Assembly (NCBI RefSeq): GCF_000686525.1
Contig: NZ_JMKT01000009.1
Coordinates: forward strand, 62,001-126,000
Reading direction: 5' to 3'
DNA: 64,000 nt
From: Desulfonatronovibrio hydrogenovorans DSM 9292
GTDB taxonomy: Bacteria > Desulfobacterota > Desulfovibrionia > Desulfovibrionales > Desulfonatronovibrionaceae
Shown here: positions 1 through 64,000 of the stretch, piece after piece
Layout of the letters: each line of letters begins with the position of its first letter
How positions within the stretch are numbered: position 1 is the first letter of the stretch
The notes under the pieces: model-generated
Databases searched by the model: none
Told to the model about the DNA's origin: nothing
Seen by the model: only the letters and a program-made list of their open reading frames with translations
Program-made: the position numbers and the translations under genes

Positions 1-1343
1 GCGCCATGTGGGCCAGGTCATTCAACTACGCTGCTTCAGAGATTGAGGAAGGGATATGGGAAGAGGATAGCGAAGACAAGCACATCAAGACTTATACAGT
101 ACGGTTTCCGGGAAGCAAGCATAGAATAGTGGCCCTGTCCTCCAGGCCGACAAATTTACGCGGGCGGCAGGGGGTTGCCGTCCTGGATGAGGCTGCCTAT
201 CACGACCAGCTTCCCCGATTAATAAAAGCAGCCCTAGCTTTTTTGATATGGGGCGGCAAGGTCCGAATTCTCAGCACCCACGACGGAGAGGAAAACCCTT
301 TTAACGAGTTTGTGCATGACATTAGATCCGGGAAGAGAAAAGGAACGGTGCACAAAACTACTTTCATGGAGGCTGTTGAGCAGGGGTTGTATAGCCGCGT
401 TTGCCTCCGCCTGGGAAGAGACTGGGACAAGAAGCAAGAAGAGGAGTGGGTGCAGGGTGTCTACGACTTTTACGGGGAGGACGCAGGCGAAGAGCTTGAC
501 GTTATTCCTTCCCGGGGCAGCGGGGCCTATCTGCCCATAACCATGATTGAAGCGGCAATGACGGATGAAATCCCGGTGCTGCGCTGGGAGCCCCCGGCCA
601 GGGACTTTGTGGACTGGCCTGACGATACCCGGTTCCGGGATATGGCTGAATGGCTGGAAGTTAATGTGTTGCCGCACCTGTTGCGGCTGGACCGGGACAA
701 GCCCGTCTGGTTCGGTGAGGACTTCGGCAGGGTGGCTGACCTCACGGATATATGGCCCATATTTGAAACCTTTGAAATGACATGGATGACCCCTTTTGTA
801 TTGGAGCTGCGGGACTGCCCGTTCGCGCAGCAGGAGCAGGCACTGTTTTACACCGTCGGCAAATTCCCCCGACTGGGCGGAGGCGCGTTGGACAAGGGCG
901 GCAATGGTGCTTTTCTGGCTGAGAGGGCCAGACAGAAATTCGGAGGGCCGGACAGGATTCACGAGATAAGCTTAAGCACCACCTGGTACACAACGCACAT
1001 GCCTCCTTTTAAGGCGGCTTTTGAAGACAAGACCTTCCCCATTCCCAGGGACCCTGAAATTCGAGACGACTACAGGGCCATAAAAAAAATCAAGGGTGTA
1101 CCTATGGTCCCCAGGGATGAGCGCACCGCAGTTACAACGCTGTCGGGGAAAAAGGCCAAGCGTCACGGAGACGCAGCCATAGCTGGATGCCTGGCTTACT
1201 ATGCAGCCAGGAACATAGAGTACGGGGGAGTAATCGAATACCAGTCCACAGGCAGGACCAGGGTGGGAGCGGAACCGCTGGAAAAAATGGAAAGAGTCGG
1301 CTTCGGAGCAGTAGGCGGAAACGTGGACACCGGAGGATTTTAG
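1..1343 (+). CDS. Phage terminase large subunit (Mu gp28-like), 5'-truncated by window
   Basis: This is the ATPase/nuclease motor that packages phage DNA into proheads. The reading frame is open to the window edge and no Walker A motif is present in what remains, so the N-terminal ATPase part lies upstream and the ATG at position 6 is probably internal. A Walker B-like segment (VAVLDEAAYHD) is near residue 58 of the visible part. The C-terminal half has acidic residues expected of the RNase H-like nuclease: EDFGRVADLTD near residue 239 and the terminal HGDAAIAG. It is followed without a gap by the portal gene, whose ribosome-binding site (GGAGG) lies inside this gene's last codons. The Mu-type gene order supports the call. 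Confidence 0.88.
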   Translation, partial: AMWARSFNYAASEIEEGIWEEDSEDKHIKTYTVRFPGSKHRIVALSSRPTNLRGRQGVAVLDEAAYHDQLPRLIKAALAFLIWGGKVRILSTHDGEENPFNEFVHDIRSGKRKGTVHKTTFMEAVEQGLYSRVCLRLGRDWDKKQEEEWVQGVYDFYGEDAGEELDVIPSRGSGAYLPITMIEAAMTDEIPVLRWEPPARDFVDWPDDTRFRDMAEWLEVNVLPHLLRLDRDKPVWFGEDFGRVADLTDIWPIFETFEMTWMTPFVLELRDCPFAQQEQALFYTVGKFPRLGGGALDKGGNGAFLAERARQKFGGPDRIHEISLSTTWYTTHMPPFKAAFEDKTFPIPRDPEIRDDYRAIKKIKGVPMVPRDERTAVTTLSGKKAKRHGDAAIAGCLAYYAARNIEYGGVIEYQSTGRTRVGAEPLEKMERVGFGAVGGNVDTGGF

Positions 1344-2792
1344 ATGCCTGAAAGACCGGAGATGAATGAAGTTGCAACCACCCAGGATGGCCGGGATATA
1401 ACCAGGGGTTACCTGTCTCCCCTGGAGCTGATGCAGCCCGAGGACAAGGTGCTGATGCGCCGGGGAGGCGGGGACCTGCAGGTTTACGAGGAGCTGAAGC
1501 GGGACGATCAGGTTTCAGCCAACTGGGGGAGCCGTCAGGACGCCCTGGTTCAGGCGGAATGGTATGTCGAGCCTGGGGGCGACACTGTACATGACAAGAC
1601 GGCTGCCGATTTTCTGCGCGAGCAGCTGCAGCAGATAAACTTTGATGCCTTGACAAAACGCATGCACTACGGGGTTTTCTACGGATATGCCGTGGCTGAA
1701 TGCCTCTATGTCAGAGACGGCAGGCACGTGGCCCTGGGGGATATCCGGGTGCGCAACAGGCGCAGGTTCGGCTTTGACGGAGCCGGACGGCTTCGGCTGA
1801 AAACACATTCCCAGCCAATGGGTGAGCTGATGCCGGAACGCAAGTTCTGGGTGTACAGCGCCGGAGCCGATCACGATGACGAACCCTACGGCCTGGGCCT
1901 GGGCCATTATCTTTACTGGCCGGTATTTTTCAAGCGCTCCGGTTTGCGGCTGTGGTTGATATTTCTGGACAAGTTCGGCCAGCCCACAGGCAAAGGCAAG
2001 TATCCGGCCAACGCCACGCCCCAGGAAAAGCAAAGGCTTTTGGATGCGTTATCGGCCATACATACCGAGTCCGGCGTAATTTTGCCCGAGGGCATGGATG
2101 TGGAGCTCATCGAAGCCGCCCGCAGCGGAACCGCTGATTATGCGTCCCTGTATGACCGTATGGACAAGGCTATCAGCAAGGTGGTCCTGGGACACTCCGG
2201 ATCTGCGGATTCAACCCCCGGCCGCCTGGGCGGTGAGGACATGGCCAGCCATGTGCGCGACGACATTGTAAAGGCGGATGCGGATGTGATCTGCGAGTCA
2301 TTTAACAGGGGTCCGGCCAGGTGGCTGGTGCAGTGGAACTACCCAAACGCGGCCACGCCCAAGGTCTGGAGAAAGCTGGAGCAGCCGGAAGACCTGGGCA
2401 AGGTGGCAGAACGAGACGAGCGAGTGGCCCGCCTGGGATTCAAGCCCAGCCTGCAATACATACGCGATACATATGGCGATGGATGGGAGGATGACCCGGC
2501 AAAACATCAAGTGCCGGCCGCTTCTTTTTCCGAGCGAGAGGACGAGGTCCCCAAAAGGCTGGCGGATCAGCTGGAGTCAGAAAGCGATACCGCTATGGAC
2601 CGGATGATTGACGCGGCCAGATCGGCCATAGATGAGGCCAACACCCTTGAGGAAGCCAGGGGCAGAATCACAGAGATGTTTGACGAGGTGCCGGATGACC
2701 AGCTGGCCAGGATAATGCAGAAGGCCGTGGCCGCATCCATGCTGGCCGGGATGTTTGAGATTGCCGAAGAGTCGGGGGATACGGAGGGCTGA
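1344..2792 (+). CDS. Phage portal protein, Mu gp29 / DUF935 family
   Basis: The portal forms the dodecameric ring at the head vertex through which DNA enters and leaves. The 482-residue product matches the usual length of DUF935 portals. It has family-typical segments such as the WYVEPGG region near residue 73, a GLRLWLIFLDKFGQPTGKGKYP stretch near residue 200 (given only in part here: FLDKFGQPTGKG), and a Ser/Thr-rich GHSGSADSTPGRLGGEDMAS region near residue 285. The start codon follows the terminase stop directly and is preceded by GGAGG. The stop overlaps the next start (TGATG), so the genes are translationally coupled. Function is assigned by family similarity and position. Confidence 0.93.
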   Translation: MPERPEMNEVATTQDGRDITRGYLSPLELMQPEDKVLMRRGGGDLQVYEELKRDDQVSANWGSRQDALVQAEWYVEPGGDTVHDKTAADFLREQLQQINFDALTKRMHYGVFYGYAVAECLYVRDGRHVALGDIRVRNRRRFGFDGAGRLRLKTHSQPMGELMPERKFWVYSAGADHDDEPYGLGLGHYLYWPVFFKRSGLRLWLIFLDKFGQPTGKGKYPANATPQEKQRLLDALSAIHTESGVILPEGMDVELIEAARSGTADYASLYDRMDKAISKVVLGHSGSADSTPGRLGGEDMASHVRDDIVKADADVICESFNRGPARWLVQWNYPNAATPKVWRKLEQPEDLGKVAERDERVARLGFKPSLQYIRDTYGDGWEDDPAKHQVPAASFSEREDEVPKRLADQLESESDTAMDRMIDAARSAIDEANTLEEARGRITEMFDEVPDDQLARIMQKAVAASMLAGMFEIAEESGDTEG

Positions 2793-3583
2793 TGCCTGTT
2801 GAATACGGGTCACTTTCATTCGATGAAGCCATCGAGTTTTTCAGGGGCAAGATCAATGTGCCTACCGAGCGATGGAACGACCTTTGGAAGCAGGCTCATG
2901 ACGTGGCCTTTATGTCTGCCGGGGCGGCAAAGGCCGACCTCCTGGTTGATCTGAGATCTGCTGTGGATCAGGCCATATCCGAGGGGACGACGCTTACGGA
3001 GTTTCGCAAGAAATTTGACCAGGCAGTGCAGAAGCATGGCTGGAACTATAAGGGCAGCAGAGGCTGGAGATCCAGGATCATCTACGAAGCCAACCTGCGC
3101 ACTGCATATCAGGCCGGACGTTATGCGCAGCTGTCCGACCCGGAGCTAAAAGAGTCCAGGCCTTACTGGCAATACCGTCACGGCGGATCAGCCGACCCCA
3201 GGCCTGAGCACTTGGAATGGGACGGCCTGGTTCTGCCTGCGGATGACTCCTGGTGGGACGAGCATTATCCTCCCAACGGATGGGGATGCTCCTGCCGTGT
3301 AGTGGCCCTTTCCGGGCATGACCTGGAGCGCATGGGAAAAACTGAGCCTGACAAGGCTCCGCCCAGGCAGGCTAAACAATGGACCGACCCCAAGACCGGC
3401 GAGGTGCACGATGTGCCCAAGGGGCTGGACCCGGGCTGGGATTACGCACCGGGAAAGAGTGTTGCCGAGCGCACCAGGGAGCATGCCGAGCGCAAAAGCA
3501 GAAAGCTTCCAGGCGCTCTGGCCTCAGCCCTGGCCAGGCACCTTAGAAAGACCAAAGAAAAAGAGCCTGATCCGTTTGATTGA
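2792..3583 (+). CDS. Mu F-like (gp30) head morphogenesis protein
   Basis: A minor head protein of the SPP1 gp7/Mu F family, thought to associate with the portal during prohead assembly. The diagnostic C-terminal motif is present: a histidine (RPEHLEWDGLVLP) followed by DEHYPPNGWGCSCRV near residue 160-170, with its two cysteines. At 263 residues it is shorter than Mu gpF, so it is probably the core domain without the longer C-terminal part. Its ATG overlaps the portal stop. The last residues are rich in Lys/Arg/Glu. Confidence 0.9.
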   Translation: MPVEYGSLSFDEAIEFFRGKINVPTERWNDLWKQAHDVAFMSAGAAKADLLVDLRSAVDQAISEGTTLTEFRKKFDQAVQKHGWNYKGSRGWRSRIIYEANLRTAYQAGRYAQLSDPELKESRPYWQYRHGGSADPRPEHLEWDGLVLPADDSWWDEHYPPNGWGCSCRVVALSGHDLERMGKTEPDKAPPRQAKQWTDPKTGEVHDVPKGLDPGWDYAPGKSVAERTREHAERKSRKLPGALASALARHLRKTKEKEPDPFD

Positions 3584-3591
3584 GGGGTGAA

Positions 3592-4053
3592 ATGGCCGGA
3601 ATCAGATTGCATGTAAGGGTTGATGATGAGCAGGCGCAAGACGCCCTGCAGGCTGTAATGCAGCGCATGAGCGACCCCAGGCCGGCTTTCAGGGATGCGG
3701 GCGAATACATGCAGCGCGTCGTGGACGATCGCTTTCGGGGTGAGCACGACCCGGATGGGCAGCCCTGGCAGGATCTTGCACCTCTAACCTGGACCAAGAA
3801 AAGAAACGACAAAATTTTAACAGAGCGCGGCGGCCCGGGCCTTCGGGGGTCCATACACTACCGGACCTCAAGAACTGCCCTGGAGCAGGGCACGGACAAG
3901 ATTTACGCAGCCATACACCAGCTGGGAGGGATAATCCGTACCAGGAATGCCCAGATCCAGATCCCGGCCAGGCAGTATCTGGGATTCTCTGATGGTAATG
4001 CTGCCGAGGTCTCCCGGATACTTTACAGGCATGCTTTTGAAAGAAGGCGCTGA
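3592..4053 (+). CDS. Phage virion morphogenesis protein (Mu gpG / gp31-like)
   Basis: Mu gpG-family proteins are needed for head-tail joining or tail completion. The visible hallmarks are the FRGEHDPDGQPWQDLAPLT segment and the C-terminal IPARQYLGFSDG, both typical of the family. A TTG at 3580 would overlap the preceding gene by four bases. The ATG at 3592 was preferred because GAGGGG lies just before it, and this gives 153 residues. It is followed by a 242-bp gap before the protease gene, so it is the last gene of the first head cluster. Confidence 0.85.
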   Translation: MAGIRLHVRVDDEQAQDALQAVMQRMSDPRPAFRDAGEYMQRVVDDRFRGEHDPDGQPWQDLAPLTWTKKRNDKILTERGGPGLRGSIHYRTSRTALEQGTDKIYAAIHQLGGIIRTRNAQIQIPARQYLGFSDGNAAEVSRILYRHAFERRR

Positions 4054-4295
4054 GAGCCTCTGAGAGCGTTTTAAATCGTTTCCCCCTGCCCAGGGTCGGG
4101 CGGAGGCTTAGGCGGCCATGTATGGAAAAATTAAACACCTTTTAAACAGGTCTCTGGATCGAATGCGGCACATACTAAACCCCATGCACGTGGAATGTAG
4201 GATGGTCGGTTTGGGGATGGGACGCGGGTTGTCCCGGAAAATAAGCGGCATTTACCAGAAAATATATACAAAAATCCTGTAACAGGAGGCGGTTT
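4054..4295. other. Intergenic gap inside the head operon
   Basis: These 242 bp separate gpG-like and protease genes. They contain a short direct repeat (GAGAGC twice near 4052-4070) and an AT-rich stretch around 4250-4280 with a TATATA hexamer. No convincing -35 box, no clear hairpin and no open frame with a ribosome-binding site were seen. The downstream end carries the strong AGGAGG site of the protease gene. A late or internal promoter is possible but not demonstrated. Confidence 0.4.
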
Positions 4296-5396
4296 ATGGA
4301 GGCAATCGAAATATTCAGACCCGGGAGCCATACGGCAATGTCCGGAGAAGCCCTGCAGTTCGGTGAATCCGATCTGCGAAAATCAGCAGAGGCGTATGAC
4401 CCGCAGTTGCACGAGGCTCCCATCGTTGTCGGGCACCCCAAAACAGATCAGCCGGCCTATGGGTGGGTCGGGGCGCTGGATTATGCCGAGGGAGCCCTGC
4501 AGGCAAAGCCCACCCAGGTGGACGAGCAGTTTGCCGAGGTGGTCAAGTCCGGGCGGTACAAAAAGGTATCCGCCAGCTTTTACCGGCCTGATTCTCCGAG
4601 CAATCCCAGTCCCGGCGTGTGGTATTTGCGCCACGTCGGTTTTCTGGGGGCTCAGCCCCCGGCGGTCAAGGGCCTGAAGCAGGTGGAGTTTTCCGGACAT
4701 GACCAGGGCGTGGTGGAGATTGAGTTCGGAGAGGCCGAGCGCACCCTGTCCAGGGTGCTGAGGGGCCTGCGGGAATGGATCATTGAGATGGCCGGAGTAC
4801 GGCGCGCCGACGATATCGTGCCGGAATACCGGATCAAGGATCTGGAGATGGAACCGGAAACAGATCCGGGATTCTCCGAAAACACTGAACAGGAGGATGA
4901 GCAGTTGAGCAAAGAGGAAAAAGAAAGAATCAAACAGGAGGCCCGCCGGGAAATGGAGGCGGAGTTTGCCGAAAGGGAGCAGAAGCTCAAGGAGGCCGAG
5001 GCTGCGCGAAAGCGGGCCGAGCACGAGGACGCGGTTGATCGCCTGGTAAGCCAGGGCAAGGTGCTTCCCAGGCATAAGGACGGCCTGCTGCAGTTCATGG
5101 AGGCAACCGAATCCGCAGGGGAAGCCGTGGTGGAGTTCGGGGAAAACAAGGAGCAGCTCCAGCCTGCACAGTGGCTGAAGCGGTTCCTGGAAGACCTGCC
5201 GCAGGCTGTGGACTACTCGGAGCGCTCCGGCGATGAAGGCGGGGAATCCCCGTCCGGTAGTTACGAGACGCCGGACGGCTACAGCGTGGACCCGGACAAG
5301 GCCCGCCTGCACGGTCAGGTCCTGGAATACCAGGAAAAACACAATTGCGATTACGTCACGGCTGTAAACGCCGTGGCCAGACAGGGAGGCAAGTAA
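4296..5396 (+). CDS. Phage head protease with C-terminal scaffold (Mu gp32 / I-like)
   Basis: The Mu I-type maturation protease cleaves scaffold and head proteins during prohead assembly. Residues 1-135 carry the family's core: the APIVVGHPKTDQPAYGWV segment near residue 42 and the KKVSASFYRP motif near residue 90, with candidate catalytic His and Ser. Residues about 195-250 are a highly charged Lys/Glu/Ala/Arg coiled coil, as expected for scaffold. The C-terminus (PDGYSVDPDKARLHGQVLEY) is also typical. Translation begins at an ATG with AGGAGG eight bases upstream. An internal start at 4905 could give free scaffold, listed separately. Confidence 0.88.
   Translation: MEAIEIFRPGSHTAMSGEALQFGESDLRKSAEAYDPQLHEAPIVVGHPKTDQPAYGWVGALDYAEGALQAKPTQVDEQFAEVVKSGRYKKVSASFYRPDSPSNPSPGVWYLRHVGFLGAQPPAVKGLKQVEFSGHDQGVVEIEFGEAERTLSRVLRGLREWIIEMAGVRRADDIVPEYRIKDLEMEPETDPGFSENTEQEDEQLSKEEKERIKQEARREMEAEFAEREQKLKEAEAARKRAEHEDAVDRLVSQGKVLPRHKDGLLQFMEATESAGEAVVEFGENKEQLQPAQWLKRFLEDLPQAVDYSERSGDEGGESPSGSYETPDGYSVDPDKARLHGQVLEYQEKHNCDYVTAVNAVARQGGK
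4905..5396 (+). CDS. Possible internally initiated scaffold protein (Mu gpZ-like)
   Basis: In Mu, scaffold gpZ is made from an in-frame internal start within the protease gene. Here an in-frame TTG at codon 204 lies eight bases after a perfect AGGAGG (4891-4896), exactly where the protease core ends and the charged coiled coil begins. The product would be 163 residues and almost entirely coiled-coil scaffold. What is seen is the site and frame; use of this start is an inference from the Mu precedent. Confidence 0.45.
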   Translation: MSKEEKERIKQEARREMEAEFAEREQKLKEAEAARKRAEHEDAVDRLVSQGKVLPRHKDGLLQFMEATESAGEAVVEFGENKEQLQPAQWLKRFLEDLPQAVDYSERSGDEGGESPSGSYETPDGYSVDPDKARLHGQVLEYQEKHNCDYVTAVNAVARQGGK

Positions 5397-5762
5397 ATGA
5401 GACAGTCCATGCCTATATTGACATTGAGCCTGGTCGCTGACGGGGAGGTGAAAAAGCACCGTTTTGTAGACCATGACGGCGAGCAGGTGGATACAGCTGG
5501 AGCCAAGGCCCTGGGGGTCTCCAGGACGGATGCTGATGACGGGGGTGACCTGGCGGTTGATGTTCTGGGAACCACGGTTGTCGAGGCCGGAGGGAGCTTT
5601 GACAAGGGTGCTGCGCTCAAGTCCGACGCTGACGGCAAAGCAGTGGACTCTGTTTCCGATGAGGATTTTGTCCTGGCTGAAGCCCTGGAGGAGTCCGGAG
5701 GGGACGGAGAGTTCGTGGAAGTCTTGCTGGTCAGATACCAGAAACCTGAATTCACAGAATAA
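5397..5762 (+). CDS. DUF2190-like capsid decoration protein
   Basis: A 121-residue acidic protein lying between protease/scaffold and major capsid, the usual place of a decoration (cement) protein that stabilises the expanded head. It has the repeating beta-strand pattern of the DUF2190 family, with Val/Gly/Asp-rich strands and a late segment (VLAEALEESGGDGEFVEVLLV) resembling the family's C-terminal part. The ATG follows the protease stop with GGAGG ten bases upstream. It is assigned from position and pattern; no catalytic residues are expected. Confidence 0.7.
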   Translation: MRQSMPILTLSLVADGEVKKHRFVDHDGEQVDTAGAKALGVSRTDADDGGDLAVDVLGTTVVEAGGSFDKGAALKSDADGKAVDSVSDEDFVLAEALEESGGDGEFVEVLLVRYQKPEFTE

Positions 5763-5780
5763 AAAAAGGAGCGTTGAGAA

Positions 5781-6716
5781 ATGACCATGAATTTAAAGCA
5801 AGTCCGGGTGGTTGACCCGATACTGACCAACGTGGCCCAGGGCTACAGCCACCCCGAGAGATCCGGGCACCTGCTTTTTCCCAGGGTGCCTGTACGCCAG
5901 CGCGGGGGGCAGATCATCGAGTTCGGGCGGGAGTCGTTCAAGAAGTACAAGACCAGGCGCGCCCCCGGGGCCAGCACCAAGCGGCTGCAGTTCGGCTACG
6001 AAGGCAAGCCCTTTGCCCTGGTCCAGGACGCCCTGGAAGGCCTGGTGCCCTGGGAGCACATGCAGGACGCCAACGAGGTCCCCGGCATAGACCTGGGCGC
6101 TGAAGCGGTAAACGAGGTGATGAACATCCTCACCCTGGCCCTGGAGATCGAGCAGGCCGAGCTGGCCACGGACAGCGGCAAATACGAGTCCAGCTCAAAA
6201 GAGACCCTGAGCGGTGACGACCAGTGGAGCCATGACGATTCGGACCCCGGCGAGGCTGTGGACGACTACAAGGAAGACGTGCGCAAGAAAGTGGGCCTCA
6301 GACCCAATGTGCTGGGGATCAACGGCAAGACCTTTGCCCGCCTTTCCAGGCACCCCAAGATCAAAGAACAGTTCAAGTACACCAGTTCGGATTCGGTTAC
6401 CGCAGACATGCTGGCCCAGTATTTCAAGCTCAGGCGCGTGGCTGTTTTCGAGTCCGTGTACATGGAAGAGGGCGACGATGACATGAAGGATGTCTGGCCC
6501 AACAAGGCTGTCCTGGCCTACGTCCCCGAGCAGATCACGTCCAGGCGGCAGCCGTCGTTCGGCTACACCTACGTGTTAAACGGCCACCCCCTGACTGAGG
6601 AGCCCTACAACGAGCGCAACCAGAAGTCCTGGATCTACCCGGTGACTTATGAGCGCGTTCCCGTGCTGTCCGGGATAGATTCCGGCTATCTCATCGAAGA
6701 CGTCCTGGACGATTAA
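5781..6716 (+). CDS. Major capsid protein (HK97-fold, Mu-like)
   Basis: This is the protein that builds the icosahedral shell. The 311-residue product lies in the capsid position. It has the expected features: an N-terminal arm, a long E-loop-like segment (RRAPGASTKRLQFGYEGKPF near residue 60), a long helix rich in Ala/Glu/Leu around residues 110-135, and a C-terminal region where RQPSFGYTYVLNGHP and YPVTYERVPVLSG resemble P-domain strands. AAGGAG precedes the start. Its closest named relatives are the Mu-like capsid families; the exact subfamily is not determined. Confidence 0.85.
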   Translation: MTMNLKQVRVVDPILTNVAQGYSHPERSGHLLFPRVPVRQRGGQIIEFGRESFKKYKTRRAPGASTKRLQFGYEGKPFALVQDALEGLVPWEHMQDANEVPGIDLGAEAVNEVMNILTLALEIEQAELATDSGKYESSSKETLSGDDQWSHDDSDPGEAVDDYKEDVRKKVGLRPNVLGINGKTFARLSRHPKIKEQFKYTSSDSVTADMLAQYFKLRRVAVFESVYMEEGDDDMKDVWPNKAVLAYVPEQITSRRQPSFGYTYVLNGHPLTEEPYNERNQKSWIYPVTYERVPVLSGIDSGYLIEDVLDD

Positions 6717-6726
6717 GGAGGCCCAG

Positions 6727-7002
6727 ATGCAATACACAGTAAAGACACAGATCCGGCGCGGCAAGAAAAGGCATAAGCCCGGCAGTACCATTGATCTGAC
6801 CCAGAAGCAGGCTGCCCGGCTTGTTGCCGCCGGGGCGGTTGCCCCGGTGCAGGAGCCTTCCGGGAAAGCTCAGGCGGAGGCCATGACCGTGAAGCAGCTT
6901 ACCGAAAAGCTGGAGGAATTGCAGGTAGAGGTTCCCACAGACGCAAAAAAAGCGGACCTGGTGGAGCTGTACCTGTCCGCGCAACCCGCAGGCCAGGAGT
7001 AG
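6727..7002 (+). CDS. Small phage protein with HeH/LEM-like C-terminal motif
   Basis: A 91-residue protein between capsid and the gp36-like gene. The N-terminal half is basic (RRGKKRHKPGSTIDLTQKQA), resembling small phage proteins that precede head-tail connectors. The last 35 residues (TVKQLTEKLEELQVEVP then KADLVELYL) fit a short helix-extension-helix (SAP/LEM-like) domain. GGAGG lies just before the start. A structural or connector role is inferred from position only. Confidence 0.65.
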   Translation: MQYTVKTQIRRGKKRHKPGSTIDLTQKQAARLVAAGAVAPVQEPSGKAQAEAMTVKQLTEKLEELQVEVPTDAKKADLVELYLSAQPAGQE

Positions 7003-7005
7003 CCC

Positions 7006-7419
7006 ATGCCTTACTGCACGGTCCAGGACCTGATCAAGCGCTTCGGTGAAAGCGAGATGATAGAGCTCACCGACCGTGAGCACTCGGGCGAGGTGGACCA
7101 TGATGTGGCCCAGAGAGCTTTGGACGATGCAGCGGCCGAGGTGGACGGATACCTGGGCAGTCGTTACAGCCTGCCCCTTTCCGAGCCCCCGGCCGTTTTG
7201 TCCAGGGTTACTGCCGACATAGCCAGGTTTCGACTGCATGACACCCTGGCCACCGAGGAGGTCCGGAAGCGATACGAGGACGCCAGGCAGTTCCTGGAGC
7301 ACGTGGCCAGGGGGAAGATCAGCCTGGGGGTCACTCCTCCGCCGGAGACTTCCACCGGATCGCCCAGGGTGCGCAAGGGTGTTCGGGTGTTCGGATCTGA
7401 GGACATGGAGGGCTTTTGA
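7006..7419 (+). CDS. Head-tail connector, DUF1320 (Mu gp36-like)
   Basis: The 137-residue protein matches the DUF1320 family: it opens with YCTVQDLIKRFGESEMIELTD, a pattern shared by members, continues with a segment on building a SRYSLPLSEPP loop near residue 55, and then a helical region. In Mu-like phages the protein sits at the head-tail interface. Its TGA overlaps the ATG of the next gene. Confidence 0.88.
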   Translation: MPYCTVQDLIKRFGESEMIELTDREHSGEVDHDVAQRALDDAAAEVDGYLGSRYSLPLSEPPAVLSRVTADIARFRLHDTLATEEVRKRYEDARQFLEHVARGKISLGVTPPPETSTGSPRVRKGVRVFGSEDMEGF

Positions 7420-7964
7420 TGCTGGCCTATGCAGAGGACGCGATAACTGATCGTCTGAAAGAGGTGCTGGGAAAATCGGTGAAGACCGTGGAGACCCTTC
7501 CCGGGCCCTGGGATGAGCAGTCCCTTGCCCTGGCCCTGCGCCAGGTGCCGGGCGTGTATGTTTACTGGGACGGCGGACGGTCCAGCAACAGGGGCAAGCG
7601 GGCCAGGATCAGCGCAGTTTACAGGATATATGCGGTTACCGGGCATGCCAGCGGCGAGCGGGAGCGCAGGCGCGGAGCGGCCCATCAGGTCGGAGCTTAT
7701 GAGATTTTGCAGCAGGTAGTCCCTGCCATGTCTGGGCTGAATGCAGGCACGGGCATACTGGAATTTCAGGGAATCGCGGTTCTGTCTCCGGCAAGTGCCC
7801 AGCGCAAAGGGATTACCGTATATGAGGCGGAGTTTTTGGCTGATCTGGCCTGGCCGCCCCTGAAAGACGTGTCCGAGCTGGAGGATTTCGCAGGCTACGA
7901 CGGCACGCACCAGGTGGGAGAGGCCGAATACGAGTCCAGCATAACCTACGAGGAGGAAGAATAG
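7419..7964 (+). CDS. Mu gp37-like protein (DUF1834)
   Basis: A 181-residue protein of the family found after gp36 in Mu-like phages, probably a tail-terminator or head-tail joining protein. Family traits include the LPGPWDEQSLALAL segment near residue 26, GVYVYWDGG near residue 45, and the YRIYAVTGHASGERERRRGA region. The ATG at 7419 forms a TGATG junction with gp36; a TTG three bases upstream is a less likely start. The last residues are acidic. Confidence 0.82.
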   Translation: MLAYAEDAITDRLKEVLGKSVKTVETLPGPWDEQSLALALRQVPGVYVYWDGGRSSNRGKRARISAVYRIYAVTGHASGERERRRGAAHQVGAYEILQQVVPAMSGLNAGTGILEFQGIAVLSPASAQRKGITVYEAEFLADLAWPPLKDVSELEDFAGYDGTHQVGEAEYESSITYEEEE

Positions 7965-7965
7965 G

Positions 7966-8163
7966 ATGAGCAAGGTATATTTAAAGCCCCGCAAGGGCCT
8001 CAGGGTTCGCAGGCCGGACGGCCGGCTTTTACCTGAAGCCGGGGGGCATGTGCAGATGAGTTCCTACTGGCGGCGCAGGCTGCGCGACGGGGACGTGGAA
8101 AAGGCCGCGCCTCCCAAAGCTCAGCCCAAAATCGCGGTGCAGAAAGAGGAGGGTGACAAGTAA
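7966..8163 (+). CDS. DUF2635 small tail protein (Mu gp38-like)
   Basis: A 65-residue basic protein. The KVYLKPRKGLRVRRPDGRLL opening and the WRRRLRDGDV segment are typical of DUF2635, found just before the sheath gene in Mu-like phages. Its role in tail assembly is unknown. It is coupled to the sheath gene by a TAATG overlap, and the sheath's GGAGG site lies within its last codons. Confidence 0.85.
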   Translation: MSKVYLKPRKGLRVRRPDGRLLPEAGGHVQMSSYWRRRLRDGDVEKAAPPKAQPKIAVQKEEGDK

Positions 8164-9647
8164 TGATAGGAGCAGGAGTTTTTAACGACATACCGGCACA
8201 GCTGCGGATTCCGGGCGTGTATATCGAGTTCGACAACCGCCTGGCCGGTTCCGCCGTGTTTATGGGCAAGCTGCTTTTCCTGGGCCAGAAGCTCGACACA
8301 GGGAAAAAAGATGCCCATTCGCTGGACCGGGTGACCAATGCAGAACAGGCTGAGCGCTATTACGGCCGGGGCTCAATGCTGGCGGAGATGATCCGCCATG
8401 CCAAGGATGTGGACCCCTATCTGGAGACCTGGGCCATCCCCCTGAATGACGACGAGGCCGGGGTCAAGGCTTCCGGGGTGCTGGAAATCACCAACGAGCC
8501 GACCGAGACCAGGCCCCTGGCGCTGTACATTGCCGGATACAGGGTGCGCGTGCCGGTTGAGGCCACTGATACACCCGAGGATGTGGCCGAGGCCATTGTC
8601 GAGGCTATCGGGGACGAGGACCGCATGCCCGTTACCGCAGAGGTGGACGGCACGGATGCATACAAGGTCAATCTGGAATGCAGGTGGGCCGGGGAGACCG
8701 GAAACGACATCGACATCCGGATCTCCGCGCGGGGCGAGGAGCGACCCGAGGGCCTGAAAATTGGAATCAGCGAGATGTCCGGAGGCGCGGCCAACCCGGA
8801 AATCGACGATGCAATCGCGGCAATGGGTGATGAGTGGTGGAACTGGATAGCCCTGCCATATACCGACAGCCACAACCTGGAACAGATCACGGATGAGCTG
8901 GAGGACCGCTTCGGCCCGATGATCCAGAAGGGCGGCCGCGCTTTTGCCGCATACCGGGGAACGCACAGCGAAACCGGCACATTCGGCGGGGACAACAACA
9001 GCCCCCATTTGACGGTCATGGGCACGAACAAAAGCCCCAGCCCCACCTGGATCTGGACCGCTGTCAATGCAATAACCGCTGCTGACAGCCTGAGCAATGA
9101 CCCGGCCAGGCCGCTGCAGAGGCTGTCCCTGCGCGGGATCATGCCCCCCAGGGAGGAGGACCGCTGGGAAGATTACGAGCGCAATCTGCTGCTGTATGAC
9201 GGGATCGCCACGTTTACCGTTCAGGATGACGGCACGGTGCAGATCGAGCGCCAGATCACGACATACCAGCAGTCTCCGGCCGGGGTGCCTGATGACAGTT
9301 ACCTGGATATCAACATTCCGGAGACCCTGGAGCGGATCAGGTATGAGCAGCGCAGCCTGTTTCTGCGCAAGTATCCCAGGCATAAGCTGGCGGATGACGC
9401 AAGCCGCGAGTTCTACTCCCCGTCCCAGCCCATCATGACCCCGAAGGTCGCGAAGGCTGAGCTGCTGCGCCTGTACAAAGAGACCTTCATGGGCACACGC
9501 GGCTGGGTGCAGGACTACGAGGGGTACGCCGATTCCCTGCAGGTAAACGTTGACCCGGACGACCCCACCAGGCTGAATACCATAGATTCGCCCAGGCTGA
9601 TTGGGCAGTACCGGATACATGCACAGCAAGTGCAGTTCAGGAGGTAA
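8163..9647 (+). CDS. Contractile tail sheath protein (Mu gpL-like)
   Basis: The sheath surrounds the tail tube and contracts on infection. The 494-residue length agrees with Mu gpL (about 495). The N-terminus (IPAQLRIPGVYIEFDN) is the characteristic sheath opening. The C-terminal third has the conserved TYQQSPAGVPDDSYLDINIP region and the YSPSQPIMTPKVAKAELLR segment. It is followed three bases later by the tube gene, as in all contractile-tailed phages. Confidence 0.93.
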   Translation: MIGAGVFNDIPAQLRIPGVYIEFDNRLAGSAVFMGKLLFLGQKLDTGKKDAHSLDRVTNAEQAERYYGRGSMLAEMIRHAKDVDPYLETWAIPLNDDEAGVKASGVLEITNEPTETRPLALYIAGYRVRVPVEATDTPEDVAEAIVEAIGDEDRMPVTAEVDGTDAYKVNLECRWAGETGNDIDIRISARGEERPEGLKIGISEMSGGAANPEIDDAIAAMGDEWWNWIALPYTDSHNLEQITDELEDRFGPMIQKGGRAFAAYRGTHSETGTFGGDNNSPHLTVMGTNKSPSPTWIWTAVNAITAADSLSNDPARPLQRLSLRGIMPPREEDRWEDYERNLLLYDGIATFTVQDDGTVQIERQITTYQQSPAGVPDDSYLDINIPETLERIRYEQRSLFLRKYPRHKLADDASREFYSPSQPIMTPKVAKAELLRLYKETFMGTRGWVQDYEGYADSLQVNVDPDDPTRLNTIDSPRLIGQYRIHAQQVQFRR

Positions 9648-9650
9648 GAA

Positions 9651-10004
9651 ATGAGCAAATTGACGGGTAACGCCACCATCCGCATAGACGGAGAGGACAT
9701 CCCCACCGAACGCGGGGCAACCCTGGACCCCGGCGGGTCCAACAGGGAAGTGCAGATGTCCGGCAACAGGGTGTTTTACCGGGAGGAAAAGCAGCCTCCC
9801 AGGCTACAGGCCACCGCGCTGGCCACGGAGGATCTGGACATCATCGCGCTGGGCAACATTACCGGCGCGACAGTGCTGTTCGAGGCCGACAACGGCCAGG
9901 ACTACCTGCTGTCCAACGCGTTCACGACGGAGACCCCGGAGCTGAACAGCGGCGAGGGCCAGGTCAGGCTGAGCATGGCCGCTGAATCCATTGAGAAGAT
10001 ATAG
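9651..10004 (+). CDS. Tail tube protein (Mu gpM-like)
   Basis: A 117-residue tube monomer that stacks in rings inside the sheath. The pattern GNATIRIDGEDIPTERGATLD and the later EDLDIIALGNITGATVLFEAD and FTTETPELNSGEGQVRLSM are typical of the Mu-type tail tube family. Its position between sheath and tail chaperone is the standard one. Confidence 0.9.
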   Translation: MSKLTGNATIRIDGEDIPTERGATLDPGGSNREVQMSGNRVFYREEKQPPRLQATALATEDLDIIALGNITGATVLFEADNGQDYLLSNAFTTETPELNSGEGQVRLSMAAESIEKI

Positions 10005-10014
10005 GGGGTGAAAG

Positions 10015-10341
10015 GTGGAGCAGGAAAAAATAATCTATGAATCCGATTGCGTGATCTTCAAGCTGGATTTTCCATTCAGCTTTAAACCGTCCAAGATGGA
10101 CCCTGAAAAAACTCTGGAGGAGCTGCGCCTGCCCAAGAGCGTCAAGGGTAAGCACATGAAAAAGATGGACCAGGCGCCCGGTGAAATGGGCAAGTCAATG
10201 GCCCTGCTGGCAGCCCTGGCTGGACTGCCTCCGACGGCTATAGACGAAATGGACTCCCGGGATGTCGCGGATGCCCTGGAGGTTATCAAGCCTTTTTTGC
10301 CCGCGTCCCTGCAGACTGGCAGCGAGCAGTCCGCAGTGTAG
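10015..10341 (+). CDS. Tail assembly chaperone, upstream frame (Mu gp41-like)
   Basis: The 108-residue product starts at GTG after a purine-rich GGGGGTGAAAG site. It is the short form of the two-protein tail chaperone that coats the tape measure during tail assembly. Its C-terminal half (MALLAALAGLPPTAIDEMDSRD, given in part: LAGLPPTAIDEMD) is typical of Mu/P2 tail chaperones. A slippery T TTT TTG lies in codons 93-95, allowing a -1 shift into the overlapping frame that ends at 10448. Confidence 0.85.
   Translation: MEQEKIIYESDCVIFKLDFPFSFKPSKMDPEKTLEELRLPKSVKGKHMKKMDQAPGEMGKSMALLAALAGLPPTAIDEMDSRDVADALEVIKPFLPASLQTGSEQSAV
10293..10299 (+). promoter_or_regulatory. Slippery heptamer for -1 ribosomal frameshift
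   Basis: The heptamer T TTT TTG is in the exact X XXY YYZ phase relative to the chaperone frame (CCT TTT TTG). The -1 frame is open from here through the upstream gene's stop codon and ends at 10448. Programmed -1 frameshifting at this position in the tail chaperone genes is conserved in double-stranded DNA tailed phages, including Mu. Frameshifting itself is inferred. Confidence 0.75.
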
Positions 10342-10448
10342 CCTATATGTTCAGTTTCAGCCCTGCTGACCTGATGGAGATGGATGTTGATGATATTATG
10401 TGGTGGCGTAACCAGGCCCATGAACTGGCCCAGGAGATGAAGCGATGA
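10299..10448 (+). CDS. Tail chaperone frameshift extension (gp41'-like)
   Basis: This is the -1-frame continuation of the tail chaperone, with the joined product reading 10015-10299 then 10299-10448, about 144 residues. The extension ends with SPADLMEMDVDDIMWWRNQA, a segment typical of the second chaperone in Mu/P2-type phages, where a Trp-Trp helix follows an LM-rich stretch. A separate ATG at 10347 exists in this frame, but no good ribosome-binding site precedes it, so frameshifting is the better explanation. Its TGA overlaps the tape measure ATG. Confidence 0.75.
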   Translation, partial: ARVPADWQRAVRSVAYMFSFSPADLMEMDVDDIMWWRNQAHELAQEMKR

Positions 10449-12142
10449 GGGCCATGCGGACGAGCGTGATTATGGAGCTGGTGGACCAGGTTACCAGGCC
10501 GGTACGCAGGATTCGCCAGGCAATGAGCGGCCTGGCCAGGCGCACGGGGCTGGACCGGGTGTCCAATGCGGCCCGGGGTGTGGGTGATGCCCTGGGCCAT
10601 ACAATGTCATCTCTGCGGGCCACAACCCGCAGGCTTGCAATGTTGGGAGGTGTGGCCGCCGGGGCCGCTTACAGTATGCACCGGCTGATATCCGGATTCA
10701 CCCAGGGCGCGGACGAGGCTCTCAAGCTCTCACGGCGGGTCAGCATGACCCACCGCGAGGTGCAGCAATTGATGGGCGCGGCCGACCTGATGACCACGGG
10801 CGGCGGACAGATGATTGCAAGTAACCTGAGCCGCTTCAGCCGGAGAATGGCTGAAGCGGCGGCAGGAACAGGCGAGGCGGCCAAGGCCTACGAATGGGCC
10901 GGGATCAACATTCGCGATTCCGAGGGGGTCATGCGCTCCGGGATGGACGTGCTCATGGATATTATGGATGTCATGGAGGACATGGAGTCCGAGGATCTGC
11001 AGCAGAGGTTTGCAGCCGCCACTTTCGGGCGTTCCGGCGAAGAGATGGTTAACCTGCTCAACCAGGGCAGGGACGAGTTCGAGGAAGCTGTCCGGCAGTA
11101 CATGGAAACCGGCCAGATATTGACCGAGGAGGAGGCCAGGGATGCTGAGCGGTACAACGACGCAATGAGTCTGCTGGCGGGCACGGTAAGGGGAATCAGG
11201 AATGCGGTGATCAGTGATCTGCTGCCGGCAATAAATGAGTGGATCGAGAACATGACCAAGCTGGCCAGGGCCAACCGGGAGGTTATCAGCGAGCGGATCA
11301 TTCAGGGCCTTCGCAATTTCTGGGAATGGATACAAGACGTCCGCCAGGCAGTGTCCTGGCTGGCGGATCGGGTTGGAGGGTTTAGAAACCTCTTAATAGC
11401 AACCGCCGGAGTTTTGGCAGGACCCTTCCTGCTTTCCTTAACCTTGACTGGGGTGGCTATTGCCAAGCTAGCTTGGACGCTGGGTGCAGTTTTAATTAAC
11501 GCTTTGGTCGCTACAGGCGCTGCGCTGGCTAAATTTACGGTGGCCCTTATGGCCACGCCTGTCGGCTGGTTTCTGGCTGCAGTTGCTGCCATAGCTGGGA
11601 TTGCATACCTGATCTATCGCAACTGGGAAGGGATTTCAGACTTTTTTCGGGGCTTATGGCAAGGAGTCCTGGGCTGGACCGAGGATGGCATTGGAAGGGT
11701 AGTCAGGCTGATTGCAAGCTGGAACCCTGTCACATTGCTTGCAAGGGCTTTTAGCTCCGTATTGGACTGGTTCCGGGAAAACTCTCTTATCGACCTGGGC
11801 AGGGAATGGATTGACGGTTTGAGGGCCGGAATATCCGAGCGCATATCCGGATTGGCTGAGTGGATTGGACGTCAGGTTGACCGGCTCACAGGATGGATGC
11901 CGGACTTTGTGCGCGAACGTTTGGGCCTTGATGGCCTCCAAAGCATGTCATCGGAGAAGCATCTTGGCCCTCCGACATCGCAGAGGGACGGCAGAGAGCC
12001 TGTTTTTGGTCCGGCTGCGCGGGTCGGCGGAGAGCTGCGCATACATATTGACTCGGAGGGCAGGCCCAGAGTCAAGGATCTACGTAAGGACGGCGAAATG
12101 GACCTGGATGTTGATGTGGGCTTACAGGGACTTGCGTTTTAG
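10445..12142 (+). CDS. Tail tape measure protein (Mu gp42-like)
   Basis: The tape measure sets tail length and may act in DNA injection. The 565-residue product is helical at the N-terminus (RTSVIMELVDQVTRPVRRIR), which is the typical opening. It has strongly hydrophobic segments around residues 315-395, including a Trp-containing stretch (GWFLAAVAAIAGIAYLIYRN). The C-terminal part (GEWIDGLRAGISERISGLAEW-like, near residue 455) is amphipathic. The start ATG overlaps the frameshift product's stop. The middle part (about 11390-11940) is less GC-rich than the flanks. Confidence 0.9.
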   Translation: MRAMRTSVIMELVDQVTRPVRRIRQAMSGLARRTGLDRVSNAARGVGDALGHTMSSLRATTRRLAMLGGVAAGAAYSMHRLISGFTQGADEALKLSRRVSMTHREVQQLMGAADLMTTGGGQMIASNLSRFSRRMAEAAAGTGEAAKAYEWAGINIRDSEGVMRSGMDVLMDIMDVMEDMESEDLQQRFAAATFGRSGEEMVNLLNQGRDEFEEAVRQYMETGQILTEEEARDAERYNDAMSLLAGTVRGIRNAVISDLLPAINEWIENMTKLARANREVISERIIQGLRNFWEWIQDVRQAVSWLADRVGGFRNLLIATAGVLAGPFLLSLTLTGVAIAKLAWTLGAVLINALVATGAALAKFTVALMATPVGWFLAAVAAIAGIAYLIYRNWEGISDFFRGLWQGVLGWTEDGIGRVVRLIASWNPVTLLARAFSSVLDWFRENSLIDLGREWIDGLRAGISERISGLAEWIGRQVDRLTGWMPDFVRERLGLDGLQSMSSEKHLGPPTSQRDGREPVFGPAARVGGELRIHIDSEGRPRVKDLRKDGEMDLDVDVGLQGLAF

Positions 12143-12349
12143 CTAGGAGCTGTCTTTGTCCGCAAGGCGCTCCCTTGCTTTCATTTTCAACAAAGAATCG
12201 TATCCCACAGCAGTAAACAGTGCACCAACTACAACATAGGCAGCATTATGGATGTCCGGAAAAAGCGCATAGGTCCCTATTCCTGCTGCCACTCCGCCTG
12301 CAATAGCTATTAAGGCAAGCATTTGTGATATCTTCATGTCGCTGCTCAC
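12143..12349 (-). CDS. Small two-helix membrane protein, antisense in late operon
   Basis: A 68-residue protein on the strand opposite to all other prophage genes, tail-to-tail with the tape measure gene. It has two hydrophobic segments (about residues 10-28 and 36-54), and its basic then acidic C-terminus ends in DKDSS. No family was recognised. Translation could start at the GTG (12349) or at ATG 12337; neither has a strong ribosome-binding site. Its small size with two membrane helices recalls holins, but its opposite direction and AT-rich flank fit a 'moron'-type gene expressed from its own promoter in the lysogen. Confidence 0.6.
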   Translation of the reverse strand: MSSDMKISQMLALIAIAGGVAAGIGTYALFPDIHNAAYVVVGALFTAVGYDSLLKMKARERLADKDSS

Positions 12350-12378
12350 TTGTTAAAGGGTAAAAAAGGGATGTCCGG

Positions 12379-12408
12379 CTTTTACTAAACAATTAACGAT
12401 AAAGTCAA
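12379..12408 (-). promoter_or_regulatory. Candidate sigma-70 promoter for the antisense small gene
   Basis: On the - strand, TTGACT (12403-12408) is followed after 18 bases by TAAAAG (12379-12384), placing a start site about 40 bases before the small membrane-protein gene. The region 12350-12420 is AT-rich within a GC-rich prophage. This is a pattern match only. Confidence 0.35.
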
Positions 12409-12420
12409 CAGTAAAATAAT

Positions 12421-13575
12421 ATGAGCTGGAAAGATCGCATAAACGAGGCCCTGCGGGGCTCATTCCGGGGAACCGGATTCTATGTGCAGCGCGCAGATAC
12501 CGAGGGCGGACGCAGGACTGTGGTCCATGAATACCCCAGGCGCGACCGTCCTTATGCCGAGGACCTGGGGCGCAAGGCCCGGGCGTGGCGCATCGAGGCC
12601 TTTGTTATCGGGCCGGATTACGATCTGGACCGCGACGAGCTCATTGAGGCCCTTGAGCAGCCCGGACCCGGTGAGCTGGTACATCCATACCTGGGCACAT
12701 TCCAGGCTGTGGTGACCAGCGCGCGCTGGAACGAGTCCACCAGGGACGGCGGCATGTGCCGCTTCCAGATTGATTTTGTCGAAGCAGGAGAGGCGGAGCT
12801 GCCACGGACAACCGTGGACACCAGGGGGCTGGCCCTGGAAGCGGCTGAAGAGGCGGAAGCGGTAATCCAGGCTGATTTCGAGGAGGAATGGTCTGTCGAG
12901 GGCCTGAGCCTGCCAAGCCTGGCTGCAACCGAACACGAAGTCCGCAGGCGGGTCAGGGAGCTGGACCAGGCAGTGGGCGATATTGCCGGGTATGTATCCG
13001 CAGAGATCCGCGCCCCGCTGAACATGGCCGGGGCAATAATCGGAGGCTACCACAGGCTGAAGGACACCATGCTGGAACCTCTGAGAGCGGCCAGGAATTA
13101 CGCAGAGCTGGGGAGCAGATCGGACGAGCAGCAGCCGACCGCCAGGACCAGCGAATCCAGACAGAGAAACAAAAACCAGCAGGCCATGAATGACCTGATC
13201 GGCAGGGCCGCAGCCTGCGCCTGCGCCCAGATGGCCGCGGAAACCGACTGGGAAAGCCGGGACGAGGCACTGCAGGCTCAAAATATCACGCTGGACCTGA
13301 TAGATCAGCAGATAAAGCGTCCGGAACCCGTTCCGGACAAAGTTTATCAGGCAATGGTTGACCTGAGGCTCAAGGTTTCCAGGGACCTGCGCAGCCGATC
13401 AACCGCCCTGCCCGGACTGGCGCGCAGGGAATTTCTGATTACCCTGCCCTGCGTGGTGATCGCGCATAAGCTTTACGGGGACGCCGGCCGGGAGCAGGAG
13501 ATTGTAAAGCGCAACAAGATCAAGCACCCGGGAGCGGTGCCCGGAGGGATAGAGCTGGAGGTGCTGAGTGTTTAA
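12421..13575 (+). CDS. DNA circularization / tail protein (Mu gpN, gp43-like)
   Basis: The 384-residue protein has the DNA_circ_N domain at its start (SWKDRINEALRGSFRGTGFY, then HEYPRRDRPYAEDLGRKA near residue 38), characteristic of Mu gpN. Despite the family name, it is a baseplate/tail component at the tail tip. No recognisable ribosome-binding site precedes the ATG; it follows the AT-rich gap after the antisense gene, so transcription must read through that gap. The gene ends eight bases inside the next one. Confidence 0.88.
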   Translation: MSWKDRINEALRGSFRGTGFYVQRADTEGGRRTVVHEYPRRDRPYAEDLGRKARAWRIEAFVIGPDYDLDRDELIEALEQPGPGELVHPYLGTFQAVVTSARWNESTRDGGMCRFQIDFVEAGEAELPRTTVDTRGLALEAAEEAEAVIQADFEEEWSVEGLSLPSLAATEHEVRRRVRELDQAVGDIAGYVSAEIRAPLNMAGAIIGGYHRLKDTMLEPLRAARNYAELGSRSDEQQPTARTSESRQRNKNQQAMNDLIGRAAACACAQMAAETDWESRDEALQAQNITLDLIDQQIKRPEPVPDKVYQAMVDLRLKVSRDLRSRSTALPGLARREFLITLPCVVIAHKLYGDAGREQEIVKRNKIKHPGAVPGGIELEVLSV

Positions 13576-14617
13576 AGACCAGGTTATACTGCAAATCGGA
13601 ACACAAAGGCACCAGGGCTGGCAGGAAATTGAGATCCGCCGCAGCCTGGAGCAGATAGCTGACAGGTTCGAGCTGGCATTGACCGAGCGCTGGAGCGATG
13701 ACGGCACTACCCAGGCCCGACCGATACGCCCGGGGGAAAAGTGCAAGGTCTACCTGGGTGATGACCTACTGCTTACCGGGCACCTGGATGACGTGCTGCC
13801 GGATTATGACGCGGAGCGCCACCGCATTGTCGCCAGCGGCAGGTCCCTGGCAGGAGACCTGGTTGACTGCTCCGGGCAGGAAAAGAGGTGGGAAAACCGC
13901 ACCCTGGTGCAGATAGTCCGCGCTATTTGCGAGGAATACGGCCTGGATGTGATCGACGAGGCCGGGGCGGACAAAAAGATCAGTCATTTTTCCATCGAGG
14001 ACGGGGAAAGCCCGGCTGAGGCAATCGGCAGGGCCGCAAAAAACAGGGGTGTGCGGGTGGTCTCAGACCCTCGGGGCAGCCTGATCATTACGGATGCGCA
14101 GCGGCGCAGCGTAGGCACTGCCCTGGAGCTAGGCGTCAATGTGCTGAGCGGCCGGGGTGAGTTTTCCGACCGGGACCGCTTTGCCGAATACATAGTTGAG
14201 GGGCAGAGTCCTGGTACAGACTGGTTTTTCGGCGAGGCAGTCGCCGCTCCCAGGGGCCGGGCTAAAGATCCCAGGATCAGGGGGAGCAGGCGGGTGCTGG
14301 TGGTTGCCGATACTGTAGTCGATCGGGCCGACTGTCGCCAGCGCGCGGAGCTGGAGTCACGTGTTCGCTGGGCGCGGGGGCGCGGCATAACGTACACCGT
14401 TGTCGGCTGGCGGCACGAGCATGGTGTATGGAGACCGGGGGATATGGTTCCGGTAAAAGACGCTTATATGGGCCTGGACAAGGAAATGCTCATATCCGAT
14501 GTGCAGCTCCTGGATGATGAGCAGGGCCGCAGGGCCGAGCTGAGGGTCAACCCTCCGGAGGCATTTGAGCGGGTACCCGTTCCAGAGCCGGAGCCCGAAG
14601 AAACGGGGTGGTGGTAA
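13568..14617 (+). CDS. Baseplate hub protein (Mu gpP, gp44-like)
   Basis: A T4 gp27-like hub that connects tail tube to spike. The 349 residues match Mu gp44 in length. Typical segments include GWQEIEIRRSLEQIADRFEL near residue 16, the YLGDDLLLTGHLDDVLPDYD strand pair near residue 60, and SGRSLAGDLVDCS near residue 90. It begins with GTG overlapping the N gene by eight bases, an arrangement consistent with translational coupling. It ends in a TAATG overlap with the spike gene. Confidence 0.9.
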   Translation: MFKDQVILQIGTQRHQGWQEIEIRRSLEQIADRFELALTERWSDDGTTQARPIRPGEKCKVYLGDDLLLTGHLDDVLPDYDAERHRIVASGRSLAGDLVDCSGQEKRWENRTLVQIVRAICEEYGLDVIDEAGADKKISHFSIEDGESPAEAIGRAAKNRGVRVVSDPRGSLIITDAQRRSVGTALELGVNVLSGRGEFSDRDRFAEYIVEGQSPGTDWFFGEAVAAPRGRAKDPRIRGSRRVLVVADTVVDRADCRQRAELESRVRWARGRGITYTVVGWRHEHGVWRPGDMVPVKDAYMGLDKEMLISDVQLLDDEQGRRAELRVNPPEAFERVPVPEPEPEETGWW

Positions 14618-15264
14618 TGAGTACAATGCGCCGGATCATGCAGCGGACCACAGCCCCCATGTGGCGCAGGATTCGCCTGCTGGTGAGCCGTGCAGTGGTC
14701 AAGATTGTTGATGATTCAGTTAAGATGCAGGCAAGCCAGGTGACCATGCAGGGAGGCTCCCCTGCCTGGGCGGAGAGATTTCAGAATTACGGCTTTACAT
14801 CGCACCCGTTGAGCGGGGCCGAGGGCATCGCCCTCAGCGTGGGCGGGGTCCGGGAGCATCTGGCACTGGTCGCAGTTGACGACCGCCGTCATAGAAAGAC
14901 CGGGCTCCAGCCCGGAGAGGTGGCCATGTACACGGACGAGGGGGACGAGATAGTTTTTAAGCGTGGGCGGGTTATAAGCGTAAAGGCCGGGTCCGCTCTG
15001 CAGGTGGAGGCTCCGGGCGTGGATGTGGACTGCGAAACGGCAAAGGTGTCCGCGTCCGGGTCTGTGGAGGCGGACACACCCCTGTTCACCGTCACCGGAA
15101 AGCTGGTGGTTCAGGGGGGCATGGAGGTCAGCGGGGGCGACGGCGCCCAGGTTCAGGGCGGATTTCATGCCACCAAAGATATAGTGGCCGGAAATATATC
15201 CCTGCAGAACCACGTCCACGGCGGAGTGGAAACCGGAGGGGCAACCACGGAGGGGCCGCAGTAA
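14617..15264 (+). CDS. Baseplate spike / assembly protein (Mu gp45-like)
   Basis: A central spike protein that pierces the host outer membrane. The N-terminal part (residues about 1-110) contains the family's FQNYGFTSHPLSGAEGIALS region, which corresponds to the Mu gp45 OB-like domain. The middle is a beta-rich segment of short hydrophobic strands. The C-terminus (SLQNHVHGGVETGG) is the His-containing tip motif, with HxH residues that in Mu-type spikes bind a metal ion. Start chosen at the ATG that overlaps the hub stop (TAATG), giving 215 residues; a GTG nine bases upstream is less likely. Confidence 0.9.
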   Translation: MSTMRRIMQRTTAPMWRRIRLLVSRAVVKIVDDSVKMQASQVTMQGGSPAWAERFQNYGFTSHPLSGAEGIALSVGGVREHLALVAVDDRRHRKTGLQPGEVAMYTDEGDEIVFKRGRVISVKAGSALQVEAPGVDVDCETAKVSASGSVEADTPLFTVTGKLVVQGGMEVSGGDGAQVQGGFHATKDIVAGNISLQNHVHGGVETGGATTEGPQ

Positions 15265-15707
15265 TGGATTTCGGACTGTTTGTGACAACCGACGGGCAAG
15301 TGGACATGCAGGTCCGTGACGGAGATATAGGGCCGGACAACACGCTGCAGACCGCTGTTATCCTGTCTTTGCTTACTGATCGCAGGGCTCACCCGGACGA
15401 CGACCTGCCCGAAAGCGGCGGAGATCTAAGGGGATGGTGGGCGGATACATTTTTTGATCGGCCTGTCGGCTCAAGGTTGTGGCTGCTGAGTCGGGAAAAG
15501 GAGGCGGCAGAGGTTCGGCGCAGGGCTGAGCATTACGCACGTGAGGCCCTGGAATGGCTGGTTGAGGACGGCGCAGCCCGGAAGTTGGGTGTAGAGGCAG
15601 TGCATGTCCGGCGCGGTGTTTTGGGGCTCAAGATTCGCATACATAAGCCGGACGGGTCCAGCGAGGAAATGATGTTTGAATACGCCTGGGAGGCTATGGA
15701 GGCTTAA
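15264..15707 (+). CDS. Baseplate wedge protein, GP46 family (Mu gp46-like)
   Basis: A 147-residue member of the GP46 family, related to T4 gp25, which starts sheath assembly on the baseplate. It shows the family's DGDIGPDNTLQTAVILSLLTD region, the GWWADTF motif near residue 53 and the GSRLWLLSREK segment. It is coupled to the spike gene by TAATG and is followed directly by the baseplate J gene. Confidence 0.92.
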   Translation: MDFGLFVTTDGQVDMQVRDGDIGPDNTLQTAVILSLLTDRRAHPDDDLPESGGDLRGWWADTFFDRPVGSRLWLLSREKEAAEVRRRAEHYAREALEWLVEDGAARKLGVEAVHVRRGVLGLKIRIHKPDGSSEEMMFEYAWEAMEA

Positions 15708-16757
15708 ATGGGTTTTAAACGGCCAAGCTTGCAGGAACTGGTGCAGCGCGTTGACCAGGACATTCTGGGCAGGCTGCCCGAGACTAGGGCTGATCTGGAC
15801 AAGAGGCTGGGCAGGGTGCTGGCGGCTGTTGAGGCTGGTGCCGTGCACGGACTCTATGGATATCTGGAGTGGATAGAGGGGCAGATGTTTCCCCAGACCT
15901 GTGATGATGACATGCTGCATATCCACAGCGCCGGAGTGCCCAGGCGCGAGGCGTCCAAAGCCTCGGGCAAGGTGGTATTTACAGGCGAGGACGGCGATAT
16001 AGTTCCCGAGGACCTGGCCCTGGAAGCGGACGATGGCCAGGAATACATTACCGTGGAAACCGGGGAGATCCAGGACGGTGAGGCCATTGTCAGCGTGGAA
16101 GCGGTGGAGCCCGGCGCAGACGGCAACCAGGATGCAGGGGCGTCCCTTTCTCTGGTTTCCCCGGCTGCAGGGATAGATTCCGAGGCCGAGGTGGGCGAAG
16201 GCGGCCTGGACGGAGGTGCTGACCGCGAAAGCATTGACGGCTGGCGGGAGCGGATTCTGCGACGCAGGGAGCGCATACCCAGGGGCGGCGCGGCAGGCGA
16301 CTGGGAAGACTGGGCTCTGGAGGTCATCGGCGTAACCAGGGCCTGGGAGGACCCCAAAGGCATGGGGCCTGGCACAGTCGTGGTGCGCATCGTGGCCGAC
16401 GATGCCGAGGATGGGCCGCAACCGCCTGCACAGCTTCTGGAGGAGGTGCAAACGCATATTGATGAGGCCCGCAATGTGCTGGCGGATGTATATGTGGTGG
16501 CCCCTGATCTGATTGATTTTAAGCCGGAAATAGAGCTCTCCCCGGACACCCCGGAGCTGCGCAGTATGGTTGAGGAAAACGTGAAGGATTTTGTTCGCAG
16601 GGAAGGACGGCCCGGCGGCAAACTCAAGATCTCCCGGCTGCGGCATGCAATCAGCGCTGCCGGTGATGTAGAGGACTACGATATGCAGTGGCCTACTGAG
16701 GATGTGGAATACGGCACCGGAGAGCTGCCCGTTTTCGAGGGGGTTGTATGGCTGTAG
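15708..16757 (+). CDS. Baseplate J-like protein (Mu gp47-like)
   Basis: A T4 gp6-like wedge component. The 349-residue product has the Baseplate_J pattern: an N-terminal helix region, YLEWIEGQMFPQTCDDDML near residue 50, a duplicated beta-domain with VSVEAVEPGADGNQDAG near residue 125, and the WRERILRRRERIPRGG segment near residue 183. The last residues overlap the next gene by ten bases. Confidence 0.93.
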   Translation: MGFKRPSLQELVQRVDQDILGRLPETRADLDKRLGRVLAAVEAGAVHGLYGYLEWIEGQMFPQTCDDDMLHIHSAGVPRREASKASGKVVFTGEDGDIVPEDLALEADDGQEYITVETGEIQDGEAIVSVEAVEPGADGNQDAGASLSLVSPAAGIDSEAEVGEGGLDGGADRESIDGWRERILRRRERIPRGGAAGDWEDWALEVIGVTRAWEDPKGMGPGTVVVRIVADDAEDGPQPPAQLLEEVQTHIDEARNVLADVYVVAPDLIDFKPEIELSPDTPELRSMVEENVKDFVRREGRPGGKLKISRLRHAISAAGDVEDYDMQWPTEDVEYGTGELPVFEGVVWL

Positions 16758-17371
16758 GCAGGCCCGATTACAAGGCAATACTGACCGCCCTGCTGCCCCC
16801 GGGAACAGCTTTGGCCGGAAGGCGGGACAGCGTACTGCAAAGGCTCCTGGATGGCTTGTCCAGGGAACTGGAGCGAGTGGACAGCCGCTCCAGGACCATG
16901 CTGGGCGAGGCAGATCCGCGCCGGGCCAGAGAGCTTTTCGGAGAATGGGAGTCCAGTTTTGGGCTGCCCGACGACTGCGCCCCGGATGAGCAGACAATGA
17001 CTGAGCGGCGCCAGGCTTTGCTTGGCCGGATCGTAAGCCGGGGGGGGATGCGCCCCCAGGACTACAAAGATCTGGCTGCAGGGCTGGGTTATGACGGGGT
17101 GGAGATTATTGAGCACCGCGAGGCTGTCATCGGATGGTACGACGGCCCCGGGCATGCAGGCGCGGAAATCGGCGACGCGCTGAACGGCGAGGAGTGGAAC
17201 CATGCCTGGGATGCCCTGATCCCCGAGGGTGTTGTGCGGCAGTCGGTTATTTCCGAGGCCGAGATCGGGGACGCGCTGCGCTCATGGGGGGACGATCTCA
17301 TAGAATGCGTTCTGCATAAGGCAGCCCCGTCATGGGGATATTTAAATGTTGCATATATCGAGGAGGATTAA
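16748..17371 (+). CDS. Tail protein, Mu gp48 / DUF2313-like
   Basis: A 207-residue baseplate-fibre connector of the DUF2313 (YmfQ-like) family. Visible traits are the N-terminal LLPPGTALAGRRDSVLQRLL, the LFGEWESSFGLPDDCAPD segment near residue 60, and RRQALLGRIVSRGGMRPQDY near residue 85. The C-terminal part resembles the YHMxxP-type beta-region. It is the last recognisable Mu-order gene before the fibre/retroelement region. Confidence 0.9.
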   Translation: MAVGRPDYKAILTALLPPGTALAGRRDSVLQRLLDGLSRELERVDSRSRTMLGEADPRRARELFGEWESSFGLPDDCAPDEQTMTERRQALLGRIVSRGGMRPQDYKDLAAGLGYDGVEIIEHREAVIGWYDGPGHAGAEIGDALNGEEWNHAWDALIPEGVVRQSVISEAEIGDALRSWGDDLIECVLHKAAPSWGYLNVAYIEED

Positions 17372-17641
17372 ATGGAAAAGATCGGCGCATACACTGACAG
17401 GGTAACGCCAGAGGATGGATGGCGCGAGGGAGATCCGGCCGCTAACGTCCGGGCAACACCTTTGCTGGCCGAGTATTTCAACATGCTGCAGCGTGAGCTT
17501 ATTAATGTGCTCGCTGATGCAGATTTGGTCCCGGCAATTGGAGAGGAAGATCAGCTCGCGCAGGCTATTAATGTGATTGCTGCCCGCAGGGCTGTGGGCA
17601 TGGTTGAGGGAATACCGGTAATTGCAGTTGAGGAGGAATAA
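17372..17641 (+). CDS. Tail-fibre N-terminal-like small protein
   Basis: An 89-residue protein. Its middle (WREGDPAANVRATPLLAEYF followed by a helix MLQRELINVLADADL) resembles the attachment domain at the N-terminus of Mu-type tail fibres, where a GDP..GV.AT segment precedes a Leu-rich helix. The rest of a fibre is missing, so this looks like a fibre base cut down to its attachment domain, now followed by the retroelement target gene. It follows gp48 directly. Confidence 0.55.
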   Translation: MEKIGAYTDRVTPEDGWREGDPAANVRATPLLAEYFNMLQRELINVLADADLVPAIGEEDQLAQAINVIAARRAVGMVEGIPVIAVEEE

Positions 17642-17986
17642 ATGAGAGGAATCCCTGAGGTTTTAAAAACAAAGGCTGACTATGAACGAGCGCGAGCCCT
17701 TTTTTTGTCGGGCGACCTGCCGGAGCGTGACAAGCAGCGGGCCAAAAGGCACTGGCAGTCCCTGCTATACAGGTGGGCATGGTCTTTTGACAAAGAGATT
17801 GAATCTGAAGAGCAGGCAGATTCGGGCGATCAGTATCGTGTCGTCAAGGAGCATGATGAAGGGACTGGAGAGCTGGTGCGAATGGTTCAGGAGGTGCGAC
17901 TGGAAGATCCTCAGTCTCGGATTTTCAGGCTTGGATTCACTGTTCAGGAAGTTGAGGCTGCAATCTTGGAAATGGAGGGTGAATAA
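17642..17986 (+). CDS. Hypothetical protein before the retroelement target
   Basis: A 114-residue protein, rich in Arg, Glu and Gln, with a WQSLLYRWAWSFDKE segment near residue 39. It has no family that could be recognised. It lies between the fibre-base-like gene and the diversified target, overlapping the target start (TAATG), so it is likely co-translated. A role as fibre chaperone or adaptor for the target protein is inference from position. Confidence 0.65.
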   Translation: MRGIPEVLKTKADYERARALFLSGDLPERDKQRAKRHWQSLLYRWAWSFDKEIESEEQADSGDQYRVVKEHDEGTGELVRMVQEVRLEDPQSRIFRLGFTVQEVEAAILEMEGE

Positions 17987-18981
17987 TGTCAAAAGTGTAC
18001 GCTATTCCAGCAACTGGTGCTGGTCATATAGAGCTGATGGGCCGGGTCAAAAAGGGAGCGGGCAGCACCCTGGATATCCCTGAGGGCCTGGTTAATATTG
18101 GCGGGAATGGCAAGGGCTTTATTTTGCAGGCTCAGAATGGATTTGATCCTTTGGCGCACGATGACGGCAGTGTTGTTTCGCTGGAAGTCGGGGACGACAT
18201 CTATGTCTATGCTGTTTGGCCGGATGACGATGGGCCAATTTGCCAGCTAAAAACCTCCAGGAATACGACCTGGCCAGGTGGATATAACGCTGACAACAGC
18301 CGTCGCCTGGCTGGCTTTCATTATGGCCGATACAGGCTGCTGGAGCACAGGTATCAGGCAGGAGAGGCCGCCCAGGAGGGCATTATCCCCAACAGCGTCT
18401 GGGATCTCCTTCACCGGCCAAAATGTGAGCCGACCGGCATGGTGGAGATCATCGAGGGCTCGGTCTGGATGGACATCTACCTGAACAGCGTAGATGGTGC
18501 CTCTTGGCCCGAGACTAAGGGCGAATCTAAAATCAATGCTCAGCCGGTGAACTGCAACGATGTGGCCAGGTGGGATTTTTTCAGGCTGGCCAGGAATGCC
18601 GGGAAGCGGTTGCCGACGCTTGGCGAGATGTACATTGCAGCATACGGCGTTCCCCAGGGAGCCACTGGAGCCGGTGGCCGGGTGAATACGGGCGTCCATA
18701 CAGATTATGGGTTTGATTGTGTGTCTTGCCTGGGCCTTGACCAGCCCAGTGGAAACTTGTGGCAATTCCTTGATGATGGCGCAGACGATCAGGGGAGCTA
18801 CCAGGGAGCCAATCAGGGGCAAGACAGCGCGCACAATCATGGTCAAGCCAGAATGCGCCACTCGATTTTCGGCGGCTATTGGACGAACTCGTCCGAGGCC
18901 GGAGCCCGTTGCGCGACCAACTCTCTCCCGTGGAATCAGGGTGGCGGCTACGGCTTTCGTGGCGCCTGCGATTCCCTGTAA
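17986..18981 (+). CDS. DGR target protein, receptor-binding (C-type-lectin/FGE-like C-terminus)
   Basis: The 331-residue protein is the substrate of the retroelement. Its N-terminal half is beta-rich with a segment (YNADNSRRLAGFHYGRYR) near residue 101 that recurs in DGR targets. Residues about 195-331 form an FGE-sulfatase/C-type-lectin-like domain: WDFFRLARNAGKRLPTLGE near residue 200, SGNLWQFLDDGA near residue 254, and the terminal GGYWTNSSEAGARC ... GFRGACDS. The variable repeat encodes residues about 292-328. Residues that differ from the template are 294, 298, 310, 311, 313, 314, 319, 321 and 322. Position after baseplate and fibre-base genes makes it the tail-tip adhesin, by analogy with Mtd of Bordetella phage. 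Confidence 0.92.
   Translation: MSKVYAIPATGAGHIELMGRVKKGAGSTLDIPEGLVNIGGNGKGFILQAQNGFDPLAHDDGSVVSLEVGDDIYVYAVWPDDDGPICQLKTSRNTTWPGGYNADNSRRLAGFHYGRYRLLEHRYQAGEAAQEGIIPNSVWDLLHRPKCEPTGMVEIIEGSVWMDIYLNSVDGASWPETKGESKINAQPVNCNDVARWDFFRLARNAGKRLPTLGEMYIAAYGVPQGATGAGGRVNTGVHTDYGFDCVSCLGLDQPSGNLWQFLDDGADDQGSYQGANQGQDSAHNHGQARMRHSIFGGYWTNSSEAGARCATNSLPWNQGGGYGFRGACDSL
18856..18971 (+). repeat. DGR variable repeat (VR)
   Basis: 116 bp at the 3' end of the target gene align without gaps to the template repeat at 19376-19491. Thirteen positions differ and all are adenines in the template: 6 now read G, 4 now read T and 3 now read C or equivalent non-A bases across the set. The last 22 bp (18950-18971) are unchanged and GC-rich, as expected for the initiation-of-mutagenic-homing region. 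Homology stops abruptly after 18971. Confidence 0.95.
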
Positions 18982-19008
18982 ATCTGAAATCTGGAATCTG
19001 AAAATCTG
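18981..19008 (+). repeat. Four AATCTG direct repeats between VR and avd
   Basis: AATCTG occurs at 18981, 18988, 18995 and 19003, a spacing of 7, 7 and 8 bp, filling the whole gap between the target stop and the avd start. No coding role is possible. Its place directly after VR suggests a cis element for homing, but this is inference. Confidence 0.6.
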
Positions 19009-19020
19009 ATGCAGAATTTT
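19001..19020 (+). other. Imperfect hairpin around the avd start codon
   Basis: AAAATCTG pairs with CAGAATTTT (one bulged A), giving an eight-pair stem with the ATG of avd as its loop. Some DGRs need a hairpin or cruciform just after VR for efficient homing; this one lies 29 bp after VR and could also limit avd translation. It is weak in GC content. Confidence 0.35.
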
Positions 19021-19368
19021 ACGCTTTATCAAAAGATTGACGACATGAGCAACTATCTGTTTCCGGTGGTGGAAAGGTTTCCAAAATCAGAAAAGTTTGC
19101 CCTTTGCACTCAGATAAAAAATTGTGTCCATACAATGATCATGAATGTGATCAGGATGCAGAAGATTCACCCCAAGAACATCAGGGAAAAGCTGAGGTGG
19201 GCAAGGGAAACTGACTGCCGCCTGGAGATGCTTCAGCACTTCATTCGGCACGCCCATTCTCGACGCTACCTGAGCAATAAGAGGCTCAGGTTAATTACGG
19301 AAAAACTGGTTGAATTGGGCCGCATAATCGGCGGCCTGATCCGGCGGTTTTCAGGGGCGCATTCATAA
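19009..19368 (+). CDS. avd: DGR accessory variability determinant (Avd-like)
   Basis: Avd forms a basic five-protomer barrel of four-helix bundles that binds the reverse transcriptase and the template RNA. The 119-residue product is all-helical with a net positive charge. It carries the typical LYQKIDDMSNYLFPVVERFP opening and FALCTQIKNCVHTMI helix, and ends with LVELGRIIGGLIRRF, which resembles the C-terminal helix of Bordetella Avd. It lies between target and template repeat, the standard place. The ATG lacks a clear ribosome-binding site and sits in a hairpin loop. Confidence 0.88.
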   Translation: MQNFTLYQKIDDMSNYLFPVVERFPKSEKFALCTQIKNCVHTMIMNVIRMQKIHPKNIREKLRWARETDCRLEMLQHFIRHAHSRRYLSNKRLRLITEKLVELGRIIGGLIRRFSGAHS

Positions 19369-19658
19369 ACATTACCGCCACTCGAATTTCGGCGGCAATT
19401 GGACGAACTCGTCCGAGGCCGGAGCCCGTTGCACGAACAACAATCAACCGTGGAATCAGAATGGCAACAACGGCTTTCGTGGCGCCTGCGAACCCTTTAC
19501 AGGTTCGTTCGACAGGCCAGGGTCATGGCCCTGCCTGCTTGCGATCCTTCTTGGAATCGGGAATGCGTTCCTCTCCACGTTGGAGGAAGATAAACAGACC
19601 CTGGCGGCAAGTAGCCTTATGGCCAACGTGGCCGGGGTCATTATATAAAGGATTTTTC
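19369..19658 (+). ncRNA. Putative DGR template RNA region
   Basis: The interval between avd and the reverse transcriptase has no gene. It holds the template repeat plus a 167-base spacer up to the RT start. In Bordetella phage DGR, RNA spanning the avd 3' end, TR and the spacer upstream of RT is the primer and template for cDNA synthesis. The same layout here supports a functional RNA, though its ends are not visible. Confidence 0.55.
19376..19491 (+). repeat. DGR template repeat (TR)
   Basis: 116 bp identical to VR except at 13 adenines out of 29 in the repeat; none of the other 87 positions differ. Adenines are concentrated in AAY codons, at the positions matching residues 294, 298, 311-313, 319, 321 and 322 of the target. 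Random change at the first two bases of AAY codons cannot create a stop codon. The 3' end (GGCTTTCGTGGCGCCTGCG) has no adenine and is preserved in VR. Confidence 0.95.
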
Positions 19659-20699
19659 ATGCCTAGATCTGTTGGGAGTATTTATGACGAAGTGGCCGAC
19701 TGGGATAATCTCCTCCTGGCTTGGCGTAAGGCCAGAGCTGGGAAGAGATATACTGACGAGGTTCTGAGGTTCTCCAGGAGATGGGAAGAGGGCCTGTTGA
19801 ACATTCACAACCATCTGGTCTGGCAAACCTGGGAGCCTCAGCCGCTCCGGACCTTTTGCGTGTACAGGCCGAAGCTGAGGCTGATCGAGGCGCCCGCCTT
19901 TTCTGACCGGATCGTGCATCATGCTTTGAATAATATCGTTGAGCCTGTTTTTGAGCGGCGATTTGTTTTTGACTCCTATGCCTGCAGGAAGGACAAGGGC
20001 ACTCACAGGGCTGTATCCAGGATTCAAAGGTACCTCAGGGCCGCTCATAAGTTATGGGGACAGGCTTATGTGCTGCAGGCCGATATTAGTAAGTATTTTC
20101 CTTCAATATCTCATTCTACCCTGCTCACCCTCGTTGAAAGGGGCGTTCGAGACAGGAGGGCTTTGAAGCTCTGGGAGAAGATTATCGGGGCATGCCGCCG
20201 GGCTGTCGGCCTGCCTATAGGGGCTCTTACATCCCAGCTTTCAGCCAACATATATTTGGACAAAATGGATCATCATATTAAGGATGATCTTGGAATAAGA
20301 TTCTATGCCCGCTACATGGATGACTGGGTTGTTATCGGCAAGGATAAATCAGACCTCAAAGGCCTGCTCAGATATCTTGAGGACTGGCTGTGGGACAACC
20401 TATCCCTGGGCCTGAACCACAAGAGCCGGGTTTATTCGGCTGTTCAAGGTGTTGACTTTGCGGGCTACAGGGCGTGGAGGACGCACGTCTTGCCACGCAA
20501 GAGGAACGTCCGGGCGGCAAGGCGCAGATTCAAAAAGATGGCTAATCTGTATTCCAGGGGAGCGGTAAGCCTTGAGTCTCTTCGCTCTTCGGTTGCCAGC
20601 TTTATCGGCTACGCTAAGCACTGCCAGACCAAGAGGACCACCGAGAGCATGCTGGACGACCTGAGAGGGGCTGGGGTTGATCTCAATATAGCAGTTTAA
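19659..20699 (+). CDS. DGR reverse transcriptase
   Basis: The error-prone reverse transcriptase copies the template RNA with mutation at adenines. The 346-residue product has the palm motifs in order: LQADISKYFPSI with Asp142 (motif A), the DGR-typical IGALTSQLSANIYL (QG-type motif replaced by the TSQ form), and YARYMDDWVVIG with the catalytic Asp221-Asp222 (motif C). It lacks a maturase or endonuclease domain, as usual for DGRs. The start at 19659 was chosen because AAAGGA lies seven bases upstream. An ATG at 19461 in the same frame lies inside TR and would misplace the start. Confidence 0.95.
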   Translation: MPRSVGSIYDEVADWDNLLLAWRKARAGKRYTDEVLRFSRRWEEGLLNIHNHLVWQTWEPQPLRTFCVYRPKLRLIEAPAFSDRIVHHALNNIVEPVFERRFVFDSYACRKDKGTHRAVSRIQRYLRAAHKLWGQAYVLQADISKYFPSISHSTLLTLVERGVRDRRALKLWEKIIGACRRAVGLPIGALTSQLSANIYLDKMDHHIKDDLGIRFYARYMDDWVVIGKDKSDLKGLLRYLEDWLWDNLSLGLNHKSRVYSAVQGVDFAGYRAWRTHVLPRKRNVRAARRRFKKMANLYSRGAVSLESLRSSVASFIGYAKHCQTKRTTESMLDDLRGAGVDLNIAV

Positions 20700-20898
20700 A
20701 TAGGTCAAACTCGTGCCGCTTTACATTTTCTGGCTCAAATCAAAAAATAAACCGTTATTATACCCTGGCTTAACCAGCCAAGCCGACCTAAAAACGGGTC
20801 TTATTTTTCTCATTATGCCTGCAAGATTTTCTCAAGTTGTGTGCAAACTTATAGTGTGAAAAATGGTCAGGGGGTTGGATATGAGGTTGGATAATAAA
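20700..20898. other. Intergenic: prophage right boundary region
   Basis: No gene was found. A short hairpin-like repeat (GGCTT/AAGCC, about 20768-20788) and a GACC/GGTC pair followed by TTATTTTTC (about 20794-20815) could end late transcription, but the stems are short. The prophage-host junction must lie here or just beyond. The sequence TGTGTGCAAAC then AGTGTGAAAAA near 20840-20862 is a loose repeat that might be part of the phage end. This is not established. Confidence 0.4.
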
Positions 20899-20932
20899 AA
20901 AGGGTTATAGCCTTTATTAGCTATAACCCTTT
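20899..20932 (-). terminator. Terminator of the tRNA unit
   Basis: A 13-bp perfect stem (20899-20911 with 20920-20932) around an eight-base loop is followed, on the - strand, by a run of T. It lies just downstream of tRNA-Glu. Confidence 0.85.
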
Positions 20933-20941
20933 GATTTCTTT

Positions 20942-21019
20942 TGGCGTCCCCACGGGGATTTGAACCCCGGTTACCGGCGTGAAAGGCCGATGTCCTGGAC
21001 CTGGCTAGACGATGGGGAC
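20942..21019 (-). tRNA. tRNA-Glu (anticodon TTC)
   Basis: The 78-base sequence folds as a cloverleaf: acceptor GTCCCCA with TGGGGAC, anticodon loop CTTTCAC giving TTC, and T arm CGGGG-TTCAAAT-CCCCG. The 3' CCA is encoded (20942-20944). The T loop has TTCAAAT, as in standard tRNAs. It resembles bacterial tRNA-Glu throughout. Confidence 0.95.
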
Positions 21020-21032
21020 GCATATTTTTAAC

Positions 21033-21106
21033 TGGCTGGGGGACTAGGATTCGAACCTAGGTTAACGGGGTCAGAGCCCGTCGTCCTGCCGCTAGACGAT
21101 CCCCCA
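21033..21106 (-). tRNA. tRNA-Gln (anticodon CTG)
   Basis: The 74-base sequence has acceptor TGGGGGA with TCCCCCA, anticodon loop CTCTGAC giving CTG, and T arm CTAGG-TTCGAAT-CCTAG, with encoded CCA. It lies 13 bases upstream of tRNA-Glu on the same strand, so the two are one transcription unit. Confidence 0.95.
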
Positions 21107-21163
21107 AATCAGGAAAGTGATTAGTTAGATGCTTGGTCTTGATTTGTCAAGATTTTTTTCAGG

Positions 21164-21769
21164 CTAAATCATAAAAATGAAAAAAGACTGGAAAATTCCA
21201 ATGGCAAAGCCCAGGACTGCGCCCATGATTTCGATGTATCTGAATTCTTTTTTCATGATGGTAAAAAGTATTCGTTCCAGCTTTTCCATGGAAAATTGTT
21301 CCACCTTTTTTTGAACCACTTCTTTGAAGTCCAGGCTCTGTTCCAGCTGATCAGCAATTTTTTCCATTATTTCAGGCAGGTGCTTTTCCATTTCCCTGGA
21401 CATCAGACTTTTCAGGGCACTCAGAACGCTGTTGTTCAGAAGCATGCCCAGGACAGGGTGCAGGGAGTGGGTTTTCCTGGATAGAAATTCCTGGAAGTAC
21501 TCGTCCAGGATCTCTTTGAATCCGTTCCTGAATCCAGGGTTGTTGATGACCTGTTGAATGTCCTGGTGGGATATGAGTTCCTTTTCCACCAGCAGACCCA
21601 GGTTCAAGGCCAGTTCCTTCTGGCGTTTGGGGAAAACTCCCTGGAGCTTCCAGCCCAGGATGGATACAGGCCTTCTGGGGTGGAAAAGCATTTTAACGGC
21701 CAGGTAATTGGTCAGCCAGCCGATGAGGGCGCAGATGAGCGGCGCTATCAGGTATTTTGCGTATTCCAT
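21164..21769 (-). CDS. DUF445 family membrane protein
   Basis: The 201-residue protein has a membrane helix at each end: IAPLICALIGWLTNYLAVKML at residues 8-28 and a C-terminal IMGAVLGFAIGIFQSFFIFM. Between them is a Leu/Glu/Lys-rich helical domain. The N-terminal GWLTNYLAVKMLFHP and GVFPKRQKELA segments are the signature of DUF445. Function is unknown. Its ATG overlaps the end of uvrC by 22 bases, so it is co-transcribed downstream of uvrC. Confidence 0.85.
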   Translation of the reverse strand: MEYAKYLIAPLICALIGWLTNYLAVKMLFHPRRPVSILGWKLQGVFPKRQKELALNLGLLVEKELISHQDIQQVINNPGFRNGFKEILDEYFQEFLSRKTHSLHPVLGMLLNNSVLSALKSLMSREMEKHLPEIMEKIADQLEQSLDFKEVVQKKVEQFSMEKLERILFTIMKKEFRYIEIMGAVLGFAIGIFQSFFIFMI

Positions 21770-23553
21770 TCTTTCAGGGCCTGGGCTGTTCTGGCAGCTG
21801 TTTTAGGTCCAAAACCCGGTACCTTTTCAAGATCTGCCGGGCCTGCTTTCAGGATCAGATCCAGATCCCGGAAGTAATTCCACAATTCTTTTGCCTTATG
21901 GGGGCCGATACCCGGGATGCGTTCCAGGTCGCTTTTTCTGATGTTTCTGCTCCTGGTTTTGCGAAGGCTGCCAATGACAAAGCGGTGGGCTTCATCCCTG
22001 ATTCTCTGCAGGAAAAGGAGTTCCGGGCTGCCCGGTTTAAGGGGCAGGGGGTTTTTCCTGCCGGGAATGTAGACCTGATCGTTTAACTGGCCCTTGCTTC
22101 TGGTGGGACCCTTGGCAATGGCAGCCAGGTTCCATGACCCGTCTGAGGCTGTTAAGGCCTTCTGAACCGCATTCAGCTGTCCAAGACCTCCGTCAATGAG
22201 CAGCAGGTCAGGCCCGGGCAGGCTGGAAGCCTGTCTGCGGACTGTAAATTCCCGTAAAGCCTGGTAGTCATCTCCCTGGGCTGAGCTGGACATGTTGTAT
22301 ATCCTGTAATCTGCTTTAAGGGGCATTCCATTTTCAAAAACCACCAGTCCGACTCTGGTATCCCGGCCAGACTGGTGAGATACATCAACACACTCTATCC
22401 GGCAGGGTTCAGCACCTAGTTTCAGGGCCTCTCCCAGCCTGGGCCGGGATGGGCCTGAGGCCTTGGCAGCAAATAACAGGCAGTTGTGCCTGGCCATTGT
22501 TAACAGGGAGTTCATGGTTTCTCCCCTGGCCCTGGTAATACTGACCCTGGCTCCTCGGTATTCAGACAGGACCTGGGCTATGGATGAGTCTTTGATTTTT
22601 ACAGGCAGGACAATACGTTCAGGGATGAACTTGTCTGGTCCGTAAAACTGGCTGAGAATGCTGACCAGTGCGTTTTCCTTTTCAGTGTGATCCCCAGCCT
22701 CATGTCCGGGCCAAAAGAAGTTCTTGTTGTCCAGCACCTTTCCCTGGCGAACAAATATGACCCCGGTGCACAGACCCTGATCCGTCTCATCCAGTTCGAA
22801 AACATCCATGTCCTGTCCGGCCGGTATAACCATTGACTGGGCCTTGGTGGTCTGTTCAATGGCCCTCAGCTGATCACGCAGCAGGGCGGCCCTTTCAAAA
22901 TCAAGGCTTTCTGCTGCACTGGACATCTCCTGGCTGAGGCTGTCCGTGAGCTCAGCTGACCTGCCGGACAGGAAGAGTTCCACCTGGCTGACCTGGAGGT
23001 GATAATCAGAAGGGTTGATTTCAAGGCAGCAAGGCCCCATGCACCGTTTAATAAAGTATTGAAGGCAGGGCCGGACCCTGTTCCTGAATTTCTTATGGCC
23101 GCACTTTCTGAGCTGAAAAAGCCTGTTGATCACCTTCAAGGTCTGTCTGGCTGCTAAGCCAGATGTAAAAGGACCAAAATAAAGGCTTTTATCCCTGGCT
23201 GCCTTTCTGGTCAATTCCAGGGCCGGATAGTCCTGGGTCTTGTCCAGCTTGAACAGGACATATTGTTTGTCATCCCGAAGGACGATATTGTACCGGGGAC
23301 GGTGTTTTTTGATCAGGCTGGATTCCAGGAGCAGGGCGTCTTTTTCGGTCAGGGTTGAAATGGTATCGATACGCTGGACCCTGGTCAGCATCACCCTGGT
23401 TTTGGGAGACTGACTTTTGCTTTGTCCGAAGTAAGATCCGAGCCTTTTGCGGATGTTCCTGGCCTTGCCCACATAGATGATCCGGTTGCGGTCATCTTTC
23501 ATCATGTAGACGCCCGGGGTCTGTGGAAAATCGGATTGAGTGAAGGTAATCAA
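21748..23553 (-). CDS. uvrC: Excinuclease ABC subunit C
   Basis: UvrC makes both incisions during nucleotide excision repair, with UvrA and UvrB. The 601 residues match the family. Domains in order: GIY-YIG nuclease (residues 12-90; PGVYMMKDDRNRIIYVGKA), a Cys-rich region (RKCGHKKFRNRVRPCLQYF near 150), UVR motif (about 205-240), RNase H-like endonuclease (ECVDVSHQSGRDTRVGLVVFENG near 375), and the C-terminal helix-hairpin-helix pair (IPGIGPHKAKELW and VPGFGPKTAARTA). All parts are intact. Confidence 0.97.
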   Translation of the reverse strand: MITFTQSDFPQTPGVYMMKDDRNRIIYVGKARNIRKRLGSYFGQSKSQSPKTRVMLTRVQRIDTISTLTEKDALLLESSLIKKHRPRYNIVLRDDKQYVLFKLDKTQDYPALELTRKAARDKSLYFGPFTSGLAARQTLKVINRLFQLRKCGHKKFRNRVRPCLQYFIKRCMGPCCLEINPSDYHLQVSQVELFLSGRSAELTDSLSQEMSSAAESLDFERAALLRDQLRAIEQTTKAQSMVIPAGQDMDVFELDETDQGLCTGVIFVRQGKVLDNKNFFWPGHEAGDHTEKENALVSILSQFYGPDKFIPERIVLPVKIKDSSIAQVLSEYRGARVSITRARGETMNSLLTMARHNCLLFAAKASGPSRPRLGEALKLGAEPCRIECVDVSHQSGRDTRVGLVVFENGMPLKADYRIYNMSSSAQGDDYQALREFTVRRQASSLPGPDLLLIDGGLGQLNAVQKALTASDGSWNLAAIAKGPTRSKGQLNDQVYIPGRKNPLPLKPGSPELLFLQRIRDEAHRFVIGSLRKTRSRNIRKSDLERIPGIGPHKAKELWNYFRDLDLILKAGPADLEKVPGFGPKTAARTAQALKEWNTQNT

Positions 23554-23657
23554 TATGGAAAATCAGCAGGTTATGTTGAATCCAGCATGATGATGCCAGT
23601 CAGGCAAAGTTGCTGGTGGAAAACTTATTTCTTTCCAGAAAACCGGCCCAATCAAAA

Positions 23658-23699
23658 TGACACCCAGGCAGGGATCTCAGCTATCCAGCCTGGGTGTCA
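23658..23699 (-). terminator. Terminator after hflC
   Basis: A 12-bp perfect stem (23658-23669 with 23688-23699) lies between hflC and uvrC and is followed on the - strand by ATTTTGATT. It ends the hflK-hflC unit and separates it from uvrC. Confidence 0.75.
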
Positions 23700-23721
23700 G
23701 AAAAGAACAGGGCAGTTAGAA

Positions 23722-24846
23722 TCAGTCTCTTGAGTTGGCTCCGGGTCCCCTGAGATAATCAAAGAGTTCGGAATCTGTTCCCAGGACCAGGGTGGTGCCT
23801 TCAGGTAGAAACTGCTGGTATGCTTCCAGGCTCTTCATGAAGCGGTAAAATTCTTCATCTGCAGTATAGCCGTGGTAAATGACCGGCTCCATGGTAAGGG
23901 AAATATGCAGATCCCCGGAGCGGTGAACCTCGTCAGTCAAAAGACCCATGTCCAGCTGGCCGGTCAACTCACCTGACCTGGACTCATCCGGAGTTTCCAG
24001 CCTGGCTGACAAGTGGATATTTCCGGACAGAGGCAGATCCGAGATCAAGCGGCCTGAAAAGTCGGTCATGCCGATTTCTCTGCGATTGGCAATAACCAGG
24101 GCTCCAGGAATGGGAACTTGGTTTTCATCGGTCACGATTATGACATCCTGGGCAAAACCTTCGGCAAATATCCTGGTGGCTCTGGCTTCTCCTTCACCAA
24201 GGATCCTGTGCCTGTCAGCGTCAGCCTGAGCCCTGATGGCCAGGGCCCTTTCCTCGCCTTCGGCCCTGTGTCTGGCGGCAATTCTTTCCCGTTCAGCCCG
24301 CATTCTTTCAAAAACACTTTCTTCAACTTCGGACGGCACATCAACCTGTTTCATCCTGATATCAATGAGTCCGATGCCGAATTCCCTGACCCGTTCACCA
24401 GAACGGCTGGTAACCCGGTTCATGATGGTCTCCCGCTGACCGGAAATGACGTCCAGGATGAGTTCACTGCTGACCACGTCCCTTAATTCAGCTACAATGA
24501 TGTTCTGCAGCCTGGAAAGGGCCCCGGACTCGTTGCGGACAGTAACGTAGAACTGCAGGGGGTCTTGAATAAACCATCTGGTGACATGGTCTATGAGTAA
24601 CCTTTCCATGTCTACAGTCAGGAATTCGTCAGCTGCCACATCAGTGGTCTGGATTCTCTTGTCCAGGCGGACTATGTTTTGAATGAGGGGGATCTTGAAG
24701 TTCAGTCCAGGTTCATCCACTGTTCTTTTGTGTTCACCAAGCTGGAGTACCAGGGCGTACTCTCTTTCATCAACAATAAAGGTAGCCTGGGGAATTATTA
24801 CGACAGCCGCGATTATCGCCAGAGCGATAATGGCCTGCTTATTCAT
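23722..24846 (-). CDS. hflC: HflC-like SPFH protein with inserted beta-domain
   Basis: HflC and HflK form a membrane complex that regulates the FtsH protease. The product has an N-terminal membrane anchor (residues 5-20), an SPFH/band 7 domain to about residue 185, and an Ala/Glu/Arg coiled coil (182-230). In ordinary HflC the coiled coil leads straight to the FY..SLEAY..F segment, here at 332-346. In this protein about 95 residues (235-330) are inserted. They begin VIIVTDENQVPIPGALVIA and then GMTDFSGRL, a pattern like carboxypeptidase-regulatory beta-sandwich domains. Total length is 374 instead of about 330. Downstream of hflK in the same operon. Confidence 0.88.
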   Translation of the reverse strand: MNKQAIIALAIIAAVVIIPQATFIVDEREYALVLQLGEHKRTVDEPGLNFKIPLIQNIVRLDKRIQTTDVAADEFLTVDMERLLIDHVTRWFIQDPLQFYVTVRNESGALSRLQNIIVAELRDVVSSELILDVISGQRETIMNRVTSRSGERVREFGIGLIDIRMKQVDVPSEVEESVFERMRAERERIAARHRAEGEERALAIRAQADADRHRILGEGEARATRIFAEGFAQDVIIVTDENQVPIPGALVIANRREIGMTDFSGRLISDLPLSGNIHLSARLETPDESRSGELTGQLDMGLLTDEVHRSGDLHISLTMEPVIYHGYTADEEFYRFMKSLEAYQQFLPEGTTLVLGTDSELFDYLRGPGANSRD

Positions 24847-24896
24847 TTAGTTGCCTCCTGAAAAAATATTGTCATATCCAGACAGAACTGGATTGA

Positions 24897-25928
24897 CTAT
24901 CTAGTAACTTTATATTCACCTAAGTTGAGAGACTGGCCGCCGGGAAGCAGAAGAAGACTGTCAGCAGCCCCTTTGTCTACAATGACCTTGTTTACACCCG
25001 GGAGGATGTCAGCCATTTTTTCCAGGTACATCCTTTGCCGGGTAACATCCTTGGCCAGCTGGTATTCATTAAGAATCTGGCTGAATCTGCGGATTTCACC
25101 CTGGGCGGTCAGGATCCTTTCTTCTCTTCCACCCCTGGCCCTGGGGACAATGTCTTCCCTGTACTGCTCTGACCTGTAAATGAGCCTTTCCTTATCTTCC
25201 ATGGCCCGGACCACGTCGTGGAATGCATCGCGGACTTCCTGGGGAGCGTCCCCCCGTTCGGTCCGAACATCGGTTACGAACAGGCCTGACCCGTAATCGT
25301 CCAGAAGCTGCTGCAGAAGGGTCTGGGTCCGCTGGGCTACCATGGCCAGTCCTTCGGCAACAATGGCTGTTTCTATGTCCATGGTACCGACAATGCTTCT
25401 AAGGGCGCTTTCAGCAGCTGTCTTAAGGATGAGATTGTCCGGCTCACGGACGTTGAACAGGTACTCAGCAGGCTCTGTCACCCGGTAGTGGACGATTATT
25501 TCAAAGTGGGCAATGTTCTTGTCACCGGTGAGCATCAGGGCTTCATTTCTATTGATCCTCTTGTTCCCGTTGACCAGGTTGAACCCGATATAATGAGTCC
25601 TGATTCTCTGGACATCCACAACAGTGGCCCTTTCAATAGGTCTTGGCCAGTGCCATTGAAGCCCGGCTCCCAGTTCGGTCTGGTGGGTCATGGCCCCGAA
25701 ACGCTGGACAACTCCCACTTGCCCGGGCTCAACAATATATAGCCCGGACAGCATCCAGATTATAAAAGCCAGGCCGATGAAGATGAACTTTCCACCTGGT
25801 ATTTTGAATTTTTTCAGATAATTCAGTTTATCCTGAAGGTCTCCGAAATCCGGTCCCTGGCTGCCAGGTCCGCCTCCGGTCTGATGCCTCTGCCGCTTTT
25901 GCTGTAGTTTTTCCCAGTCCCAATTCAT
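24897..25928 (-). CDS. hflK: HflK-like SPFH protein
   Basis: Partner of HflC. The 343-residue protein starts with a Gly/Gln-rich cytoplasmic stretch (KRQRHQTGGGPGSQGPDF), followed by a membrane helix (residues 49-67, FIFIGLAFIIWMLSGLYIV) and the SPFH domain (VEPGQVGVVQRFG onward). The VRTERGDAPQEVRDAFHDVV segment is typical of HflK. Its gene precedes hflC by 50 bases, the usual order. Confidence 0.93.
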   Translation of the reverse strand: MNWDWEKLQQKRQRHQTGGGPGSQGPDFGDLQDKLNYLKKFKIPGGKFIFIGLAFIIWMLSGLYIVEPGQVGVVQRFGAMTHQTELGAGLQWHWPRPIERATVVDVQRIRTHYIGFNLVNGNKRINRNEALMLTGDKNIAHFEIIVHYRVTEPAEYLFNVREPDNLILKTAAESALRSIVGTMDIETAIVAEGLAMVAQRTQTLLQQLLDDYGSGLFVTDVRTERGDAPQEVRDAFHDVVRAMEDKERLIYRSEQYREDIVPRARGGREERILTAQGEIRRFSQILNEYQLAKDVTRQRMYLEKMADILPGVNKVIVDKGAADSLLLLPGGQSLNLGEYKVTR

Positions 25929-26145
25929 AATAGCTCAGGAAATAGTTCAGTATCATTACAAGGTCAAGAAAAACAAAAGTGTTTTACAAGCAGGGGGGAT
26001 TTCAATATGGATCTAATTGCAGGATCACCGGATCAGCTGGCTGAGCAAAGGCTGACACACAGCCTGGGACTGAAACGGCTGGCGGGTGATCAGAAGTGTT
26101 GCAGGATAATTAAGATAAAGAATCGGGCTGACTTGGGAGTGAATT

Positions 26146-27513
26146 ATGAAAAAGATCAACAAAGAAATTTTCAGGGCCTATGATATCAGGGGAATAGTGG
26201 ACAGTGATTTTGATGCTGAGTGGGTGGAACTGCTTGGCAGGGCCTGTGGAACATATTTCAGGAAGATGGGCATTGATCAGGCAGTGGTGGGGCATGACTG
26301 CCGGCACAGTTCGCCCGCTTATCAGGAGAGCATTGTCAGGGGGCTGCAATCAACCGGCGTGGATGTGGTTTTTCTGAACATGGTGGCTACCCCGTTGTTT
26401 TATTTTGCAGTGAAAAAACTGGGCCGAAGGGCTGGGGTGATGGTCACGGCCAGCCACAACCCATCAGATTTCAACGGGTTCAAAATTTGGGCAGGAGACA
26501 GCACCATTCACAGCCAGGAGATCCAGAAGGTTTACGATATCATGGTCAAGGGCGAGTTTGCTCAAGGCAGTGGACTGGCCAGTGAAGTGGATATCGAACC
26601 GGAATATCTCGCTTATCTCAAAGATCAGGGACCGATCTCCAGTCCGGTCAAAGTGGTGGTGGATGGCGGCAACGGTGCAGCCGGACTGGTCTGTGTCCAG
26701 GCCCTTTTAAATGCCGGAGCCGAGGTGATCCCCATATATTGTGAGCCTGACGGCAACTTTCCCAATCATCACCCCGATCCTACAGTTATGAAGAATAATG
26801 CTGATCTTGTGGCTGCAGTTATCAGAGAAAAGGCTCAGCTGGGAATCGGACTGGATGGAGACGGGGACAGGATAGGAGTTGTGGATGAGCAGGGCCGGAT
26901 GGTTTACGGGGATCAGCTTCTGGCCATCTACGCCAGGGAAGTGCTCAGGAAGAACCCCGGGGCATGCGTCATTGGCGAGGTCAAGTGCTCCCATCTTCTT
27001 TTTCAGGATATCCAGAAACACGGAGGCCGGCCCATCATGTGGCAGACCGGGCATTCCCTGATCAAGGCCAAGATGAAAGAGGAAAACGCCCTTCTGGCCG
27101 GGGAGATGAGCGGTCACATGTTTTTTTCCGACCGTTATTATGGTTTTGATGATGCTGTGTATTCAGCCCAGCGTCTTGTGGAAATTGTTGCCGGCAAAGG
27201 CTCTGAAAAAGTGAGCACCTATCTCGCAGACTGGCCCAAGACCTTTAATACCCCGGAAATCCGCATGGATTGTCCGGAAAAAATCAAGTTCAAGGTGGTC
27301 AAAAAGGCCCAGGACTATTTCAGGAATTTATACAAGATAGTTGATGTTGACGGGGTAAGGATCACCTTTGATGATGGATGGGCCCTGCTCAGGGCTTCCA
27401 ATACTCAGCCGGTGCTGGTCCTGAGGTTTGAAGCCGAATCCCGGGAGAGGCTTGAAGAACTCCGCCTGCTGGTGGAGGAGCCCCTGAAGGAATGGATCAA
27501 CGATCTGACCTGA
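26146..27513 (+). CDS. Phosphomannomutase / phosphoglucomutase
   Basis: Interconverts hexose 6- and 1-phosphates for cell-surface sugar synthesis. The 455-residue protein has all four domains of the alpha-D-phosphohexomutase family. The catalytic serine is in VTASHNPSDFNGFK (residue about 102), the metal loop is GLDGDGDRIG (about 238), the sugar-binding loop is GEMSGHMFFSDR (about 320) and the phosphate-binding loop is LRASNTQPVLVLRFE near residue 410. The opening (EIFRAYDIRGIV) is typical of AlgC-type enzymes. It has no close operon partner upstream; two small membrane-protein genes follow. Confidence 0.93.
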   Translation: MKKINKEIFRAYDIRGIVDSDFDAEWVELLGRACGTYFRKMGIDQAVVGHDCRHSSPAYQESIVRGLQSTGVDVVFLNMVATPLFYFAVKKLGRRAGVMVTASHNPSDFNGFKIWAGDSTIHSQEIQKVYDIMVKGEFAQGSGLASEVDIEPEYLAYLKDQGPISSPVKVVVDGGNGAAGLVCVQALLNAGAEVIPIYCEPDGNFPNHHPDPTVMKNNADLVAAVIREKAQLGIGLDGDGDRIGVVDEQGRMVYGDQLLAIYAREVLRKNPGACVIGEVKCSHLLFQDIQKHGGRPIMWQTGHSLIKAKMKEENALLAGEMSGHMFFSDRYYGFDDAVYSAQRLVEIVAGKGSEKVSTYLADWPKTFNTPEIRMDCPEKIKFKVVKKAQDYFRNLYKIVDVDGVRITFDDGWALLRASNTQPVLVLRFEAESRERLEELRLLVEEPLKEWINDLT

Positions 27514-27515
27514 TC

Positions 27516-27896
27516 ATGCGCAAACTTTTTTATATTTTTCTGCTGCACATTGTTGTGCTTGGCACGGTCTGGCTGTGGAAAAACAACCAGGATGCTGACC
27601 AGGGCCTGGACCAGGATGCTGAGGAACTGACCGGATATGTTTATCTGCGACCTCTGGAAGACTATTCCAGGGTAGGTGTGATGCTGTGCCTGGATCCTCA
27701 GGATCTGAACCTGGTATTGACCGGGCAGAAGGTTTCTTTTGCTCCTGGCGAGTCCTGGCCGGATCAGGCCGGGATTCAGGATGGACATGAATCCATGTAT
27801 TGTTTTCAGGGCAGCGTGAACAGTACGGTCAAGATGATCAGTCCGGGACAGGGTCTGGATTTGGTTCCTGATTCAGACAAGGAGAATAGCCAATGA
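27516..27896 (+). CDS. Small membrane-anchored protein, unknown
   Basis: A 126-residue protein with one N-terminal hydrophobic helix (residues 4-20: LFYIFLLHIVVLGTVWLW) followed by an acidic soluble domain ending near ENSQ. No family was recognised. ATG 27516 was chosen two bases after the mutase stop; an in-frame ATG at 27492 overlaps the mutase. Its stop overlaps the next gene's start by four bases, so the pair is co-translated. Confidence 0.65.
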   Translation: MRKLFYIFLLHIVVLGTVWLWKNNQDADQGLDQDAEELTGYVYLRPLEDYSRVGVMLCLDPQDLNLVLTGQKVSFAPGESWPDQAGIQDGHESMYCFQGSVNSTVKMISPGQGLDLVPDSDKENSQ

Positions 27897-28390
27897 TTTT
27901 TTCATCCACTGGTTTCAAGGGCAGGCAGAGCAGTACCATCCGGATCCTGCTCATGCTCGTTTTGTTCGTGGGTGTAGGTTATCTTTTCTGGAAAAATTAT
28001 GAGCGATCCATGGAAACCATCCAGTCCAGGCATATTGTCAATGATGAAACCGAAACCCTGGACAGTGACCTGCAAAAGGAGATTGTTTCTTTTTCAGGCA
28101 ATCTGCAGCGCAGATTCGGAATCGGGGTCCAGGTCAGGATATTCAGGGGTTTTATTGTCTCCCCTGGAGATGATTCCAGAATGATATTCATCGGCCTGAG
28201 CCCTGCCCATCAGGAAAGCACGATTCTGTTCCCGCCCATTCTGAAAAGGGCCTTGCCTCAAGAGGTGGTCCACCATCTGCAGGTCGAGCATTTTGAGGCC
28301 TATTGGGAGGATGGCGACTGGCAGCAGGGGCTTATAGAGGCTTTGAACACCATCGGACAGGAGATGATGAAAATTGAACGGGGTGAATAA
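27893..28390 (+). CDS. Membrane-anchored protein, possibly TPM-like
   Basis: The 165-residue product has a hydrophobic helix at residues about 17-33 (IRILLMLVLFVGVGYLF) and a soluble domain. The arrangement of LQRRFGIGVQVRIFRG, then DSRMIFIGLSPAHQEST and PPILKRALPQEVVHHL recalls TPM (TLP18.3/Psb32) domains, which are extracytoplasmic. This resemblance is weak and unproven. It overlaps the upstream small gene and rnhA. Confidence 0.6.
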   Translation: MIFSSTGFKGRQSSTIRILLMLVLFVGVGYLFWKNYERSMETIQSRHIVNDETETLDSDLQKEIVSFSGNLQRRFGIGVQVRIFRGFIVSPGDDSRMIFIGLSPAHQESTILFPPILKRALPQEVVHHLQVEHFEAYWEDGDWQQGLIEALNTIGQEMMKIERGE

Positions 28391-28856
28391 CGGTTCAAAC
28401 TGTGAACTGAAGATATACACTGACGGGGCCTGTCTCAACAATCCCGGGCCAGGAGGGTACGGTGCTGTGCTTATCCACGGAGACCGGACCAGGGAAATAT
28501 CCCGGGGGGTTCCAGAGACTACCAACAACCGCATGGAACTTTTGGCAGTGATTTCTGCCCTGGAAGCCCTTAAATATCCCTGCAGGGTCAGGCTTTACAC
28601 CGACTCCCAGTATATTGCCAAGGCCATAAATCAGAACTGGCTGGCCAAATGGCAAAAGAACGGCTGGAAGACTTCAGCCCGGAAGGATGTCAAGAACAGG
28701 GATCTGTGGGAAAGGCTGGCCAAACTTTTGAAGATCCATTCGGTCCGGTTCGAGTGGGTCAAGGCTCATAATGGTGATTACTATAATGAGCGCTGCGATA
28801 CCCTGGCCAGAGAAGCAGCCAGGGAGATAGCGGAAAAAAAGCAGCAGGCCGGTTAA
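28374..28856 (+). CDS. rnhA: Ribonuclease HI
   Basis: Cleaves RNA in RNA-DNA hybrids. The 160-residue protein has the catalytic acids in context: YTDGACLNNPGPGGYG (first Asp), TTNNRMELLAVISALE (Glu), LYTDSQYIAKAI (second Asp) and NERCDTLAREAA (third Asp). The basic handle WQKNGWKTSARKDVKNRDLW is present. TTG 28374 was chosen because AGGAG lies ten bases upstream; a GTG at 28383 is the alternative. It overlaps the preceding gene. Confidence 0.95.
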   Translation: MNGVNNGSNCELKIYTDGACLNNPGPGGYGAVLIHGDRTREISRGVPETTNNRMELLAVISALEALKYPCRVRLYTDSQYIAKAINQNWLAKWQKNGWKTSARKDVKNRDLWERLAKLLKIHSVRFEWVKAHNGDYYNERCDTLAREAAREIAEKKQQAG

Positions 28857-28883
28857 GCTCAAGGGGCCAGGGGCCCCTTGAGC
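28857..28883. terminator. Inverted repeat between convergent genes
   Basis: A 12-bp GC-rich perfect palindrome with a three-base loop lies between the convergent rnhA and DRTGG-protein genes. There is no strong T-run on either side, so its role as a bidirectional terminator is likely but not typical. Confidence 0.6.
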
Positions 28884-28891
28884 TGGGTCAT

Positions 28892-29956
28892 CTATTTCAG
28901 GTCCAGGACCTGATTGATGAACTGGTAGTCCAAAGATGAGTTGACCAGCTGACTGCCATGCTGGATCTTGATTGCATCCCTTAATTTATGTCTGGAGAGC
29001 AGGGCGTCCATTTCCTTGGCCACGGCATAGGTGTCATCCCGGACCAGGATGATGGGAATGCCCAGGACCTCGGACCTGGTCAGAATTATGTCGTTGGGGT
29101 ACAGGTTTCCGGTCAGGATCAGGCATTGAGCAGCACCCTCCAGGGCCACCAGCTGAACATCCGACCTGTCTCCACCAACGATTACTGCAGAGCGTTTGCT
29201 TTTCTTAAAGTGAAGCATGAAGTTTTCCACCTGCATGGTGCCGATGATGAAATTTTCCACTACTCTGTCTGCTTTGTCCGGAGCGGAGATCACTCTTCCC
29301 CCAAGGCGTGAGGCCAGGGCTGACACCTTTATGGCCCCCATCAGGGGGTCCCTGGGAATAACTCCGAGTATTTTGATTCCCTTGCCTTCCAGAAAGGGGG
29401 AGAGCATGCTGGTCAGCTCTTCATTAAAATAGGGAGGGATGTCGTTGAGGATGGCTCCGATCATGTTTTCTCCCAGGGCATCCTTGAGTACGGTCAGGTA
29501 ATCGTAATTGAGTTCTTTATTGAAGCGGTCAATGACAATGCATTTCAGGCCGAGCTGCCTGACAATGTTGACTCCGTCCAGTCCGCAGTATTTTCCGGAA
29601 TACATACTTCCGGAACCGGAAACAATCATGATGTCCTTGTCTCTGGACAGCTCCAGGTATTCTTTTTCGATCACCGGCAGCAGGTCGCTGCACTGACCTT
29701 TGAATGCCTTGACCTTGAAGTCCTGGTCAACCAGGACCGGAGTGACCTTGGCCGGGTCTTCTGTCAGCCCCAGCACTTCCTGAACAAAGAATGCGTCTTC
29801 ATCACCCCTTTTTCCGTCAACCTCCCTGGGAAGCACTCCCACTGGCTTCATGTAGCCGACATTGTAGCCCATCTTCTGGAATTTTTTTCCTATTGACATG
29901 GCAATCATGTTTTTGCCTGAATAACCGCTGGTGGAGCCGATATAAAGACCGAGCAT
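28892..29956 (-). CDS. DRTGG / BioD-like P-loop protein (Pta-N-like), copy 1
   Basis: The 354-residue protein has an N-terminal AAA/BioD-type fold with LGLYIGSTSGYSGKNMIAM, where GSTSGYSGKN is a P-loop-like motif. A C-terminal DRTGG domain is indicated by the IVGGDRSDVQLVAL and LILTGNLYPNDIILTRSEV segments. Such proteins resemble the N-terminal half of long phosphotransacetylases but lack the catalytic Pta domain. A regulatory or CoA-related nucleotide-binding role is suggested. A paralogue of about the same length lies at 62071-63147, next to an ADP-forming acyl-CoA synthetase. Divergent from rnc. Confidence 0.82.
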   Translation of the reverse strand: MLGLYIGSTSGYSGKNMIAMSIGKKFQKMGYNVGYMKPVGVLPREVDGKRGDEDAFFVQEVLGLTEDPAKVTPVLVDQDFKVKAFKGQCSDLLPVIEKEYLELSRDKDIMIVSGSGSMYSGKYCGLDGVNIVRQLGLKCIVIDRFNKELNYDYLTVLKDALGENMIGAILNDIPPYFNEELTSMLSPFLEGKGIKILGVIPRDPLMGAIKVSALASRLGGRVISAPDKADRVVENFIIGTMQVENFMLHFKKSKRSAVIVGGDRSDVQLVALEGAAQCLILTGNLYPNDIILTRSEVLGIPIILVRDDTYAVAKEMDALLSRHKLRDAIKIQHGSQLVNSSLDYQFINQVLDLK

Positions 29957-30184
29957 GGACTGTCCTCCTATTTTTACATTTTCAGTTAACTAAAAAATAG
30001 CAGGTTATTGAAATGGTTACTTGAGGATAATAGATGAGTGGGTCAAAAGAATCGGTAAGAGGAAGGGGTTGTCTTGCGGGCAGGAGACACCTTTGGTCTG
30101 AGTTGTGGGTCCGGGGATTGACCCTTGAACATTTATATGTAAATAACCATCCAATATATTGACGGATTTTATTGCTGAAACTGT

Positions 30185-30886
30185 ATGGACCAAATAATGA
30201 TCATGGATGACCTGCAAAATCAACTGGGCCACAGGTTCAAGGATGAATCTTTGCTGACTCTGGCCCTGACCCACAGCTCCTATGCCAACGAACATAACCT
30301 GATAAATAATGAAAGACTGGAATTTCTGGGTGATGCAGTGCTGGAACTCTGCATTTCCAGGATTCTCTTTTTCGGATTTCCTGATGTTTCCGAGGGGCAC
30401 TTGACAAAACTCAGGGCTGGCCTGGTCAGTGAGGCATCCTTAGCCAGGGTGGCCAGGTCTCTTTCCCTGGGAACCTATGTTTATCTTGGCAAAGGGGAGG
30501 AGCATCAGGGGGGACGTTCAAGGGACTCGGTGCTCAGCGACACCCTGGAAGCTGTGCTTGGTGCTGTATATCTTGATGCAGGATACAGCGCAGCCCAGAA
30601 ATGTATTAAAAAGATTTTTTCCGAGTATATACCTGAAAGCGTGGACATGGTCCCGTCCTGCAAGGACTACAAGAGCAGGCTGCAGGAGGCCACCCAAAGC
30701 CTTTTTAAGGCTCGGCCGGTGTATACCCTGCTGGAAAGCGCCGGGCCTGAGCATGAAAAAGTATATCTGGTCCGGGTGGAGTTGCCTAACGGGGTGAAAA
30801 TTGATGCCAGGGCCAGCAGTGTGAAGAAAGCAGAGCAGAAGGCCGCTGGAATGGCCATTAAAAACCTGACCCAGGTAAATGATTGA
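30185..30886 (+). CDS. rnc: Ribonuclease III
   Basis: Processes double-stranded RNA, including rRNA precursors. The 233-residue protein has the signature NERLEFLGDAVLELCIS near residue 41 with its catalytic acids, followed by a second acidic patch (DTLEAVLGAVYLDAGY), and a C-terminal double-strand RNA-binding domain (YKSRLQEATQSLF onward to KKAEQKAAGMAIKNL). All are intact. No strong ribosome-binding site was seen before the ATG; in-frame ATGs at codons 5 and 7 are possible alternatives. Confidence 0.96.
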   Translation: MDQIMIMDDLQNQLGHRFKDESLLTLALTHSSYANEHNLINNERLEFLGDAVLELCISRILFFGFPDVSEGHLTKLRAGLVSEASLARVARSLSLGTYVYLGKGEEHQGGRSRDSVLSDTLEAVLGAVYLDAGYSAAQKCIKKIFSEYIPESVDMVPSCKDYKSRLQEATQSLFKARPVYTLLESAGPEHEKVYLVRVELPNGVKIDARASSVKKAEQKAAGMAIKNLTQVND

Positions 30887-30912
30887 GTTTTTGTCTATCT
30901 GACCAGTATTTT

Positions 30913-30941
30913 AAAGGGCCGAAACATTGTTTCGGCCCTTT
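30913..30941. terminator. Bidirectional terminator between rnc and flagellin
   Basis: A 13-bp perfect stem with loop ATT is flanked by T-rich sequence downstream and A-rich sequence upstream, suited to end both convergent genes. Confidence 0.9.
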
Positions 30942-30966
30942 TGTCTTTGGTCATAGTCAGGTTGTC

Positions 30967-31887
30967 TTAGCCCTGGATGAGCTGCATGGCCATCCTGGGC
31001 AGGGAATTGGCCTGGGCCAGCATGGCCACTGCACTCTGGGTCAGGATCTGGTTACGGACAAATTCGGTCATTTCATCGGCCACATCAACGTCGGATATGC
31101 GTGACTCTGCTGCCTGCAGGTTTTCCGCCTGGATGGACAGGTTGGTGATGGTGTTTTCCAGCCTGTTCTGCAGGGCACCCAGGCTTGCCCTCATCTTGTC
31201 CTTGGAAATGATGGCCTGATTAATGGCATCAAGGGCTCCCTGGGCTGCTCCCTGGGTGGAGATATTGTGCCCGGCCGCATCCGGGCTGGCATTGTTGCCG
31301 ATACCCAGGGCTGAAGCTGTGGAGTTGCCGATGGCAATGTAGTAATAATCCTCTTTGGGGTCGTTGCCCACGCCAAAATGGATTTTAAGGGCTCCAGTGG
31401 GATAGAGTCCAGTTCCATCATGGTCATCACCCCATTGGGCCGGATTATTGAACTCTGAAGAAAGATTGCCGTTGAGCAGATGGATTCCGTTGAACTTGGT
31501 GGCATTGGCGATCCTGGTTATTTCCGAGGCCATGGCCTGGTATTCGGAGTCAATGATCAGCCTCTGATCTGAATTGTACGTGCCTGTTGAGGCCTGTTCA
31601 GCCAGTTCCTTGAGCCGGATGAGCTTTTCATCAATGACCTGCAGGGCCCCGTCAGCAGTCTGGACCAGGGAAATGGCGTCATTGGCGTTTCTTATGCCTT
31701 GACGCATGGATGCTATGTCGGCCCGCATGAGTTCCCTGATGGCCAGGCCGGCGGCATCGTCGGCTGCAGTACCGACCCTGAGACCGGATGACAGCCGTCT
31801 GGTTGATGTTCCAAGGCGTCCGTAAGCATCGGAGAGGTTTCTGGACGCATTCAACGCCATTAAATTATTGTTAACGACCAAAGACAT
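30967..31887 (-). CDS. fliC: Flagellin
   Basis: The subunit of the flagellar filament. The 306-residue protein has both conserved ends: N-terminal VVNNNLMALNASRNLSDAYG ... TSTRRLSSGLRVGTAADDAAGLAI and C-terminal RISDVDVADEMTEFVRNQILTQSAVAMLAQAN, ending in LIQG. The central domain is short (residues about 145-210), as in many environmental bacteria. AAGGAGG lies eight bases before the start, and a sigma-54-type promoter is upstream. Confidence 0.97.
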   Translation of the reverse strand: MSLVVNNNLMALNASRNLSDAYGRLGTSTRRLSSGLRVGTAADDAAGLAIRELMRADIASMRQGIRNANDAISLVQTADGALQVIDEKLIRLKELAEQASTGTYNSDQRLIIDSEYQAMASEITRIANATKFNGIHLLNGNLSSEFNNPAQWGDDHDGTGLYPTGALKIHFGVGNDPKEDYYYIAIGNSTASALGIGNNASPDAAGHNISTQGAAQGALDAINQAIISKDKMRASLGALQNRLENTITNLSIQAENLQAAESRISDVDVADEMTEFVRNQILTQSAVAMLAQANSLPRMAMQLIQG

Positions 31888-31921
31888 AGGAATTACCTCC
31901 TTGATTTTTTAAAAAAAACTT

Positions 31922-31937
31922 AGCAATCAACATGCCA
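31922..31937 (-). promoter_or_regulatory. Sigma-54-type promoter of flagellin
   Basis: On the - strand TGGCATGTTGATTGCT fits the -24/-12 consensus (TGGCAC-N5-TTGCW) with one mismatch; the GG and GC doublets are ten bases apart as required. It lies about 35 bp before the flagellin start, in an AT-rich leader. Sigma-54 control of flagellin or middle flagellar genes is known in several bacteria. Confidence 0.6.
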
Positions 31938-32096
31938 TTGAAAAAAAATAAATAAATTTCATGTTGTTATGTTAATGATGATTGAACCTGGAGCTTGTCA
32001 ATTCAAAATCAGGACAAATTTTCCCAGTCAGTGGGGTCAGGTTTGAGGACAGCTGGCAGGCTCGTCAGGTATTCCGGTCAATCAGTATATCCTTTT

Positions 32097-33719
32097 TTAA
32101 GCACTGGTTTCAGGGAGGCAGGTTTCCAGAAGTCCCTGTTTCAGGGACCAGGACAGGATAAGGCCTGCAACAGAAGGGTCCAGGTCCATGGCTGCACTGA
32201 GCCTTGCAGTGAGGATGGAGGACTTGACTGGACTTCTGGCCAGAAAAAGAAGCATTCTGACTCCATCTGGGGTTACCAGATGGGACAGGCCGGAATAGAT
32301 CACCGGGAAATCTTTTTTCCGGTATACAGCCTGGCCCAGTCTGCTCAGACAGACCGCCTGATCCATCCATTTTCCTGAGGTGTATCCGGCAAAAATATCC
32401 CCATAGGGGGTATGGCAGGGATGGGGAATATCACCCAGCTGCCCGGATTCCGGTTTCAGGTTCAAGCTGTCCCACAGCTCCAGGTATCTTTGGATGATGC
32501 AGTTCCAATCGTATTTTTGAACATTGGCAAGGCTTTTCCGGGACATCTTTGATCTTAGTTGAGGGTCCCTGATCAGGGTGGTCAGCTTTTTTGCAAGGTC
32601 TCTGATATCCACAGCGCAACTCTGGGCCAGGAGCAGGTGTGATTCACTGTCAAAGATCAGGGGAGCCAGATCATCTATATACCCGGTCTGGACCGGACCC
32701 AGGGTGGGAATGAGAAAGCCGTTTTCTCCGTTTCTGATCAGTTCCCTGTAGCCGTTATAATCTGATGCCAGAACAGGGAGCCCGGCAGCCTGGGCCTCCA
32801 GCAGAGTCAGGCCAAAGGTTTCCTGAGGGTTGTCGGCAATGGAGACAAACACATCCGCAGTGTTGAGAAGCCTGTTCTTCAGCTGATCACCGGGGCTGGC
32901 AAAGACCATCATTTCAAGACCGAGATTGGCAGCCAGAGCACTCAGCTTGTTTATGGTGTCATCTTTCTGGTCAACCCCTCCGGCCAGGATCAGCTTCATG
33001 CTCTTCAGATCAAGACCATTGATTCCAGCCAGCTGAACCGCCTTTAAAAGAGGCAAAAGATCCATCTTGGAGTAGGGTGACAGTCTGCCCAGACAAAGGA
33101 CCTGGACCTTGTCACTGGCAGGGGCTTTTTCAGAGGTCTTTTGGGTTATCCAATCCTGGAGATCTATGCCCAGGGGAATGTGCTCCAGGGCTGGCGGCTG
33201 AAAATTGTCAGGCAGGGAATAACTCCTGCGCAGGTAATCAAAGTAGTTGCCAAGGACGCTTTGCCCGCATCTGGAAGAACAGATTATCCGGTCCCGGCTG
33301 GACCATCCTGGCCAGATCTGCTTAAGGAGCTGATGGGAGTAGCTGCTGTAGCTCAGGCTGTGGGTGATGCTGGTAATGGGAAAGATGGTTTTGGCGTATT
33401 TGTTCCTGAGTCTGGACAGGTGGGCAGGGTGGTTGATGCAGTCGGACAGGTGGAAAGCATGATATTGGTGCTGGGTCAGATGGTTAAGGAGCTTTGTTCT
33501 TGGAAAAAGACGTATTTTGGCTGATTTGTCCTTAAATTCCTTTTGAAAAAAAGATCGACAGGAGTCGGCCTTTTTTTGGGATTCCAGAAAAAAATGATAC
33601 TCATCAAAGGGGTCTGCCCGGACAAGGGCTCTGATAAAGCCGGTGTTGGCCACTTTCCTGCCTAAAAAAGGGCCGCCTTCAAAAAAAGGGTCCAGGGTTC
33701 CCCATATTTTTTTTACCAT
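32097..33719 (-). CDS. Glycosyltransferase, GT4-like
   Basis: The 540-residue protein has a GT-B fold with the C-terminal nucleotide-sugar part: VLCLGRLSPYSKMDLL near residue 205, then LILAGGVDQKDDTINKL, and the donor-binding motif ADVFVSIADNPQETFGLTLLEAQAAGLPVLASDYNGYRE, in which the EX7E-type acids are in ETFGLTLLE. The last 120 residues are an extra C-terminal domain of unknown role. It lies upstream of flagellin on the same strand, so flagellin glycosylation is one possibility, but the 209-bp gap with a separate promoter makes it independent. Confidence 0.87.
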   Translation of the reverse strand: MVKKIWGTLDPFFEGGPFLGRKVANTGFIRALVRADPFDEYHFFLESQKKADSCRSFFQKEFKDKSAKIRLFPRTKLLNHLTQHQYHAFHLSDCINHPAHLSRLRNKYAKTIFPITSITHSLSYSSYSHQLLKQIWPGWSSRDRIICSSRCGQSVLGNYFDYLRRSYSLPDNFQPPALEHIPLGIDLQDWITQKTSEKAPASDKVQVLCLGRLSPYSKMDLLPLLKAVQLAGINGLDLKSMKLILAGGVDQKDDTINKLSALAANLGLEMMVFASPGDQLKNRLLNTADVFVSIADNPQETFGLTLLEAQAAGLPVLASDYNGYRELIRNGENGFLIPTLGPVQTGYIDDLAPLIFDSESHLLLAQSCAVDIRDLAKKLTTLIRDPQLRSKMSRKSLANVQKYDWNCIIQRYLELWDSLNLKPESGQLGDIPHPCHTPYGDIFAGYTSGKWMDQAVCLSRLGQAVYRKKDFPVIYSGLSHLVTPDGVRMLLFLARSPVKSSILTARLSAAMDLDPSVAGLILSWSLKQGLLETCLPETSA

Positions 33720-33903
33720 TTATGACCTCTAAAACCGGTATGCACTGATGATCTATCTGTCCGCCATCTGCAGTCATCTATAAAGAAAACACTTTTGATC
33801 TGAACAATTGTCTGCTGTTACAATATCTGTTCCATTTTAGTCCGGTGATGGGTGGCCTTATATTTGCTAGTAATCCGGTAAACAGCAAAAAAAGGAGCTG
33901 TCC

Positions 33904-35376
33904 ATGCGTCAAAAAGATACTATTTTCTGGGTACTGGATTTTCCTGAGCATATAATCCATGAAATGGAGCAAAGTCTTCCCAGGGGCTGCAGATTGAAAA
34001 AAGCGGATACAGTCTCGGATATCAATCTTAATGAATCCGGCATCCTGAATACCTGTGTAATGTTTCTGACCCTTGGAACATTCAAGTCTCTTAAACCTGG
34101 TGAACGGGAAATTCTTCAGCAGCATCACGATCTGCAAAAGGTCTTTGTCCTGGACAGTGATGAGGGTATTCAGGGGCTGGACTTTGATCAGCTTGGATCT
34201 TTTCTGGATATGGTCCGGATGCCCCTGACCAGAGATTCTCTGGCTGGAATCAAAGCTAAAGCCGATGAAATTCAGGAGCTTTATACTGACCTCCATCTGA
34301 TGGCCAGGGAGATCTCCCTGGAAAGGGAACTGCTGGCCAGAAAAAATGTCCAGCTTGAATTTCTGAACAGAATTTTGACCAGGTCTTCGGCATCTCTGAA
34401 GGTTGTGGAGATTCTCAAGGTTGTCCGGGAAGAGTTTGCCGGGCTCGTAGAGGCAAAAGGGCTGGCTGCTGTTTTCTGGAAAAAAACCGATGTCCGGGGC
34501 GTGGTTACAGCTGAAGTCTATCTGCCCAAAATGGAACCAGCCGGATTGATCAAAAGCAAATGGATCAAGTCTTTGCTGGATATGCCGGGAAGATTTGCTG
34601 ATGTCAGAGTCAGGGATTATCAGGAAGTCGTCCTGAATTGTCCTGCAAACCGGATTGAGGATGAGCCGGTCCCGACCAGGCAGGTTGTTGTGCCACTGCA
34701 GGCTGGAAGCATTTTCATTGGAGCAGTGGTGATTGTTGCAGAAAAGACCCTCAGGCTGGGCAGGGATCAGCTTCAGATAATCAGCAGTGCTTCCAATCAT
34801 CTGGCTCTGGCCCTGCGCAATGCTTTGAAATACAGAAATATCAAGAATGAAGCAGATTTTGACGGTCTAACCAGTGTCTATAATCGTCAACAATTTGACA
34901 AGAGGATCAGGATAGAGCTGAAAAGACATCAAAGGCATGCCAATCCATTAAGCCTGATCATGCTCGACCTTGACCACTTCAAGGGACTTAACGATACTTA
35001 TGGTCATATTGCCGGGGATATGGTTCTGAAAAAGATCGGCAACCTTCTGGTGGAAACAGTGCGGGAATCTGATTTTCCGGCCAGATACGGAGGAGAAGAA
35101 TTTGTTGCCCTCCTGCCTGAAACAACTGAAGATCAGGCCTGGCTGCTGGCTGAGAGGATAAGAAAGAAGATCAGCCGGACTGTTTTTTCCTATGACAATA
35201 ACAAATTCAATGTTACGGCCAGCATGGGGGTAGCCTGCCTGACTCCAGGACCTCTCACTCCCGGGGAAACCCTGGTCAAACAGGCAGACAAGGCCCTTTA
35301 CCTGGCCAAGAACAGCGGGAGAAACATGGTCTGCACCTCAGCTGACCTGTGTCTTGGTGAAGCAATTTCCAGCTGA
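33904..35376 (+). CDS. Diguanylate cyclase with degenerate receiver and GAF-like regions
   Basis: The enzyme makes cyclic di-GMP. Residues about 1-120 resemble a receiver-like domain without the canonical acids (VFVLDSDEGIQGLDF). A coiled linker (120-155) leads to a GAF-like region (about 160-310). The GGDEF domain (about 325-480) has the active motif RYGGEEFVALLPE and an RESD inhibitory I-site five residues before it, so product inhibition is expected. Fully intact. A terminator follows. Confidence 0.92.
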   Translation: MRQKDTIFWVLDFPEHIIHEMEQSLPRGCRLKKADTVSDINLNESGILNTCVMFLTLGTFKSLKPGEREILQQHHDLQKVFVLDSDEGIQGLDFDQLGSFLDMVRMPLTRDSLAGIKAKADEIQELYTDLHLMAREISLERELLARKNVQLEFLNRILTRSSASLKVVEILKVVREEFAGLVEAKGLAAVFWKKTDVRGVVTAEVYLPKMEPAGLIKSKWIKSLLDMPGRFADVRVRDYQEVVLNCPANRIEDEPVPTRQVVVPLQAGSIFIGAVVIVAEKTLRLGRDQLQIISSASNHLALALRNALKYRNIKNEADFDGLTSVYNRQQFDKRIRIELKRHQRHANPLSLIMLDLDHFKGLNDTYGHIAGDMVLKKIGNLLVETVRESDFPARYGGEEFVALLPETTEDQAWLLAERIRKKISRTVFSYDNNKFNVTASMGVACLTPGPLTPGETLVKQADKALYLAKNSGRNMVCTSADLCLGEAISS

Positions 35377-35433
35377 TGCTTCTGAGCTTGATTTCTGTTA
35401 ATCCAAAGTTTACAAACAATCAAAAAAGAGCTT

Positions 35434-35464
35434 AAAAAAGCCGGGAGCAAGACCCGGCTTTTTT
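35434..35464 (+). terminator. Rho-independent terminator after diguanylate cyclase
   Basis: A 12-bp stem (35434-35445 with 35453-35464) ending in six T and a loop of seven bases. Confidence 0.88.
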
Positions 35465-35491
35465 AATTTTAGCCCCAGAGTGAAGGTCATA

Positions 35492-36385
35492 ATGAAAAAG
35501 ACTGATATCATTATTATTGGACAGGGACCGGCAGGGTTGTCTGCAGCCATCTACACGGCCCGGGCCGGTTTGAAGACCATGGTCTTGGGATGTGATCCCA
35601 AAGTGGCTGGAGACTATGTCATTGACAATTATTTCGGGTTTCCTGAATCCGTTACCGGCAAGGAGCTTATTCAGCTTGGATGTCAACACGCCCAGAAATT
35701 CGGAGCTGAATTGAGATGTGAAAAAGTGCTCGGCATCCACCAGGATCAGGCCAAGGGCTTTGTGGTCAAAACCGACAGATCTGAAGTCCAGGCCCGGGCG
35801 ATCATCCTGGCCACCGGCGTGAGCAGGGTCCGGCCGGGGATCGGGAATATTTCGGAGTTTGAGGGAAAAGGGGTTTCCTACTGTGTAAGTTGCGATGGTT
35901 TTTTTTATAAAAAGAAAAAAGTAATTGTCCTGGGAGAGGGAGTATTTGCAGCCAATCAGGCATTGGAGTTGAAAAATTACACTGCCAGGATTTCCATCTG
36001 CACCCAGGGCAAAAAGGATAATATTTCAAAAGAGTATCATGACCTGCTTGAGAAAAATCAGATTCCGGTGCTGACTGAAAAGATCACCACCCTCAAAGGC
36101 GGAGCCTTTCTGGAAAAGGCCATTTTCAGTGATGGGCGGGAAGAGGATGTGGACGGACTCTTTCTAGCCATGGGAGAGGCTTCGTCCCTGGATTTTGCCT
36201 ATTCCCTGGGGGTCACCACCAGGGGCGTGTTTATTGAGGCTGATCATGATCAGCGAACCAATGTTCCGGGAGTCTTTGCTGCTGGCGACTGTGTGGGCAG
36301 ATTCCTGCAGATAAGTGTGGCTGTGGGTGAAGGGGCCATAGCTGGTCATTCGGCTATAACCTATCTGAAAAAAACCAATAACTGA
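35492..36385 (+). CDS. Thioredoxin-reductase-like flavoprotein, atypical nucleotide site
   Basis: A 297-residue FAD-dependent pyridine-nucleotide-type oxidoreductase. The FAD-binding IIIIGQGPAGLSAAIYTARAG opens the protein, the redox-active pair is in SYCVSCDGFF (near residue 129) and the second FAD motif is GVFAAGDCVG near residue 262. The nucleotide-binding glycine loop reads GEGVFAA, and the Arg-Arg motif that usually recognises NADPH is missing: the segment reads ISICTQGKKDN. It may use NADH or another donor. ATG 35492 was chosen because GAAGG lies five bases upstream. No thioredoxin gene is adjacent. Confidence 0.85.
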   Translation: MKKTDIIIIGQGPAGLSAAIYTARAGLKTMVLGCDPKVAGDYVIDNYFGFPESVTGKELIQLGCQHAQKFGAELRCEKVLGIHQDQAKGFVVKTDRSEVQARAIILATGVSRVRPGIGNISEFEGKGVSYCVSCDGFFYKKKKVIVLGEGVFAANQALELKNYTARISICTQGKKDNISKEYHDLLEKNQIPVLTEKITTLKGGAFLEKAIFSDGREEDVDGLFLAMGEASSLDFAYSLGVTTRGVFIEADHDQRTNVPGVFAAGDCVGRFLQISVAVGEGAIAGHSAITYLKKTNN

Positions 36386-36406
36386 CGGTCATGAGATAAT
36401 CCTGCC

Positions 36407-36955
36407 ATGTCTGAATTTGAACTTGAACTGACCCGGGAGGAAAAGGATTTCCTTAAGGAAACGGCCCTGCAGGGCATCAGGTCAGGTTTTGAGCCTGGAC
36501 TGACCTTTCCTGACCCGCCTACGGAAAAGCTGAAGGAAAAGCTGGGAGCATTTGTCACCCTGAAAAAGAGAGGCATGCTCAGGGGGTGTATAGGAAATAT
36601 TGTGGCAGACACTCCTTTATGGAAGACCATTGCCAGGATGGGTGTCCAGGCTGCTTTCAATGATCCCAGGTTCCCCCCCTTGAAGAAGAGTGAGCTGGAA
36701 GAAATCAGCCTGGAAATATCCATACTCAGTCCCCTGGTCCCTGTTGATGATCTGGAAAAGATTGAGCCTGGCAGGCATGGACTGCTGATCAGAAAAGGAC
36801 CCTACAGTGGACTGCTGCTTCCCCAGGTGGCCAGGGAATACGGGTGGGACCGGGAAACCTTTTTAAGTCAGACCTGTGGCAAAGCAGGCCTGGACCGGAG
36901 TTGCTGGAAAGATCCTGACACGGAAATATTCTGGTTTGTGGCAGTTGTATTTTAA
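36407..36955 (+). CDS. AMMECR1 domain protein (AmmeMemoRadiSam protein A)
   Basis: The 182-residue protein has the conserved signature of the AMMECR1 family: FVTLKKRGMLRGCIGNI near residue 48, VQAAFNDPRFPPL near residue 82 and LEISILSPLVPVDDLEKI near residue 105. The final part (VAREYGWDRETFLSQTCGKAGL) is typical of bacterial members. Its function is unknown; in many bacteria it occurs with Memo and radical SAM genes, which are not seen here. Confidence 0.9.
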   Translation: MSEFELELTREEKDFLKETALQGIRSGFEPGLTFPDPPTEKLKEKLGAFVTLKKRGMLRGCIGNIVADTPLWKTIARMGVQAAFNDPRFPPLKKSELEEISLEISILSPLVPVDDLEKIEPGRHGLLIRKGPYSGLLLPQVAREYGWDRETFLSQTCGKAGLDRSCWKDPDTEIFWFVAVVF

Positions 36956-36981
36956 CCATTTTTACTATGTGGAGTTGAAAC

Positions 36982-37443
36982 GTGAATGGTGATGCTGAAA
37001 ATACAGCCCGAAAACAGGGGCAGTTCCAGATATCCTGCTTTTATGTGGGCCAGGCCCTGTGTGGTATTGATATCAGTTATGTGCAGGAGATAAACAAGCA
37101 GGTCCATTTCACAGCTGTTCCTCATTCCCCGGAATATGTCGTGGGGATAATGAATTTAAGGGGCAAGATTGTCACCATAATAGACCTTGGAAAAAAGCTG
37201 GGCATTGATTCCTGCACGGACATTACCGATCAGACCAGGATCATCATTGTCAGTTCCCGGCGTGAATTCATTGGACTGCTGGTGGATAAAGTCACAGACG
37301 TGGTCCTTGCCGACTGGGAAGACGTGTCTCCCCCTCCTGCCAATATCAGGGGGGTTAACGGCAGGTTTTTTCAGGGAGTTTATAAGCCGGGCAACAGACT
37401 GGTAGCCATACTGGATGTGGAAGAGGTGCTGGGAGATGAATAA
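36982..37443 (+). CDS. cheW: Chemotaxis coupling protein CheW
   Basis: CheW links receptors to a CheA kinase. The 153-residue product has the whole fold: ISCFYVGQALCGIDISYVQEI near residue 14, the conserved VVGIMNLRGKIVTIIDLGKKLGI (given in part) near residue 54, and a final VAILDVEEVLG. Starts at GTG with GGAG eight bases upstream. First gene of a chemosensory cluster with a partner-switch pair, cheB and cheR. Confidence 0.95.
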   Translation: MNGDAENTARKQGQFQISCFYVGQALCGIDISYVQEINKQVHFTAVPHSPEYVVGIMNLRGKIVTIIDLGKKLGIDSCTDITDQTRIIIVSSRREFIGLLVDKVTDVVLADWEDVSPPPANIRGVNGRFFQGVYKPGNRLVAILDVEEVLGDE

Positions 37444-37511
37444 TTTTTTCCAGTCCAGCCAGGACATTACTTCCAGCCCGGAATTCTGCAGGGATTGACT
37501 CAGGAGTGGCC

Positions 37512-38642
37512 TTGGACAGACGTTTCCGATCACCGCAGATCCTGATAGTGGATGATTCTCCACTGAACAGGAAGCTGCTGAAGGTCCTTTTGGGCGGTGC
37601 CGGATACAGTACCCTGGAGGCCGGAGATGGCAGGCAGGCTGTGCAGGAAGCACAAAAGCACAGGCCGGACCTGATTCTTCTGGATGTGGTCATGCCGGTC
37701 TTTGACGGATTCCAGACCTGCGCTGAACTGAAGGCTAATCCCCGGACCAGGGATATTCCGGTTATTTTTATTTCTTCCCTCAATGATACAGAGAATATTG
37801 TCAAGGGGCTGGAACTTGGTGGCGTGGATTATATTGGCAAGCCTTTTGCCAGGACTGAAGTGCTGGCCAGGATTCGGGTCCATCTGGAGCTGAAGTTTGC
37901 CAGGGAAAGGCTTGTAGAAGCCCAGGTCAGCCGGTTTGCTGATCTCAAGGAAGCCCAGGAGTCTTTTCTGGTTGATCCTGAGAAGATGTCCGAGGCAGGC
38001 TTCAGGTATATTTACCGCCCAGTTCTTGAGGCTGGGGGGGATTTTCTGGATGTCATCAGGATCGGCCAGGATACGTACGTTTATATAGTGGCTGACATCA
38101 GCGGGCATAACCTTGGCACAGCATATATGACCTCTGCCCTGAAGGTGCTTTTTGACCAGAACATCAATGCCTTTACCTCGGTTGATGAAGGGCTCAAGAT
38201 GATCAATGCAGTGCTCAACAGGATATTTAAGCCAACCCAGCACCTTACCGCGTCATTTCTGGTTGTGAACAGACACCAGAACCTGGTGGACCTGTATAAT
38301 GCCGGGCACCTTCCTGTAATTCATGTCCGGAAAAAAAACAGCCAGGCCGAAGTGCTGGAGGCAGAGGGGGATATTCTGGGACCCTTTGAACAGGTTGAAT
38401 TTTTTCCCAAATCCCATGCTGTCGAGCCGGGTGACCGGTTTTATCTCTTTACTGACGGACTGGTGGAAACTTCGGGAACCAGTTCACGGCAAAGGGCTCA
38501 AGGCATCGGGGCCATCCTGGATCTGGCTGCCAGAAGTATGGATTTTTCATTAAATGAATCCGTGGAATTTATTTTTGACCGGATCTGTCCTGATAAATCC
38601 CTGCTGATAGACGATATCATTCTCCTTGGAACGGAAGTCTGA
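37512..38642 (+). CDS. Receiver-PP2C (SpoIIE/RsbU-type) phosphatase
   Basis: A response regulator fused to a Ser/Thr phosphatase that probably dephosphorylates an anti-sigma-factor antagonist. The receiver (residues 1-125) has LIVDDSPLNRKLLKVLL, the phosphoacceptor in LILLDVVMPVFDGFQT, and the Lys in DYIGKPFAR. A linker is followed by the PP2C domain with GDFLDVIRIG, VADISGHNLGTAYMTSALK and LFTDGLVETS, holding metal-binding Asp residues. TTG 37512 was chosen since AGGAG lies five bases upstream; a GTG six bases earlier is possible. Overlaps the next gene (TGATG). Confidence 0.9.
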   Translation: MDRRFRSPQILIVDDSPLNRKLLKVLLGGAGYSTLEAGDGRQAVQEAQKHRPDLILLDVVMPVFDGFQTCAELKANPRTRDIPVIFISSLNDTENIVKGLELGGVDYIGKPFARTEVLARIRVHLELKFARERLVEAQVSRFADLKEAQESFLVDPEKMSEAGFRYIYRPVLEAGGDFLDVIRIGQDTYVYIVADISGHNLGTAYMTSALKVLFDQNINAFTSVDEGLKMINAVLNRIFKPTQHLTASFLVVNRHQNLVDLYNAGHLPVIHVRKKNSQAEVLEAEGDILGPFEQVEFFPKSHAVEPGDRFYLFTDGLVETSGTSSRQRAQGIGAILDLAARSMDFSLNESVEFIFDRICPDKSLLIDDIILLGTEV

Positions 38643-39094
38643 TGGGTTTTGAATGCAGGTTGGAACAGACAGCGCTGGACTGCAGTTTTACTGCTGAAAC
38701 CGTGCTGGTGGAAAAGGTGCTGGAGCAGATGGAAACTTTTTTGTCCCGGAAGTGTGATGCAAAGACCTATTTCAAGGTGGCCCTGGTTCTGCGTGAGTCA
38801 CTCAACAATGCAGTGATCCATGGGGCAGGCCAGGACCAATCCCTGCGGGTAGGCTGCCGGGCTGCTCTGTCTGAAAACAGGGTGCTGTTTGAAATATCCA
38901 GTCCCGGTCAGGGCTTTGACTGGGAGGTCTGTATGGCTGAGAGTCCGGTGGGAAGTACCTCTCCCGGAGGCTGGGGCCTGTTTCTTATCAAGGAATATTC
39001 AGACGGTTTTGAGTACAGTGAATCCGGCCGGGTTCTAAAATTCTGGTTTGACCTGGACTGCCAAGAAAAATCCCCTCAGAAAGACAAACCTTAA
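38642..39094 (+). CDS. RsbW-like serine kinase / anti-sigma factor (HATPase)
   Basis: A 150-residue GHKL ATPase of the RsbW/SpoIIAB type. The N-box is in VALVLRESLNNAVIHGAG (near residue 56), and the G1/G2 boxes are near FEISSPGQGFDW and PGGWGLFLIKEYSD. These kinases phosphorylate an antagonist protein and sequester a sigma factor or similar target. Coupled to the preceding PP2C phosphatase, its likely opponent. No antagonist (STAS) gene is in the cluster. Confidence 0.88.
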   Translation: MGFECRLEQTALDCSFTAETVLVEKVLEQMETFLSRKCDAKTYFKVALVLRESLNNAVIHGAGQDQSLRVGCRAALSENRVLFEISSPGQGFDWEVCMAESPVGSTSPGGWGLFLIKEYSDGFEYSESGRVLKFWFDLDCQEKSPQKDKP

Positions 39095-39124
39095 ATTCCG
39101 GATCAGCAACCAGCTGGAGAAGAA

Positions 39125-40207
39125 ATGAAGCTAAAGGTTCTGGTGGTCGATGACACCATTGTTTATCGCAAGATACTGAGCGACGTGCTCAACGGCTTTC
39201 CCAATGTTGAAGTGGTGGGAACCGCTGGAAACGGCAAGATCGCCCTGAGCAGGATTGAGTCTTTAAGTCCGGACCTGGTCACCCTGGATGTTGAAATGCC
39301 CGTCATGGACGGAGTTGCCACCCTGGAGGAGATACACCGCAGGAAACTCGGGGTGGGAGTTATCATGGTCAGCACCCTGACGAAACGGGGCAGCGAGATC
39401 ACCATGAAGGCCCTGGAACTTGGAGCTTTTGACTTTATTACCAAGCCGGACCGGGATGACCGGGAGGAAAACATCAGAATCCTGGAGACCGCCCTTGCGC
39501 CCAGGGTCAAGCACTTTTTAAAGCGTCTGGAAATCAAAAGGGCCTTTAAAAAAGGTCCAACCGGGCCGGTTGAGAAAAGACCGGCTGCCGGACTCCGGGA
39601 CACTGGCCGGGCCAGCAGGCCAGGCCATGAAAAATCCGAGATTGTGGCCATAGGCATTTCCACGGGCGGTCCCAATGCCCTTGGGGCCATGCTTCCCATG
39701 CTGCCTGATCATCTCGGCGTCCCGGTGGTGGTTGTCCAGCATATGCCGGCCGTGTTTACCAGGTCTTTGTCCGAGAGTCTGGATGCCAAGTGTGTCCATA
39801 AGGTTAAGGAAGCTGAAGACGGAGAGATCTTGAGGCCCGATCATATTTACATCGCTCCCGGTGGCAGACAGACCAAGGTTGTTGCCGGAGCAGCCGGGAA
39901 AAAGATTTTTCGGGTGACTGACGACCCTCCGGAAAACAACTGCAAGCCTGCAGCTGATTATCTGTTTCGGTCCGTGGCCAGGGAGTACGGCAGCAGGGCC
40001 ACAGGAGTGATCATGACTGGAATGGGGGGTGACGGCACCCTGGGTCTTAAAGTCATGAAGTCTTTTGGAGCAGTGGTCATTGGCCAGGATGAAGAGACCT
40101 GTGTGGTCTATGGCATGCCCAAGATAGCCTTTGAAGCCGGAGTAGTGGATGTTGTGGCCCCGTTGAACAGAATCGCCTCAGAAATTGCTGCCACCGTTAA
40201 AAGATGA
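39125..40207 (+). CDS. cheB: Chemotaxis protein-glutamate methylesterase CheB
   Basis: CheB demethylates and deamidates receptors. The 360-residue protein has an N-terminal receiver (VLVVDDTIVYRKIL; phosphoacceptor in LVTLDVEMPVMDG; FITKPDR) and a C-terminal methylesterase domain. Its catalytic residues are in GISTGGPNALG (Ser), VQHMPAVFTRSLSESLD (His) and MTGMGGDGTLG (Asp). AGAAG precedes the start. It overlaps cheR by four bases. Confidence 0.96.
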   Translation: MKLKVLVVDDTIVYRKILSDVLNGFPNVEVVGTAGNGKIALSRIESLSPDLVTLDVEMPVMDGVATLEEIHRRKLGVGVIMVSTLTKRGSEITMKALELGAFDFITKPDRDDREENIRILETALAPRVKHFLKRLEIKRAFKKGPTGPVEKRPAAGLRDTGRASRPGHEKSEIVAIGISTGGPNALGAMLPMLPDHLGVPVVVVQHMPAVFTRSLSESLDAKCVHKVKEAEDGEILRPDHIYIAPGGRQTKVVAGAAGKKIFRVTDDPPENNCKPAADYLFRSVAREYGSRATGVIMTGMGGDGTLGLKVMKSFGAVVIGQDEETCVVYGMPKIAFEAGVVDVVAPLNRIASEIAATVKR

Positions 40208-41043
40208 AGATTTCTCCTGATGAGCTGAAGGTTATAGCTCAATACATTTATAACCTTTCCGGTATTTATCTTGATCAGAGCAAGGCCTATCTTTTGGAGA
40301 ACAGGCTTAAACCTCTCCTGGTTCAGGAAAAGGCGGCCAGTTTTGGTGAGCTCTATTATAAAGCCAGGTCGGACAGCTCCAAGAAGCTGGAAAAGGCCTT
40401 TATTGATGCTGTTACCACCAAGGAGACCCTGTTCTTCCGGGACAGCGCTCCATTTGAGCTTCTCAAGCATAAAATCCTTCCAGATATAATTGATGCCCGG
40501 GCCAGGCAGGGAACAAGAATAAACCCCGTTAAAATCCGGATCTGGAGTGCAGCCTGTTCAACCGGACAGGAGGTTTACAGTATTGCCATTGCAGTAAAAG
40601 AGACTGTTCCTGATCCTGACAGGTATCAGGTTTCCATTCTGGGAACAGACATTTCTGATGAGGCTATTGCCAAGTCTAGTTACGGCAAATACAATAAATT
40701 TGAGATAGAGAGGGGGTTGAGTAAAGAAAAGCTTAGTAAGTACTTCAACCAAGCCCCTGATGGTGACTGGAGGATAAAAGATGAAATAAGGGCTCTGGCC
40801 AGTTTCAGAAAGATCAACCTGATGCAGCCTTTTTCCATACTGGGCAAATTCGATATAATATTCTGCAGGAATGTGGCCATATATTTCAAGCCGGATGATA
40901 AAAAAAGGCTTTTTGAAAGGCTGGCAGGTGTTCTTCAACCTGACGGGTGCTTGATAATCGGAGCCACAGAGTCATTGTCCGGGATCACCAGGTCGTTTGT
41001 TCCCAAAAGGTATCTGCGATCCATTTTTTATCAGACCGGATAA
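40204..41043 (+). CDS. cheR: Chemotaxis protein methyltransferase CheR
   Basis: CheR methylates receptor glutamates with S-adenosylmethionine. The 279 residues have the N-terminal helical domain, FIDAVTTKETLFFRDSAPFELL near residue 61, the SAM-binding WSAACSTGQEVYSIAIA near residue 115, the TDISDEAIAKSSYGKYNKFE region and the C-terminal KFDIIFCRNVAIYF (usually FCRNVLIYF). The last gene of the cluster, ending convergently with uppP. Confidence 0.96.
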   Translation: MKISPDELKVIAQYIYNLSGIYLDQSKAYLLENRLKPLLVQEKAASFGELYYKARSDSSKKLEKAFIDAVTTKETLFFRDSAPFELLKHKILPDIIDARARQGTRINPVKIRIWSAACSTGQEVYSIAIAVKETVPDPDRYQVSILGTDISDEAIAKSSYGKYNKFEIERGLSKEKLSKYFNQAPDGDWRIKDEIRALASFRKINLMQPFSILGKFDIIFCRNVAIYFKPDDKKRLFERLAGVLQPDGCLIIGATESLSGITRSFVPKRYLRSIFYQTG

Positions 41044-41060
41044 GTCTGACCAGGCACGAA

Positions 41061-41885
41061 TTAGAAAGTAACGGCCGGATCAACAAAAAAATAGACCAGT
41101 CCAGACACGGTGAAACAGTACAGGGCAAAGTAAATCAGCCTGCTGTTCATCAAAAAATTGATCAGCCAGACTATTCCGATCCAGGAAAAGATGAAACTGG
41201 AGATAAAGGACAAAGTCAGGGGGATAATTCCGATTTCAGACCAGATATCCCGGCTTACCTCACCAAACATGAGTACTGAAGATCCCAGGATGATGGGAAT
41301 GGCCAGAAGAAAGGAGTACCTTACTGCCGTGTCCCGGGAAAGGCCGAGCCACAGGGCTGTTATCAGGGTGGCCCCGGAGCGGGATATGCCCGGCAGGATC
41401 GCAACGCTCTGCCCGAGTCCCACCAGGAATGCGTCCTTGAAGGTCATTTCCTGGGGAGTTCTGTGACCATAGGTTTTCATCTGTTCTATAAAAATCAGAA
41501 AGGTTCCAGTCAGGGCCAGAGCTCCGGCAATTACTGCCGGAGTCTTCATGGCATCCCCAATCTGGTTCTTGAGCAGCAGGCCCAGAGTCCCGGTGATCAG
41601 AGTGGCCACGATGATGTACCAGCCGAAAAAGAACCTGACTCTGTTTTGCTGGCTCCTGTTCACCAGGTATCCGAAAAAACCAGAGACAACTTCCCAGAGG
41701 TCTTTGCGAAAATAGATGCAGACAGCCAGAACAGAGGCGAGATGCAAAAATATTTCATAGGCCAGCCCTGGAAAATGATAACCCAGCAATAATTCAGTGA
41801 TAACAATGTGGGCCGTGCTGGATACAGGCAGAAATTCAGTTATGCCCTGGACGATTCCGAAGATTATGGCCTCAATTACGGACAT
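41061..41885 (-). CDS. uppP: Undecaprenyl-diphosphatase (BacA/UppP)
   Basis: An integral membrane phosphatase that recycles the lipid carrier for cell-wall and glycan synthesis. The 274-residue protein has about eight hydrophobic helices and both active-site motifs: GIVQGITEFLPVSSTAHIVI (residues 10-29) and ILPGISRSGATLI near residue 165. The C-terminus is hydrophobic to the end. It is transcribed alone, convergent with cheR. Confidence 0.96.
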   Translation of the reverse strand: MSVIEAIIFGIVQGITEFLPVSSTAHIVITELLLGYHFPGLAYEIFLHLASVLAVCIYFRKDLWEVVSGFFGYLVNRSQQNRVRFFFGWYIIVATLITGTLGLLLKNQIGDAMKTPAVIAGALALTGTFLIFIEQMKTYGHRTPQEMTFKDAFLVGLGQSVAILPGISRSGATLITALWLGLSRDTAVRYSFLLAIPIILGSSVLMFGEVSRDIWSEIGIIPLTLSFISSFIFSWIGIVWLINFLMNSRLIYFALYCFTVSGLVYFFVDPAVTF

Positions 41886-42016
41886 TTAACATCCCCTTTC
41901 TTAAAATGGCCCTGTTTCTATGTGTTTTGGAGTAATAAGTCCAGAAGTAAAAAATGCCGATCCATGCCTGGTAAGGGCCGTTCACGAGCCTGACAGGCCT
42001 TGAGAGCTGAATGTTC

Positions 42017-42045
42017 TTGACAGGTGCCAGTCATTTTTTTTCAAT
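42017..42045 (+). promoter_or_regulatory. Candidate sigma-70 promoter of cls
   Basis: A perfect -35 hexamer TTGACA (42017-42022) is followed after 17 bases by TTCAAT (42040-42045). It lies upstream of the cls gene in a 200-bp intergenic gap. Pattern match only. Confidence 0.45.
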
Positions 42046-42145
42046 GGAAAAATTCAAAGGTTAAAGACTTTATTATTCAGTAAATGTGAAGTCCCGCAGG
42101 GGTACTGGTTTTCGGCTTAACCTGGAACTGTCAAGGAAGGATGTC

Positions 42146-43579
42146 TTGTCCGGCTGGCTCATTATCACTCTGGTTCTTGTACTGAATTTTATGGCTGCAG
42201 GTCACGCTCTCATGTATAAGCGTGATCCAAGAACTGCCTGGGCCTGGATAGTCACCTGTCTGCTGATTCCGACCATAGGTCCAGTGCTTTATTTTTTGCT
42301 GGGTATCAACAGGATCAGGACCAGGGCCAAAAAACTCAAGGGAGAGCCCATGCTGGTCAGAAAAAGGATCAGACCTGAGTCAGACGGGCAAGGCAGCCTT
42401 TATTCTCCACCGGACATGGCAGAGATTCCAGGCTATCTCCAGATGGACCACTTGTCCAGGACCATCAGTAACCGGCCCCTGACATCCGGAAACAGCATAA
42501 GGGTCCTGTATAACGGCGACCAGGCCTACCCCCGGATGCTGGAAGACATTGATAAGGCCAAAAAGTGTGTCTACCTGTCCACGTTTATCTTTGACACCGG
42601 CAATACTGGTCGAAGGTTCATCAGTTCGCTGGCCAAGGCCCGAAAAAGGGGGGTTGATGTCAGGGTCCTGCTGGACGGAATAGGAGAGTTTTATTCCTGG
42701 CCCAGGGCCGGTGGTTATCTGAAACAGGAAAAGGTTCCCTTTGCCAGGTTCCTGCCACCCAGAATGGTGCCCCTGTCCCCTTTTATCAACCTTAGAAATC
42801 ACAGGAAAATGCTGGTCATAGACGATGACACCGTGTTTACCGGGGGCATGAACATCGGGGACAGGCATCTGGTGGATGAAGACAAGTCTACAGGGACCCA
42901 GGATGTCCAGTTCAGACTTGCCGGTCCTGTTGCCCTTCAGATGAAGCAGGTCTTTCTGGAGGACTGGGCATTCTGCACTGGAGAACCTTATCCTGGACAG
43001 ATGGACCAGGCAAAGGACCTTTCCTCTGGGGATGCCTTTTGCAGAACGATTACTGTCGGCCCGGATCAGGACCTGGACAAGCTGCGCATGCTTTTGACCG
43101 GGATGATTTCCAGGGCAGTTGAACGGGTATCAATAATGACCCCGTACTTTCTGCCTTCTCAGGAACTCATCGGTGCCATGCAGGTTGCAGCCCTGCGGGG
43201 AGTGGAGATAAACGTGGTTCTGCCGGCCAGAAACAATCTCCCTTATGTGCACTGGGCAACCAGGAACATGCTCTGGGAAATACTTCAATACGGGGTCAGG
43301 GTGTACTACCAGCCACCACCGTTTTCCCATTCCAAGCTTTTTCTGGTGGATGATGTTTACGCCCTTATCGGCTCTGCCAACATGGATCCTCGCAGTCTGA
43401 GGCTGAACTTTGAAATGGTGGTTGAGATATATTCCAGGGATCTTGTCCGGACATTGACAGAGCATTTCCAGGAAAAAATCAGCAGGTCAAAACGGGTCAG
43501 GCTTGTGGATGTTGACTCCAGATCTATTCCGGTCAGGTTGAGAGATTCATTGTGCTGGCTGTTCAGTCCCTATTTGTAA
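42146..43579 (+). CDS. cls: Cardiolipin synthase (PLD-type)
   Basis: Makes cardiolipin at the inner membrane. Two N-terminal membrane helices (LIITLVLVLNFMAAGHAL and AWAWIVTCLLIPTIGPVLYF) precede two HKD/PLD motifs, NHRKMLVIDDDTVFTGGMNIGD and HSKLFLVDDVYALIGSANMDPRS. TTG 42146 was chosen because AAGGAAGG lies five bases upstream and it puts the first helix at the N-terminus, as in the family. A GTG at 42086 extends it by 20 residues but has no ribosome-binding site. Confidence 0.93.
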   Translation: MSGWLIITLVLVLNFMAAGHALMYKRDPRTAWAWIVTCLLIPTIGPVLYFLLGINRIRTRAKKLKGEPMLVRKRIRPESDGQGSLYSPPDMAEIPGYLQMDHLSRTISNRPLTSGNSIRVLYNGDQAYPRMLEDIDKAKKCVYLSTFIFDTGNTGRRFISSLAKARKRGVDVRVLLDGIGEFYSWPRAGGYLKQEKVPFARFLPPRMVPLSPFINLRNHRKMLVIDDDTVFTGGMNIGDRHLVDEDKSTGTQDVQFRLAGPVALQMKQVFLEDWAFCTGEPYPGQMDQAKDLSSGDAFCRTITVGPDQDLDKLRMLLTGMISRAVERVSIMTPYFLPSQELIGAMQVAALRGVEINVVLPARNNLPYVHWATRNMLWEILQYGVRVYYQPPPFSHSKLFLVDDVYALIGSANMDPRSLRLNFEMVVEIYSRDLVRTLTEHFQEKISRSKRVRLVDVDSRSIPVRLRDSLCWLFSPYL

Positions 43580-43609
43580 ACCAAATAACATATCCTGAAG
43601 GTTGAGCAT

Positions 43610-45343
43610 ATGGAACCAGCAAAACAGCACCTGAACCCGGTCACCACCAGTGCAGGGGGCAGCGTCTTCCCGGTTCATCCCCTGCAGAGTCCGGAAATTC
43701 TTGCCAAAGCGGCTGTGCCTGAACATTCTGTGAATTTCATGCGTTCCATGTCCGGGGGGGAACCTTTTCTGTCCGGGGAGTATCTGTTTTTTTCTGAGCA
43801 GGACTGGCTGATGGGGATAGGCTACCCTCTGGGAGCAAGCTATGACATCAGCCAGTTCCGGGCAGCCCTTGAAAATGCCCTGGAAGCTACAGGGGCCAGG
43901 CAATGCTGGGTTATCTGTCCTGATCTGCCCCCTGAACTGACAGACAAAAAAAAAGAGCAGGATGAATTTTATGTCCTTGACCCCTGGCAGGAAATCAGCC
44001 CGACCCTGACAAGACTGAACAGGAAGGCGGCTCTGTCTCTGGAACTAGAGATGGGCAGTGATTTTACCGATGCCCACAGTTTGCTGTGGGATGAGTTCTT
44101 ATCTCAAAACAACCTTCCCCCAAGGGTTATGAGGCTTTACACCCGTACTCCAGGACTGATGGGACGGACAAAAGGCCTGGTGTTTTTGAATGCCTGGGAC
44201 AGGCAGGGCAACCTCGCAGCCTGCCTGGTTGTGGATACAGCCCCTGGAAAATTTTTAAGCTATATAATTGGTGCTCATTCCAAAAAACACTATACCCCGT
44301 ATGCCTCGGATCTTCTGTTCAGCAGGCTGATCAACCTGGCCCGGTCCCAGGGCAAGGAATTCATTCATCTCGGGTTAGGGGTGAACCAGGGTATTAAGAG
44401 GTTCAAGGTCAAATGGGGAGGACGCCCATATTGCAGTTATCAGCTGGCCGAATGGAGAACCGGCTTTGTCCCTGCAGACCTTTCTGTTCTAACTCCCGAG
44501 ATAATGGAGAACAAGGCCAGGTATCTCATGTCCCTTCCCAGGCAGAAGGAGTTCAGGATGCTCTGGGAGATTGAAAAGCAGGGCAAACATTCATGGATAG
44601 GAGGTACTGCCCACTTTTTCAGTTGTAGTTTCAGGCATCACTTTGAAAAGCTCTTTGATCAGGTCCATACGGTCATCTTTGAAGGTCCGCTGGATCAGGT
44701 CAGCATGCAAAGGGTGGCTGCTGTGGGCTGCAGCCCAGGTCCGGAATTTGAGCCTCTGGCCCGGAAGTTGAGCCGGGACGAGGTCCAGACCCTGAAAAGA
44801 GTGGTCAGGGGGCCGGAAGGTTTTTGGGCCAGGCTGTTAAATTCACCTGGTACTGACCTGCTGGATGTTGATTATTATCTGTCCTCCACCAGGCATTGGA
44901 TGGCTTTTTTCAGTATATGGTCGGCTTTTCTCAGGCGTATAGGCTGGGATCAGTCAGTAGACAGGGAAGCCTGGGATCTGGCCAAGCAAATGGAGAAAAA
45001 TGTGGTGGCCATGGAATCCATTGACGAGCAGATTGCAACCCTGGAAAGTATTCCCAGGCAAAGGATCCTCAGGTTTTTTAAAAACTGTGGTCAATGGAAG
45101 AAGCTGGCTGCCCAAAATGAAAAGGCATATCTGCGGGGGGATCTGGAGAATATGTTTGGAACCAGCACAGAGTTTCCTTCCAGAACTGAACTGGTGATTC
45201 ACCGCAGGGATGAGCTTTTTCTTGAACGGATGAAACCATACCTGGAAGAAGGGGGATGTATGGTTTTTGTGGGTACGGCCCATATGCTGGGCCTGGGCCC
45301 TATGCTTGAGGAAGCTGGATTTGGGCTCAGCAAATGCTGTTGA
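43610..45343 (+). CDS. Acyltransferase (GNAT/FemAB-like) - TraB/Tiki-type fusion
   Basis: A 577-residue two-part protein. The N-terminal part (about 1-300) resembles GNAT/FemAB-like acyltransferases: LSYIIGAHSKKHYTPYASDL near residue 218 and FIHLGLGVNQGIKRFKVKWG near residue 250. The C-terminal part (about 325-577) is TraB/GumN-like: WIGGTAHFFSCSF near residue 328, VIFEGPLDQVS near residue 354 and VFVGTAHMLGLGPMLEEAGF at the end. The paired GTAH motifs and the Glu fit the metal-binding residues of Tiki-superfamily proteins. The reading frame is continuous, so this is a true fusion. Substrate is unknown. Confidence 0.75.
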   Translation: MEPAKQHLNPVTTSAGGSVFPVHPLQSPEILAKAAVPEHSVNFMRSMSGGEPFLSGEYLFFSEQDWLMGIGYPLGASYDISQFRAALENALEATGARQCWVICPDLPPELTDKKKEQDEFYVLDPWQEISPTLTRLNRKAALSLELEMGSDFTDAHSLLWDEFLSQNNLPPRVMRLYTRTPGLMGRTKGLVFLNAWDRQGNLAACLVVDTAPGKFLSYIIGAHSKKHYTPYASDLLFSRLINLARSQGKEFIHLGLGVNQGIKRFKVKWGGRPYCSYQLAEWRTGFVPADLSVLTPEIMENKARYLMSLPRQKEFRMLWEIEKQGKHSWIGGTAHFFSCSFRHHFEKLFDQVHTVIFEGPLDQVSMQRVAAVGCSPGPEFEPLARKLSRDEVQTLKRVVRGPEGFWARLLNSPGTDLLDVDYYLSSTRHWMAFFSIWSAFLRRIGWDQSVDREAWDLAKQMEKNVVAMESIDEQIATLESIPRQRILRFFKNCGQWKKLAAQNEKAYLRGDLENMFGTSTEFPSRTELVIHRRDELFLERMKPYLEEGGCMVFVGTAHMLGLGPMLEEAGFGLSKCC

Positions 45344-45351
45344 GCCTGGGT

Positions 45352-45750
45352 TTACTCAACCAGTCTGACCTCTTTAAGGGCGTTGAGTATTTTTTCCCTG
45401 GAGACCGGCTTGGAGATGTATGCGTCAGCTTGTCCGCTGAAAAAGGCCTCAGTCACATTCTTTGTGTCAGACAGGGCTGTGGTCATGACTGCCTTGACTT
45501 CCTTGCCAATGGGGACTTTGTTTTTGTCCTCAAGTTCTCTGATGGCCTGGAGGGCACTTTGTCCGTCCATGACCGGCATCATGATATCCATGAAGATGAG
45601 GTCATAAGGCTCTTGGTCCTGCAGGGCGTTCTTGAACATCTCAACTCCCTGGAGACCGTTTTCAGCACTGTCGCATTCAAATTGTTCGGAAAGAATTTTT
45701 GCAAGGATTATTCTGCTGGCCATATCATCTTCAACAATCAAGGCTCTCAT
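45352..45750 (-). CDS. Stand-alone response regulator receiver
   Basis: A 132-residue single-domain receiver: ALIVEDDMASRIILAKIL opens it, the phosphoacceptor Asp is in LIFMDIMMPVMDGQ, and the conserved Lys is in AYISKPVSREKIL. There is no output domain, as in CheY-type regulators. ATG 45750 was chosen because GGGAG lies five bases upstream; an ATG four codons earlier is less likely. Transcribed alone on the - strand, converging with the fusion gene. Confidence 0.92.
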   Translation of the reverse strand: MRALIVEDDMASRIILAKILSEQFECDSAENGLQGVEMFKNALQDQEPYDLIFMDIMMPVMDGQSALQAIRELEDKNKVPIGKEVKAVMTTALSDTKNVTEAFFSGQADAYISKPVSREKILNALKEVRLVE

Positions 45751-45897
45751 TGCAACTCCCATGACGATCCATTTTTTTACAATTCTTAATAAATTAACCT
45801 TTGCCAGTCAATTCTGGCAGTAGATTTGTTTTTTACGTTCTCAGTGTTACGCGAACCAAAGAGGTAGTGGGTTTTTACCCAGGACAGGAGCTGGTAG

Positions 45898-46728
45898 TTG
45901 GCTGGATTTAAAAAATATATTCTTAGCGACCTGGTAAAATTTCCAGAGTTTTCCTCCTTCCGGAAAAATGGTGTCCAGTCCCGGTCCAAATATGGGGCAG
46001 ATCAGCCCAAGATCATGGTCCAGGACTGGTGTACTTCATCCATGGATATGGCCTGGGAACTGGTCAAAATGGAGATGATCAGTCCCGGGGACTCAGTGCT
46101 CTGCCTGAGGCAGACCAAAGGAAGAGGCAGGATGCGCCGGGAATGGGTTTCCCCGGCTGGAAACATTTACGGAGCGCTGATGCTTCCCAGACCCCAAGTC
46201 CCTGAGATGGACAGGATACTCTCCCTGATCGTGGGATATGCTCTAAGACAGGCCCTTTTGGGGCTGGGGGTTGCCTTGTCCATAAAATGGCCCAATGACC
46301 TCATTTTAGATGATAAAAAAGTAGGAGGCATCCTTTTAGAAGAAAAAAAACAGGACATTGTGGCTGGTATCGGGCTGAATTTGAGGAATTGTCCTGAAAA
46401 TATTTCTTCTACGGGAGAATATCCTGTCATGCCGGGCCATCTGGGGATGGGACCGGATGGTCCAGATCCCCTGGAATTCTGGGCTCAGCTCATCCATCTG
46501 GCCCTGTTCTGGTATGAAGATATATTGTGCGATTTTTCTCTAATTGACTTTATTCGGGAAATTAACTCTAATCTTTGGCTGACTGGTGAAAAGGTCAGAA
46601 TTTTTTCAGGCGACGATTATTTCGATGGAGTCCTTATGGGGGTGGGGGATATGGGTGAGGCTCTTGTGGATTGTTCGGGCAGAGTTGAAAGGGTTACAAG
46701 CGGAACCATCCGGAAGCATCCAGGATAA
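45898..46728 (+). CDS. birA: Biotin-[acetyl-CoA-carboxylase] ligase
   Basis: Attaches biotin to carboxyl carrier domains. The 276-residue protein has the catalytic domain without the N-terminal DNA-binding domain of E. coli BirA. Visible motifs are TKGRGRMRREWVSPAGNIYGALMLP (given in part: GRGRMRREW; GRGRXXR loop), SIKWPNDLIL, KKVGGILLE and GIGLNLRNCP. The start TTG has AGGAG seven bases upstream. It sits directly upstream of the biotin enzyme pyruvate carboxylase, its likely substrate. Confidence 0.94.
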   Translation: MAGFKKYILSDLVKFPEFSSFRKNGVQSRSKYGADQPKIMVQDWCTSSMDMAWELVKMEMISPGDSVLCLRQTKGRGRMRREWVSPAGNIYGALMLPRPQVPEMDRILSLIVGYALRQALLGLGVALSIKWPNDLILDDKKVGGILLEEKKQDIVAGIGLNLRNCPENISSTGEYPVMPGHLGMGPDGPDPLEFWAQLIHLALFWYEDILCDFSLIDFIREINSNLWLTGEKVRIFSGDDYFDGVLMGVGDMGEALVDCSGRVERVTSGTIRKHPG

Positions 46729-46806
46729 TGAGCCTATTGCCTGCAGGCTGGGATGTATTGTCTAAATTTTTATTTCAGTTAGCTGTTAAAGGAGATGGAT
46801 AGCCAT

Positions 46807-49800
46807 ATGGGTATGAAAACTTTTGAGCAGATTGTATCAGAATTGAAAGGTAAAAGAATTCTTGTGGCCAACCGGGGAATACCGGCCAGAAGAATTGTCC
46901 GGTCCATCAGGGAGGTATTTCATGCCATACCAGTGATGACTGCCACTGATGTGGACAAGACTGCTCCTTTTACTTCTGGTGCTCAGGAACTGCTGCTTCT
47001 TGGAAAGAACTCAAGGGCATACCTGGATATTGACAGGATCATCAAGAGAGCCAAGGCCCTGGATATCCTGGCAATTCATCCTGGCTGGGGTTTTGCTTCA
47101 GAAGATTTTTCTTTTCCCACCAAGTGCAATGACGCTGGAATGGTCTTTATCGGCCCTGATCCAGAAGCCATGGAAACCCTTGGCAACAAGGTGGCTGTCC
47201 GAAATCTGGCCAAGAAGATCGGAGTGCCGGTGGTTCCCGGATCAGAGGGAGCAGTGACGGTTGAAGAGGCTCTGGACCTGGCTTTTGAGATGGGATTTCC
47301 GGTCATGCTCAAAGCTGAAGGCGGTGGTGGCGGAAGGGGGATTTATGAGGTGTACAGGGAGGAGCAATTGGAACGGGCCTATGCCAAGGCTTCGGCCCTG
47401 GCCCTGGCTTCCTTCGGCAATCCCAGGCTTTATGTTGAAAAGCTTCTGACCTCCATCAGACATATTGAGATCCAGGTCATTGCCGACAAGCACGGCAATG
47501 TGTTCGCCTTTGATGAAAGAGACTGCACTTTGCAGCGCAATCACCAGAAACTGGTGGAGATAACCCCTTCTCCCTGGCCCAAAATGACTGAGGAGTTGCG
47601 GGAGCAGCTGAAAGAGTACGCAAGAAAACTGATCCGGGCTGTGAATTATCATTCCCTGGCCACTGTGGAGTTCTTGGTGGACGGGGATGGAAATCCCTAT
47701 CTTATTGAAGTCAATACCAGGCTCCAGGTGGAGCACGGCATCACTGAGTGCAGGTACGGCATTGACCTGGTTGAGGAGCAGATTGCCGTGTCCTTCGGAT
47801 CAAAGCTCCGGTTCAGTGAAGAGAATATGAAACCCACCAATCAGGCCATGCAGGTCAGGGTCAATTGTGAAGATCCGCAAAAGAAGTTCTCCCCCAACGC
47901 CGGGCTGGTAACCAGATATCAGTCTCCGGGCGGCCAGGGGGTCCGGGTGGATTCCTGCATCACAGCAGGGTATAATTTCCCGTCTCAATATGATTCAGCA
48001 GCCTCCCTGCTCATAGTCTACGGCAAGACCTGGGAAAAAATTCTGGGAACCATGGAAAGAGCCCTGCGGGAGTACATCATCGGCGGTATCAAGACCACCA
48101 TACCTTTTCACCGGAAAATAATCACCCATCCCAAGTTCAGAACCGGTGAGTATGATACCAATTTTGTCACCAATACTCCTGAACTGATGGTCTACCGGGA
48201 TCAGGAACCTGAAGCCCACAGACTGTCCTGTCTGGTGGCCGAGATCTCAGCCAAAGGGTATAATCCCTATGTCCAGCTGGGGGAATACAGGTCTGTTCAT
48301 GACAAGCGCATGGGCCGGTTTAATCCGGTACTTCCCCATTTAGGTGATGACTATGTCAGCCCTTATCCAAGGGGGGACCGGGACGGGATCCTGGATTACA
48401 TCCGGAATTCGGACCATGTTCATTTTTGCGACACCACCACCAGGGACATCACCCAGTCCAACAGCGGCAACAGGTTTCGCCTGGCTGAGGACCGAATAAT
48501 CGGACCCTACCTGGACAACTGCGGTTTCTTTTCCCTGGAAAACGGGGGAGGAGCCCATTTTCACGTGGCCATGATGGCCAATATGACCTATCCCTTTACT
48601 GAGGCCAGAGAATGGAATCAGTTTGCACCAAAGACTCTCAAACAGATACTGATCAGGTCCACCAATGTTCTGGGCTACAAGCCTCAACCCAAAAATATCA
48701 TGCGTCTGACCGGAGAAATGATCTGTGAAGACTATGACGTGATCAGGTGTTTTGATTTTCTTAACCATATTGAAAACATGATTCCATTTGCCGAAGTGGC
48801 CATGAGTTCAAGAAAGAATATATTTGAACCGGCTATTTCCCTTTCCTATGCCCAGGGATTTGATATCAGCCATTACATGGGGGTGGTCAGTGAAATCCTT
48901 GAAATGGTCAAAAAGGTAACCGGACTGCCAGAGTCTGTTGCCCAGAAGAAGTTTATAATCGGGCTCAAGGATATGGCCGGGGTCTGTCCGCCATTTTTCA
49001 TCAGGGAGTTGGTTGGTGAGATAAGGAAAAAATATCCGGATCTGGTTGTCCACTATCATCGCCATTATACTGATGGTCTTTTTGTCCCGGCCGTGGCAGA
49101 AGCGGCCAGGGCTGGAGCTCATATTGTGGATACAGCCATTGGAGCTGCTGTCAGATGGTATGGCCAGGGAGAGGTCCTTTCCACAGCCGCCTATATTGAA
49201 GAACTGGGCATGAAGACCAACCTGAACAAGGAAATGATCCGCAAGTGCGGCTTTGTTCTTAAGCAGGTCATGCCCTACTATGACCGCTACACAGCCCCAT
49301 ATTTCCAGGGGATCGACTATGACGTGGTTGACCACGGCATGCCCGGAGGAGCCACTTCTTCTTCCCAGGAAGGGGCCATGAAGCAGGGATACATTCATCT
49401 TCTGCCCTACATGCTCAGGTTTCTGGCCGGCATCAGAAAGATAGTCCGCTATCATGACGTTACTCCAGGCTCTCAGATAACCTGGAACACGGCCTTTCTG
49501 GCCATCACCAATGTTCACAAGGAAAAGGGTGAAAATGGAGTGCGCCGACTGCTCAAGGTGCTGGACAAGGTGAACAGCGTACCTGAAAGTGAACTGGATC
49601 AGGAAACCAAACAGGCCAGGCTGGAGATCTACAGACACAGCAACGACGCCTTCAGAAATCTTTTGCTGGGTAAATTCGGGCGACTGCCTCTGGGCTTTCC
49701 ACCGGACTGGGTCTATGAAAGTGCTTTTGGTGAAAAATATCAGGAGGCCATCCAGTCCAGGACCGAAGACTCACCTCTTTTGAGTCTCAAAGACGTTGAC

Positions 49801-50490
49801 ATTAATGCAGAAAGGGAAAATCTGATAGGGCATATCGACCGTGAACCCTCCAGGGAAGAGCTGGTCCTGTACCTTAATCATCCCGGGGATGCTCTGAACA
49901 CCATCCAGTTTAAATGCCAGTTCGGGGATCCCAACCAGTTACCCCTGGATGTATGGTTTGAAGGTCTTAATTCTGGAGAGGAAATGGTTTTCCTGGACAG
50001 CAACGGAAAACCCAGAAACATGGTAATTCTGGATATCTCAGCCCCTGACGTCAACGGCATGAGTGTAGTCAGGTACTCCCTTGATTCGGAATTTCTGACC
50101 TTTCAGGTCAAGGTTAGGGAAGGGTACGGCTCAGCCAAGGACTCTCTGGAAATGGCTGACCCGGATAATATTTATCACGTGGGGGCGCCCCACAACTGCG
50201 ATCTCTGGGTGATGCATGTCAAGCCTGGGGATAAGGTCAAAAAAGGTGAAGAGCTTTTTAATATTTCCATCATGAAACAGGAAAAGGCAGTGACTTCACC
50301 GGTGGAAGGTGTGGTCCGAAGGGTGCTCAAGTTTGCAGACTATCAAGAGGACAAGATCATGGTCCCGGTCAGGGAAGGGGAACTCCTGGTTGAACTTGGA
50401 CCTGTGCCTAATACCTGCTCTGGGTGCGGAAACCATATTATTCTTGAGGACTGCAAGTTTTGTCCGGAGTGTGGCCGGAGGGTCGGCTGA
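46807..50490 (+). CDS. pyc: Pyruvate carboxylase with C-terminal zinc-ribbon
   Basis: Carboxylates pyruvate to oxaloacetate. Domains in order: biotin carboxylase (residues about 10-460; ATP-grasp VMLKAEGGGGGRGIYE, LQVEHGITECRYG), carboxyltransferase (about 540-880; FCDTTTRDITQS, carbamylated Lys in GLKDMAGV, metal site HYHRHYTDG), and biotin carrier. The biotin attachment site reads IMKQEK with Lys1157, not the usual AMKM. After the carrier domain the protein ends with CSGCGNHI...CKFCPECGRRVG, a zinc-ribbon with Cys at 1204, 1207, 1219 and 1222. ATG 46807 was chosen over 46795, which would leave no spacing after GGAG. Confidence 0.93.
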   Translation: MGMKTFEQIVSELKGKRILVANRGIPARRIVRSIREVFHAIPVMTATDVDKTAPFTSGAQELLLLGKNSRAYLDIDRIIKRAKALDILAIHPGWGFASEDFSFPTKCNDAGMVFIGPDPEAMETLGNKVAVRNLAKKIGVPVVPGSEGAVTVEEALDLAFEMGFPVMLKAEGGGGGRGIYEVYREEQLERAYAKASALALASFGNPRLYVEKLLTSIRHIEIQVIADKHGNVFAFDERDCTLQRNHQKLVEITPSPWPKMTEELREQLKEYARKLIRAVNYHSLATVEFLVDGDGNPYLIEVNTRLQVEHGITECRYGIDLVEEQIAVSFGSKLRFSEENMKPTNQAMQVRVNCEDPQKKFSPNAGLVTRYQSPGGQGVRVDSCITAGYNFPSQYDSAASLLIVYGKTWEKILGTMERALREYIIGGIKTTIPFHRKIITHPKFRTGEYDTNFVTNTPELMVYRDQEPEAHRLSCLVAEISAKGYNPYVQLGEYRSVHDKRMGRFNPVLPHLGDDYVSPYPRGDRDGILDYIRNSDHVHFCDTTTRDITQSNSGNRFRLAEDRIIGPYLDNCGFFSLENGGGAHFHVAMMANMTYPFTEAREWNQFAPKTLKQILIRSTNVLGYKPQPKNIMRLTGEMICEDYDVIRCFDFLNHIENMIPFAEVAMSSRKNIFEPAISLSYAQGFDISHYMGVVSEILEMVKKVTGLPESVAQKKFIIGLKDMAGVCPPFFIRELVGEIRKKYPDLVVHYHRHYTDGLFVPAVAEAARAGAHIVDTAIGAAVRWYGQGEVLSTAAYIEELGMKTNLNKEMIRKCGFVLKQVMPYYDRYTAPYFQGIDYDVVDHGMPGGATSSSQEGAMKQGYIHLLPYMLRFLAGIRKIVRYHDVTPGSQITWNTAFLAITNVHKEKGENGVRRLLKVLDKVNSVPESELDQETKQARLEIYRHSNDAFRNLLLGKFGRLPLGFPPDWVYESAFGEKYQEAIQSRTEDSPLLSLKDVDINAERENLIGHIDREPSREELVLYLNHPGDALNTIQFKCQFGDPNQLPLDVWFEGLNSGEEMVFLDSNGKPRNMVILDISAPDVNGMSVVRYSLDSEFLTFQVKVREGYGSAKDSLEMADPDNIYHVGAPHNCDLWVMHVKPGDKVKKGEELFNISIMKQEKAVTSPVEGVVRRVLKFADYQEDKIMVPVREGELLVELGPVPNTCSGCGNHIILEDCKFCPECGRRVG

Positions 50491-50636
50491 TCTATGGTTT
50501 TCCGGTTGCAAAAAAGTCCAAATTGAAGTTGACGACCCAATGGCCTAACAGCTACTAAAATGGCGTCTTTCTCAAAACAGCTTTGAAACTTTTCTTTTTG
50601 GTAAAGATTAAAGAATGATCCAAAGGAGAGCAAGGA

Positions 50637-53600
50637 ATGGCAAAGTCCACCAAGCAACAGGATGAAAAAAAAGGTCCGGCAAAGGCCAGCAAGTCCGACG
50701 CCAGGAAGATGGAAAAAATTCAGAAGATAAAGTCGCAGCTGGTTCTAAACGCCAAGGATATAATGGATATAGGTGTTGAATCGGAATTGCTGGTGGGCGG
50801 TAAGAACTACAACACTGCCATAATGAATACCATTGAGAATATCAGGGCTCCCCAGTTCCGGGCCATTTCAGCCAATGCCTTTCACAGCCTGCTGGATGAA
50901 ACCAAGGTCAACGCAGCAGTCCTCAGATCCGCAGTGGACAAGGAATATGATGCCATCGACTGGAATGACGAGGTCATTAATACTGATTCCGAATTCCTGC
51001 GCAAGTTTGTGCGCAAGCTGGCCATGAAGATAAAAAGGTCCCTCAAGACTGAAGGAACCCTGATCAAGCTGAGGACTTTTATTAATAATGTGGTTGAAGG
51101 CTTTGCTGTATCTCCTGAAGGAATTGATCAGCTCAGAAAAAGATCCGTCCTGGTGCAGGTGGCTATTTTGAGTGTGGACCTGCCTGCTGAAGTTGAAGAT
51201 GCTGTCCGCCAGGCCTACAGATCCATCTGTAAGGAGGCCGGGCAGGAAAATGTTCCAGTGGCAGTCAGATCCTCTGCAGCCGGGGAGGATAGCCGGAAAA
51301 AGGCCTTTGCCGGACTCCAGGATACATATTTGAATATTGTGGGTGAGAATAATGTGGTTGAGGCTTACCACTGGGACTGTGCCTCGGCCTACAACCTGCG
51401 CAGCATGACCTACCGCAGAGAGGCCATCCTGGATGCAGTGGCCAAGGCCGAGAGGACCGGTGATGATTCCATTGCCTCCAAAGCCAAGGAAGAGTGGTCT
51501 ATTGAGAACACCTCGCTTTCAGTATGCATAATGCGCATGATCAATCCGGTGATTTCCGGCACCGCCTTCAGTGCTGACACTTCTACTGGCTGTCGCGGGA
51601 CAGACCGTATGGATCTGGTATCAATTGATGCCAGTTACGGGCTTGGCGAGGCCGTGGTCAGCGGCATGGTCACTCCTGACAAGTTTTTTGTGTTTCAGCG
51701 CGATGACGGAGAAGAGGTGGTCATCAGGAATATGGGGTTCAAGGACAAAAAAATAGTCTACGATGAAACCGGCGCCGGGACCAAGGAAGAGTCGGTCCCC
51801 CAGGATATGATCTTTCGCTGGTCCTTGTCCCTGGCCCAGGCTGAAATGGTGGCCAAGGGGGTGCGGGCCATCAGCAAGGCTTACAACGGAATGATCATGG
51901 ACACTGAGTTCTGCATTGATAAGTGGGACCGGCTGTGGTTTGTCCAGGCCAGACCGGAGACCAGGTGGAACGAGGAGTTTGAGAAATACCCCCACACCAT
52001 ATACATGCGCCGGATGGAGGTGGATGAAAAATTACTGCCCAGGGCTGAAGTCATTCTTGAGGGCAATGGAGCATCCAGAGGAGCAGGACAGGGCACCATC
52101 AAATTTCTGCGTTCCGCCCTGGAGCTGAACAAAATTAATAAAGGAGATGTTCTGGCTGCTGACCGAACCGACCCGGACATGGTTCCGGGAATGCGCATTG
52201 CATCGGCCATACTGGCTGATGCTGGTGGTGATACCAGCCATGCGGCCATTACTTCAAGAGAGCTGGGCATTCCTGCGGTCATCGGCATCAAGCGGCTGGA
52301 AGCCCTGAGGGCCCTGGATGGCCAGGAAGTGACTGTTGATGGTTCCAGAGGTCAGGTCTACCGGGGGCTTATTCCGCTTGTTGAAGTGGGCGGAGAAATG
52401 GATCTGAGCAAGCTTCCCAAGACCAAGACCAAGGTTGGCCTTATCCTGGCCGATGTGGGCCAGGCCCTTTTTCTTTCAAGGCTGAGAAGTATTTCTGATT
52501 TTGAGGTTGGACTTCTCCGGGCCGAGTTTATGCTGGGAAATATCGGGGTTCATCCTCAGGCCCTTGAAGCCTACGATAAAAGCTATCTGCAAGAGGTGGT
52601 GGACAAGAAACTTGGAGAACTGGAAGGGGACCTGACCAAAGTTGTCCGGGATCAGCTGGCAGCCGGGGTGGTTTCCCTTGACTTTAATCTTCGCAAGTAT
52701 GTGGGGATAGTCACAGGTCTGGAAGACAGGGTCAATGAACTGACCGAGCAGAAGGGAGCCAAAGGCACGGACGAGGTCCTGGCTCTGCACCGGCAGCTCA
52801 GGGAGCTTGACAACAAGCTGGACGAGCATATTGACCTGGCCACCAAAAGACTGGACATCCTCAAGACTTCGGTTGATCTGAGAGAGCATATATCAATTAT
52901 TATGGGTTTTGCCGATGAGCTGCTCCTGCTTAACCATGACGATGCCGAGTCTCCCCAGGCCAGGCAGGAAATTGAAGACCGGATTGAGTCCATCCATAAA
53001 AGGATTGCTGACAATGATTATGTCCGGGAAATTTTCAATGGAATCGGGGAACTGAGAATAGAAGTCGCTCAAAAGGTCGGACTGAAGCGGAAAATGGATG
53101 ATGTGCGCAACCTTCCAGACAACATTCATCAGACAATAATCTCCAAAGGATACAGAAACGGCAAGGAGCTTTATGTCCAGACCCTGTCTCAGGGTCTGGC
53201 CCTTTTTTCCATGGCTTTTTACGGCAAGGAGATCATTTACCGGACCACTGACTATAAATCCAACGAATACCGCAACCTTTTGGGAGGGATGCTGTTCGAG
53301 GACTATGAAGATAACCCAATGCTTGGTTACAGGGGTGTGTCCAGGGATATCCATGACTGGGAACTGGAGGCTTTCAAGCTGGCCAGAGGGGCCTTTGGCG
53401 GCAAGAATCTTCAGCTGATGCTTCCTTTTGTCCGGACCCTGGAAGAGGCCAGGAGCATGAAGCGTTATCTGGCCAATGTCCACAAGCTGAAATCCGGTGA
53501 GGACGGGCTCAAGATCATCCTTATGTCCGAGATCCCGAGCAATGCAATAATCGCCAAGGAATTCATCAGAGAATTTGACGGGTTTTCCATAGGCTCCAAT

Positions 53601-54236
53601 GACATGACCCAGCTAGTCCTGGGAACTGACCGGGATAATTCCAGACTCAGACATATTTATGATGAGGAGGATCCGGCTGTGGTCTGGGCCATCTTATCCA
53701 CTATTTTTACCGGTCAGAAATTCGGTAAAAAAGTCGGATTCTGCGGGCAGGGGGTATCCAACAGCCTGATCATCCGGGGCTTAGTATGCATCGCAGGTAT
53801 CGTATCCGCCTCAGTGGTGCCAGATACCTATTCCCAGACCAAGTATGACTTTGCCGATACTGAAAGTGAAAACATCAAGATCAGAGACCTGGGAGCCTGG
53901 ATCAAGAAACAGCACTTCAACAGGCTGCAGGATCTGCTCCAAAAGCATAATTACGAACATATCCTGAAAAAATATTCTTCTGAAAATGACCTGCTGGAGT
54001 GGTACGAGGGTGAGCTGGGCAGGCTGCATGATCAGCTTTACGCCAGCCTTGGCTCGTCCAAGGAAGACTTCTATCGGCAGGAAATGAACAGGTTCCGGGA
54101 AACCTTTCACAAGCCGGTTATTTATTCAAACTGGGACTGGCAGACCACAGTTGAGGATGCTCTCCATCATGCCGGCTTTGCTTCATTTGAAGAGCAGGAA
54201 AAGGCCTATGCAGAGCAATGCCGTAAAAAATGGTAG
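50637..54236 (+). CDS. ppsA: PEP synthase (pyruvate, water dikinase-like) with helical insert
   Basis: Converts pyruvate and ATP to phosphoenolpyruvate. The 1199-residue protein has the ATP-binding N-terminal region (VPVAVRSSAAGEDSRKKAFA near residue 205), the phosphohistidine domain with the catalytic His535 in GGDTSHAAITSRELGIPAV, and the PEP-binding TIM barrel with IGSNDMTQLVLGTDRDNS and Cys1036 in GFCGQGVSN. Ordinary enzymes are about 790 residues. The extra length comes mainly from a helical insert at about 642-840 within the barrel region (ELEGDL..., ELTEQKGAKG..., RLDILKTSVDLREHIS) and an extended C-terminus. Follows pyruvate carboxylase. Confidence 0.9.
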   Translation: MAKSTKQQDEKKGPAKASKSDARKMEKIQKIKSQLVLNAKDIMDIGVESELLVGGKNYNTAIMNTIENIRAPQFRAISANAFHSLLDETKVNAAVLRSAVDKEYDAIDWNDEVINTDSEFLRKFVRKLAMKIKRSLKTEGTLIKLRTFINNVVEGFAVSPEGIDQLRKRSVLVQVAILSVDLPAEVEDAVRQAYRSICKEAGQENVPVAVRSSAAGEDSRKKAFAGLQDTYLNIVGENNVVEAYHWDCASAYNLRSMTYRREAILDAVAKAERTGDDSIASKAKEEWSIENTSLSVCIMRMINPVISGTAFSADTSTGCRGTDRMDLVSIDASYGLGEAVVSGMVTPDKFFVFQRDDGEEVVIRNMGFKDKKIVYDETGAGTKEESVPQDMIFRWSLSLAQAEMVAKGVRAISKAYNGMIMDTEFCIDKWDRLWFVQARPETRWNEEFEKYPHTIYMRRMEVDEKLLPRAEVILEGNGASRGAGQGTIKFLRSALELNKINKGDVLAADRTDPDMVPGMRIASAILADAGGDTSHAAITSRELGIPAVIGIKRLEALRALDGQEVTVDGSRGQVYRGLIPLVEVGGEMDLSKLPKTKTKVGLILADVGQALFLSRLRSISDFEVGLLRAEFMLGNIGVHPQALEAYDKSYLQEVVDKKLGELEGDLTKVVRDQLAAGVVSLDFNLRKYVGIVTGLEDRVNELTEQKGAKGTDEVLALHRQLRELDNKLDEHIDLATKRLDILKTSVDLREHISIIMGFADELLLLNHDDAESPQARQEIEDRIESIHKRIADNDYVREIFNGIGELRIEVAQKVGLKRKMDDVRNLPDNIHQTIISKGYRNGKELYVQTLSQGLALFSMAFYGKEIIYRTTDYKSNEYRNLLGGMLFEDYEDNPMLGYRGVSRDIHDWELEAFKLARGAFGGKNLQLMLPFVRTLEEARSMKRYLANVHKLKSGEDGLKIILMSEIPSNAIIAKEFIREFDGFSIGSNDMTQLVLGTDRDNSRLRHIYDEEDPAVVWAILSTIFTGQKFGKKVGFCGQGVSNSLIIRGLVCIAGIVSASVVPDTYSQTKYDFADTESENIKIRDLGAWIKKQHFNRLQDLLQKHNYEHILKKYSSENDLLEWYEGELGRLHDQLYASLGSSKEDFYRQEMNRFRETFHKPVIYSNWDWQTTVEDALHHAGFASFEEQEKAYAEQCRKKW

Positions 54237-54251
54237 AAAATCTTTAAACAC

Positions 54252-54276
54252 AGAGGCGGTCAAATTGACCGCCTCT
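54252..54276 (+). terminator. Terminator after ppsA
   Basis: A 10-bp stem AGAGGCGGTC with GACCGCCTCT and loop AAATT is followed by a T-run. It lies 20 bases before the dxs start, so dxs needs its own promoter or read-through. Confidence 0.88.
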
Positions 54277-54295
54277 TTTTCATTTGTATTAAATC

Positions 54296-56191
54296 ATGTC
54301 TGATAACAACGTACATATTCTTTCCAGCCTTTCCAAACCAGACCTGATCAGGGATTTGAAGCCGGAAGAGCTTGAATGTCTGGCTTCCCAAGTCAGGGAG
54401 CTCATCATCAGGGTTGTTTCCAAAAACGGCGGTCATCTGGCTCCGTCCCTGGGTGTGGTTGATCTGACCGTGGCCCTGATGAATGTCTTTGATTTTGAAA
54501 AGGACCAGATCATCTGGGACGTGGGACATCAGGCCTATGCCTATAAAATACTTACCGGAAGAAAGGATCATTTTCATACCCTGCGTAAAATAGAAGGGAT
54601 CAGCGGCTTTCCAAGAATGGATGAAAGCGAGTTTGATCATTTTGGTGTGGGACATTCCAGCACCTCTATTTCCGCTGGACTGGGCATGGCTGTGGCCAGG
54701 GACATTCTAAAGGATACCAGCAAGGTCCTGGCAGTGATCGGAGATGGATCCATGACCGCCGGCCTAGCTTATGAAGGGCTTAATCAGGCCGGAGACCTGG
54801 ACAGGGATCTTATAGTCATTCTCAATGACAATGAGATGTCCATTTCCAAGAATGTGGGAGCTCTTTCCTCTTTTTTGAGCCGCAAACTCTCCTCCAGGTG
54901 GATGGTCAGATTTAAAAAAGAAGTTGAAGGATGGATGCGCCATATCCCCAGGATCGGTGAGGACATCCTCAATTATGCCCGGAAGAGCGAGGAGTCCCTT
55001 AAGGGCTTCTTTACTCCAGGGATTCTTTTTGAAGCCTTTAAATTCAACTATATTGGTCCGGTTGACGGGCATAACATAAGAACCATGACCAGGGTTTTCA
55101 ACCAGCTTAAGACTCTGGAAGGACCTGTACTGGTCCATGTTTTGACCAAAAAAGGCAAGGGCTATCAACCGGCAGAAGAAAATCCTACCCATTTTCACGG
55201 TGTGGGTTGTTTTGAGCCGGAAACCGGGCTGGCCAGAAAGAGTAAGGGGAAGTGTCTGCCCACTTACACCGAGGTATTTGGAAATACCCTTTGCAGTCTG
55301 GCTGGAACAGATGAAAAAATCGTGGCCATCACTGCAGCCATGCCGGAAGGTACAGGTTTGAGACGGTTTGCGGAAAAGTATCCTGACCGGTTTTTTGATG
55401 TCGGGATCTGCGAACAGCATGCCGTGACTTTTGCGGCCGGCCTGGCCACCAGAGGCTTCAAACCGGTTGTTGCGGTTTATTCGACTTTTCTGCAGAGGTC
55501 CTATGACCAGGTGGTGCATGACGTCTGTCTTCAGAATCTGCCTGTGACCCTCTGCCTGGACAGAGGCGGGATTGTGGGGGAGGACGGAGCCACTCACCAC
55601 GGAGTATTTGATTTTTCCTATCTTCGGCATATTCCCAATTTGATCTGCATGGCACCCAAAGATGAGGCAGAGCTGCAGAGAATGCTGTACACAGCTGTCC
55701 AGCACCCAGGTCCTGCAGTTATAAGGTATCCAAGAGGGGTGGGTGTGGGTTCATCCGTCAGGGATGAGATCCTGCCTGTGGAAGTGGGCCGAGCAGAACT
55801 TATCAAAGATGGCTCCCACGGTCTGATCATGGCGGTTGGAAGCAGGGTTTATCCGGCCCTGGAGGCTGCCCTGGAACTTGAAGATGAAAAGATGTCCCTG
55901 GCTGTGCTGAATGCCCGGTTTGTCAAGCCCCTGCCGGCAGAGATGATTTTTGACCTTAGAAAAAGGTTCAACAGGATCCTTTTGTTGGAGGAGAATGTCC
56001 TGGCTGGCGGCTTTTCTTCAGCTGTGCTGGAATTTCTTGCAGATCATGATCTGCTTGGCGGTCTGCATGTCAAACGGCTGGGGATTCCAGATGTATTTGT
56101 TGAGCATGGCACCCAAAAGGAGCTGCGCCAGATGCTGGGCCTTTGCAAAGGCGGGATTAAGAAGACCAGTCTGAAATTTTTCAAACCTTGA
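54296..56191 (+). CDS. dxs: 1-deoxy-D-xylulose-5-phosphate synthase
   Basis: First enzyme of the MEP isoprenoid pathway; thiamine-diphosphate dependent. The 631 residues match the family. Motifs: GGHLAPSLGVVDLTVALM near residue 44, DVGHQAYAYKILTGRKD near residue 77, the diphosphate-binding GDGSMTAGLAYEGLNQAG near residue 150 with EMSISKNVGALS, GPVDGHN near residue 256, and the transketolase C domain with GICEQHAVTFAAG. No ribosome-binding site precedes the ATG, and it lies just after a terminator, so the mRNA leader may be very short. Confidence 0.97.
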   Translation: MSDNNVHILSSLSKPDLIRDLKPEELECLASQVRELIIRVVSKNGGHLAPSLGVVDLTVALMNVFDFEKDQIIWDVGHQAYAYKILTGRKDHFHTLRKIEGISGFPRMDESEFDHFGVGHSSTSISAGLGMAVARDILKDTSKVLAVIGDGSMTAGLAYEGLNQAGDLDRDLIVILNDNEMSISKNVGALSSFLSRKLSSRWMVRFKKEVEGWMRHIPRIGEDILNYARKSEESLKGFFTPGILFEAFKFNYIGPVDGHNIRTMTRVFNQLKTLEGPVLVHVLTKKGKGYQPAEENPTHFHGVGCFEPETGLARKSKGKCLPTYTEVFGNTLCSLAGTDEKIVAITAAMPEGTGLRRFAEKYPDRFFDVGICEQHAVTFAAGLATRGFKPVVAVYSTFLQRSYDQVVHDVCLQNLPVTLCLDRGGIVGEDGATHHGVFDFSYLRHIPNLICMAPKDEAELQRMLYTAVQHPGPAVIRYPRGVGVGSSVRDEILPVEVGRAELIKDGSHGLIMAVGSRVYPALEAALELEDEKMSLAVLNARFVKPLPAEMIFDLRKRFNRILLLEENVLAGGFSSAVLEFLADHDLLGGLHVKRLGIPDVFVEHGTQKELRQMLGLCKGGIKKTSLKFFKP

Positions 56192-56210
56192 TTTTTTCAT
56201 AGCCAGCCTT

Positions 56211-58043
56211 CTAAAGCGGCCAGATAATACTTATCAGAAGAACAGCTGAGATTCCAAGAATGATGGACAGGGGAAGTCCTAACTTCCAGTAATCGCCGAA
56301 TCTGTATCCACCAGGGCCCAAGACCAGGGTGTTGGACTGATGTCCGATTGGAGTCAGAAAAGGCAGAGAAGCTCCAACAGCCACGGTCATCAGAAAAGGG
56401 TCAAATGAGGCATTGATCAGAGTTGCAATATTGATGGCTATTGGGGCCATCAGTACTGCGGCTGCAGCATTGTTTATCAGATTGGACAGGGCCATGGTGG
56501 CGATCATGAGTAAGCCCATGGTGGCCAGGGGAGAAAGATTGCCTGAAACAGCCAGAATCTGATCAGCAATGAATTGTGCTCCACCAGTCATTTCCATGGC
56601 CGTACCCACAGGAATCATTGCCCCCAGAAGAACTATAATCGGCCAGTCCACGCTTTTATAGGCATCATTCAGGCTGATTGTCCCGCGTAACAGCATGAAC
56701 AGGGCAGCTCCGACCAGGGCTATGTGAACAGGGAGGTACCCCAGGGTGGTCAAGGCCACTGCCAGGATGAAAATGGAGATGGCCAGGACGGTGTCTTTGC
56801 GTGGACTCAAACCGAGGGGTCTTTGTGCCAGGGGAAAACAGCCCATTTCCTTCAGGCTATCGGGCATGGAATCGGGTTGACCTTGCAGCAGAAGAATATC
56901 ACCGGCCCGGAACCTGATGCTTTTAAGCCTTTGAGTCATGCGGGCTCCCTGTCTAGCCACAGCTAAGAGATTAATGCCGTACTTCCAGCGCAGGTTCAGG
57001 TTGAGCACAGTTTTACCAATGATGGGTGATTCGAGTTGGATAACGGCTTCCATCAGCTGCATATTGTCGGCCTTCAGGACTTGTCTGCAGGCATCCTTAT
57101 CAAAAGAACTTTTATCCTTATCCTCTTCATTTCCCGATTCAGGACACAATTCCTTGCTTCCTACCAGATTCAGACCAGCTTCTTTGATCAGGACATCGAG
57201 GTCTTCGGAGTCAGCTTCGACAACCAAGATATCTCCGGGGTTAAGGATTTCAAAGCTGGAAGGAACAGACAGGCGTGTGCTTCCCCGGACAAGCCCGACA
57301 ATCACAATATCGGTTTCAGTCAGGTATTCCAGGTCTCTGATGCTTTTTCCAATGACTTTTGAACCTTCAGGAACCACCACCTCTGTGAGGTAAGAATCGA
57401 TTTTAAACAGATCCTGGACACCGGTCTGTCCTTTCCTGTCGGGCAGGAAAAAACGGGCCAGAAAGATAATGAATACCAAACCGATCAGGCTTAGGCTGAC
57501 CCCCACTGGAGTGAAGTCAAACATTGCAAATGGAGAGGGATCAACTTGGGCCCGGTAAGTGGCGATTATGATGTTGGGTGGTGTCCCGATAAGAGTGGTT
57601 AATCCCCCCAAAAGGGAACAAAAGGCCAGGGGCATGAGCAGCAGGGAAGGGGATATGTTTTTTTTACGTCCCAGCTGAATGGCCACCGGCATGATCAGAG
57701 CTAAGGCTCCAACATTGTTCATAAAGGCTGAGAGCACGGCTACAACAATACATAATGCGCCGGTGAGCATAATCGGGTGATGGGCAATGGGAGACAGCTG
57801 TCTGGCGATGATATCCACGATTCCGGCGTTGCTCAGGGCCCTGCTGATTATCAGGACGGCAGCCACCGTGACCACTGCCGGATGGGAAAAGCCTTCAAAG
57901 GCCAGATCTGTGGGCAGGACTCCGCTGACAACTACAGCCAGCAGGGCCAATAGAGCGGTCAGATCATAGCGGATTTTTCCATGGACAAACAGGACAAGGG
58001 ACAGAGCAAGAACCAAAAAAACTATCAGTTGATCAATACTCAT
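56211..58043 (-). CDS. SLC13-type anion permease with two RCK_C domains
   Basis: A 610-residue integral membrane protein of the DASS/SLC13 family, which moves sulfate, dicarboxylates or other anions. Two membrane blocks (residues about 1-190 and 415-610) enclose a cytoplasmic region with two TrkA-C/RCK_C domains, recognisable as VPEGSKVIGKSIRDLEYL and LESPIIGKTVLNLNLRWKYG. Membrane motifs include NNVGALALIMPVA and NNAAAAVLMAPIA, where paired Asn and Ala residues line the transport path. In a sulfate reducer a sulfate or related uptake role is plausible. It converges with dxs. Confidence 0.9.
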   Translation of the reverse strand: MSIDQLIVFLVLALSLVLFVHGKIRYDLTALLALLAVVVSGVLPTDLAFEGFSHPAVVTVAAVLIISRALSNAGIVDIIARQLSPIAHHPIMLTGALCIVVAVLSAFMNNVGALALIMPVAIQLGRKKNISPSLLLMPLAFCSLLGGLTTLIGTPPNIIIATYRAQVDPSPFAMFDFTPVGVSLSLIGLVFIIFLARFFLPDRKGQTGVQDLFKIDSYLTEVVVPEGSKVIGKSIRDLEYLTETDIVIVGLVRGSTRLSVPSSFEILNPGDILVVEADSEDLDVLIKEAGLNLVGSKELCPESGNEEDKDKSSFDKDACRQVLKADNMQLMEAVIQLESPIIGKTVLNLNLRWKYGINLLAVARQGARMTQRLKSIRFRAGDILLLQGQPDSMPDSLKEMGCFPLAQRPLGLSPRKDTVLAISIFILAVALTTLGYLPVHIALVGAALFMLLRGTISLNDAYKSVDWPIIVLLGAMIPVGTAMEMTGGAQFIADQILAVSGNLSPLATMGLLMIATMALSNLINNAAAAVLMAPIAINIATLINASFDPFLMTVAVGASLPFLTPIGHQSNTLVLGPGGYRFGDYWKLGLPLSIILGISAVLLISIIWPL

Positions 58044-58096
58044 GAATCATCCTGTTTGGGGATGAAGGGTTAATCAGTCGGGCTGGAAGAAGCTCA

Positions 58097-58495
58097 CTAA
58101 CGAATATGACATTCTGAGCAGGCAAACGGCCCTTGGCCTTCATCCAGGTGGCAGCCTTTGCACTGGAGATGATAGGCCCTGCGCAGGGGAAGAATATCGT
58201 CTTGGCCCTCAACAGTATGACAGTCTGAGCATCTCAGGTCTATCGAAGCCATACCTTCAAGCAGGTTTCCCTGGTTGTCGTAAAGGTGATGACACCTGGA
58301 GCAGTCATACATCAGCTCGTGCTGGTCATGGTCGAATAAAACAGGACCTCGCAGGGGATCGGTAAAGTTATCATCTTTGAACAGGGGGACGGGATTCTGG
58401 GAAAAAATAAATCCCGGGATCAGAAAAAGAAGGGCCAGGAGAATCAGGACAGCCGGGAATATTCTATTCAACACTTGTTTTATCAATACATTCAT
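58097..58495 (-). CDS. tmcA: Tetraheme cytochrome c3 (TmcA-like)
   Basis: A periplasmic electron carrier. The 132-residue product has a signal peptide (residues 1-27, hydrophobic VLILLALLFLIPGFIFS) and four CXXCH haem sites: CSRCHH, CSDCH, CKGCH and CSECH. Distal His residues (FDHDQHELMYD) fit bis-His class III c-type hemes. ATG 58495 was chosen as it starts directly at the signal peptide; an upstream extension has no secretion signal. Last gene of the tmc operon; start overlaps tmcB by 32 bases. Confidence 0.9.
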   Translation of the reverse strand: MNVLIKQVLNRIFPAVLILLALLFLIPGFIFSQNPVPLFKDDNFTDPLRGPVLFDHDQHELMYDCSRCHHLYDNQGNLLEGMASIDLRCSDCHTVEGQDDILPLRRAYHLQCKGCHLDEGQGPFACSECHIR

Positions 58496-59777
58496 AAATA
58501 ATGTCTCCCAGGAATTTAATCTGCATGTCCACCTTGTAGTGATGAAGGATATCTTCCAGACCACCATGACAATTGTGACAAGGGGCGATAACCACTGGCA
58601 CACCAGTGGCCCGGAGCTGGTCAGCCTTGATTTTATTCCCCAGCACTCTGGTTTTCTTATGGGGAGGTCCGCAATTGATCACTCCTCCTCCGGCGCAGCA
58701 ACAATAATTGTGCTCCCGGTTGGGATGCATTTCAACAAAGTCCCTGCAAAAGGCCCGGACAAGATCCCTGGCTTTTTCGTGCAGTCCCATACCCCGGACA
58801 ATGTTGCATGGATCATGAAAAGTCACTGGTTGTTCGAACTTTTTACCTACCCTGATCTTACCCTCGTTGAGCAGGTCCCAATAGAACTGTACTGCGTGAA
58901 TGATGGGCACTGGCGGTTCTTTCCAGCCCAGCCAGCGTGACCCGGTATCATAGACTGACCTGAAGGCGTGGCCGCATTCGCCCATGACTATTTTTTTGCA
59001 TTTCAGGCGCAGGGCAGTTTCAAAATGGATCTTTTTCATCCTGCCCATCAGTTCATAGTCGCCCACATACATGGCCATGTCGCTGTTGTCCCAGCCGGGT
59101 GTGGCCGGCATGGTCCAGTCCACCTGGGCCACGTTCATGATTACAGCAGCCTGGTAAATGAGTTGAGACCTGAACTTGGGTTCAGGACCGATTACCGAAT
59201 AGAATATCTCTGCTCCGTTTTTTTCAATGGGGATTCTGAGCATGGGCAGTTCATCCCTGGCCTCATCTTCCTGCCATTGCAGGCTGTCGATCCATTCGTC
59301 TTCCTTGATCCACATCTGATTCATGGTTGATGCGTGACTGTGAGCCGTATCCTGTATGTACTGAGGGGTAACTCCCAGAAGATGGCAGAGGCGTCTGACC
59401 AAGGTTATCATATAGGCAGTATCTATGCCAAAGGGGCAGTACATGGAACAGCGCCGGCACAGGTTGCATTCGGTATAGGCTATCTGGGCTGCATTGACTA
59501 TGAAATCAGGAGTTATTCTTTTGCCGGGGTCAAGGAGTTCCCAGACAGTCTGCTTGACTTTGCCCACCGGGCTGAAGGACGGGTCATTGTCCATGGACAA
59601 GAAGTAGTGGCAGGCCTGAGAACAGAGCCCGCATCTGACGCAGGTGTTGTAGTAGGCCTTGAGTCTTGGACCGGCTTCTTTGCTGAAGACTTTATGAACA
59701 GCAGACCTGATTTTTTCAGCAGTTAAGTTTTTCGCTCCTGTGATCAGGCCGATGTCCTCGGTGGTTCTATAATTCAT
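58464..59777 (-). CDS. tmcB: CCG-domain iron-sulfur protein (TmcB-like)
   Basis: The 437-residue HdrD-like electron-transfer subunit. Two [4Fe-4S] motifs are present (CVRCGLCSQACH and CNLCRRCSMYCP), and CCG features at the C-terminus: FHDPCNIVRGMG, CCCAGGGVINCG and APCHNCHGG. In the Tmc complex it moves electrons between periplasmic cytochrome c3 and cytoplasmic partners. It lies between tmcC and tmcA in the operon. Confidence 0.92.
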   Translation of the reverse strand: MNYRTTEDIGLITGAKNLTAEKIRSAVHKVFSKEAGPRLKAYYNTCVRCGLCSQACHYFLSMDNDPSFSPVGKVKQTVWELLDPGKRITPDFIVNAAQIAYTECNLCRRCSMYCPFGIDTAYMITLVRRLCHLLGVTPQYIQDTAHSHASTMNQMWIKEDEWIDSLQWQEDEARDELPMLRIPIEKNGAEIFYSVIGPEPKFRSQLIYQAAVIMNVAQVDWTMPATPGWDNSDMAMYVGDYELMGRMKKIHFETALRLKCKKIVMGECGHAFRSVYDTGSRWLGWKEPPVPIIHAVQFYWDLLNEGKIRVGKKFEQPVTFHDPCNIVRGMGLHEKARDLVRAFCRDFVEMHPNREHNYCCCAGGGVINCGPPHKKTRVLGNKIKADQLRATGVPVVIAPCHNCHGGLEDILHHYKVDMQIKFLGDIIYECIDKTSVE

Positions 59778-59815
59778 TTTTATTTCCGCTGATTTTTTTC
59801 TGCTTTATATGGTTA

Positions 59816-60475
59816 TTACCAGTCTTTGGCATGACGCACTGCTCCGAATTCCGAGGCTGTGTAAGCCCGGGTGAAAGGGGCAAAGACCATATGGACCAGC
59901 CTGGTAAAGGGTATGGCCATGAGCAGCACTTCACCGCTAAAAATATGGAGTATAAGCATCAGCTGGGGATTGAACCATCCATGAAAGGCTGCGTAACCTG
60001 TTACAAAAGGGGCCAGGATCAGCAGGGGAAGCATATAGTCGGACCAACTGGAAACATATTTGACCTCTTTCAGGCTGAACCTGCGGATAATAAAAAAGAT
60101 CAGGCCAAAGATTACCATCAGGGTCATAATGTCCGTTATCCTGTCCGGAAGTGCCCAGAATGAGATGCCGAAAAACTCCTCCCAGAGAACAATATGCCCA
60201 AGGGCGAACAGGGGAACCAAAATCACGCAGATATGAAAGGTAAAGGAAACAACAGTCATGACCGGATTAAGACGGGAGGATCTGGGGAAAAAGGGAATAC
60301 TCCAGATCACCATGGATCTCAGGGCATGTTTTAGGCTGAAATAATTTACAACCACCGGATCTTTTTCAATGGTGGAAGTCACCAGAACGACTACCCTGGT
60401 CAATGATCCGACTATGAATACTGTCCAGGCGATCCAGGCCAGAGGACCGGAGACGAATTCGTAAAGTTGATGCAT
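59816..60475 (-). CDS. tmcC: Membrane cytochrome b subunit (TmcC-like)
   Basis: A 219-residue NarI/HdrE-like membrane protein with about five helices, e.g. LAWIAWTVFIVGSLTRVVVLV and IMTLMVIFGLIFFIIRRFSL. Histidines in SFTFHICVILVPLFALGHIV and LMLILHIFSGEVL are candidate haem b ligands. It anchors the Tmc complex. It has a 34-base gap to tmcD and precedes tmcB. Confidence 0.9.
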   Translation of the reverse strand: MHQLYEFVSGPLAWIAWTVFIVGSLTRVVVLVTSTIEKDPVVVNYFSLKHALRSMVIWSIPFFPRSSRLNPVMTVVSFTFHICVILVPLFALGHIVLWEEFFGISFWALPDRITDIMTLMVIFGLIFFIIRRFSLKEVKYVSSWSDYMLPLLILAPFVTGYAAFHGWFNPQLMLILHIFSGEVLLMAIPFTRLVHMVFAPFTRAYTASEFGAVRHAKDW

Positions 60476-60508
60476 GGCTTTCCTTGCCTTTTAAAAATGG
60501 TCTGCAGC

Positions 60509-61759
60509 TCAGACCGTGTCCACAATTCGGATGAATCTGTGTCCTGTTATGCCCCGGATCAGGATTTTCCTGCTGTCAGGACTGAACACCGGGTCACAGA
60601 CTTGATCGAACTCCATGGGGTAGGCCTTGTTGTTTATTATGATATGGTATTTTCCGTTTTTTTCCACTTTGGCGGCTGCGTGCTGCTCATCATCGCTGAA
60701 TACGGGCTGCCAAGCCATATCAAAGGAATTGTCCCATATTTGGCCGTCCACTGCTATGTGCCATTGGTCCCTGTTTTTACCGGTTGCTGCGGCTTTTTCA
60801 CCTACCGGTCCGAAGGTTAAGTCATAAACCAGGGTTTTAAATCTTATTTTCCAGGGTTTTCCATCTACAGCTACGGTCCACTTCCCGAATTCCGGGGCAA
60901 CAATGGCTGCCCAGTGACGGCCATTGGGTGAGTGACACAGGTTCCACATCTGAAAAAAACCAGGCCTTAGAACAACTTCCCCATCCTGGACCACCACCCA
61001 TTGCTTTCCCTCTCTGGCCGGGGCCAATAAAGATGAATTAACAGGATTAAAGGATGGCCTCCAGATGCTGGAAAAACTTTTGGGCCAGACCTGACCATCA
61101 ACAATGATGGAATAGTCGTAAAGAGAAGTTCGACACTGGGCGGCTACGCTCTTTTTTTCAGGATGAAAGACTGGAGTCCAGATGTTTACCAGTTCAACAG
61201 GCCAGGCCTGACCATTGACTGCAACAGAATAGGAGCCTTTCTGAAAGCTGAAGACATCGGCCTGTTCCATTGCCCTGGTCTGGATCACCGCACAGCTGTC
61301 GGACCCGGATGGGCTGATGGTGAAATGGTTGGCATTGATAAAAAGGTTTGGCCAGACTTGGTCGTTGATGGCCATGCCATAGCGCATTTCACTTTGAATG
61401 GCTATGGCGACTGCGTTTCCGTTTCGGCTGAATTTTGTATCCCAGACATAGTCGAAACGCTGGTCCCAGGTTTTGCCGTCCACACAAACTGTCCAGAGAT
61501 CGTCCTGCATGACCAAGGCTGTCAAACGTCCGTCCGGGCCATACTGCAGTCCCCAGACCTTTTCAAAGTTTTGGTCCCAGTTCTGCAGGTTTTCACAGAC
61601 GCTGAACCTGTAGTCTCCGGTATTGATGATGGAAGCGATTTTTTCTCCGTCAGGGCTGACCTGGTTTTCCTCGCGCCAGACATAAAGCAGCGGACAGTTC
61701 AGCGAGTCCACCACCACCTTGGTCCCTGTTTCCCAGTCCCAATTGGTTTTATTGATCAT
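60509..61759 (-). CDS. tmcD: WD40-like Trp-rich protein (TmcD-like)
   Basis: The 416-residue protein has repeated segments of about 45 residues with W-D/N-x-x-F-x-x-x-W patterns (NWDQNFEKVWGLQYGPDGR, TWDQRFDYVWDTKFSRNG, IWDNSFDMAWQPVFSDDE), consistent with a beta-propeller. TmcD is the fourth subunit of the Tmc complex in Desulfovibrio and its function is unclear. Here it is the first gene of the unit (transcribed D-C-B-A), the reverse of the D. vulgaris order. No signal peptide was seen. Confidence 0.85.
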   Translation of the reverse strand: MINKTNWDWETGTKVVVDSLNCPLLYVWREENQVSPDGEKIASIINTGDYRFSVCENLQNWDQNFEKVWGLQYGPDGRLTALVMQDDLWTVCVDGKTWDQRFDYVWDTKFSRNGNAVAIAIQSEMRYGMAINDQVWPNLFINANHFTISPSGSDSCAVIQTRAMEQADVFSFQKGSYSVAVNGQAWPVELVNIWTPVFHPEKKSVAAQCRTSLYDYSIIVDGQVWPKSFSSIWRPSFNPVNSSLLAPAREGKQWVVVQDGEVVLRPGFFQMWNLCHSPNGRHWAAIVAPEFGKWTVAVDGKPWKIRFKTLVYDLTFGPVGEKAAATGKNRDQWHIAVDGQIWDNSFDMAWQPVFSDDEQHAAAKVEKNGKYHIIINNKAYPMEFDQVCDPVFSPDSRKILIRGITGHRFIRIVDTV

Positions 61760-62070
61760 TTTTGTCGCCAGCCAGTTGATGGGTTAAAGCTCCAAAAGAG
61801 TCGCAGCGTTTTTTCCATGGATGAGCCTGACAGGGGCTGAACCCGGATAAACATACTCCAGACTCTGAAGCTTGTTTTATCAAGTCAATATTTAACCATT
61901 TTTTTCAGGTTAATAATACATAGTGAATTAATGAACATATATGTGCCAAAAAGGCACCAGCCAAAGCCTGGCCTGGAAACAGGAAAAGCCGTCCCGGGAT
62001 CATCTCTGGCATCTGGAACCCGGAGCGGCTTTTGATTAAAGGCAGGTATGAAGGGCCGCCAATACAGCCA
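61760..62070. other. Intergenic region upstream of the tmc operon
   Basis: No gene was found in these 311 bp. The part next to tmcD should carry the tmc promoter; it is AT-rich (about 61890-61960) but no clear -35/-10 pair was identified. The other side holds the terminator of the DRTGG paralogue. Confidence 0.5.
61984..62033 (-). terminator. Terminator after the second DRTGG gene
   Basis: On the - strand, AAAAGCCG with an inner CCGGG and the matching CCCGG / CGGCTTTT form a two-part stem around an internal loop, ending in TTTT. It lies 38 bases after the gene's stop. Confidence 0.75.
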
Positions 62071-63147
62071 TTACTTGGTCGGACTGATACCCAGCCCCTT
62101 ATACAGAGCGTCATAATCCAGGTTTTCATTGACCACCTGACAGCCCTGGTTGATCTTGACCGCCTCCCGAAGCTTGGTCCGATTGAGGATGTTCTCCATC
62201 TTCTGGGCTACGGTAAAGGTGTCCTCCCTGGCTACGATAATGGGAATTCCCAGGACCTCGGATCGGGTCAGGATGATGTCGTTGGGATAAATATTGCCAG
62301 TCAGGATCAGGCAGGGACAGTTTCCTTCCAAAGCCACCAGCTGGAGGTCAGACCGATCTCCACCAACAATGACAGCCACATTTTTGTTTTTGTGAAAGTG
62401 GGTCATGAAGTTTTCAATCTGCATGGTGCCGATGAGAAAGCTCTGGATGATCTGGTCAGCCTTGGCATGCATGGAGATGATCTTTCCGCCCAGCTGTGAG
62501 GCAAGATCGCCGATAGTTATGGCTTTGAGCACATCATCATGGGGGATGATTCCCAGGACTTTGACCTGTCTGTTTTCCAGCATGGGCACTATGAACTCTC
62601 TTGTCTCCTGCATGAAGTATTCAGGAACGTCATTGAGGATGACCCCCAGCAGCTTGTCACCTAAGACCTCCTGGGCCGCAATGAGATAATCATAGTTCAG
62701 CTCACGGAAATAGCGGTCAATAATCACTACTTTGGAATCCAGGAGGCGGGATATGTTGTACCCGTCCAGCTGGCAGTATTTCCCTGAATACAGAAAACTC
62801 CCTGAACCGCCCACCAGCATGATTTCCTTGTTTTGGCTGAGTTCATCATATGCTTTTTTGATGTCGTTTCTGTACAGCAGACATTCACCAGAATAGGCTT
62901 TCATCTTGAAGTCCTGGGACACGAGAACCGGGGTCAGCTTGGAAGGATCAGACTTTATGTCCAGGAATTCATTGGTGCTGTAGGCGTCCTCATCTACCAT
63001 CATTCCATTGATTTCTTTGGGAATGGCTCCCACTGGCTTCATGAAGCCAAGCTTGAAGCCGTCATCCTGGAATTTCTTGCCCAGGGCCAGGGTGATGAGG
63101 TTTTTGCCGGAAAAGCCAGCCGTAGATCCGATATAGAGTCCGACCAT
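62071..63147 (-). CDS. DRTGG / BioD-like P-loop protein, copy 2
   Basis: A 358-residue paralogue of the protein at 28892-29956, clearly related along its whole length (VGLYIGSTAGFSGKNLITLA; GGDRSDLQLVALEG; LTGNIYPNDIILTRSEVLGI). The same P-loop-like and DRTGG parts are present. Its neighbour on the same strand is an ADP-forming acyl-CoA synthetase, linking it to acyl-CoA energy metabolism. Gap to the neighbour is 89 bases and a terminator follows, so the two are likely one unit. Confidence 0.85.
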   Translation of the reverse strand: MVGLYIGSTAGFSGKNLITLALGKKFQDDGFKLGFMKPVGAIPKEINGMMVDEDAYSTNEFLDIKSDPSKLTPVLVSQDFKMKAYSGECLLYRNDIKKAYDELSQNKEIMLVGGSGSFLYSGKYCQLDGYNISRLLDSKVVIIDRYFRELNYDYLIAAQEVLGDKLLGVILNDVPEYFMQETREFIVPMLENRQVKVLGIIPHDDVLKAITIGDLASQLGGKIISMHAKADQIIQSFLIGTMQIENFMTHFHKNKNVAVIVGGDRSDLQLVALEGNCPCLILTGNIYPNDIILTRSEVLGIPIIVAREDTFTVAQKMENILNRTKLREAVKINQGCQVVNENLDYDALYKGLGISPTK

Positions 63148-63236
63148 TGAAAAATCCTCCTGTTATGTGTTCTGTTCAGGACTTTAATTACACAATTAGA
63201 CAAAAAAAACAACAAAGTGAATTAAATCATCAGGGA

Positions 63237-64000
63237 TCAGCCCAGGGTCATGCGAACATCCGCCACCATGGCCTGGTGGGAATTGACCAGAATGGGGTTG
63301 AACTCAGCTTCGTAGATTTCAGGGAAATCATGAGCCAGCTGGGACATGGTCAGGATGATCTCCTCAATGGCGTTGAAATCAATGGGCAAGTCACCCCGGA
63401 ACCCCTTGAGCAGCATGTAGGATTTTATCTCCCGGATCATCTTCCTGGCCTCCTCCCTGGTGACCGGTCCTAGCCGGAAGGAGATGTCTTTTAAGACTTC
63501 CACATAAATGCCGCCAAGTCCAAACATGATCAAAGGGCCGAACTGATCGTCCCTTTTAAAGCCCACAATAACCTCTTTGCAGTTTTTCGGAGCCATTTCC
63601 TGGACCAGGCAGCCGGCAATATGAGCGTCAGGCCGCATTCTGGAAGTACGGCCGGTAATGTCCAGGAAGGTCTTTCTGACCTGGTCAGGGCCGCTTAGCC
63701 CTAGTTTTACTCCATCCACATCAGTCTTATGGGATATGTTGGGTGAAGCGATTTTCAGAACCACTGGGTAGCCAAAGCGCTGGGCAATCTCCACAGCGTC
63801 ATGGCTGGAGCGGGCCAGGGCTGTCTTGGGTACAGGCAGATTATAGGCCTGGAGTATTTCCTGGGCCTGAAACTCCACAATTTCTCCCTGTCCGCTCTTT
63901 TTGACCCGGTCTATGATCAGAGCGGCTCTGCCCCTGTCTCGATTGACCGGCGAGGGCAGGGGACAGGGATTATTCTTCCACTGATAGTGCTTATACATCT
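63237..64000 (-). CDS. Acyl/acetyl-CoA synthetase (ADP-forming), 5'-truncated by window
   Basis: Only the C-terminal ATP-grasp half is in the window; the gene's 5' part lies beyond position 64000. The ATP-grasp part has LPVPKTALARSSHDAVEIAQ near the start of the visible domain, the GYPVVLKIASPNISHKTDVDGVKLGL segment (given in part: VVLKIASPNISHKTDVDGV), PLIMFGLGGIYVEVLKD and EAEFNPILVNS. Such enzymes make ATP from acyl-CoA and ADP or run in reverse. The ATG at 63998 is not the true start. Confidence 0.9.
   Translation of the reverse strand, partial: MYKHYQWKNNPCPLPSPVNRDRGRAALIIDRVKKSGQGEIVEFQAQEILQAYNLPVPKTALARSSHDAVEIAQRFGYPVVLKIASPNISHKTDVDGVKLGLSGPDQVRKTFLDITGRTSRMRPDAHIAGCLVQEMAPKNCKEVIVGFKRDDQFGPLIMFGLGGIYVEVLKDISFRLGPVTREEARKMIREIKSYMLLKGFRGDLPIDFNAIEEIILTMSQLAHDFPEIYEAEFNPILVNSHQAMVADVRMTLG

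Follow-up and report, generated by a model that had tools for sequence, protein, structure and literature searches.

The window, the whole stretch of DNA analysed here, comprises 64,000 nt of Desulfonatronovibrio hydrogenovorans DSM 9292 (GCF_000686525.1, NZ_JMKT01000009.1, positions 62,001 to 126,000, forward strand) and belongs to a genome of 2.94 Mb. As this genome carries dsrA, with a score far above the cut-off, the host is a sulfate reducer, as the first-pass annotation had stated. Positions 17986 to 20699 were found to hold all the parts of the diversity-generating retroelement (DGR) claimed there, namely target, Avd, template repeat (TR) and reverse transcriptase (RT), in canonical order. 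The features of the region are as follows.

1344-2792, plus strand: Mu portal protein (Pfam Portal_Mu, 6.6e-102)
14608-17371, plus strand: Mu-like baseplate genes gp45, gp46, gp47 and gp48 (Pfam Phage_Mu_Gp45, GP46, Baseplate_J and Phage_Mu_Gp48)
17372-17641, plus strand: 89-aa protein, 63% identical in phage YPCBV-1
17642-17986, plus strand: 114-aa DGR-linked protein, which adjoins Mtd-like targets in many DGR loci
17986-18981, plus strand: DGR target, an Mtd-like receptor-binding protein of 331 aa (Pfam mtd_2nd, 2.6e-18)
18856-18971, plus strand: variable repeat (VR), 116 bp, about the last 39 codons of the target, 89% identical to the TR
18976-19008, plus strand: five CTG units read from the sequence, starting at 18976, 18984, 18991, 18998 and 19006
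19009-19368, plus strand: Avd, accessory variability determinant, 119 aa (NCBIfam NF033474, 1.2e-22; Pfam bAvd, PF22296, 6.4e-26; PHROG Avd)
19376-19491, plus strand: TR, 116 bp, a direct repeat of the VR at an offset of 520
19492-19658, plus strand: TR-RT spacer RNA (covariation in 8 aligned sequences)
19659-20699, plus strand: DGR reverse transcriptase, 346 aa (PDB 8ub7, E 7.5e-61; PHROG RT, 8e-122)
20803-20835, no strand assigned: right-end repeats TGAGAAAA(A), probable MuA sites, inverted copies of the left-end repeats

The surrounding genes bear out the description of the element as a Mu-like prophage. The genes immediately upstream of the window include those of a 716-aa MuA-type transposase (rve and Mu-transpos_C domains) and of a 235-aa AAA protein resembling the MuB ATPase, and a CI-like repressor is also encoded upstream. 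The window itself contains the Mu portal, protease, sheath and tape measure genes and the gp45 to gp48 baseplate genes. Left-end copies of TGAGAAAA(A) occur at about -13971, -13863 and -13821 relative to the window (L023). The repeats have opposite orientation at the two prophage ends and are probable MuA sites. A search for the exact prophage ends (TG...CA) with a 5-bp target-site duplication located neither the ends nor a convincing duplication. Genes for tRNA-Glu and tRNA-Gln, at 20942-21106, directly follow the right prophage end. Between gp48 and that end there are only genes of the DGR region, and the target is the final tail gene. This gene order fits the earlier suggestion that the retroelement replaces the usual Mu fibre genes, whereas the former presence of a Mu-type fibre at this position can only be presumed.

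The target matched a PHROG tail protein (2e-51), the FGE-sulfatase family, which is C-type-lectin-like (Pfam, 1.3e-5), and the Mtd structure 1yu1 (9.4e-18, or 5e-29 when the family profile was used, with an alignment that reached the VR). Its proposed role as a receptor-binding protein is thus upheld by homology to the Mtd of phage BPP-1, and because the homology extends through the VR it also assigns a C-type-lectin fold to the variable end. The AlphaFold model of the target was poor (pLDDT 43) and unusable, so that the exposure of the variable residues is taken from the Mtd homology.

VR and TR differ at 13 positions, and all 13 are adenines in the TR (five changed to T, five to G and three to C); the number of non-adenine mismatches across the whole pair is zero. 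With adenine at 29 of the 116 TR positions, the chance of such a pattern is about (29/116)^13, or 1.5e-8. Ten in-frame AAY (Asn) codons are present in the TR, and nine residues of the target are altered: N294I, N298Y, T310A, N311T, N313S, Q314L, N319G, N321G and N322Y. Apart from the VR itself, neither a further TR-like copy nor a second VR was found in the 2.94-Mb genome. Past the repeats the two sequences part, with TTCCCTGTAAATCTG after the VR and ACCCTTTACAGG after the TR, a difference of the kind that separates IMH from IMH*.

Two small proteins precede the target. A relative of the 89-aa protein is fused to the N-terminus of an Mtd-like target in locus L155 (read through at L155:3073-4305), and the same fusion appears to exist in L171 and L172. 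Because a related sequence forms the target N-terminus in L155, the 89-aa protein probably serves as the base on which the receptor-binding protein stands. In L155 and L171 the 114-aa gene precedes the fusion, and its product is a probable fibre adaptor or chaperone. Searches of Pfam, PHROGs, NCBIfam and PDB gave no match for its family (105-117 aa); the structural model was confident (pLDDT 92), and a fold search with it returned one uncharacterised myovirus protein (E 3e-3).

The frames of target, Avd and RT are all open, and the DGR appears intact, as it had at first reading. Avd passed the curated cut-off of NF033474 (80.2 bits against 80). The longest RT reading frame opens at 19461, inside the TR, and TR and spacer sequence makes up its first 66 codons; the protein most likely begins at the ATG at 19659. 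The RT carries PIGALTSQ in motif 4 and a YMDD box, and the SQ of motif 4 is invariant in alignment with the BPP-1 RT, to which the protein is 38% identical. Among PDB entries, the solved DGR RT 8ub7 is the closest to it. The spacer RNA, aligned from the window and seven relatives, has 45 consensus pairs, of which 21 show compensatory changes; in BPP-1 this RNA has the tasks of recruiting RT-Avd and of priming the cDNA (PMC12875486). The post-TR stretches of DGR loci often begin their TR-RT spacer with CCAGAAG and CCAGTGC boxes flanking a hairpin, an arrangement that takes a variant form in the window's clade.

In DGRs a GC-rich stem-loop with a GRNA loop is nearly always present downstream of the VR and is not strictly required. 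Within 90 nt after the VR, the window has no GC-rich stem that reaches 5 bp (z = -0.9), and the stem-loop is also missing in most of the nearest relatives. Directly after the VR lie the five CTG units, spaced 8, 7, 7 and 8 and reading CCCTGTAAATCTGAAATCTGGAATCTGAAAATCTG. The first unit follows the last CTG within the VR at a spacing of 10, the last abuts the avd start codon, and the array is absent after the TR. In BPP-1 the stem-loop acts as an efficiency element and is not absolutely required (PMC12875486). Homing there is nevertheless greatly lowered when it is lost.

We conclude, with a probability of roughly 0.93, that the locus is a complete BPP-1-type phage DGR, in which TR RNA would be copied and the cDNA would replace the VR, and which has as its target the final tail gene of a Mu-like prophage. 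Activity and receptor switching are what we infer for it, and a BPP-1-like mechanism is suggested by homology with that phage. By this analogy, TR RNA together with its structured spacer would be copied into cDNA by an RT-Avd complex, with random bases entering opposite adenines. The cDNA would then replace the VR, so that the tip of the Mtd-like receptor-binding protein would vary while the TR stayed constant. The 89-aa protein would serve as the base that carries the target, and the 114-aa protein may assemble it.

Two other explanations were weighed against this reading. An ordinary gene duplication beside a group II intron-like or defence RT might be entertained because of a match of the RT to the generic NCBIfam model for group II RTs (3e-40). 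That match reaches 138 bits, however, far below the cut-off of 300 and the roughly 400 bits of true group II RTs, and neither the adenine-only mismatches nor the presence of Avd accords with such an origin. In the RT tree the DGR clade was split from group II intron RTs at 100/99, with the window RT inside the DGR clade; together with the PDB match, this places the enzyme with the DGRs, and we regard the duplication hypothesis as refuted by these results. The system could also be a DGR that was once active and is now frozen, its VR a fossil of the last homing event. Consistent with decay are the lack of a stem-loop after the VR and the single known copy: no second sequenced copy of the phage was found in collections, the IMG/VR match L025 being the same genome with identical sequence, and the prophage DGR was absent from all five same-genus genomes searched. 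Yet all three reading frames and the RT motifs are intact, the non-adenine mismatches that drift would add are missing, the pairs of the spacer RNA and the five-unit array have been kept, and most of the closest relatives likewise do without a stem-loop. Decay is accordingly improbable, and a complete BPP-1-type DGR remains our reading of the locus.

The Bordetella phage BPP-1 DGR, mtd-avd-TR-brt, has the same order and parts, with Mtd and RT homologous by search and Avd by family model. It differs in that the phage is not Mu-like, a GAAA stem-loop follows the VR, and the IMH has two or three CTG/TTG units as against five in the window. A closer counterpart is the Chromohalobacter phage YPCBV-1 (OP380511), described in PMC9769972 as a DGR-bearing Mu-like phage. 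Its genome ends with the identical order of gp45-46-47-48, 89/90-aa protein, 114/116-aa protein, Mtd-like target, Avd, TR and RT. The baseplate proteins of the two phages are 49-59% identical, the 89-aa protein 63% and the target 43%, whereas the RT is only 35% identical, the Avd of YPCBV-1 was not alignable with that of the window by tblastn, and YPCBV-1 has a stem-loop after its VR. YPCBV-1 ORF53 (L047:3995-5044) has been published as an auxiliary metabolic gene encoding a SUMF1/EgtB-type non-heme iron enzyme; this gene, however, includes the VR and is the DGR target, so that a metabolic role is improbable.

A Mu-type baseplate, an Mtd-like target and a DGR RT are joined in 16 further IMG/VR loci, which show the same order at least in part. 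Mu-like prophages with a DGR have also been reported in group B of Desulfovibrio piger, a sulfate-reducing host (PMC12724379); these resemble the window in their Avd-like protein and FGE-sulfatase-type target with a VR, a likeness drawn from their published description. The hankyphage is likewise a Mu-like transposable phage carrying a DGR (PMC6199706), although its target is of unknown family, and the record of the Mu-like Bacillus phage BalMu-1 contains a DGR with both an array and a stem-loop-like repeat. In view of YPCBV-1, the IMG/VR loci, D. piger, the hankyphage and BalMu-1, the first-pass opinion that such a system is little described in a Mu-like context does not hold; the locus adds a sulfate-reducer prophage to an already known group of Mu-like phage DGRs.

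While the window's baseplate and 89-aa protein have their closest counterparts in YPCBV-1, its Avd and RT have other affinities. They are nearest to those of L026-L031 and L061 (47-62% and 52-57% identity, respectively), most of which are on phages with other baseplates. The IMG/VR loci L026-L031 and the prophage DGRs of Natronospirillum and Terasakiispira share the target at 45-51%, Avd at 47-61% and RT at 52-56% identity, and the same post-VR array, mostly without a stem-loop; by contrast, the baseplate and fibre genes of the carrier phages are not of the window's Mu type. These comparisons show the window to be a mosaic, with a baseplate of the YPCBV-1 type and an Avd/RT module from a different lineage. 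The module has been exchanged between types of phage, and the baseplate adaptor has remained in place.

The array after the VR was then compared across DGR loci. Among 97 distinct post-VR stretches, from loci of shared ancestry gathered by similarity to the window's RT, 217 [ACT]TG pairs were spaced 7 or 8, where random stretches taken from these loci (not matched intergenic positions) would lead one to expect 16.6. Strict 7-8 chains of three or more were present in 59 of the 97, where about 1.5 were expected and where the 3' boundary of the VR, set by adenine-tolerant matching of VR/TR pairs, is uncertain by a few bases; [CT]TG spacings of 3-6 and 9-12 were at chance level. When one locus was taken per 70%-identity RT cluster, [CT]TG chains of at least three occurred in 59% of post-VR, 0% of post-TR and 2% of random stretches, and with one locus per 50%-identity cluster the values were 40%, 0% and 1%. 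The array is a tandem NTG, mostly ATCTG, with a 7-8-nt period in most of the phage DGRs examined, and the modal chain has four to five units. ATG takes the place of CTG in some phages with the period unchanged. Arrays are spread across many DGR clades of the tree and are not found in the most divergent ones.

In BPP-1, the direction of transfer is set by an IMH element of 21 bp that differs from the TR at five positions (PMC3240598). All five differences can be seen in the BPP-1 record, where three abolish the middle CTG(A) in a series that reads CTG-10-CTG-7-TTG. Because of this, and because the window repeats the spacing of 10, we propose the array as the general form of the IMH mark. The odds seem to us about even that phage DGRs are in general marked by a tandem NTG (mostly ATCTG) array of 7-8-nt period directly after the VR and absent after the TR, that a multimeric Avd-RT complex would probably read this array, and that in the window's lineage the array alone, without a stem-loop, marks the target. 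The array might instead be imagined as a leader or regulatory element of avd, whose start codon its last CTG abuts in the window. We consider that unlikely: in many loci avd is separated from the array by a stem-loop and tens of bases, the array is positioned directly after the VR, and the natural IMH/IMH* differences of BPP-1 fall within it.

Two further ideas about the array, which we have just proposed as an IMH mark, were not supported. Pairing with the CCAGAAG box of the spacer RNA was set aside because phages with ATG-type arrays retain the CAGA box (5/5). Nor does the array appear to be a general substitute for the stem-loop, the occurrence of the two being independent (Fisher p 0.22). 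In the openly readable literature on IMH and target recognition, which takes in few subscription papers and figures, the passages found do not describe such an array.

To our knowledge, a single phage, with its stretch of 21 bp, offers the only detailed account of why the VR rather than the TR is the recipient. Of these results, it is the array that most deserves specialist attention. If it is general and countable, DGR targets would become recognisable without a TR match, DGRs that have no stem-loop would be easier to explain, and a short element would be at hand for testing in the E. coli DGR reporters that already exist.
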